Shown: piece after piece, positions 1 through 24,498 of the stretch
How positions within the stretch are numbered: the first letter of the stretch is position 1
How the letters are laid out: the number at the start of each line of letters is the position of its first letter
Source: a virus
Strand: one strand, 5' to 3'
Virus record (IMG/VR): IMGVR_UViG_3300042350_005441
Coordinates: 1 to 24,498 of that record
Length of the DNA stretch: 24,498 bases
Position numbers and translations under genes: made by a program
The notes under the pieces: model-generated
What the model saw: only the letters and a program-made list of their open reading frames with translations
Databases searched by the model: none
What the model was told of the DNA's origin: nothing

Positions 1-38
1 CCATAAGATCTATCAAGAAGATCAAAAGGAGAATAGTA

Positions 39-287
39 ATGTCAATTGATGAGGACAACTATCCCGAAGGATTAACAATAGTTAAGGCTAGGGAAATGAC
101 TGAGTTTGAAATGCAGAAGGAGGGTTGGTCTTTGAATATGAACAAAGCTCCGATTGCACTTGTGCTTTCAGATCAAAGTGTACTTTACCCTTCTCGTGAT
201 GAAGAGGGTAATGGTCCAGGTTGTATGTTTGGTAAATCATTGGGCGAGGATGGGGATACGGTAACGAATTTCTATTTAATGCCGTAA
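39..287 (+). CDS. conserved phage protein of unknown function (82 aa)
   Basis: The ATG follows a good Shine-Dalgarno (AAGGAG, about 8 nt upstream), which fixes the start. The protein is acidic. It has an N-terminal helical part (residues about 10-30, 'REMTEFEMQKEGW') and a C-terminal part with the conserved-looking string 'LYPSRDEEGNGPGCMFG' (about residues 50-66). I recall this Y-P-S-x-D-E-E-G-N-G-P-G signature from short uncharacterised phage and prokaryotic proteins, but no function is known to me. No membrane segment or metal-binding cluster is visible. It is the first complete gene of a plus-strand run of small genes that ends near 2412. Confidence 0.8.
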   Translation: MSIDEDNYPEGLTIVKAREMTEFEMQKEGWSLNMNKAPIALVLSDQSVLYPSRDEEGNGPGCMFGKSLGEDGDTVTNFYLMP

Positions 288-358
288 CCGATAAGAGTGC
301 AAGTTAACCTTTAAAAACGAAAATAGAGCCCAACAGGGCTGAATGGAGACATTTTAAA

Positions 359-907
359 ATGGCTATTGAATTGAGTGATTTAGACAATGATATGAAGGTG
401 ATGGATTACATTGTTTCAAATCTTTTGAAGCAGGGTGAGAAATCACAAGAGAGTTATTATAATTATGATACTGAAGAATATGAAAGCAATGGAGATTGCG
501 CTTATCGTGGTTATATAAGAGATGATCAGGGTACAGTTATTGATGCCCTTAAGTGTGCCGTTGGTCATATTATTGATGATGATATTTATGATGATCAATT
601 GGAATCACAAACTGTTGATAATACACATGTAATTGACGCTGTAAAACTATCTTGTGAAAACTGGGAGTTTACAGATAACTCATTGGGTATGTTAAAAGTC
701 CTTCAAAGGATTCACGATATGATTGAGCCTGAGAAATGGGAAAGTAATTTCCTTTATGTCAGAAGACAGATTCTAGATGAATTTGATGGTAGATCAATAA
801 TGAGTTCAGAATCAGCTACGCCTTATGCTCAGACATTAACAAGGTTTAAAGATCAACTAGATTTGAATGAATATAACTTAGGAAACTATCCTATGTTAGA
901 GCTGTAA
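359..907 (+). CDS. hypothetical acidic phage protein (182 aa)
   Basis: The start is set by GGAGACA about 9 nt before the ATG. The protein is soluble and strongly acidic, with many Asp and Glu residues and a Tyr/Asp-rich stretch at residues 30-50 (around 'YYNYDTEEYES'). It is predicted to be mostly helical. I recognise no catalytic motif, metal site or DNA-binding domain. It stands alone between 70-nt spacers rather than overlapping its neighbours. Given the size and position it may be an early protein acting on a host target, but that is only a guess. Confidence 0.8.
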   Translation: MAIELSDLDNDMKVMDYIVSNLLKQGEKSQESYYNYDTEEYESNGDCAYRGYIRDDQGTVIDALKCAVGHIIDDDIYDDQLESQTVDNTHVIDAVKLSCENWEFTDNSLGMLKVLQRIHDMIEPEKWESNFLYVRRQILDEFDGRSIMSSESATPYAQTLTRFKDQLDLNEYNLGNYPMLEL

Positions 908-966
908 TTATCATTAGGAAAAACTAATATATCAACAATATTTTTATCATATATAAAAGGGAACAA

Positions 967-1296
967 ATGGCATATAGTCCAGAGTCAAGGAAAGTGAAAT
1001 ACGAAAAGAAAAAAGCTTTGATGAAGGTTGATCCTGAAGCTCGTCTTGCGATAAATCGTAAGAGAAATGAATCAAGAAAAACCAGAGTTATCAAGAAATT
1101 ATCACAAATTGGTTTTGATGTTTCAAAGCTAAATACTGGTATTTGTTGTTATGTTAATTGTGCGACTAAACTAAGTAGGTATAATCAAGACTATTGCTGC
1201 GGTTCGCATCAAGCTAAGGTTATGAGAGATGGGTTTAGTCGTATTATGGAATGCGATAACACATACGGATTGGGTTTTAAAAAGGAGGAGTTTTAA
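967..1296 (+). CDS. small basic protein with a Cys/His cluster (109 aa)
   Basis: AAGGG lies a few nt upstream of the ATG. The N-terminal 55 residues are highly basic and helical (K/R-rich). The C-terminal half has a Cys/His pattern, C-C-x3-C near residues 60-65 followed by 'YCCGSHQAK' near 77-85, that could bind zinc. A basic arm plus a small zinc knuckle suggests nucleic-acid binding. The family is not recognised. The stop overlaps the next start as TAATG, which indicates translational coupling to the downstream 24-aa gene. Confidence 0.78.
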   Translation: MAYSPESRKVKYEKKKALMKVDPEARLAINRKRNESRKTRVIKKLSQIGFDVSKLNTGICCYVNCATKLSRYNQDYCCGSHQAKVMRDGFSRIMECDNTYGLGFKKEEF

Positions 1297-1370
1297 TGAC
1301 ATTTGAAATGGTTAGAATTGGGTTAGGAATTATCGGTATCTTTATTATGATTTTATTACTAGGGAGTTAA
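1296..1370 (+). CDS. 24-aa membrane microprotein
   Basis: The start ATG shares its A with the preceding stop (TAATG). It is preceded by a perfect AAAGGAGGAG Shine-Dalgarno, which is the main reason to accept so short a gene. After 'MTFEMVR' the rest is a single hydrophobic helix (Ile/Leu/Gly-rich) long enough to cross the membrane. Function unknown. It lies in a chain of coupled small genes. The family is unknown to me. Confidence 0.6.
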   Translation: MTFEMVRIGLGIIGIFIMILLLGS

Positions 1371-1371
1371 G

Positions 1372-1509
1372 TTGAAGACAATATTGGCATTAGGAGTTGG
1401 CATATTTGCTGGCATTCAGTTTCATATTCATGTGGTTAGAAGAGCAATTGAAAAGCATGATCAATACGGAACTCAATGGAAAGAAGAGTATAAATGGAAC
1501 AGGGAATAA
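1372..1509 (+). CDS. small membrane-anchored protein, TTG start (45 aa)
   Basis: This frame opens with TTG one base after the previous stop, and AGGGAG sits at the right distance. No ATG is available upstream in frame. The product has a hydrophobic N-terminus (about residues 3-21, LGVGIFAGIQFH...) that could be a membrane anchor. A charged, aromatic tail follows, rich in K, E, W and Y. Length, position and coupling argue that it is a real phage gene of unknown role. The next gene starts inside its last codons (16-nt overlap). Confidence 0.55.
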   Translation: MKTILALGVGIFAGIQFHIHVVRRAIEKHDQYGTQWKEEYKWNRE

Positions 1510-1706
1510 CTAAGACAATGGCTATGGATTTAACCCTTGAAGAATTAGAGAAAGGTGTTGGAACGGTTAAGGGTTTTATTGAGGATATGGAGTATTCCAG
1601 GATCGGGATTATTATAAAAGATCACCCTGACTTTGAGCAAATCTATAAGATCCTTGATAACCTCAAAATCCTTGTCCAGCAATGGAAAGAGGATTATCTT
1701 GATTAA
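1494..1706 (+). CDS. hypothetical small helical protein (70 aa)
   Basis: The ATG at 1494 is preceded by AAAGAAGAG and overlaps the previous gene by 16 nt. The protein is acidic and predicted to be almost all helix. It contains 'LTLEELEKGVGTVKGFIEDM' followed by a second amphipathic segment, so a helical hairpin or coiled coil is plausible. An alternative start is the Met at residue 9 or 11. No known domain is recognised. It is part of a tightly coupled chain. Confidence 0.65.
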   Translation: MEQGITKTMAMDLTLEELEKGVGTVKGFIEDMEYSRIGIIIKDHPDFEQIYKILDNLKILVQQWKEDYLD

Positions 1707-1857
1707 TAGCCAAGAGATGGAATGGGTTATTAGGATACTATCTAAATTAGAAGAGGGCTATGTTGATAGACCAGCATGGCATTATACAGAAGTTAAGAAA
1801 ATAGTGGAACGAATGAAATTAATCATTGAAAAGGACCAGGTGGCAAAAAATGACTAA
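1699..1857 (+). CDS. hypothetical small protein, TTG start (52 aa)
   Basis: I choose TTG at 1699 because GGAAAGAGG lies immediately upstream at good spacing, and because this start gives only an 8-nt overlap with the preceding stop. A longer reading of the frame would run deep into the upstream gene. The product is a short helical protein (MEWVIRILSKLEEGY ... VKKIVERMKLIIEK) with mixed charge and no visible motif. Its length and amphipathic helices resemble the 70-aa neighbour, but I cannot show homology. Confidence 0.5.
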   Translation: MINSQEMEWVIRILSKLEEGYVDRPAWHYTEVKKIVERMKLIIEKDQVAKND

Positions 1858-2020
1858 GGTTAAATACAAATCTGACGCAGTGCATATGGCTCGCATATTT
1901 GTTGCGGGAGTAAAAGCCCTTCAGGATATAGAAACAGGTACGCTTTATTATGATGTTTGTGATGAGTGTGAAATGTTATTAGATGAGAATGAAATGGGGT
2001 ATGGGCATGAGTGCCAATAG
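1850..2020 (+). CDS. small protein with C-terminal CxxC...HxC cluster (56 aa)
   Basis: The ATG at 1850 overlaps the previous stop by 8 nt and has a purine-rich GGTGG upstream. The first 30 residues are basic and helical. The C-terminus carries 'CDEC' and then 'GHEC', a possible four-ligand zinc ribbon. The next gene starts inside it. Function unknown. It may pair with the following gene, which also carries a CxxC. Confidence 0.55.
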   Translation: MTKVKYKSDAVHMARIFVAGVKALQDIETGTLYYDVCDECEMLLDENEMGYGHECQ

Positions 2021-2198
2021 TGTTATGGAATTGTATGGGAACTTCCCTTTGAGTGTTTTAAAAGCTGGGGAAAAGGTTCTGGTTTATTGTAGGAAATGTA
2101 ATGCAGAATTGGAACTGGATGAGGTTATAGATCATATGGTATCTACGGATGAGAACCCAGGTGGGCATAGTGTTCACTTTACGATTGAGAAGGGATAA
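2007..2198 (+). CDS. small zinc-ribbon-like protein (63 aa)
   Basis: I place the start at ATG 2007, which has a GGGG-rich stretch upstream and overlaps the previous gene by 14 nt. ATG 2022 is an alternative. The protein has 'YCRKC' in the middle and 'DHMVSTDENPGGHSVHF' at the C-terminus, so two Cys and two or three His could form a zinc site. The spacing resembles that of many phage one-ribbon proteins that bind nucleic acid or a host partner. No named family is recognised. Confidence 0.55.
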   Translation: MSANSVMELYGNFPLSVLKAGEKVLVYCRKCNAELELDEVIDHMVSTDENPGGHSVHFTIEKG

Positions 2199-2202
2199 GG
2201 AT

Positions 2203-2412
2203 ATGACTACGGATCTGTTTCTAAAAATGGTTGCCTCATACTTCATGATATTTGGCGGGGTATATCTATTTGTTACTATGTTAAATCTTATAGAGGATTA
2301 TCTCAGAGAGAAGAGACTGTTGAAGACTCTGAATAGGATTGAATCTAAGGTAGACCAATTACCTGGAGTAGATCAAGATAAGGAAGATGAATGGTGGACA
2401 GCTATTAGATAG
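2203..2412 (+). CDS. single-pass membrane protein (69 aa)
   Basis: The ATG at 2203 is preceded by AAGGGATAAGGAT. Residues about 8-30 (VASYFMIFGGVYLFVTML) form a transmembrane helix. A charged coiled-coil-like tail follows (LREKRLLKTLNRIESKVDQL) and then an acidic end with two Trp. This N-in or N-out anchor plus cytoplasmic coiled coil is common in phage membrane accessory proteins such as spanin- or holin-like ones, but nothing identifies it as one of these. It is the last gene of the plus-strand run. Confidence 0.68.
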   Translation: MTTDLFLKMVASYFMIFGGVYLFVTMLNLIEDYLREKRLLKTLNRIESKVDQLPGVDQDKEDEWWTAIR

Positions 2413-2830
2413 GGATTAGCCCTTGAATAGCCTACCGTATACCTAAATTGTTGTGAAAAGCGCTCAATAAAGGTGTAGAATCTATTAAATACATAGGTGT
2501 TTTATAGTAAAACCATGTAAAATAAGGGAAATATACCCTATTTCCTTAGGATTTTTGTATGCGACATAGAATGAGACCCTATATGACCCCCTATAAAGGT
2601 TCTGAATACATTAATGTATATATTCCCCAAAAATTAAATGAACATACTCATCAAAACTTTAGTGTGATATATCACAAGGATATTAGTGAAAGATCATGTC
2701 CAAGAATTTGTAATTGAAATCGGGGAATGATTAGGTGTGACTAACAGGTTAGGTATCTACTCTAGTACTAGATACAAATTACAATGATGTAATCCCCAAA
2801 AATATAAGTTGGGTAAAAGACCCCTCATAA
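2413..2830. other. non-coding region with possible structured RNA
   Basis: No credible gene is present here. Visible items are ATAAAGGT motifs (near 2465 and 2582, the second as ATAAAGGTTCTGA, which recurs near 2971) and a perfect GTGATATATCAC palindrome at about 2662-2673. TGATATATC recurs at about 3578 and 4320 near the two paralogous minus-strand genes. Positions 2722-2797 are a 76-nt stretch bounded by GGGGA and TCCCC arms, with internal CTAA/TTAG and GTATCTA/TAGATAC hairpins. The TCCCCAAAAAT string occurs twice. The region lies between the plus-strand operon and its likely terminator. Confidence 0.5.
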
Positions 2831-2877
2831 AGGTAAAGGTTTATCTAAAAGCATAGGTAAGCCTTTACCTTTTTATT
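2831..2877 (+). terminator. intrinsic terminator of the left plus-strand operon
   Basis: AGGTAAAGG (2831-2839) pairs with CCTTTACCT (2862-2870) and is followed by TTTTATTT. The loop is 22 nt. The T-run lies on the plus strand, so it most likely closes transcription coming from 39-2412. Confidence 0.55.
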
Positions 2878-2889
2878 TATCTCCAGCGG

Positions 2890-3099
2890 TGTAAGCTTAC
2901 AGCGCTGTAATCTTACAGGGTTGTAAGCTTACGCTTCCATAAAGTTAGTATTGAAAATAGGATTAGGATAAAGGTTCTGATTTGGATTAGAAAATACATA
3001 CTCAATTAGATAAGGAAGTGGTGTAAGTTTACACGGGTGTAATCTTACAAAAATGTAAGATTACACCCGCCCCATAACTTACTGGCATGTAAGCTTACA
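2890..3099. repeat. cluster of TGTAA-NN-TTACA palindromes
   Basis: Perfect 12-bp palindromes begin at 2890, 2906, 3022, 3038, 3054 and 3088, with an 11/12 copy at 2922. Half-sites (GTAAG/CTTAC) fill the gaps. Further perfect copies lie at 3663, 3705, 3745, 4596, 5686, 5732, 5821 and 6692. They are too short and irregularly spaced to be CRISPR repeats. They look like operators for a dimeric DNA-binding protein, or 'stoperators' scattered through the block. Confidence 0.75.
3034..3069. repeat. 16-bp perfect inverted repeat, hairpin A
   Basis: The arms at 3034-3049 and 3054-3069 are perfect complements separated by AAAA. Two TGTAANNTTACA operators are embedded, one in each arm. This is the first of five hairpins of this type (others at 3757-3795, 4557-4593, 5744-5779 and 6619-6658). 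All end in a CACCCGCC-like edge. Confidence 0.75.
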
Positions 3100-3114
3100 C
3101 AAGGGTAAGGTAAA

Positions 3115-3142
3115 AGAAGCCCGCTGCGAACAGCGGGCTTCT
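3115..3142 (-). terminator. terminator after the 90-aa cassette gene
   Basis: A 12-bp stem AGAAGCCCGCTG/CAGCGGGCTTCT closes on CGAA (TTCG when read on the minus strand). Read on the minus strand it is followed by TTTTACC. It sits 23 nt beyond the stop of the minus-strand gene ending at 3166. Confidence 0.7.
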
Positions 3143-3165
3143 CTTACAGGTCTGTAAGTTTGGGG

Positions 3166-3438
3166 TTACTTACGCAGTACCTGTGGTGTGCCATCAAGCG
3201 ACCAGGCAATAGTGACCTTGGTCTTTGCTTGTGCGCCTGCTTGGCGGATGGTTGCCGAGACCCGAGCCTTGTCGGTCTTTGCGGTTGGCTTGGTGACATC
3301 CACCTTCATGGATGACACGCGGATGGCTTTGCCCTTGCCCAATTTGGCGATGGCGTTCACCAGTTCTGCGGGTACAGATGACCTGCGCCCACGGGGAATG
3401 AAATCCATATCCCCTTCATCAATGAACTCAAAGTCCAT
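3166..3438 (-). CDS. cassette protein, paralogue 1 (90 aa)
   Basis: The start ATG is preceded on the minus strand by AGGAGAGG. The protein has an acidic N-terminus (about residues 1-13), a 'PRGR' turn, a helix with 'ELVNAIAKLGKGKA', and a basic C-terminal part with 'KTDKARVSAT(I)RQA' ending in beta-strand-like 'WSLDGTPQ'. It is the same length as the product of 3927-4199 and, by my count of the aligned residues, about 55 of 90 match, so they are recent paralogues. The conserved Arg/Lys-rich core suggests nucleic-acid binding, perhaps to the flanking palindromes, but no known DNA-binding fold is recognised. Upstream lie a GTTGTCA/TGACAAC palindrome (3475-3502) and a terminator-like hairpin (3555-3571). 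Confidence 0.85.
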   Translation of the reverse strand: MDFEFIDEGDMDFIPRGRRSSVPAELVNAIAKLGKGKAIRVSSMKVDVTKPTAKTDKARVSATIRQAGAQAKTKVTIAWSLDGTPQVLRK

Positions 3439-3926
3439 AATTTACCTCTCCTGTAAGTTTTCACCGCCTAAGCGGTTGTCATTGCGGTATTGCTTTGACA
3501 ACACTCAGATTAGTCCAAGCCCTAACCCATTGATACTACCTAACCCCGATAAAACCCTTATCCCATAAGGGCTTTAGTGATATATCAAACCTTTATCAAG
3601 GTTTTGATAACTTACAAGCCAATTCAGAAAACTTACACGGGGCTGCCCATAAAGGTGTTCGGTGTAAACTTACATTGGTATTTGGATTAGATAAAGTACA
3701 TCGGTGTAAACTTACATAAACATACTAAACTTAGCTTACATATGTGTAATCTTACAGCGGGTGTAAGTTTAGCGCAGTCCTAAACTTACACCCGCCCTCA
3801 AGCTCCGTGTAAGTTTACGCTCATGTAAGTTTACTAGAGCGTAAGAAAGCGGTAGCCCGAAGGCTACCGCTCCCTTACAGGCGTGTAAGTTAAGTGTAAC
3901 TTACACGGAAGTAATTCGGGGGTGAA
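3439..3926. other. intergenic regulatory region B of the cassette block
   Basis: No gene is credible here. In order it holds: the CCGCctaaGCGG mini-hairpin (3464-3475), the GTTGTCA/TGACAAC palindrome (3475-3502), a CCCTTAT/ATAAGGG hairpin (3555-3571), TGATATATC (about 3578), perfect TGTAANNTTACA copies at 3663, 3705 and 3745, an ATAAAG...ACTAAA motif (about 3691-3728), hairpin B with 16-bp arms (3757-3772/3780-3795), and a terminator stem AGCGGTAGCC/GGCTACCGCT (3848-3871). The last of these sits beyond the next minus-strand gene's stop. Confidence 0.65.
3848..3871 (-). terminator. terminator after paralogue 2
   Basis: A 10-bp stem AGCGGTAGCC/GGCTACCGCT has a CGAA loop (TTCG on the minus strand) and is followed on the minus strand by TTCTTAC. 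The poly-T is short, so the strength is uncertain. Stem and loop type match the terminator at 3115-3142. Confidence 0.55.
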
Positions 3927-4199
3927 TTACTTCTTTACCAATTGTGGAGTGCCATTGGCGCTCCAACGAATTTGCACTTCGCACTTCGCCTGTTTTGCGG
4001 CTTGACGGAGTGTTGCACTTACACGAGCCTTGTCGGTCTTGTAAGTTTTGGCAGTTGGGTTAACTTGCATGCCTGTAAGTTTAAGAGCCTTGCCCTTGCC
4101 CAACTTTGTCAGAGCGTTCACCAATTCCTGAGGAACGAGACTCTGACGACCACGAGGAACGAATTCCATCGCTGACTCTTCAATTACTTCAAATTCCAT
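3927..4199 (-). CDS. cassette protein, paralogue 2 (90 aa)
   Basis: I choose the ATG at 4199 over the upstream in-frame Met at 4250. GGAAGG is 9 nt before it, and the N-terminus 'MEFEVIEES' then aligns with 'MDFEFIDEG' of the paralogue at 3166-3438, giving the same 90-aa length. The domain order is as in the paralogue: acidic start, 'PRGR', helix 'ELVNALTKLGKGKA', 'KTDKARVSATLRQA', C-terminal 'WSANGTPQ'. TGTAAGT operator half-sites occur even inside the coding sequence (about 4040 and 4073). Upstream is a different palindrome, TATCAAG/CTTGATA (4217-4240). Function unknown. Confidence 0.85.
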   Translation of the reverse strand: MEFEVIEESAMEFVPRGRQSLVPQELVNALTKLGKGKALKLTGMQVNPTAKTYKTDKARVSATLRQAAKQAKCEVQIRWSANGTPQLVKK

Positions 4200-4678
4200 T
4201 TTCTTGCCTTCCGTTATATCAAGACGGTGTTGCCTTGATAAAAGAAACATTATCGGAACCCAAACACAAATGCAAGGTAATCAAAATGTAACAATGTCGG
4301 GAAAGTCAATGCCCATATGAGATATATCACGGGGAATGTTACAGTTTTATTACAGATACCCTTTTCCCTAAACTTACACGATTTTTGCCTAAACTTACAC
4401 AAACATATCTTAACTTACATATGCGTTAGTTTGCGGGTTTCATAAAGTACATGCGTGTTCTCTTACACAAGTGTTAGTTTTCTCACATCATAAAGATATG
4501 CTCAGTTAACTTACAACCATGTACTAAATGTTAACTTACAACGGTGCAAACTTACACAGGTGTAACTTTTGCAAGGCACAAAAGTTACACCTGCCTGTAA
4601 ACTTACAGCTGTGTAAGTTTAGACAGGCAAAGAAAAACCCCCGCTTTTGGCGGGGGTTTATCTTACTTGCTTGTAAGT
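4200..4678. other. intergenic regulatory region C of the cassette block
   Basis: No credible coding sequence is present; the frames that stay open are made of the repeats themselves. It contains TATCAAG/CTTGATA (4217-4240), a TGATATATC copy (about 4320), many ACTTACA half-sites, two ATAAAG motifs, CATGTACTAAA (about 4518), hairpin C with arms 4557-4571/4579-4593, a perfect TGTAAACTTACA at 4596, and the terminator at 4635-4659. Confidence 0.6.
4635..4659 (-). terminator. GC-rich terminator of the 4.7-5.5 kb operon
   Basis: AAACCCCCGC pairs with GCGGGGGTTT around a TTTTG loop. On the minus strand it is followed by TTTTTCTTT, a typical intrinsic terminator, 20 nt after the stop of the 30-aa gene. 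Confidence 0.75.
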
Positions 4679-4771
4679 TTACTCTCTTTCCATGTACCAC
4701 GCTAACGCTACTGGCAGGATTATCCATGACCAAAGAATAAGGACACCATAGATTATTTTTAGTATGTTCAT
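4679..4771 (-). CDS. 30-aa membrane microprotein
   Basis: AGGAGTG lies 6 nt before the ATG on the minus strand. The product is one hydrophobic helix (about residues 3-26, ILKIIYGVLILW...LPVALAW) with a short charged end 'YMERE'. It is the last gene of a four-gene minus-strand operon (5525 to 4679) and is followed by a strong terminator. Such single-helix phage proteins often act on host membrane processes. No family is recognised. Confidence 0.6.
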   Translation of the reverse strand: MNILKIIYGVLILWSWIILPVALAWYMERE

Positions 4772-4803
4772 TGTTACACTCCTGTAAGTTTAGAATTCAT
4801 TGT

Positions 4804-5013
4804 TTATCCTCTAGGTTCATAATGGTAGTAGTCTTCTTCGTACACATCTTCACAGTAACTAGGTGCGATTTCACAACGACTGGTGTTCGGTTCTCGGAAA
4901 GTCACAGAAACAAATGCACTTATCCAAAGAATAATAACGAAAATAAGAAATGAATTCTCTTTCAAGGTTTCCTTCCATTGACCTTCTCTGAAAAGCGGGG
5001 CATATTTTCTCAT
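4804..5013 (-). CDS. single-pass membrane protein with acidic Tyr-rich tail (69 aa)
   Basis: GGAAAGG precedes the ATG by about 12 nt, a long spacing. The basic N-terminus (residues 1-20) is followed by a transmembrane helix (about 21-40, SFLIFVIILWISAFVSVTF) and then a tail with two Cys (CEIAPSYC) and an acidic 'EDVYEEDYYHYE' stretch. The topology would put the tail outside by the positive-inside rule. The ACTTACA motif overlaps its leader. Unknown function; same operon as its neighbours. Confidence 0.7.
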   Translation of the reverse strand: MRKYAPLFREGQWKETLKENSFLIFVIILWISAFVSVTFREPNTSRCEIAPSYCEDVYEEDYYHYEPRG

Positions 5014-5039
5014 ATCACTATTTGCCTTTCCGTGTAAGT

Positions 5040-5282
5040 TTAGAATTCGGTAAGAATATCTTCGGGTAGTTCGTCTGTAATGTCTCGCTCATCGGCATCG
5101 TCAATGTCATCGTCTAACACTTGTGCAAAAATTACACTCATGTCAGGATCATCACCGTTGTTGTTTTTGATAGAGCGCAAAATTTTGCCTAGATGCTCAA
5201 CGCTCTCGGCTTCATACAGAAAACTATCTGCCCATTCTGCATCGCCTTGCTCAAACTGCCAGGATACTTCGTAAGTGTTCAT
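5040..5282 (-). CDS. hypothetical acidic protein (80 aa)
   Basis: GGAG lies upstream and the leader reads AACTTACA immediately before the ATG, a recurrent feature in this block. The N-terminus looks beta-rich ('NTYEVSWQFEQGDAEWADSF') and the C-terminal third is extremely acidic ('DDDIDDADERDITDELPED'), as in DNA-mimic or host-inhibitor proteins. That role is only an inference. Its stop is embedded in TGTAAGTTTAGAATTC, which also occurs upstream of the 69-aa gene's 3' side near 4783. Confidence 0.72.
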   Translation of the reverse strand: MNTYEVSWQFEQGDAEWADSFLYEAESVEHLGKILRSIKNNNGDDPDMSVIFAQVLDDDIDDADERDITDELPEDILTEF

Positions 5283-5300
5283 TGTAAGTTTTCTCCCGTG

Positions 5301-5525
5301 TTAGTTTTGGGTCTCGCCCAAAGTTGATGAATATGAATGTTCGCTATCTTCAATTTGTGTCGTGGTGTTCAGTATCCCGCAATATTTACAAGTTGCGTGT
5401 ATTTGAGTGATCGTATATTTCCCGTGTTGTGTCTCGGTTGTATCTGTACCAATGAACATATATTCATGCGGTAGATCATCTCGGTAATTTATGCGGTTCC
5501 TAATCTTACAGGTTAGATAGGACAT
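5301..5525 (-). CDS. hypothetical small protein with CxxC (74 aa)
   Basis: First gene of the minus-strand operon 5525-4679. The ATG has ACTTACACC just upstream and no strong Shine-Dalgarno. The protein has a beta-rich look, with 'HATCKYCGIL' at about residues 45-54 and an N-terminal Cys; together with several His residues a one-site zinc ribbon is possible. Not recognised. An overlap with the operator motif at the start codon suggests direct transcriptional or translational control. Confidence 0.68.
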   Translation of the reverse strand: MSYLTCKIRNRINYRDDLPHEYMFIGTDTTETQHGKYTITQIHATCKYCGILNTTTQIEDSEHSYSSTLGETQN

Positions 5526-6025
5526 GGTGTAAGTTTTGCCTTTCGTTTAGGTGCGACTTGTTTCGCTACGCTCAACCCTACCCCATACCTAACCCAATTG
5601 CAAGCATTATTTTTGGGCTAATTTGACCCTGTTCCAGACCCTGTGTAAGTTATCCACGAAATACATTCTCATAAAGTTACATAGCTGTAAACTTACATAG
5701 AAAATGTACACTAAACATAAAGGTACAACGGTGTAAACTTACATGGGCGTAAGGTTGTTAGCGAAGCACCTTACGCCCACCCAGAAGGTTCCCTGGGAGC
5801 CCCTCATAAAGTTTCATCCGTGTAATCTTACACGGCTGTAAGGCTCTCCTGATGCGTCTGGTGAGTTTTTGGGTTTGGGTTTGGTGTAAGTTTTGTGTCA
5901 TTTTTTGGGTTATTTTGTAACCAAATTGTCATCAAATTGTAACGCTATTTTTGAGTTGTTTTGTCATATTGGGTGTAGTCTTACATCAGTGACCAACGGG
6001 GTCACACTTACAGAAAGGCAAGGAC
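5526..6025. other. intergenic region D between divergent cassettes
   Basis: No gene is supported. It contains perfect TGTAANNTTACA copies at 5686, 5732 and 5821, two ATAAAG...ACTAAA motifs (about 5671-5720), hairpin D with 12-bp arms (5744-5755/5768-5779), T/G-rich direct repeats near 5875-5960 including two AAATTGT words, and a GTGACC/GGTCAC palindrome (5989-6005) just before the plus-strand gene at 6026. Promoters for the divergent genes at 5525 (minus) and 6026 (plus) should lie here but none matches a clear consensus. Confidence 0.6.
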
Positions 6026-6445
6026 ATGGCAACAAAGCAAACGCCAAAGCAACGGGCTAGTGCGCTCATTGCAAAGATGGCAAAGCACAATACAAAGGCA
6101 AGCAAAGCAAGGGTAAGACAGTATGCAGACCATACAGAACTTGCAATTGCAATGTACAAGGCATACGACATGCCAAAACTTCCACTAGGTGACAATGCTC
6201 GCATGCATGCGCTCACTCATGGCGTAAGTGTTTTGCAGTATGAAGTATGCGCTCGCAAGTCAAAACTAAATGACAAAGGCGTTATGCGCCCAGAGTTGGC
6301 AGTGCTTGCAATTATGCTCTCACTTGTAGAGTTTGATGCAAAACTTGCAAATGTTGGGTATGCACGATATGCCGTAAATGGTACAACACTTGCAAGTGAT
6401 GAGAGTAACCCAGACGCTTACAAAGTTTTGTTGTATCGCAAGTAA
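6026..6445 (+). CDS. hypothetical basic cassette protein (139 aa)
   Basis: GGCAAGGAC sits before the ATG. The N-terminal 35 residues are Lys/Ala-rich and helical; the middle has two long helices, and the C-terminus ends 'YKVLLYRK'. Codons are skewed to A-ending forms and the words GCAAAG and TTGCAA are repeated, unlike the flanks. The start context AAGGACATGGCAAC is identical to that of the minus-strand gene at 7727, and both end in a similar GY-x-R ... beta-strand tail, so the two may be distant paralogues (tentative). Function unknown. It is the only plus-strand gene in the cassette block. Confidence 0.82.
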   Translation: MATKQTPKQRASALIAKMAKHNTKASKARVRQYADHTELAIAMYKAYDMPKLPLGDNARMHALTHGVSVLQYEVCARKSKLNDKGVMRPELAVLAIMLSLVEFDAKLANVGYARYAVNGTTLASDESNPDAYKVLLYRK

Positions 6446-6466
6446 ACAAAACAAAAAGCAAAAAGG

Positions 6467-6496
6467 TACGGGGCAGAGATGCCCCGTATTTTTTTT
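6467..6496 (+). terminator. strong intrinsic terminator
   Basis: TACGGGGC/GCCCCGTA, 8-bp stem with AGAGAT loop, followed by an eight-T run. It sits 21 nt after the stop of the 139-aa gene. Confidence 0.9.
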
Positions 6497-6820
6497 GTAT
6501 GCACTGTTGCATAAAGACAACACTGCCGTTGCGAATTGGTAACACAAGTGTTGCGATAAAGCAACATTGCAATTACTTTCATGTACTAAAAATGGTACAT
6601 AGTGTTGCATTTATGCAACGGGTGTGATCTCCTACCTTCGTGGGGAGCTCCACACCCGCCTGAAAACTTACATGGATGTAAGTTCCTTCCTTGTAAACTT
6701 ACACTCATGTAAAAGCATCATAAAAACATTCACTAAAGATACGGAGTGTACCGTCTATGGTGGGCATGGTGTAAAGGAGAGAACCCCCCGATTTCTCAGG
6801 GGGTTCTTTTTGGATGGAGA
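6497..6820. other. intergenic region E with GTTGC-type and TGTAA-type sites
   Basis: No gene is supported. The first part (6505-6620) replaces the TGTAAG word by GTTGC/GCAAC: several half-sites and the palindrome GTTGCAT-TT-ATGCAAC (6604-6619). Next come hairpin E (6619-6626/6651-6658), a perfect TGTAAACTTACA at 6692, two motifs of the CAT-x-ACTAAA type (about 6580 and 6730) and the terminator at 6781-6811. Confidence 0.6.
6781..6811 (+). terminator. terminator hairpin between convergent units
   Basis: GAACCCCC (6781-6788) pairs with GGGGGTTC (6799-6806) and a TTTTT run follows on the plus strand. The T-run orientation implies that something is transcribed on the plus strand through region E, although no plus-strand gene is visible between 6497 and here. 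It may also work for the convergent minus-strand operon ending at 6821. Confidence 0.65.
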
Positions 6821-6961
6821 TTATTTTCTATTGTTTAGTTCTAACCATGTCCTAGACATTGTTACATCCTTCACCGCTTTATTGTAACCAATCTCGTATG
6901 CGAACCATACGACTACTGATGTAACCATGATAAACATGGTGAACATACCGAACCAATTCAT
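6821..6961 (-). CDS. 46-aa membrane microprotein
   Basis: The ATG overlaps the stop of the upstream 66-aa gene as ATGA, which is strong support for a real coupled gene. Residues about 2-25 (NWFGMFTMFIMVTSVVVWFAY) form a membrane helix. A short polar tail follows. Function unknown. It is the second gene of a two-gene minus-strand operon. Confidence 0.65.
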   Translation of the reverse strand: MNWFGMFTMFIMVTSVVVWFAYEIGYNKAVKDVTMSRTWLELNNRK

Positions 6962-7158
6962 ACGAGACCCCATACTTGTAGCCATGTCTGCATAATGATT
7001 TCAGCCTGTGCCTCATTGATACATGGCATGGTGAATAGGTGACTGTCTGAACTATCACCCGTTGGGCTGGCGACCCATATGGTGAGGATATGTCCTGTCT
7101 GTACTACCGCTACGGGCATTCCCTTCATTCGGATATTTGGTCTTGTCTGTGTATTCAT
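6958..7158 (-). CDS. hypothetical protein (66 aa)
   Basis: AAGGAGAATACCA precedes the ATG. The product is soluble, with a beta-rich N-terminal half ('MPVAVVQTGHILTIWVAS') and a C-terminal helix with Trp residues. There is one Cys. It is the first gene of the two-gene operon with the 46-aa membrane protein. No family is recognised. Confidence 0.68.
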   Translation of the reverse strand: MNTQTRPNIRMKGMPVAVVQTGHILTIWVASPTGDSSDSHLFTMPCINEAQAEIIMQTWLQVWGLV

Positions 7159-7248
7159 TGGTATTCTCCTTGTTGTTGGTTGTTTATAAAGGTGCTGTAA
7201 TCATTCACTAAAGAGACCGTATGGGGGCTCTATGGTTGGGAGGGGGTT

Positions 7249-7276
7249 TTGGGGAGAGGATTTCTCCCCTCCCCAA
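7249..7276 (-). terminator. probable terminator after the 148-aa gene
   Basis: TTGGGGAG (7249-7256) pairs with CTCCCCAA (7269-7276). The minus-strand gene stops at 7281, so the hairpin begins within 5 nt of the stop. The following minus-strand sequence is AACCCCC rather than poly-T, so activity is uncertain. Confidence 0.45.
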
Positions 7277-7280
7277 CGGA

Positions 7281-7727
7281 CTACATCTTGAAGATGTAAA
7301 CCGCATTCACCATGAGGTGGTCGGGTTCGGTTTCGGCGGTATGGCTATCCAATACCCGAACATATCCGATTTTTTCGGCATAGGTGCTGATTGGTGCTAG
7401 CGGTGCTAATTTCTCCCGAAGGATATTTTCAGGGCGGGTATTTACCCGTTCCGCAATGGTATTCACGAAAACTATCGGAGCACCATTATCGGAGCACCAA
7501 CGCCTACGGGCTTCACCATTCCAACGCTCCATAGCGTGAGGGCAAGATTTTTTACCCTTAGCGGTAGCGTCTATGAGGTTCCAAAATAATTCCATTTTGT
7601 GGATTTTGGTTTTACCGTTGCCTAGTTGCTCCACTACTTGCGTAGCGATTGGTCGGCATTGGTTTTTACCTGCCTCAATGTTATTTTTTTCTACCGCCTT
7701 AGCGGTGCTAATTGCTCTAGTTGCCAT
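7281..7727 (-). CDS. hypothetical basic cassette protein (148 aa)
   Basis: I choose ATG 7727, not the upstream Met at 7784, because AGGAGATAAGGAC lies directly before it and the context AAGGACATGGCAAC equals that of the gene at 6026. The upstream extension would also run through a TATCGGGA/TCCCGATA palindrome (7740-7767). The product is basic and mixed alpha/beta, with two Cys in the first half, a Trp-rich stretch ('MERWNGEARRRWC') and a beta-rich end 'YVRVLDSHTAETEPDHLMVNAVYIF'. It may be a distant paralogue of the 139-aa protein. Function unknown. Confidence 0.78.
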   Translation of the reverse strand: MATRAISTAKAVEKNNIEAGKNQCRPIATQVVEQLGNGKTKIHKMELFWNLIDATAKGKKSCPHAMERWNGEARRRWCSDNGAPIVFVNTIAERVNTRPENILREKLAPLAPISTYAEKIGYVRVLDSHTAETEPDHLMVNAVYIFKM

Positions 7728-8057
7728 GTCCTTATCTCCTATCGGGAATCGTTCGTTCATCCCGATAACTAAAGCATAGTCCAATGGCTAACCAATTCAA
7801 GCACCCAATCTATGACTCAATCCTATAAAAGCCTTATTCCATAAGGCTTAGATAATGACCGAAAAAAAATCCGCATAATGACCGAAAAAAAATCCGCATA
7901 ATGACCAATTTCGGACTAGACCCATTGACCCTCCCGAACACAGGTTCGCCCACCCCTCCTGAGAGATGCATAACACTCTTGGAATATATACTCAATTTTT
8001 CTAAAAAATGGCGTGGGCGGGATTCGGGCATGGGCGGGTTTAAAATGCGGGAGAATA
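7728..8057. other. non-coding region with palindrome, hairpin and A-tract repeats
   Basis: This stretch holds the TATCGGGA/TCCCGATA palindrome (7740-7767), a GCCTTAT/ATAAGGC hairpin (7831-7847) resembling the one at 3555-3571, and a 23-bp tandem repeat (7852-7906). The rest (7907-8057) contains G-rich words (GGGCGGG) and no credible reading frame. Confidence 0.55.
7852..7906. repeat. 23-bp tandem repeat with A8 tracts, 2.4 copies
   Basis: Two identical 23-bp units (7852-7874 and 7875-7897) are followed by the first nine bases of a third. Each unit starts ATAATGACCG and contains a run of eight A. A-tracts about two helical turns apart should bend the DNA. On the minus strand each unit gives a T8 run. 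Confidence 0.9.
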
Positions 8058-8190
8058 GAAAAGAGACCGCTTTGCGGGCGGTCTCTCTTTCTTCTCAGTG
8101 TGTTAACTATAACGGTCCTAAGATAGCGAAATTCGTTCTGCTCTGGTGATAGTGCAGATCACGATTGCCGCTTGACACTTTTAGGGTGCC
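8058..8190 (-). ncRNA. putative small RNA antisense to 23S rRNA (helix 69-71)
   Basis: On the minus strand, TGATATAAT (8205-8197) is a near-ideal extended -10, identical to the promoter of the nuclease gene at 9370. Transcription would start near 8190. A strong terminator lies at 8086-8062. The predicted RNA of about 130 nt has a 5' hairpin (8171-8178/8186-8193), a second small hairpin (8146-8150/8158-8162), then an open segment. Plus-strand positions 8104-8134 match the universally conserved 23S sequence TAACTATAACGGTCCTAAG... continuing to GCGAAATTC, with one difference (A at 8123 where rRNA has G). The RNA from the minus strand therefore pairs with all 31 rRNA positions, the odd one as G-U. 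No protein is encoded here. Function inferred only. Confidence 0.5.
8062..8086 (-). terminator. intrinsic terminator of FmdB gene and putative sRNA
   Basis: A 9-bp stem AGAGACCGC/GCGGTCTCT with a 7-nt loop is followed on the minus strand by TTTTCTATTC. The plus-strand side (CTTTCTTCT) is a weaker T-tract, so the minus direction is favoured. Confidence 0.75.
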
Positions 8191-8196
8191 AAGGAA

Positions 8197-8205
8197 ATTA
8201 TATCA
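8197..8205 (-). promoter_or_regulatory. extended -10 promoter for the putative sRNA
   Basis: TGATATAAT on the minus strand, located between the FmdB stop (8228) and the 23S-like segment. No clear -35 is present, as expected for an extended -10 promoter. Confidence 0.6.
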
Positions 8206-8227
8206 CATTGTAGATATTTTTAGAGAG

Positions 8228-8404
8228 CTACTTTTTAGAGTTGCGGTAGAATCCACTGCCTTTGAGTTCTATCATCGGCGGGGAATAGATTTGTTTTAGC
8301 GTAGCGTTGCATTCGGGGCAAACATCTATCTTCCTATCTTCCAGAATGGATCTAAACTCTTCATGAGTGTGTCCATTAGAACAGCGATAGTTGTATTGTG
8401 GCAT
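8228..8404 (-). CDS. FmdB-family zinc-ribbon protein (58 aa)
   Basis: This short gene reads 'MPQYNYRCSNGHTHEEF' at the N-terminus, then 'CPECN' near residues 35-39, and ends 'GSGFYRNSKK'. The start M-P-x-Y-x-Y-x-C, a second CxxC about 25 residues later and a C-terminal G-x-GFY are the hallmarks of the FmdB putative regulatory (zinc ribbon) family, which is common in Actinobacteria and their phages. The first site has C with H/H in place of a second Cys. The biochemical role of the family is not established; zinc binding is expected. TATAAT (8416-8411) lies only 6 nt before the ATG, so the mRNA is probably leaderless. It is divergent from the ferredoxin gene. Confidence 0.85.
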   Translation of the reverse strand: MPQYNYRCSNGHTHEEFRSILEDRKIDVCPECNATLKQIYSPPMIELKGSGFYRNSKK

Positions 8405-8441
8405 GTTCCCATTATAGCGTAAGGATGGTATACTTCCTATT
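8405..8441. promoter_or_regulatory. 37-bp divergent promoter region, both sides leaderless
   Basis: Minus strand: TATAAT at 8416-8411, 6 nt before ATG 8404. Plus strand: TGGTATACT (8426-8434), 7 nt before GTG 8442. With the usual 6-7 nt from -10 to +1, both transcripts would begin at or next to their start codons. The -35 positions would fall inside or next to the opposite gene and do not match the consensus. Confidence 0.65.
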
Positions 8442-8687
8442 GTGAGAGTTTGGATTGATCAAGACTTATGTACTGGAGATGGTCTGTGCGCCGAGATAGC
8501 ACCCGATGTGTTTACGATGATGCCCGATGGTTTGGCGTATGTACGAGAAGGAGACAAAATATTTGCCTCCTCTGTGGGAAACCCCGAAGGCGCAGCTGGC
8601 TTAGCTTCTTTCGCTGATGATCGGTTGGAAGATGTCATTGAAGCCGCCGAGGAATGCCCTGGCGAATGTATTTTCATTGAACCTTAA
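8442..8687 (+). CDS. [3Fe-4S]/[4Fe-4S] single-cluster ferredoxin (81 aa)
   Basis: Starts at GTG and is probably leaderless, with TGGTATACT ending 7 nt upstream. The fold signature is clear: C10-x2-D13-x2-C16 near the N-terminus, the 'APDVF' segment after it, a central insertion, and C72-P near the C-terminus, with an extra C76. This matches small low-potential ferredoxins of Actinobacteria that often serve cytochromes P450, where an Asp or His at the central position usually means a [3Fe-4S] or Asp-ligated [4Fe-4S] cluster. An electron-transfer role in the cytoplasm is expected. The partner is not identified; the nearby oxygenases use 2-oxoglutarate and need none. It could redirect host electron flow. 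Confidence 0.87.
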   Translation: MRVWIDQDLCTGDGLCAEIAPDVFTMMPDGLAYVREGDKIFASSVGNPEGAAGLASFADDRLEDVIEAAEECPGECIFIEP

Positions 8688-8740
8688 ACTCACAAACAAA
8701 AGCAGGCAAGGTTTGGTTGTTAGTACTTTCGGAGCCACTA

Positions 8741-9352
8741 ATGATAAAATTGAGTGTGCGTAACGATTATGAGATGTGGTCAATTGCTGAACATGACCAC
8801 CTCTGGGTGTTTGATAAGCTCATTGTAGCAAGGAGAGCTGGTCATCTGTGCGGACCACGAGGTATGCCCGTTCCCAAACCCGATTTTTATATGGTGAGAC
8901 CCATCTCTAACTTTGAGGGTATGGGGATTGGAGCTCGCAAGGTCTGGCTGGATTATTGCACCTTGGATCTGCATCCTGGAGAGTTCTGGTGTGAGTTCTT
9001 CACGGGGGATCACATTAGCGTTGATTACCACCTGTACAAGCCTGTGTTGACTGTTAAAGGTACTCCACACCCGAATGCACCTCATTCAAAATTTATAAAA
9101 TGGGAGAAGTTAGAAATATCTATTCCGCAACCTGCGATGTTGGGTAAGATACCACTCTTTTACAAAACAATCAACTGTGAATTTATCGGGGGTAAGTTAA
9201 TTGAGATACATCTACGAGGCAATCCTGACTTTGTGTACGGTAATAATATTGCAATACCCGTGTGGGAAGGAGAAGAGATTAACCCTCCACAATCAATGAG
9301 GTTTGTTAAAGCTGAAGATACCAATAGGCTTGGGTTTTATATAGATAGTTAA
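8741..9352 (+). CDS. conserved phage protein of unknown function (203 aa)
   Basis: I use ATG 8741, which has GGAG 6 nt upstream, instead of the in-frame Met at 8717. The N-terminal two thirds contain 'RNDYEMWSIAEHDHLWVFDKL', 'RRAGHLCGPRGMPVPKPDFYMVRPISNF', 'GMGIGA' and 'HPGEFWCEFFTGDHISVDYH'. I recall very similar strings in a conserved uncharacterised protein of T4-like cyanophages and other aquatic phages, where it resembles enzymes that bind nucleotides. No function has been assigned to my knowledge. The C-terminal part is beta-rich ('CEFIGGKLIEIHLRGNPDFVYG'). Situated between ferredoxin and nuclease. Confidence 0.75.
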   Translation: MIKLSVRNDYEMWSIAEHDHLWVFDKLIVARRAGHLCGPRGMPVPKPDFYMVRPISNFEGMGIGARKVWLDYCTLDLHPGEFWCEFFTGDHISVDYHLYKPVLTVKGTPHPNAPHSKFIKWEKLEISIPQPAMLGKIPLFYKTINCEFIGGKLIEIHLRGNPDFVYGNNIAIPVWEGEEINPPQSMRFVKAEDTNRLGFYIDS

Positions 9353-9355
9353 TCA

Positions 9356-9364
9356 TGATATAAT
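9356..9364 (+). promoter_or_regulatory. extended -10 for leaderless nuclease mRNA
   Basis: TGATATAAT ends 5 nt before ATG 9370, in a gap of only 17 nt after the previous stop. No Shine-Dalgarno precedes the ATG. Confidence 0.7.
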
Positions 9365-9369
9365 ATTAC

Positions 9370-9783
9370 ATGTACGAATATAGAATTAAGAAAGTTTTGA
9401 AAGTTGTTGACGGAGATACCATTGATGTGGATATTGATCTGGGGTTTAATATCTCCTACACCCAAAGAGTTAGACTGGCGGGAATTGATACCCCTGAATC
9501 TCGCACAAAAGACGCACGAGAGAAGGCATTGGGGCTTGAGGTAAAAGACAAGCTGAAGAAAGCAATTGACGCTGCCAAAGATGTAGTCGTGAAGACCGAA
9601 CTCCCTGATAGCTCCGAAAAGTACGGGCGCATCTTGGGTTGGGTATACCTTGATGGATCTGCCAAGTCAATCAATGAACAACTCATTGATGAGGGTTATG
9701 CTTGGGGATACATGGGCGAAACCAAGATCAAAGACTTTGACGCTTTGCTCGCTAAGCGAGAATCCTTTTCCAAGAAGAAGTAG
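9370..9783 (+). CDS. thermonuclease (SNase-like) nuclease (137 aa)
   Basis: The protein shows the staphylococcal-nuclease OB-fold: 'VVDGDTIDVDIDLG' (residues 12-25), 'VRLAGIDTPES' (34-44) and 'SEKYGRILGWVY' (82-93). Catalytic equivalents are R35, D40, E43 and R87, the same numbering as in the S. aureus enzyme by chance of length, with D21 as a likely calcium ligand. It cleaves DNA and RNA to 3'-phosphomononucleotides in a Ca-dependent way. There is no signal peptide, so it probably acts in the cytoplasm, for example in host DNA breakdown or nucleotide recycling together with the phage ribonucleotide reductase. The gene has its own leaderless promoter and ends with a K-rich tail. Confidence 0.92.
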   Translation: MYEYRIKKVLKVVDGDTIDVDIDLGFNISYTQRVRLAGIDTPESRTKDAREKALGLEVKDKLKKAIDAAKDVVVKTELPDSSEKYGRILGWVYLDGSAKSINEQLIDEGYAWGYMGETKIKDFDALLAKRESFSKKK

Positions 9784-9993
9784 TCACTCGTCAAAAGACT
9801 TGCGAAAACGATCTTCATGAAAGCGGTCTTGGAAAAGCCTATATCTCATAAGCTTTTGCTGACGATGCCTTTGGCTTAGTCCGATTTTTGCCACCCACCC
9901 CAATAAGATTATTCCAAGAATGTAGTATGCCATATCCGCTAAGAATAGCAGGCATAATTCAAATAACCACCATATCCAAAAAAAATAATTCAT
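9784..9993 (-). CDS. small membrane protein (69 aa)
   Basis: The ATG overlaps the stop of the upstream oxygenase gene (ATGA). Two hydrophobic segments (about residues 3-18 and 22-39, Trp/Phe-rich) form one or two membrane helices, followed by an Arg/His/Lys-rich cytoplasmic tail 'SQRHRQQKLMRYRLFQDRFHEDRFRK'-like in composition. It is immediately convergent with the nuclease gene (ends adjoin at 9783/9784). Function unknown; a holin-like arrangement cannot be excluded. Confidence 0.72.
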   Translation of the reverse strand: MNYFFWIWWLFELCLLFLADMAYYILGIILLGWVAKIGLSQRHRQQKLMRYRLFQDRFHEDRFRKSFDE

Positions 9994-10544
9994 CTGTATG
10001 TTTGGAAGTCAATATTGACAACCAACCTAAACGGAGAGCGAACGGGATTTGAAGCGGCATGGATGTTGCTACCGTCAAAGATGATAGCTCGCCCTGGCTT
10101 TGGATATACGGTGTCTTGGAGCTCGTGTGCTTCGTTAAAAAAGTAAGTTGGTCCATCTGAGTCATTTATGTAATATAGAAGAACTTTGTGGTCAACGGGC
10201 TCGCCATTGTCGTACTCTAAATCAACATGAGGAACTTGGGGCTCGTAGTGCATCATTGGAGGGTAAGGGGATGTAACATTTACCTTAGCCCGCAATAGGT
10301 TGATATTTCCAAACTTATCTGCTAGATTACCTACAAGCTTCTGAATTGCTGGAAGGTGAGTTGAGGCAATGTCTGATTCCGACTCATACAGGTGATGAGA
10401 CATCTGCATTGGTGCATGTGACCACTTACTATCTTCATGGTAAATATGGCTGCGGTAGAAGCGGTAAGGAACTTTAGGGTTAGTGAAGTAATCGTAAAGA
10501 TACGACTGTTCCTCTATAGATACATAGTTGTCAATAATAAACAT
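9990..10544 (-). CDS. 2-oxoglutarate/Fe(II)-dependent oxygenase 1 (184 aa)
   Basis: The start is ATG 10544, because the in-frame codons above it lie within the tRNA-Asn gene and because 'MFIIDNYVSIEEQ' aligns with 'MIDIVNNLIPIEQQ' of oxygenase 3. Iron ligands are H106 and D108 in 'PHVDLE' and H162 in 'NIHAASN'; R173 ('FRLVVNID') should bind 2-oxoglutarate. This is a double-stranded beta-helix hydroxylase of the prolyl-4-hydroxylase/phage 2OG type. Substrate unknown; candidates are a virion protein, DNA base or host factor. There is no room for a Shine-Dalgarno, because the A of the ATG is the last A of the tRNA's CCA. The downstream 69-aa gene is coupled by ATGA. Confidence 0.88.
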   Translation of the reverse strand: MFIIDNYVSIEEQSYLYDYFTNPKVPYRFYRSHIYHEDSKWSHAPMQMSHHLYESESDIASTHLPAIQKLVGNLADKFGNINLLRAKVNVTSPYPPMMHYEPQVPHVDLEYDNGEPVDHKVLLYYINDSDGPTYFFNEAHELQDTVYPKPGRAIIFDGSNIHAASNPVRSPFRLVVNIDFQTYR

Positions 10545-10619
10545 GGCTGGCGAGGTAGGGTTTGAACCTACGACCCAGGGATTAACAGTCCCTTGCTCTG
10601 CCAACTGAGCTACTCGCCA
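10544..10619 (-). tRNA. tRNA-Asn (anticodon GTT)
   Basis: Clear cloverleaf: acceptor TGGCGAG/CTCGCCA, D-arm GCTC/GAGC, anticodon stem AGGGA/TCCCT with loop CTGTTAA, T-arm GTAGG-TTCGAAC-CCTAC, discriminator G and an encoded CCA. The mature length is 76 nt. The 3' A (10544) is also the A of the downstream oxygenase ATG. Confidence 0.97.
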
Positions 10620-10628
10620 TTGTGCTAT

Positions 10629-10709
10629 TTACTTTAGCAGCAAAATAGCAATTGTAATTGCATGAAGCGTAAAATAAATTGCGTGTGTAATTTTATCCTG
10701 TTTTGACAT
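10629..10709 (-). CDS. 26-aa membrane microprotein between two tRNAs
   Basis: A perfect Shine-Dalgarno TAGGAGG stands 4 nt before the ATG. The product has a short charged start (MSKQDK) and then a hydrophobic helix (about residues 7-26, Ile/Leu/Ala-rich). The Shine-Dalgarno begins 1 nt after the base following the tRNA-Thr discriminator, so the gene is sandwiched between tRNA-Thr and tRNA-Asn and is probably released from a common transcript by tRNA processing. Unknown function. Confidence 0.65.
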   Translation of the reverse strand: MSKQDKITHAIYFTLHAITIAILLLK

Positions 10710-10721
10710 ATTTCCTCCTAG

Positions 10722-10793
10722 AGCCCCCTCTCGGACTTGAACCGAGGACCGCTTCATTACAAGTGAAGTGCTCTACCACTGAGCTAAAGGGGC
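10722..10793 (-). tRNA. tRNA-Thr (anticodon TGT)
   Basis: Cloverleaf: acceptor GCCCCTT/AGGGGGC (one G-T pair), D-arm GCTC/GAGC, anticodon stem CTTCA/TGAAG with loop CTTGTAA, T-arm CTCGG-TTCAAGT-CCGAG, discriminator T. CCA is not encoded; the bases after the discriminator are CTA. A TATAAT box lies at 10802-10797, and a TATTAT at 10816-10811, either of which could drive it. Confidence 0.95.
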
Positions 10794-10821
10794 GTTATTA
10801 TAGCAATATCATAATACAGCA

Positions 10822-10830
10822 TGGTATCAT
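10822..10830 (+). promoter_or_regulatory. extended -10 for leaderless oxygenase 2 mRNA
   Basis: TGGTATCAT ends 6 nt before ATG 10837. The 43-bp gap from the tRNA-Thr gene also carries the divergent tRNA promoter. Confidence 0.6.
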
Positions 10831-10836
10831 GTATGT

Positions 10837-11433
10837 ATGATTCAACACACAATTTTTAGAGATTGTATTTGGGAAGACACATTGGATGGTTTAGATTATT
10901 CTGCACTGGTAGATAGAACTCATCAAATTAAAAATAATGAAAATATAAATACACAAAAAAGCAATCGTGGTGGTTGGCAGAGCTCTGGGATATTAGAAGA
11001 TGAGTCATTTAAAGAATGCTTTTCTTTAATCCAAAAAAAAATTAATGATGTAATTAAAGATTATGGGTTCCATCAAAATGTATCAGCTGATCTGAGTTAT
11101 GCTTGGGCTAATATTAATAATAAAGGTGATTACAACACAGGGCATCTTCATGCTCATTCAATGATATCTGGTGTTCTGTATTTGAAAGCGCATGGCGCAG
11201 ATCAAGGATTAATTGGCTTTGACTATGCTAGTAGTTCTGAAATTAAAGGATATCACTATCCATACGAAGCTATCAATGATTTTAATGACCTTAACTCCAA
11301 TACATTCTTTGCAGAGCCAATTACTGGAAGACTACTTCTGTTTCCTGGTTGGCAGAAACACTTTGTTTTGCCAAATAAAACAGATGAAGAAAGAGTTTCA
11401 ATCTCTTTTAATTCAATGCTTAAAAATAATTAA
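10837..11433 (+). CDS. 2OG/Fe(II) oxygenase 2, phage TIGR02466-like (198 aa)
   Basis: The N-terminus has 'SNRGGWQSSGIL' and the middle 'ADLSYAWANINNKGDYNTGHLHAHSMISGVLYL'-type order (positions 84-116), then 'GRLLLFPGWQKHFVLPN' (164-180) and 'ERVSISFN' (185-192). H103/H105/H107 in the H-x-H-x-H cluster with H175 can supply iron ligands, and R186 the 2-oxoglutarate contact. This pattern (H-x-H, S-G-V-x-Y-L, H-x-V-x-P-N, R-x-S-I-S-F-N) is that of the phage family I know as TIGR02466. It is unlike oxygenases 1 and 3. Substrate unknown. It has its own leaderless start, and its 3' end overlaps the convergent oxygenase 3 gene by 14 bp. Confidence 0.85.
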   Translation: MIQHTIFRDCIWEDTLDGLDYSALVDRTHQIKNNENINTQKSNRGGWQSSGILEDESFKECFSLIQKKINDVIKDYGFHQNVSADLSYAWANINNKGDYNTGHLHAHSMISGVLYLKAHGADQGLIGFDYASSSEIKGYHYPYEAINDFNDLNSNTFFAEPITGRLLLFPGWQKHFVLPNKTDEERVSISFNSMLKNN

Positions 11434-11998
11434 TATTCAAAGTAATTCTTGAATCAGTCACTCCAGGGTGTGAGGATGAGTGATACTGATTTGCGTCAAA
11501 AATAATAGCATCGCCTTGACTTGCTTTATTAATATTTTGTGTATTTAAAAACACATCTTTATCATCTGTGTGTTTTTTATCGTACACAACTGTTGGACCA
11601 TCTGAGTCATGAACATAGTAAACAAGTGCTTTAATATTGTCATTTGTATAATCAATATGAGGTCTTTCCACAACGGGTTTATCAGATATTGATGTATGAA
11701 GTCTTAACGCAGCTCTGACCAAAGTAAATGGTCTATCTATGTGTAAAGCAATTGCGTTTAAAACAGGTATGAACAATTCAAAAAATTCAGATGTAGGTTT
11801 TGCATCGTAATACAAGATATGAGAAAACGCATAACTGGTTTGATAATTTAAATTTTTTATAATGAAATTTTTTTCATCAACACTTGGTGCCGATGCAATT
11901 CTAGAATTGTAACACCAAGGAAAATCCATTGACTCAGTAACATTTTTAATTTTTAACTGTTGCTCAATTGGTATTAAATTATTAACAATATCAATCAT
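11420..11998 (-). CDS. 2OG/Fe(II)-dependent oxygenase 3 (192 aa)
   Basis: Iron ligands are H114 and D116 ('RPHIDY') and H173 ('QYHSSSHPG'); R184 ('SRITLNIN') is the likely 2-oxoglutarate residue. The strings 'ALVYYVHDSDGPTVVYD' and 'GDAIIFDANQYHSS' align with 'VLLYYINDSDGPTYFFN' and 'GRAIIFDGSNIHAA' of oxygenase 1, so the two are paralogues. It lies 5 nt downstream of the FkbM-type methyltransferase gene, and both may modify the same target. Its 3' end overlaps oxygenase 2 in the convergent direction. Confidence 0.88.
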   Translation of the reverse strand: MIDIVNNLIPIEQQLKIKNVTESMDFPWCYNSRIASAPSVDEKNFIIKNLNYQTSYAFSHILYYDAKPTSEFFELFIPVLNAIALHIDRPFTLVRAALRLHTSISDKPVVERPHIDYTNDNIKALVYYVHDSDGPTVVYDKKHTDDKDVFLNTQNINKASQGDAIIFDANQYHSSSHPGVTDSRITLNINYF

Positions 11999-12003
11999 GA
12001 CTT

Positions 12004-12600
12004 CTACACTATCAATTTACTTGATAAAGCATACTTTACAATACCATAGTCTGGATGAGCAATATCTGCATCTATTAAAGTGTAGTCATACAGTATATTA
12101 TCAATTCTTCTTCTGTTATATGCTGAGTGATATTCAATCAAATAAACATCTGGTTTGATAACCATGTTTTCTAGTATCTCAATCTCAGCACCTTCGGTAT
12201 CAATTTTCACAATGTTTGCTTTTGGCAGCAAGCTTGCTGCTATAACAGAAACATCTTCGCCTTCTTCAATCTGCTCAGCGCCGTGTTGAAAACTGCACTC
12301 ACCAACATTATGAGCTCCATAATACATTCTTCTTTGTTCTGTTTTTGAACCTATTGCAAGATTCATAACCATGATATTTTCAAGATCTTTTGTGTTTGTT
12401 TTTAAATACTCAAAATTTTTTTTAATTGGTTCATATGAATAGATTTTTGAATTAACCCAACGCTTTTTAGCCCATAAACAAAAACCACCAACATTACCAC
12501 CGATATCTAGAATTACTGGATTTGGATTTTCATATGGAACATCATATTCACCATCAAATATTTTTTGAATATGCTTAGCCATATTGTCTGGAATTTGCAT
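12004..12600 (-). CDS. FkbM-family SAM-dependent methyltransferase (198 aa)
   Basis: I take ATG 12600, which overlaps the previous stop as TGATG; a GTG one codon earlier is possible. AAGGG is upstream. Motif I is 'ILDIGGNVGGF' (about residues 30-40), followed by 'YSYEPIKKNFEYL', and the family-typical 'VKIDTEGAEIEIL' (131-143). FkbM methyltransferases usually O-methylate hydroxyls on sugars or macrolides. Here, with a GT4 glycosyltransferase and oxygenases nearby, modification of a surface glycan or phage glycoprotein is plausible but unproven. It is part of the minus-strand run 14663-11420. Confidence 0.9.
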   Translation of the reverse strand: MQIPDNMAKHIQKIFDGEYDVPYENPNPVILDIGGNVGGFCLWAKKRWVNSKIYSYEPIKKNFEYLKTNTKDLENIMVMNLAIGSKTEQRRMYYGAHNVGECSFQHGAEQIEEGEDVSVIAASLLPKANIVKIDTEGAEIEILENMVIKPDVYLIEYHSAYNRRRIDNILYDYTLIDADIAHPDYGIVKYALSSKLIV

Positions 12601-13091
12601 CACTTCTTACCCTTCACCTGTTTTTTCACCACTTTCTTCACAATTTTTTTCTGAACTCTCGGCTTAGGCATATCAGGAACTGGCATCCACTTACCCATTG
12701 ATTCAGCAAGACTGTCAATAATTCTTTCACACTCGTAATCAATCAAAGATGTCACCATTTTATGGACAGCCTTACTTTTCTGGTCATCTGAATCTGGTTT
12801 TAGCATTTCATTAACAGCTTCTTCAATTACTGCCATATGACAATGTAGTAACTCATGAACGATTGTTGCACGAACATCTTCTGGTGTATCTTTCCTGAAG
12901 TCTTTGTGTAAATACATTTTTGCAAGATGTTGACCATGAACAACCTCTGTTTCTCCAAGTGCATCTGGGCTGCAAGGCTTTGCTTGCACAAGAATTGTCC
13001 AGTGAGATAACCCCATCATATTCTTAAGCTTGTTTACATAGCGAATAACCCAGGCATCCATCTCTTCAACTTTCGCAGGCTGTCTTGCCAT
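12600..13091 (-). CDS. HELLH zinc metalloprotease-like protein (163 aa)
   Basis: The start is ATG 13091, one nucleotide after the previous stop; the frame extends to 13256 but that part overlaps the upstream gene. The motif 'TIVHELLHCHM' places H79, E80 and H83, and E120 in 'IDYECERIID' could be the third zinc ligand (gluzincin layout). The N-terminal 60 residues include 'MDAWVIRYVNKLKNMMGLSHW'. A Lys-rich tail (about 145-163) resembles nucleic-acid- or scaffold-binding arms. Many phages carry such short SprT/ImmA-like or 'putative metallopeptidase' genes; the function is generally unknown. Confidence 0.78.
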   Translation of the reverse strand: MARQPAKVEEMDAWVIRYVNKLKNMMGLSHWTILVQAKPCSPDALGETEVVHGQHLAKMYLHKDFRKDTPEDVRATIVHELLHCHMAVIEEAVNEMLKPDSDDQKSKAVHKMVTSLIDYECERIIDSLAESMGKWMPVPDMPKPRVQKKIVKKVVKKQVKGKK

Positions 13092-13092
13092 T

Positions 13093-13353
13093 TTATATAC
13101 CACAGTTGTCCTGTACAGCTTTTCTTTCTTCATCATCTGCAAATAGGCGAACAGCGTAGATACATGGATCCCCGCCCTCTTCCCACTCCACATCCTCATC
13201 ATGCGTGGTTGGAACACCATCATGTGTTGAACACACTGGTCTACTGATCCAGCCATTATCTATTCCAGTAGTAATCCATTGCTCAAAATTTACTTCCATT
13301 GTTCCAAAAAATGGATTAAAATTTTTTTCTGGGTCATTAAAATTATCTGTCAT
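13093..13353 (-). CDS. hypothetical phage protein (86 aa)
   Basis: GGAGG lies 5 nt before ATG 13353. The product starts 'MTDNFNDPEKNFNPFFG' and has 'EEGGDPCIYAVRLFADDEER' near residues 58-77 and two or three Cys. It is acidic and soluble. It overlaps the upstream membrane-protein gene by 11 nt and abuts the metalloprotease gene. Not recognised. Confidence 0.72.
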   Translation of the reverse strand: MTDNFNDPEKNFNPFFGTMEVNFEQWITTGIDNGWISRPVCSTHDGVPTTHDEDVEWEEGGDPCIYAVRLFADDEERKAVQDNCGI

Positions 13354-13567
13354 TTTTCCTCCATACAAAAGCGTTTCTTAAATAAACAATACTATATGCA
13401 AATGATCCAAGTATGAAACCATATTGCTTTGTGATTACTGCGTAGTATGTCCAGCAACACTCTACACAGATCATCCACAGGAAAGCTTCCCATTTTTTCT
13501 TACCAATGAAAAACATCCCTACAATTCCCATAGCTGCTAACAACCATGACCACGCCTGATTACTCAC
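13343..13567 (-). CDS. small multi-pass membrane protein (74 aa)
   Basis: I choose GTG 13567 because it forms a GTGA overlap with the previous stop; the longer reading from 13606 would overlap 43 nt. The protein begins 'SNQAWSWLLAAMGIVGMFFIGKKKW' and has three hydrophobic segments (about 4-20, 25-42 and 46-65). It resembles the short 'SNxxWSWxL...GxxGxxLxGxKKxWGW' membrane proteins of actinophages, sometimes annotated near PnuC-like transporters, but it is too short for a complete transporter. Likely a minor membrane protein. Confidence 0.65.
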   Translation of the reverse strand: MSNQAWSWLLAAMGIVGMFFIGKKKWEAFLWMICVECCWTYYAVITKQYGFILGSFAYSIVYLRNAFVWRKNDR

Positions 13568-14205
13568 GGAGTTTCCATTGGTAGAAGAAACTCTCCACGA
13601 ATCCACATCAATGCAATCGCAGCATAACCGCCAATATCAAGCAATGTGTCATAAACGCTTTCATCTGAGACTGCATTAGCAACTCCTTTTGGTTTTGATA
13701 AAAGATTTTCTAATCTTGCAACTTTATCATGCAATCTGATTGTCAAGCCATTAAGACCAAATCTTTCAATATTTTTTGGACCATAATCTTTTTGTTTTTT
13801 AATTAAAGTAGATATAAGCATTTCTTTATCTAAAGAGATACCATTTATCTTACAGTAATGCAAAGCGGCAGCACCAATCATTGACCACAGCCAGCTATGG
13901 TACTGCCGACAATACATTAACTTATCTTCATTGCTATCTTTGTAATAATGCGGATCACTTTCCCATGTCTTATTGTCAATGCACCAATCAATAATGTTTT
14001 TAATATTACTAATATGATCGCCTGACAAATTAATATTTAAATTATCCCAGTAGAAATTACTCATCCGTGATTTCCAAGAGGTACCACATTCAGTAGTCAT
14101 GCCAGTTATATCAAACCTGTCTACGAACCAAAACAAATCTTTTACGGCTTCTTCCGCACAGAATTCCCATGATTTCATATTTCGCACAACTACCAATTTT
14201 TCCAT
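13564..14205 (-). CDS. Nmad1/DUF1599-type (MazG-like) protein (213 aa)
   Basis: The C-terminal part (about residues 133-205) reads 'KKQKDYGPKNIERFGLNGLTIRLHDKVARLENLL', then 'SDESVYDTLLDIGGYAAIALMWI'. This is the signature of the MazG-like family known as nucleotide modification associated domain 1 (DUF1599), with E/D ligands for Mg such as those in 'DESVYDTLLD'. The 120-residue N-terminal extension is Trp/Tyr/His-rich and unrecognised ('HSWLWSMIGAAALHYCK' helix). Related proteins act on (deoxy)nucleotides in phage hypermodification or dNTP clean-up, but I cannot name the reaction here. No clear Shine-Dalgarno; it starts 3 nt after the upstream stop. Confidence 0.78.
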   Translation of the reverse strand: MEKLVVVRNMKSWEFCAEEAVKDLFWFVDRFDITGMTTECGTSWKSRMSNFYWDNLNINLSGDHISNIKNIIDWCIDNKTWESDPHYYKDSNEDKLMYCRQYHSWLWSMIGAAALHYCKINGISLDKEMLISTLIKKQKDYGPKNIERFGLNGLTIRLHDKVARLENLLSKPKGVANAVSDESVYDTLLDIGGYAAIALMWIRGEFLLPMETP

Positions 14206-14207
14206 AA

Positions 14208-14663
14208 TTAGCTATTTGCTCGCTCAACCTTTGGATCTACAATTTCAAAATGTCCACGCTTTACCTTCTTGAAGTAAGAACGATTTGCATTGTAGAAGTT
14301 GTAAAAAGTTGGAAGTGAGATTTCTACATCTGTTGCAAGCTGCACAGGTGTAATAACCTTACCAACATTTCCACTAAGGAAACTAACGATATTATCTTGC
14401 TTTGACTTTCTTCCACTCACTTGATTTACCACCTTTTCTTTGAACTTAAAAAGCTCAGCGTATGTTGAATATGATTTTTCATCAATGTTGTAATACTTGA
14501 TGGTCTTTGATGGAGACCAACCTTTATAATGACCGTAAATAACAGAAGCGGCTTCTCTGTGGTCTGAGACTGGGATCAAGCCAATAAGCTTGTCAAAAAT
14601 TACACTGAACTCTTTTGTTGCAGTAAATCCAGAATCTTCTTCGTTGATGTTTTCTTCTGACAT
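14208..14663 (-). CDS. winged-helix-like DNA-binding protein (151 aa)
   Basis: ATG 14663 has AGAGAAAGG 8 nt upstream; TGATAGTCT (14697-14689) is a plausible extended -10. The middle contains helical segments ('HREAASVIYGHYKGWSPSKTIKYYNIDEKS' in composition), and the C-terminal 50 residues, 'GKVITPVQLATDVEISLPTFYNFYNANRSYF' then 'KKVKRGHFEIV', look like a helix-turn-helix followed by a beta wing. It could be a regulator or a small terminase-like protein; nothing distinguishes these. It is the first gene of the minus-strand run to 11420. Confidence 0.68.
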   Translation of the reverse strand: MSEENINEEDSGFTATKEFSVIFDKLIGLIPVSDHREAASVIYGHYKGWSPSKTIKYYNIDEKSYSTYAELFKFKEKVVNQVSGRKSKQDNIVSFLSGNVGKVITPVQLATDVEISLPTFYNFYNANRSYFKKVKRGHFEIVDPKVERANS

Positions 14664-14744
14664 GTATAGCCTTTCTCTAGGTATGAAGAGACTATCATTT
14701 TTAGAAAACAAAATCAACGGGATAAATGATTATTTTAAAAATAA

Positions 14745-14809
14745 AAACGGGCATCCTCACACATTTATAATAACCTTTCGGAATACTATAAACCTGAAGA
14801 TGCCCGTTT
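14745..14809 (-). terminator. large hairpin terminator
   Basis: Arms AAACGGGCATC and GATGCCCGTTT are perfect over 11 bp and enclose 43 nt with a further CC-TTTC-GG mini-hairpin. On the minus strand the structure starts 4 nt after the stop of the holin-like gene and is followed by TTTTTATTTTT. The elaborate loop is larger than a normal terminator needs. Confidence 0.7.
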
Positions 14810-14813
14810 AAAT

Positions 14814-15056
14814 TTATTTTTTAGTTGATACTTTTTTAACAGCTTTAGTTGTTACTGGCTTTGTTTCTTGTTTTGGATTGTGTGATTCAATGTGTTTATC
14901 AAGTTTGTTTTCTACAACCTCAACATCATTATGAAGATCCATTAGTAAAGAAGCGACTACGCCATGATCGTTTTTGTTTTCCACTCTTCCTTTTTGTACC
15001 AAAGCTACCAGGATTCCCCCGACAGCAGCAATTAGAGCAACAGTTACGGCTTCCAT
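14814..15056 (-). CDS. holin-like / DUF2746-type membrane protein (80 aa)
   Basis: Begins 'MEAVTVALIAAVGGILVALVQKGRVENKNDHG': one N-terminal transmembrane helix (about residues 3-20), a polar linker, 'VVASLLMDLHNDVEVVENKLDKHIESH' as a coiled coil, and a Lys-rich tail. This order matches the small actinophage proteins of the DUF2746 type found near lysis genes. Lytic function is unproven, as no endolysin is visible in this window. ATG 15056 follows GAGGG closely; a TTG one codon earlier is also possible. Confidence 0.72.
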   Translation of the reverse strand: MEAVTVALIAAVGGILVALVQKGRVENKNDHGVVASLLMDLHNDVEVVENKLDKHIESHNPKQETKPVTTKAVKKVSTKK

Positions 15057-15068
15057 CAACCCTCACTA

Positions 15069-15449
15069 TTATGCAAGCAGAAAGCTTGCAATATCCTCTA
15101 CTGACATATCAAACTTACCAAACTCTTCTTCAAAAGAAGAGAGTGCCGTAACAAGATCGCTCTTCTTAACTGTTTTTGGGTCAAGAGGGACTTCTTTTGT
15201 GCCTGATGTCTTTCCAGCACCAGATGTTGGTGTTGATGCAGAACCAGCTGTTGGGACTGAACTTACCTTCTTTTCTGGATCAAGAGGAACTTCATTAATC
15301 ATTCCCTTGATAATATCAACTTGCGAATTATGCCATGCGGCAGCCTTAATGTGATCTTGCATTTGTTCTGCGGCAGTTTTTGCAGCAGTTTCGTGCCAAG
15401 ACTTCATTGAGTTGTGGTCAGAGACCATTTTCTTCATATTGTCTTTCAT
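15069..15449 (-). CDS. hypothetical phage protein with a duplicated EVPLDP motif (126 aa)
   Basis: AAGGAGAATAT precedes ATG 15449, and TGATATGCT (15489-15481) is an extended -10 that overlaps the previous gene's stop. The N-terminus is helical ('MSWHE'-like 'SMKSWHETAAKTAAEQMQDH'). The segment 'EVPLDPEKKV' near residue 52 is repeated as 'EVPLDPKTVKK' near residue 85 with an Ala/Ser/Thr/Gly-rich linker between. A C-terminal helical part ends 'SVEDIASFLLA'. Possibly a head-fibre, tail or scaffold accessory; I recognise no family. Confidence 0.72.
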   Translation of the reverse strand: MKDNMKKMVSDHNSMKSWHETAAKTAAEQMQDHIKAAAWHNSQVDIIKGMINEVPLDPEKKVSSVPTAGSASTPTSGAGKTSGTKEVPLDPKTVKKSDLVTALSSFEEEFGKFDMSVEDIASFLLA

Positions 15450-15486
15450 ATATTCTCCTTGTATTAAAGATATACTAACTAGCATA

Positions 15487-16317
15487 TCATAGTAAATTTT
15501 TTATAACCTCATCAGCAATGCTGATTCCGACATTTTTATCCATTTCTTCTTCCATGTCATCATCCCCTTCTGGAGTTACGACTCCATCTGGAATAATGGC
15601 AAATCTGCACATTCCTTCATCTTCAACTTTTTGGGCAATTATCATGCACACTCCATTTTTTTCATACAAAACGCAGTTTGCACACTTTACACCAATATCT
15701 TTAACATCATTTTCTTCTGCACTTTCATAGCCAGCCCAAATGCCAGTTTCGTCTTCATTAAACTTTCCAAATTTCCTGGCAATTGTTACTAAGGCATCAG
15801 CAAGAGCTGCCTCTTCTTCTGCAAGATCTTCAGCAATTTTTGAAATATCAAACGCTTTACTCACTGTTCTATAACCTCCACCTCTTTTTTTATACTCACG
15901 AACCAACCAAGCATTTGCATAGGCAGATGGGTAAACATCAAACTTAGCTTTCGCTTCAGCTTTAACCCTTGCATATAGCGCTGGGTTGGTTGGAACATTT
16001 CTTGTTGCTTTTTCTACATCTGTTGAAACATTAATTGGTTTCTTGTCCTCTCTAGTTTCAGTAGACTCAGCTCTTCGTTTTCTCTGCACTGCAGAACGAA
16101 TCTGCTCTGGTGTCATTCTTGCTGCTCTTGAGGCAGGGACACATTTTGGGTACTTACCAGACTCTGCGTCTGCACGACCACATGGCTCAAATCCACCACC
16201 AGCTTTTGGTCTTGAAATATCAACCCATTTTTCTTTAAACCATTCTTTCAATGATTTAATTGCGTATTCAATTTCCTCTTCTGACAGAGTATTTTCAGGG
16301 TTGTTATTTACTGACAT
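15487..16317 (-). CDS. multi-module Cys-rich phage protein, DUF5872-like (276 aa)
   Basis: Order of parts: residues 28-85, 'EKWVDISRPKAGGGFEPCGR...YPKCVPASRAARMTPEQ' and a K/R-rich tail, a module I recall from phages and large DNA viruses (DUF5872-like); residues 108-150, 'ALYARVKAEAKAKF' and 'YPSAYANAWLVREYKKRGGGY', usually found with it; a helical stretch 156-185; and a Cys4 site C212-x2-C215...C224...C237 ('VKCANCVLYEKNGVC', 'GMCRFAII'), likely zinc- or FeS-binding. Acidic C-terminus. A structural role (capsid or scaffold) is inferred from motif sharing with the protease frame at 22901. TGGTAAAAT ends 8 nt before the ATG, so the mRNA may be leaderless. Confidence 0.82.
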   Translation of the reverse strand: MSVNNNPENTLSEEEIEYAIKSLKEWFKEKWVDISRPKAGGGFEPCGRADAESGKYPKCVPASRAARMTPEQIRSAVQRKRRAESTETREDKKPINVSTDVEKATRNVPTNPALYARVKAEAKAKFDVYPSAYANAWLVREYKKRGGGYRTVSKAFDISKIAEDLAEEEAALADALVTIARKFGKFNEDETGIWAGYESAEENDVKDIGVKCANCVLYEKNGVCMIIAQKVEDEGMCRFAIIPDGVVTPEGDDDMEEEMDKNVGISIADEVIKNLL

Positions 16318-16336
16318 AATCTACAATTTTACCATG

Positions 16337-16624
16337 CTATTCATAAATGCTCACAACATCAGCCTGCTCCCAGCGCTGGACTGGGATTTGTACCCTCCAG
16401 AAGTAAGCGGCAGCATCTTCGGATGAGTATACGATTCTTGCATATGCTTTCTTAGCACCTTCGTCATAAACAGGGCATTTAGCATAAGAGCAAAAATAAA
16501 GAGCTTTATATTGATATCTATCTTCATGCCAATGCACTGCATTAACAACAACTAGATTTTTATTACAGTATGGACATGTTCTTGTCGGATACGGGAAGTC
16601 TTTAATTATCTGTCCCAAAATCAT
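16337..16624 (-). CDS. zinc-binding phage protein (95 aa)
   Basis: The start is ATG 16624, with GGAGAAG upstream; Met codons at 16639 and 16645 are alternatives. The N-terminus has 'TRTCPYCNKNLVVVNAVHWHED' and later 'YFCSYAKCPVYDEG', that is CxxC...HxH...C-x4-C, a treble-clef or zinc-ribbon pattern. The C-terminal third is 'YARIVYSSEDAAAYFWRVQIPVQRW'. Similar 'CPYC...K..CP.Y' proteins are frequent in phage genomes without assigned function. It overlaps the next upstream gene by 23 nt. Confidence 0.75.
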   Translation of the reverse strand: MILGQIIKDFPYPTRTCPYCNKNLVVVNAVHWHEDRYQYKALYFCSYAKCPVYDEGAKKAYARIVYSSEDAAAYFWRVQIPVQRWEQADVVSIYE

Positions 16625-16880
16625 ATCTATCTTCTCCATTTTCATTAAATATTTTTTTTCTTAAAATATATGTAATGATTTCATCAACTTTGTTTCTTGC
16701 TATTTCTATGCCATCCATCAAAGAGTTAAGTTCATCAATTGTCATTTCATATTTATCTTCTGGAGACATTATAACAAATGCTGGTACATAACTATCTTCA
16801 AAAGGCACAGCCTTAATTATAATCTGGAGAGACTCAATATCTTCTAGATTAATATCAGAGTTAAAACTAGTTATTCTCAT
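16602..16880 (-). CDS. hypothetical phage protein (92 aa)
   Basis: The ATG overlaps the previous stop as ATGA, so it is translationally coupled. The protein is acidic and mixed alpha/beta with 'VPAFVIMSPEDKYEMTIDELNSLMDGIEIARNKV' in the middle, a beta-strand/turn/helix that resembles small phage proteins around tail or regulatory loci. No cysteine. Not recognised. Confidence 0.72.
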   Translation of the reverse strand: MRITSFNSDINLEDIESLQIIIKAVPFEDSYVPAFVIMSPEDKYEMTIDELNSLMDGIEIARNKVDEIITYILRKKIFNENGEDRYDFGTDN

Positions 16881-17101
16881 TTACGCTTATTTCTATTAAC
16901 TGTATTTGGTGGAGGTAGTGTTTTAGCTTTATCGTTATTAGTTTTATCTAATGGTTTAGCAAACCTAATCCATTGGTAAATAAGCATAAGTATAATGCTT
17001 GTTTGAAAAGTAATGCTTTCATTAAGTAGCTTGTCCGCAGAGTATTTTACTCCAAGAGCGGATATAGTTAACCAGATTGCCCAGAATATAAAATTTGACA
17101 T
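16877..17101 (-). CDS. small membrane protein (74 aa)
   Basis: TGATATGCT (17116-17108) ends 6 nt before the ATG, so this first gene of the minus-strand operon is probably leaderless. Two hydrophobic segments (about residues 3-20 and 32-46) are followed by a basic tail ('NNDKAKTLPPPNTVNRNKRK' in character), giving a two-helix membrane protein. Its tail with PPP suggests a cytoplasmic extension. Function unknown. Confidence 0.72.
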   Translation of the reverse strand: MSNFIFWAIWLTISALGVKYSADKLLNESITFQTSIILMLIYQWIRFAKPLDKTNNDKAKTLPPPNTVNRNKRK

Positions 17102-17297
17102 GTAGAGAGCATATCAGAAAAATTAAAAAAAAATCATTTGCGCAAACTTTTTCTCAGAATTCATGATATGCTTCGCATGCGGGCATGCGGGTAAACCTAG
17201 CATACTAATATACTTATAAACTATATATACTTATATACTTGGTATACTAAGCATACGGACACTATGTTCCAAATGGAAAAGGTGATAAGGTAGAAGT
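17102..17297. promoter_or_regulatory. divergent promoter region
   Basis: Between the diverging genes at 17101 (minus) and 17298 (plus). The minus side has TGATATGCT. The plus side has TGGTATACT (17240-17248), identical to the ferredoxin promoter, with a start near 17255 and a 43-nt leader. Between them are TATACTTATA-type direct repeats (about 17208-17240), a GCATGCGGGCATGCGGG duplication (about 17176-17192) and other AT-rich words that may be regulator sites. Confidence 0.6.
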
Positions 17298-17537
17298 ATG
17301 CAGATCATTGCTATTGTTGAGTCGGATGATTATGGTCCTGCTGCAATTATTGACCCCGACCACATCAGTGTGGTCAAGTTTGACGACTTCTATCTTGCAG
17401 CAACTAGGTGTGTTTTTACTAACATGCCAATTAGTGTGGAAATATCTGAAGAAACAGCCAACGAGCTGATCCAAAAAGGTGTAAAATGTTTGTCTATGTC
17501 ATCAGACAAAACTGTTCTGGAGAATGAAAAAGAGTAA
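17298..17537 (+). CDS. hypothetical phage protein (79 aa)
   Basis: AAGGTAGAAGT precedes the ATG. The product begins 'MQIIAIVESDDYGPAAIIDPDHISVVKFDDFY' and includes 'ISVEISEETANELIQKGVKCLSM'. The beta-alpha layout with several Asp looks like a small regulatory or metal-binding fold but matches nothing I know. It sits 9 nt before the glycosyltransferase. Confidence 0.7.
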   Translation: MQIIAIVESDDYGPAAIIDPDHISVVKFDDFYLAATRCVFTNMPISVEISEETANELIQKGVKCLSMSSDKTVLENEKE

Positions 17538-17545
17538 CACCTTTA

Positions 17546-18559
17546 ATGAAAAAAATTAGCTGGTTTAGTTTAAATCATATGGATGCATCTGGTGACACTT
17601 GGTATAGCCAGGGTTACTACAACGCTGCCCTTTCTACAATCAAAGCTTTGCAGGAAAAAGAATGCGCTGTCTTTTACACAAGAGAAGACATCCCATATCA
17701 CATTAACTTCTGCCCCCCAACTTATTACCAGATGAAGTCAAAATACAATATTGGTTACACCCCCTGGGAATCAACCAAGATCCCTCCACACTGGATTGAC
17801 AACATGCGCAAGTGCGATGAAGTCTGGGCTACATCTGATTTCATCAGAGATATTTATATTAAACATAATGTTAATGCAAATGTATTTACTATTCCTCACG
17901 GTATCTCTCCAGAATTTTCTATACTTGAAAGAGAGCTAACTGGTAAGTTTAACTTCTTACATGTTGGTGGAGATTCAAAAAGAAAAAACGCACAAATGGT
18001 TGTTGATGCTTTTCTTGAGCTATATGATGGCAATGAGGATTTTCAACTTGTTCTAAAGTATAACAAGTTCTGCTATGCAGAATGTTATGTTAACGATCAA
18101 CTTGTACCAGCTTATAATCATCCTCAAATCCTTGGAATCCCAGATAATTTTAGTACAGAGGATTTAGTATCTTTGTATCACAAATGTCATTGTATGGTTT
18201 ATCCAACAATGGGTGAAGGTTTTGGAATGATTCCTTTTGAAGCAATTGCAACTGGTCTACCAACAATTGTCACAAACCTAACTGGTTGTGCTGATTTTGC
18301 AAAATACGGTATTCCTCTTGAGGCTAGTTTTGTAAAAGCTGATTGGCAAGATCATCTCTATGATTGTGACACTGGAGAATGGGCAAGCCCAAATTTCCAA
18401 CAACTCCTTGACTTAATGGAGAATGTTGTAAATGAGTATGATGACTTTAAAAAGTATGCTCTTAAATCAGCAAGGATTATTCACTCTGAGTGGTCTTGGT
18501 CATCGGTTGCTGATAAAATTTTGAATCGTTTTGATTTTTATCAAAATTCTTTGTCGTAG
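17546..18559 (+). CDS. GT4-type glycosyltransferase (337 aa)
   Basis: The C-terminal half has the GT-B signature: 'FNFLHVGGDSKRKN' (about 135-148) and 'YPTMGEGFGMIPFEAIATGLPTI' around residues 219-241, with the EX7E pair E224 and E232 that contacts the sugar donor phosphates. Upstream 'GYTPWESTKIPPHWIDNMRKCDEVWATSDF' (about 70-100) is the usual acceptor-side segment of GT4 enzymes. It would transfer a nucleotide-activated sugar to a protein or surface glycan; phages often use such enzymes to glycosylate capsid or DNA, or to alter the host surface. The substrate is unknown. There is no strong Shine-Dalgarno; it follows a 79-aa gene by 8 nt. Confidence 0.92.
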   Translation: MKKISWFSLNHMDASGDTWYSQGYYNAALSTIKALQEKECAVFYTREDIPYHINFCPPTYYQMKSKYNIGYTPWESTKIPPHWIDNMRKCDEVWATSDFIRDIYIKHNVNANVFTIPHGISPEFSILERELTGKFNFLHVGGDSKRKNAQMVVDAFLELYDGNEDFQLVLKYNKFCYAECYVNDQLVPAYNHPQILGIPDNFSTEDLVSLYHKCHCMVYPTMGEGFGMIPFEAIATGLPTIVTNLTGCADFAKYGIPLEASFVKADWQDHLYDCDTGEWASPNFQQLLDLMENVVNEYDDFKKYALKSARIIHSEWSWSSVADKILNRFDFYQNSLS

Positions 18560-18575
18560 TCCTAAGTACTAATCT

Positions 18576-18604
18576 TTGACTCTGCTATGCTCAGCGTCTA
18601 AACT
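18576..18604 (+). promoter_or_regulatory. sigma-70-type promoter for the reductase gene
   Basis: TTGACT (18576-18581), 17-bp spacer, TAAACT (18599-18604). The gene has a good Shine-Dalgarno GGAGGTATGTAG-ATG at 18633, unlike the leaderless genes. Confidence 0.65.
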
Positions 18605-18632
18605 AGTTGTTCTTACTTTTGGAGGTATGTAG

Positions 18633-20561
18633 ATGTCGCTGTTGTCAAATGATTTTATTGCTAGTTATGGTTCAAAGACCCCGCCTTGGGGTTTTGGTGG
18701 ACTTGGAGAGGTTGTGTTCCTTAGGACATACAGTCGCAAGATTGAAGGAACTGACTCAACAGAGTCTTGGGTTCAAACTATAAAAAGAATTATTGATGGC
18801 GCTATTGAAATCGGAGTTCCTTTCTCTCAGGAAGAAGCAGAGAAACTATTTGATCACATGTTTAATCTTAGGTGCTCAGTCTCTGGCAGAGCCCTCTGGC
18901 AGCTCGGTACACCTCTTGTAAGTAAGTTTTCTGGAACTTCACTTAACAATTGTTTTTATACAAACATTGAAAAGATTGAAGACTTTGAACTCTTGTTTGA
19001 TTACTTGATGCTTGGTGGTGGTGTTGGCTTTTCTGTTGAGCGCTCAAAGATTCATGATCTGCCAAAGATTAAAAAAGTCAATTACATTACAGCAGAAAGA
19101 ACAGCAGATGCTGACTTCATTGTTCCAGACTCAAGACAGGGCTGGAGAGAACTTCTCCACAAGGTTCTTGAATCTTATTTTGTTACTGGAAAATCCTTTA
19201 CATACTCAACAATTCTTATTCGTGAGTATGGAGCACCACTAAAGACATTTGGTGGTATTGCCTCTGGTCCAGGAGCTCTCGTAGAGGGTCTTGTTGATAT
19301 TGGCAAAGTTCTTGATAATCGTGTTGGGAAAAAACTTCGTTCAATTGATGTGTTGGATATTTGCAACATCATTGGTCGTATCGTAATTTCTGGCTCTTCA
19401 CGCCGTTCAGCACAGATTGCTATTGGCGATCCTGATGACATGCTATTCCTTCGTGCAAAAAACTGGGGAAGCGGTAATGTTCCAGCTTGGAGATCAAATA
19501 GCAATAACAGTATTTACGCAGACTCCTATGATGAAATTGTTCCAGAATTCTGGAAGGGTTATGACGGGACTGGTGAACCATACGGTTTGCTAAACAGAAA
19601 GATGGCAAGAACATATGGAAGATTGGGTGAGAAGTCACCAGATCCAACAGTTGAAGGATTTAATCCATGCGCAGAAATTGCGTTATCAGATGGTGAATCT
19701 TGTAACCTCTCTACAATCTTTTTGCCAAACATTGAGTCATTGGCTCAAATGCTTGAGATTTCAAGACTCCTGTATATGGTTCAAAAACAAATTACAAGGC
19801 TTTCATATCCATACGAGAAGACAAACACTATTGTTCACAAGAATGGTCGCCTCGGTCAATCTGTGACTGGTATTCTTCAGGCAACAGAAAAGCAAGTTGG
19901 ATGGCTTGATGAGGCTTATGTATATCTTAAGAGCTTTGATAAGGCTTACAGTGAAGATCACGGCTGGAATCCTTCGGTCAGACTTACCACTGTCCAGCCA
20001 TCTGGAACACTTTCGCTTTTGCCAGGTGTGACACCAGGTATCCACCCAGCATTTGCTAATTTCTATACAAGAAGAGTTCGTTTTAGCTCTGTTGATCCAC
20101 TAGTGGATGCCTGTCGTAAGCGTGGGTACAAGGTTGTTTGGGATATTGGGCTAGATGGTCGTGAAGATCATACTCGCTATGTTGTTGAGTTCCCATGCAA
20201 ATCACCAGAAGGTGCTGTGTTAGCCGCAAATATGACTGCAATAGACCAGCTTGAATGGGTAAAGAAGATGCAGACTGAGTGGGCTGACAATGCTGTTTCT
20301 GTAACAGTGTATTATCGTAAAGAAGAATTACCAGCCATTCAGGACTGGTTGTCTAAGAACTACGATAAGAGCGTTAAGTCTGTTTCATTCCTTTTGCATG
20401 TTGATCATAACTTCCCGCTTCCTCCGTATGAAGAAATTACCGAGGAAGAGTACAACAAGTCGGTTGCAAAACTAGACTTTTCAATCCCGCTTCAACAGAA
20501 TTCTAGCGATCTAATGATTGATATGGATGATTGTGCAACGGGTGCATGTCCGATACGCTGA
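18633..20561 (+). CDS. nrdJ: class II (adenosylcobalamin-dependent) ribonucleotide reductase (642 aa)
   Basis: Domain and residues fit the B12-dependent monomeric type: C107 ('LNNCFY'), 'GGGVGFS' (128-134), 'SGSSRRSAQIAIGD' (253-266), 'NPCAEI' with C346 and E348 of the active site, C357 ('ESCNLST'), 'TVQPSGTLSLLPGVTPGIHP' (453-472), and a C-terminal thiol pair C634 and C639 ('CATGACP') that is re-reduced by thioredoxin-type partners. It reduces ribonucleotides to deoxynucleotides for phage replication, using a cobalamin cofactor from the host. Compared with the Lactobacillus enzyme (about 739 aa) it is shorter. No intein or intron is visible. Probably transcribed from the promoter at 18576-18604. 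Confidence 0.95.
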   Translation: MSLLSNDFIASYGSKTPPWGFGGLGEVVFLRTYSRKIEGTDSTESWVQTIKRIIDGAIEIGVPFSQEEAEKLFDHMFNLRCSVSGRALWQLGTPLVSKFSGTSLNNCFYTNIEKIEDFELLFDYLMLGGGVGFSVERSKIHDLPKIKKVNYITAERTADADFIVPDSRQGWRELLHKVLESYFVTGKSFTYSTILIREYGAPLKTFGGIASGPGALVEGLVDIGKVLDNRVGKKLRSIDVLDICNIIGRIVISGSSRRSAQIAIGDPDDMLFLRAKNWGSGNVPAWRSNSNNSIYADSYDEIVPEFWKGYDGTGEPYGLLNRKMARTYGRLGEKSPDPTVEGFNPCAEIALSDGESCNLSTIFLPNIESLAQMLEISRLLYMVQKQITRLSYPYEKTNTIVHKNGRLGQSVTGILQATEKQVGWLDEAYVYLKSFDKAYSEDHGWNPSVRLTTVQPSGTLSLLPGVTPGIHPAFANFYTRRVRFSSVDPLVDACRKRGYKVVWDIGLDGREDHTRYVVEFPCKSPEGAVLAANMTAIDQLEWVKKMQTEWADNAVSVTVYYRKEELPAIQDWLSKNYDKSVKSVSFLLHVDHNFPLPPYEEITEEEYNKSVAKLDFSIPLQQNSSDLMIDMDDCATGACPIR

Positions 20562-20570
20562 TATCTGAAC

Positions 20571-20588
20571 ACAGCTGTGCTGTTTTTG
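20571..20588 (+). terminator. weak terminator after the reductase gene
   Basis: ACAGC-TGT-GCTGT followed by TTTTG. The stem is short, so activity is uncertain. It precedes the TATAAT at 20602. Confidence 0.4.
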
Positions 20589-20601
20589 ATTAAAACTAGT
20601 G

Positions 20602-20607
20602 TATAAT
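20602..20607 (+). promoter_or_regulatory. -10 box for leaderless head-module mRNA
   Basis: TATAAT ends 7 nt before ATG 20615, and the intervening bases contain no Shine-Dalgarno. Confidence 0.6.
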
Positions 20608-20614
20608 TAAACTT

Positions 20615-20956
20615 ATGTCGTCAGATATGATCAAAGATAAAAATATTTGGATTCCAGAGCGCTCTTACGGAGTGTGCGTATACTTTACGGCTGAAGGTGA
20701 AGCGTTGTCGGATGGCGATGGTGTCCTTTCAGCAGAGGGTGTCATGTATGACTTAAGCATTGAGAAAAGAGTTCTTGATGCTGGTAAGTACTGGTCTGGC
20801 GATGATGATGGACATGTTAGATGGATTGCTGGAGGTAGGAAAATTTCTGCCGCAGAAAGAGATGATCAAACAGAAAGATTGGCTAACGGATTTGTAGCTG
20901 ATCCATTTGAAGATATGTTTGATGAACACTTTGATAATAGGAGACAGAATGGATAA
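20615..20956 (+). CDS. hypothetical protein upstream of portal (113 aa)
   Basis: Probably leaderless. The protein begins 'MSSDMIKDKNIWIPERSYGVCVYFTAEGEALSDGDGVLSAEG' and includes 'SIEKRVLDAGKYW' and an acidic end. It has a beta-rich start with glycine turns and several Asp. It sits directly before the portal gene and overlaps it by 8 nt, so it is probably a head-assembly or packaging accessory. I recognise no family. Confidence 0.7.
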   Translation: MSSDMIKDKNIWIPERSYGVCVYFTAEGEALSDGDGVLSAEGVMYDLSIEKRVLDAGKYWSGDDDGHVRWIAGGRKISAAERDDQTERLANGFVADPFEDMFDEHFDNRRQNG

Positions 20957-22607
20957 GAAAATGGAACTCGTACAAGATGATTTCATTGAAAATGAAATAG
21001 ATGATATTTCATATATGGGGTTTACATCAAAATCTGAAGATTCAGATCCTTTTTCTTTTGTAAAGATTTCATCTCTTTCTCCAAAAATGAAACGCAAAGC
21101 GATGCGTCTGCAAAAAAAACATGAGGGAGAAGATGGTACTAAGTCAAAATATGTTGACCCAGAAATTGTAAGTGGATATTCACTTTACGACATTGTAAAT
21201 CCCCCATACGATTTAGACACACTCGCTGGTCTGTATGACCAAAGTGCAATTCACTATGCAGCAATTAATGCTCGTGTTATGAACACCGTTGGTCTCGGAT
21301 ATGAATTTGTAGAAACGCTTAAAGCTAAAAGAAAGATTGAAAAAGCTCAAGGTAGTGAAGAAAAACTTACAAGACTAAGGCAACAGTATCAGGATCTCAA
21401 AGAGAATCTTGATGAAACATTTGAAAACTTAAATATTGAAGAGACTTTGATTGAAACCTTAGTCCGTGTATGGCAAGATGTCTTAACTGTTGGTAATGGC
21501 TATCTTGAAATTGGTCGCAACAACGCTGGTCAGATTGGTTATATTGGTCATGTTCCAGCAACGCTTGTCCGTGTCCGTAGAAAGCGTGATGGATATGTCC
21601 AGATTGCAAAAACAAATAAAATTCAAGCAGTATTCTTTAGGCAGTTTCAGGATAAAGAAACTCCTGATCCAATCAATAATGATCCAAAGCCGAATGAGCT
21701 AATTCATTTTAAAATCTATTCACCTAACAATACATATTATGGAATTCCATCAGCAGTTTCTGCTGCTGCAGCAATTGTTGGTGATAAGTTTGCAAAAGAA
21801 TACAACATTGATTATTTTGAAAATAAAGCAATACCTCGTTATGCAATTCTTATTAAGGGTGCAAAACTTAGCAATAAATCAAAGCAAGAATTGATTAACT
21901 ATTTTAGAAATGAAGTTAAGGGTCGTAATCACGGAACACTGGTAATTCCAATTCCTGCTAATCTTGGAACAGATACTGATATTAAGTTTGAAAAACTTGA
22001 AGCTGGCATTCAAGATTCTTCTTTTGATAAATATCGCAAATCAAATCGTGATGAAATTCTTGTTGCGAACAGAGTCCCTGCGCCAAAAGTTGGTGTTTAT
22101 GACAACGCAAACTTGGCTGTATCAAGAGATGCTGATAAGAGCTTCAAGATGCAAGTGATCGGTCCAGATCAATCAATTATTGAAAAGAAACTAAACAGGC
22201 TTATTGCCGAGTTTACTGACTTGATGGCAATTCGTTTGAAGAAGATTGACCTTGTTGATGAAGATATTCAGTCAAGAATTAATGATAGATATCTACGCAC
22301 AGAAGTTATTACCCCTAACGAGGTTAGAGGTCAAATCGGTTTGCCAGAGCGATACAATGGAGATGAGGTTTTGCCTTTCCCAACAAATGTTAAAAAAGAG
22401 CAAAATGCTGCTGGTAACTCCAGCGTGGGGGCTCCTCCAGGAAACGACAATAATTCTGCTTCTGATCCACCTAAGTCACCGACTGGTGATGGAGCAACAA
22501 GTAATCCAGTGGCAGATGGGGCTCAAGCAGAGCGTGGTCAAAATCAAGATTCTGGAGTGAACAACGATTCAACCAGTAAATTTATTCAAGGAGAATACAA
22601 TGAGTGA
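20949..22607 (+). CDS. phage portal protein, PBSX/HK97-like (552 aa)
   Basis: ATG 20949 has GGAGACAG directly upstream; the longer frame from 20907 would overlap the preceding gene without a Shine-Dalgarno. Landmarks: 'PPYDLDTLAGLYDQSAIHYAAINARVMNTVG' in the clip/stem region (about residues 86-117), 'VWQDVLTVGNGYLEIGRN' (about 175-192), 'VRVRRKRDGYVQ' and 'AIVGDKFAKEYNIDYFENKAIPRYAI'. This is the family of phage portals forming the dodecameric DNA gate at one capsid vertex, which docks the terminase. The C-terminal 50 residues are Asn/Gly/Ser/Pro-rich and disordered. It lies just before the small beta-rich protein, as in an operon. Confidence 0.93.
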   Translation: MDKKMELVQDDFIENEIDDISYMGFTSKSEDSDPFSFVKISSLSPKMKRKAMRLQKKHEGEDGTKSKYVDPEIVSGYSLYDIVNPPYDLDTLAGLYDQSAIHYAAINARVMNTVGLGYEFVETLKAKRKIEKAQGSEEKLTRLRQQYQDLKENLDETFENLNIEETLIETLVRVWQDVLTVGNGYLEIGRNNAGQIGYIGHVPATLVRVRRKRDGYVQIAKTNKIQAVFFRQFQDKETPDPINNDPKPNELIHFKIYSPNNTYYGIPSAVSAAAAIVGDKFAKEYNIDYFENKAIPRYAILIKGAKLSNKSKQELINYFRNEVKGRNHGTLVIPIPANLGTDTDIKFEKLEAGIQDSSFDKYRKSNRDEILVANRVPAPKVGVYDNANLAVSRDADKSFKMQVIGPDQSIIEKKLNRLIAEFTDLMAIRLKKIDLVDEDIQSRINDRYLRTEVITPNEVRGQIGLPERYNGDEVLPFPTNVKKEQNAAGNSSVGAPPGNDNNSASDPPKSPTGDGATSNPVADGAQAERGQNQDSGVNNDSTSKFIQGEYNE

Positions 22608-22851
22608 AAGTAGTTTGGTATATTCAAACAAAAATTTAGTAACAGCTGATGGTGTTGTAAATATTGGACAACACACAAGTGAGTTGTATGTTTATAATAA
22701 AGGGGCGAGTGATGTTGACATTAAGCTTAATGGGCAATATACAATCCTTCTTCCAGCAGAGTCTACGGAATACATAGAAATTGATGGCGATTATACAACC
22801 ATTCAGGTAGTTACCGCCTCTTCCGCTGTAGCAGTTTTTGCACTAGGCTGA
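22600..22851 (+). CDS. small beta-rich protein, possible decoration/head protein (83 aa)
   Basis: AAGGAGAATACA precedes the ATG; it overlaps the portal stop by 8 nt. The product is soluble, low in charge and has repeating beta-strand patterns ('VVNIGQHTSELYVYNKGASDVDIKL', 'ILLPAESTEYIEIDGDYTTIQVV', 'AVAVFALG'), reminiscent of small capsid-decorating or beta-sandwich adhesion proteins. Its position between portal and protease supports a head role. Not recognised specifically. Confidence 0.72.
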   Translation: MSESSLVYSNKNLVTADGVVNIGQHTSELYVYNKGASDVDIKLNGQYTILLPAESTEYIEIDGDYTTIQVVTASSAVAVFALG

Positions 22852-22857
22852 TTTGCA

Positions 22858-22876
22858 ATATTGTTAAAAACAATAT
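22858..22876. other. AT-rich hairpin between head genes
   Basis: ATATTGTT-AAA-AACAATAT, a perfect 8-bp stem in the 49-nt gap. No T-run follows. It may shape mRNA stability or differential expression. Confidence 0.45.
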
Positions 22877-22900
22877 ATGCTGGTAGGCTACGAGGGCTAA

Positions 22901-24498
22901 ATGTCGGATTTTAATATTTCATTCCCAATTGATATGATTAAGCGGGAACAAAGGATTGTTGTTGGTATTGCTACCGCAGACAATATTGATAAAGCTGGTG
23001 ATATTGTTGACTTTGAGGCATCCAAAGAGGCTTTTGCAAACTGGGGCGGGAACATTAGAGAAATGCATGCCCCTATTGCCGTAGGCAAGGCTGTTAAATA
23101 TGAGCCAGTTGTTATTACTGGCGCTGATGGAACATCATACAATGCCGTTAAGGTAGAAGCTTATATTTCAAAGGGCGCTGAAGACACCTGGCAGAAAGTT
23201 CTTGACGGAACCCTTCGTTCTTTCTCAATTGGCGGCAAGGTAATTGAGAAATCAGAATCAGCCGATAAGATGTTTCGTGGTAAGCCAGTAAATATTATTA
23301 AAAAATATGTTCTTGGTGAACTGAGCCTTGTAGATAACCCAGCAAATGCTTTAGCGATTATTGATATTATCAAAATGAACGATGAGGGGTTGTTTAAATA
23401 CGCTCTTGATTGCGATCTTGATTGTCAATTGGCAAAAGCAAAGCAACCCCTCAAGGATCCAAAGGGTGGTCTCACAGCGGCTGGCAGAAGACACTTCAAA
23501 GAAACAGAAGGGGCAAATCTAAAGCCAGGTGTTCGTGGTGCTGCCGACACTCCAGAAAAAATGCGCCGCAAGGGTTCGTTCCTTACAAGATTTTTTACAA
23601 ATCCATCTGGTCCAATGAAAAAGCCAAATGGTGAACCAACACGACTTGCGCTTTCAGCAGCGGCGTGGGGTGAGCCAGTGCCTCAGGATATGGCAGACGC
23701 AGCAAGACTTGCTGCGAAAGGTCGCAGGATGCTTGAACGCTATGCGAACTCAAAGAAGAAAGGTTTCTTAGAAAACGATTTTGACGAGGATTTGTTGGAT
23801 GTTGTTCTGGAATTAATGAAAGATCAGGGCTGTGACTGTGGTTGCAATTCTTGCGAGGATGTTGAGAAGGATGCGTCTGTAACAACAGAAAATGCAGAGT
23901 CTAAGTATCCAGCAAGAAATGGTATCACATCACCAACGGTTCCTCCTTTCCCATCTGGCTCTCCAAAGTTCAAACCAAAAAAGAAAGTTAAGAAAGAAGG
24001 CAGTCCCTGTTGGGAGGGCTATCACCAAGAAGGTGAAAAGAAGGGTGCAAATGGAAACATGGTTCCGAATTGTGTTCCAAACAACCCTTCTCAAAATACA
24101 ACAAAAAGTGAAATGTCCTTACAAGACAGTGAATTTTTTGATACAATTAAGGAGATGATTGAGAAAATGGAATCTATTATTCAGCAAGACTCTGAATTGC
24201 AATTAAATGATACTTATGATAAGATCTCTGACATGAATGAACAAGAAATTAGTAAGCTTAGTCTATTGAAAAAGTTTATTGGATGGCTTGTTCCAGATGT
24301 CGCAGAAGAAACAACTTCAACTTCCGTTGAAGTAAGTGGAGACACACAGGAGGAAGAAATGGACATTAATGTTCTTAAAGATGCTCTGAGTGCTGTTGTT
24401 GATGAAAAACTGGCTAGTTTTGCTACTTCAATCAAGGAAGAAGTTGAAGCCTCTGTTCAGGAAAAAATTGAAGCAGTTGCTAAGGGTTTTGAAGTTCA
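22901..24498 (+). CDS. prohead protease/scaffold polyprotein with inserted modules (3' partial, >532 aa)
   Basis: ATG 22901 follows GAGGG; the frame stays open to the window edge. N-terminal 160 residues are an XkdF/HK97-type serine protease: 'RIVVGIATADNIDKAGDIVDFEA', H56 in 'REMHAP', and S109 in 'LRSFSIGG', likely the catalytic His and Ser. Next, residues 186-281 hold 'DPKGGLTAAGRRHFK', 'LKPGVRGA', 'KMRRKGSFLTRFF', 'RLALSAAAWGEP' and 'AAKGRRML', a module I recall as a stand-alone phage domain (DUF6321-like). Residues 311-318 are a Cys cluster (CDCGCNSC). Residues 368-393 read 'SPCWEGYHQEG...NMVPNCVP', another small phage module. Then coiled-coil scaffold-like sequence. It processes the prohead. 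Very long for a protease alone. Confidence 0.85.
   Translation, partial: MSDFNISFPIDMIKREQRIVVGIATADNIDKAGDIVDFEASKEAFANWGGNIREMHAPIAVGKAVKYEPVVITGADGTSYNAVKVEAYISKGAEDTWQKVLDGTLRSFSIGGKVIEKSESADKMFRGKPVNIIKKYVLGELSLVDNPANALAIIDIIKMNDEGLFKYALDCDLDCQLAKAKQPLKDPKGGLTAAGRRHFKETEGANLKPGVRGAADTPEKMRRKGSFLTRFFTNPSGPMKKPNGEPTRLALSAAAWGEPVPQDMADAARLAAKGRRMLERYANSKKKGFLENDFDEDLLDVVLELMKDQGCDCGCNSCEDVEKDASVTTENAESKYPARNGITSPTVPPFPSGSPKFKPKKKVKKEGSPCWEGYHQEGEKKGANGNMVPNCVPNNPSQNTTKSEMSLQDSEFFDTIKEMIEKMESIIQQDSELQLNDTYDKISDMNEQEISKLSLLKKFIGWLVPDVAEETTSTSVEVSGDTQEEEMDINVLKDALSAVVDEKLASFATSIKEEVEASVQEKIEAVAKGFEV
24348..24361 (+). promoter_or_regulatory. internal in-frame ribosome binding site and start codon
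   Basis: AGGAGG (24348-24353), 5-nt spacer, ATG 24359. This lies at codon 487 of the protease frame and in phase with it, so a second, shorter protein could be made from the same message, beginning 'MDINVLKDALSAVVDEKL', typical of scaffold or delta-domain helices. Confidence 0.6.

Follow-up and report, generated by a model that had tools for sequence, protein, structure and literature searches.

A putative class of small phage RNAs antisense to the helix 69 region of 23S rRNA

Introduction

The stretch of viral DNA analysed here (IMG/VR record IMGVR_UViG_3300042350_005441, positions 1 to 24,498; 24,498 nucleotides in all, referred to as the window) contains a short segment that reads almost exactly as 23S rRNA on one strand and as its antisense on the other. 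The question that this locus raises is whether the segment is a site in the DNA, a signal acting in cis or part of an RNA directed at the ribosome. An earlier note on the same sequence had proposed a discrete minus-strand RNA complementary to 23S rRNA, and this proposal is followed here through the window, its close relatives and a wider set of phage genomes. Helix 69 (H69) of 23S rRNA, to which part of the segment corresponds, forms a bridge to the 30S subunit. Trans-acting base-pairing small RNAs (sRNAs) arise from their own promoter or from a 3' UTR, carry a conserved pairing stretch and end in an intrinsic terminator.

Match between the window and 23S rRNA

Plus-strand positions 8104-8134 of the window read TAACTATAACGGTCCTAAGATAGCGAAATTC and are identical to positions 1911-1941 of E. 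coli 23S rRNA, for which the sequence in stretch L100 served as the reference, except at A8123. Antisense RNA from the minus strand pairs with this region at 31 of 31 positions and with no gap, one of the pairs being G-U, so that both the near-identity and the complete pairing described in the earlier note, with G-U at the odd base, are borne out. The suggested BLAST comparison with bacterial 23S rRNA recovered the 31-mer from 5375 of 5426 E. coli genomes with a single mismatch, and the chance of so long a match between the window and 23S rRNA, about 3e-9 by our own estimate, is negligible. The 31-nt duplex with E. coli 23S rRNA has a predicted energy of -50.4 kcal/mol and that of the 16-nt core defined below -26.6 kcal/mol, against a best value of -20.7 and a median of -15.2 kcal/mol for 300 shuffled cores placed over 23S rRNA. 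The RNA would contain a conserved stretch complementary to a possible trans target (E. coli 23S 1911-1941), as base-pairing sRNAs do, and a covariance search for LSU rRNA gave no match in the window that would mark a 23S rRNA gene fragment. The fetched phage loci, 2.9 Mb in all, contain 185 matches of at least 17 nt to E. coli 16S or 23S rRNA on either strand, and every one falls at this 23S-antisense site.

The weaker similarity (CACGATTGCCG) that had been noted beyond the match recurs as CACGAxTG in four relatives (L025, L045, L093 and L096) but is absent from the other families seen, and we give it little weight as evidence.

Parts and strand of the window RNA

Read from its 5' end on the minus strand, the locus opens with an extended -10 element, TGATATAAT (8197-8205), from which an RNA start is predicted near 8190. 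A 5' hairpin, UUGGCAC-CCUAAAA-GUGUCAA (8172-8192), contains a G-U pair that exists on the minus strand only, and is followed by a second hairpin, UCUGC...GCAGA (8137-8158); both were identified by sequence and fold, and a scripted re-reading of the sequence places the two small hairpins of the earlier description at 8192-8172 and 8158-8137. The antisense stretch comprises GAAUUUCGCUA (8124-8134), antisense of 23S 1931-1941, which includes a second conserved element, UCGCUA; the odd base (8123), a U in the RNA that faces G1930 as a G-U pair; and the core, CUUAGGACCGUUAUAG (8107-8122), antisense of 23S 1914-1929 (the H69 loop, its 3' strand and the linker), which is kept on different scaffolds. 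A terminator hairpin, AGAGACCGCCCGCAAAGCGGUCUCU (8062-8086), followed by UUUCU, closes the RNA. Its neighbour just upstream, outside the RNA and on the same strand, is a 57-aa zinc-ribbon ORF (8234-8404; Pfam Zn_ribbon_8, E 1e-9).

Not all of these parts are recovered by standard scans. The putative minus-strand promoter is present as an extended -10 and its -10 is kept in relatives, but a consensus promoter scan of the locus found none on the minus strand, and for this reason the promoter rests on that conservation. Similarly, the terminator hairpin is present and kept in relatives, but the terminator scan flags 8062-8086 on the plus strand only, because the minus-strand fold draws part of the U run into the stem. 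The evidence for the strand therefore comes from G-U pairs, which are considered below for the class as a whole. In the window the minus strand folds far better than its shuffles (z -5.16), the plus strand less so (z -2.37). Together with the conservation of the -10, the antisense segment and the terminator hairpin in related phages, these features support, from sequence, the prediction of a discrete minus-strand small RNA of about 130 nt complementary to 23S rRNA, as first suggested.

Close relatives

The exact 29-mer with the odd base occurs in 7 IMG/VR stretches, a pattern left open at that base in 11, and a pattern demanding a base other than G in 18, with A in every one of the 11 and of the 18; copies with G at this position and no following C, a combination that would rule out true rRNA, numbered zero. 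The A form of the match was absent from a collection of 84,980 species, a search with no positive control in which rRNA may have been masked. Related phages keep the -10, hairpins, the antisense stretch and the terminator, as the earlier note had asked to be checked: TATAAT or TATACT precedes the RNA in types L001-L012 and in L025, L045, L093, L094, L096 and L099, and the terminator hairpin shows paired changes (GACCGC/GCGGUC versus GACCAC/GUGGUC, the latter in L001 and L005). The 5' hairpin of the window is missing or replaced in L025, L045 and L094, and L025, L045, L093 and L096 have a different second hairpin with paired changes among themselves.

That A8123 might be invariant over the class proved wrong, since L013, L015 and L016 carry the rRNA-matching base and the L102 or L103 types another one; position 1930 is unconstrained over the class as a whole, and the tolerance of a G-U pair at A8123 that had been proposed agrees with the pairing to 23S rRNA. 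L013, L015 and L016 adjoin the same zinc-ribbon and ferredoxin genes and keep CCUUAGGACCGUUAUAG on a different RNA. In these three and in L332 and L333, an outer terminator stem can form between GACC of the core and GGUC at the end of the RNA. A further hairpin, CCAUCC-GCAA-GGAUG on the minus strand, is inserted directly 3' of the core in L009-L012 and contains AACCAUCC, which equals the 3' strand of actinomycete H69.

A broad class with a conserved core and a 3' hairpin

The 31-nt match includes a fixed core that a far larger class shares. IMG/VR was scanned twice with a pattern made of the 16-nt core and one flanking base that rules out true rRNA; the scans returned 86 and 111 stretches, 197 in total, and in 183 of these a hairpin lies within 60 nt 3' of the core with an energy at or below the 5% level of the controls. 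Inspection by eye suggests chance matches for three of the 14 stretches with no such hairpin (L114, L163 and L172) and for L134 among the 183; the remainder of the 14 are apparent members with a weaker or displaced hairpin, L269 not having been viewed singly. Many of the 197 are near-copies, and 103 distinct contexts are the fairer count. On this basis the downstream hairpin passes the 5% level in 93 contexts and the 1% level in 79, against 7 and 0 of the 103 for the upstream side. These figures are folding energies, which replaced a first terminator finder that had passed 613 of 2000 random stretches.

The commonest form (53 of 93 contexts) has the core after a few leading bases and before a hairpin of about 18 pairs, which in many cases carries a tetraloop. 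In 22 aligned members of the commonest family 98.7% of the stem cells are paired and 39 cells have changed on both sides; the covariation score was reached in 0 of 500 shuffles and the number of further pair types in 19 of 500. The 392 stem cells comprise 302 Watson-Crick pairs, 85 G-U, 1 A-C and 4 others, which identifies the antisense strand as the RNA, since the opposite strand would favour A-C over G-U. The antisense strand also folds lower in 88 of the 103 contexts (mean -27.9 versus -18.9 kcal/mol). Scaffolds vary across the class while the core hardly changes, and we take the window RNA, on this sequence evidence, to be one member of a broad class of phage RNAs.

No Rfam family accounts for it. 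Rfam 15 returned nothing but two tRNAs for the window, and at a relaxed threshold no family reached its gathering score in 14 loci, where two weak matches overlap the RNA (isrK in L095, 24.3 of 50 bits, E 0.26; STnc50 in L285, 27.1 of 55 bits, E 1.5). Members of the commonest family (for example L184, L194 and L277) have a common upstream block, TTRACACTTTCAGTATTT, some 40 nt ahead of the core. Its spacing seems greater than a plain sigma-70 promoter would have and may perhaps indicate a phage-specific one.

Constancy of the core and a second antisense element

Alignment columns 3-19, the core and the next G, are invariant in the 22 aligned members, although the core was the search key and its invariance there cannot prove constancy. 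A less key-bound set was drawn from 80 loci with a ferredoxin neighbour gene, from which 7 known window-type loci were left out; 50 of the remaining 73 contigs were used, mostly the longer ones, several of them already known to hold the core. These 50 contain 13 exact cores, none with one mismatch and 2 with two (a single sequence with no hairpin), and the reversed core pattern gave 1 match. A covariance model brought in one further family, represented by two contigs (L332 and L333), which keep GACCGUUAUAG and have lost CUUAG (1925-1929).

As a control, the viral collection was scanned for six altered cores with a non-A flank. Of the 22 stretches obtained, 3 (L285, L300 and L302) are RNA-like; they form one family with U opposite G1921, which keeps the pairing. 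Pairing is likewise kept by U opposite G1922 in the member from the huge phage LR756501, by G opposite U1915 in that from LR756504 and, outside the core, by G opposite U1940 in the L025 type. In both huge phages the core end, position 1929, lacks a pairing partner, and in RNAs of their type some of the core is itself folded into small hairpins. The observed core changes thus mostly keep pairing as G-U, the exceptions being position 1929 in the huge phages and the loss of CUUAG in L332 and L333.

The second element, UCGCUA, is antisense of 23S 1931-1936 and in the window lies directly before the core, where the two form a contiguous antisense. It recurs in many families, either adjoining the core on its upstream side or within the loop of the 3' hairpin. 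Outside the commonest family there are 48 distinct contexts, chance matches included; the loop placement (UUCGCUC in one case) is found in 13 of them, which are related families and not 13 independent events, and the form just upstream of the core in 17, where L150 looks like a chance match by eye. Two pieces of one 23S stretch occurring in differing order are hard to account for unless the RNA pairs at that place.

Carriers and possible hosts

The portal protein of the window is 45% identical to that of Streptomyces phage Wakanda. WhiB genes are absent from the window itself but occur in 5 of 19 close-relative records and in 15 of a wider set of 49, and 10 of these 15 (G019, G045, G046, G049, G050, G057, G063, G068, G076 and G096) contain the exact core. 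Such gene content points to Actinobacteria as the probable hosts of some members of the class, and whiB is on record in freshwater actinophages (PMC6802176). Other carriers are of a different kind. By its RecA-like protein L111 is nearest to huge phages and Prevotella Lak phages (60.7% to LR756500, 38.3% to Lak-A2), and members occur in the huge phages LR756501 (735 kb) and LR756504 (636 kb). The latter (L360, at 207952-207967) is diverged, with UUCGCU in the hairpin loop. The former has a modest downstream energy of -13.1 and what looks by eye like a terminator hairpin, whose loop contains UCGCUAC; LR756501 also has two further near-matches (-12.6 and -11.1) that by eye have no terminator hairpin. 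No match within two mismatches was present in Lak-A2, Wakanda, BillNye, StarPlatinum, Panino, ctYwJ313, LR756500, LR756502 or LR745206. A BLAST comparison of four RNA types with the phage collection yielded, besides members, 23S contamination and weak matches, among which one in a Klebsiella phage (E 0.9) is probably due to chance. Phage records with 23S rRNA-like sequence, such as PQ800148, KT319643 and MZ092003, are probably contaminated with host DNA. A photosystem gene, sought as a cyanophage marker, was found in 0 of 46 records, and a portal-protein search of genome contigs for a host gave no result.

HGC69a is an actinobacterial probe. The sampled actinomycete 23S rRNA (Arthrobacter, Pseudarthrobacter, Tsukamurella, Streptomyces, Actinomyces and Nonomuraea) reads CTATAACCATCC and not CTATAACGGTCC, that is CCAUCC versus CGGUCC, with two mismatches in the core. 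Of the 12 records with exact CTATAACCATCC, 10 are actinomycete and 2 are small ones labelled Pseudomonas and Acinetobacter. Against this type the 16-nt duplex falls to -16.7 from -26.6 kcal/mol and the 31-nt duplex to -40.5 from -50.4 kcal/mol. A scan of non-A-flank contexts for cores adapted to CCAUCC gave L282, L287 and L296, none RNA-like by eye, L287 having a downstream energy of -21.7. The earlier note had held that its reading would fail if the real host's 23S rRNA had no match: E. coli 23S rRNA matches in full, but the sampled actinomycete sequence, which bears on the relatives with WhiB, has the two mismatches. Either the hosts are actinobacteria whose 23S rRNA is of the CGGUCC type, or a weaker duplex is enough, or the RNA has a different target.

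Possible action on the ribosome

We consider it slightly more probable than the reverse that the RNA of about 130 nt, as a member of the class, pairs with H69 and the linker of 23S rRNA and hinders 50S maturation or subunit joining. It would be transcribed from the minus strand during infection, and its core, antisense to the H69 loop, the H69 3' strand and the linker towards helix 70/71 (in the window on to 1941), would base-pair with 23S rRNA in free or maturing 50S subunits. This pairing would open or mask H69, so that late 50S maturation or joining with the 30S subunit would be hindered, presumably to the benefit of the phage. The coverage of the loop from C1914, the H69 3' strand and the linker to G1929 favours an action on free or maturing 50S subunits, and H69 may be unavailable in mature ribosomes. 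Among mutations in H69, A1912G, A1919G and 1917C cause strong inhibition of translation, whereas A1916G interferes with the formation of 50S or 70S particles (PMC1190176). For the class as a whole, the chances are about even that actinophage-like and huge phages (up to 735 kb) encode RNAs on varied scaffolds that pair with H69 and the adjacent linker of 23S rRNA so as to take over or tune host ribosomes, some members perhaps pairing via two separate pieces, the core and the hairpin loop.

The evidence for rRNA pairing fits equally well with an RNA that pairs with H69/H70 and helps, either by protecting this rRNA against a modifying enzyme or RNase of the host (an abortive-infection toxin that cuts at this site would be one), or as an assembly chaperone for ribosomes during infection. 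MazF-type toxins cut H70, and phages need working ribosomes, which would make plain inhibition costly; but pairing over the H69 3' strand would unfold H69, which is hard to square with translation, and we consider a helping role fairly unlikely. The gene context raises another reading, that core and hairpin form a cis element (terminator-linked, a 3' UTR signal or a protein-binding motif) whose rRNA likeness is a trace of its origin. Judged by mechanically called ORFs, the nearest upstream ORF is on the same strand in 60 of 80 members and the nearest downstream one in 63 of 80, 30 of 80 have a same-strand ORF start no more than 60 nt downstream, some members begin about 8-14 nt after the end of a same-strand ORF, and 14 of 80 lie inside an ORF of at least 70 aa; in the L013 type, moreover, GGACC of the core can pair in the fold with the 3' arm of the terminator. 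Some members may be 3' UTR products or terminator elements. As an account of the class, a cis element, though a serious rival, is fairly unlikely, given that the distance to the next same-strand ORF varies (from an overlap to 491 nt), that UCGCUA recurs in the hairpin loop in the other order and that most core changes keep the pairing.

The mismatch with sampled actinomycete 23S rRNA would be accounted for if the core paired with another host RNA or with a phage RNA. Yet 23S rRNA is indicated by the contiguous 31-nt match as well as by the second element, and 50 searched phage contigs contained no second core-complementary site within two mismatches on either strand, so that a different target appears very improbable. 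Hardly credible, finally, is a site acting at the DNA level, whether an attachment site, a homing-endonuclease target or a captured rRNA gene fragment, even though the match covers the I-CeuI region of 23S rRNA, as the earlier note pointed out. The strong hairpin stands on one side of the core only (79 versus 0 of 103 contexts at the 1% level), the stem shows the G-U bias of an RNA, the flanks differ while the core stays, the two antisense elements occur in two orders and the window gives no LSU rRNA match; the attachment or endonuclease site mentioned in the earlier note is unlikely on the same grounds. The idea of a sense-strand mimic of H70/H71 arose from a hairpin and CACGAxTG that follow the core in plus orientation, as in 23S rRNA; it was rejected, since the G-U pairs of the stem are on the minus strand only and most families have no hairpin plus CACGAxTG part.

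Should the proposed pairing with H69 be real, phages would use RNA, and not only proteins, against the ribosome, with the subunit contact at helix 69 as the target, and the class would offer a natural example of antisense action on ribosomes. It would also lend itself to a simple test system, because the target of the window RNA is present in E. coli.

Relation to known systems

The class resembles bacterial and phage base-pairing sRNAs in being a short RNA, here predicted from sequence, with a conserved stretch for pairing and a putative terminator, but differs from them in that the conserved stretch matches rRNA; of the phage-linked sRNAs among the matches listed from the open-licence literature, one is said to act on an mRNA and none on rRNA. 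Small nucleolar RNAs and archaeal box RNAs guide rRNA modification together with bound proteins. The phage RNAs share with these a piece antisense to rRNA within a small RNA. Growth of E. coli is inhibited by a synthetic peptide nucleic acid directed against helix 69 of its 23S rRNA (Kulik et al. 2017, cited in PMC7038079); this is an artificial oligomer, in contrast to the natural phage RNA proposed here. No paper on a phage RNA of this type was among the matches listed for the open-licence PMC literature, as far as its searchable extracts go. The earlier note knew of no described phage RNA of this kind, and neither an Rfam family nor an open-licence PMC paper has come to light that would alter this. 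We rate the putative rRNA-directed base-pairing RNA as a new kind of phage RNA, with rRNA as its apparent target.

Other features of the window

Beside the RNA locus, at about 7853-7905, lies a near-tandem repeat of about 23 bases (gaccgaaaaaaaatccgcataat). Further along, the ORFs at 9990-10604, 10837-11433 and 11420-11998 appear by eye to encode proteins of the 2-oxoglutarate oxygenase type, and two tRNA genes (Asn and Thr) overlap or adjoin these oxygenase-like ORFs at 9990-11998.
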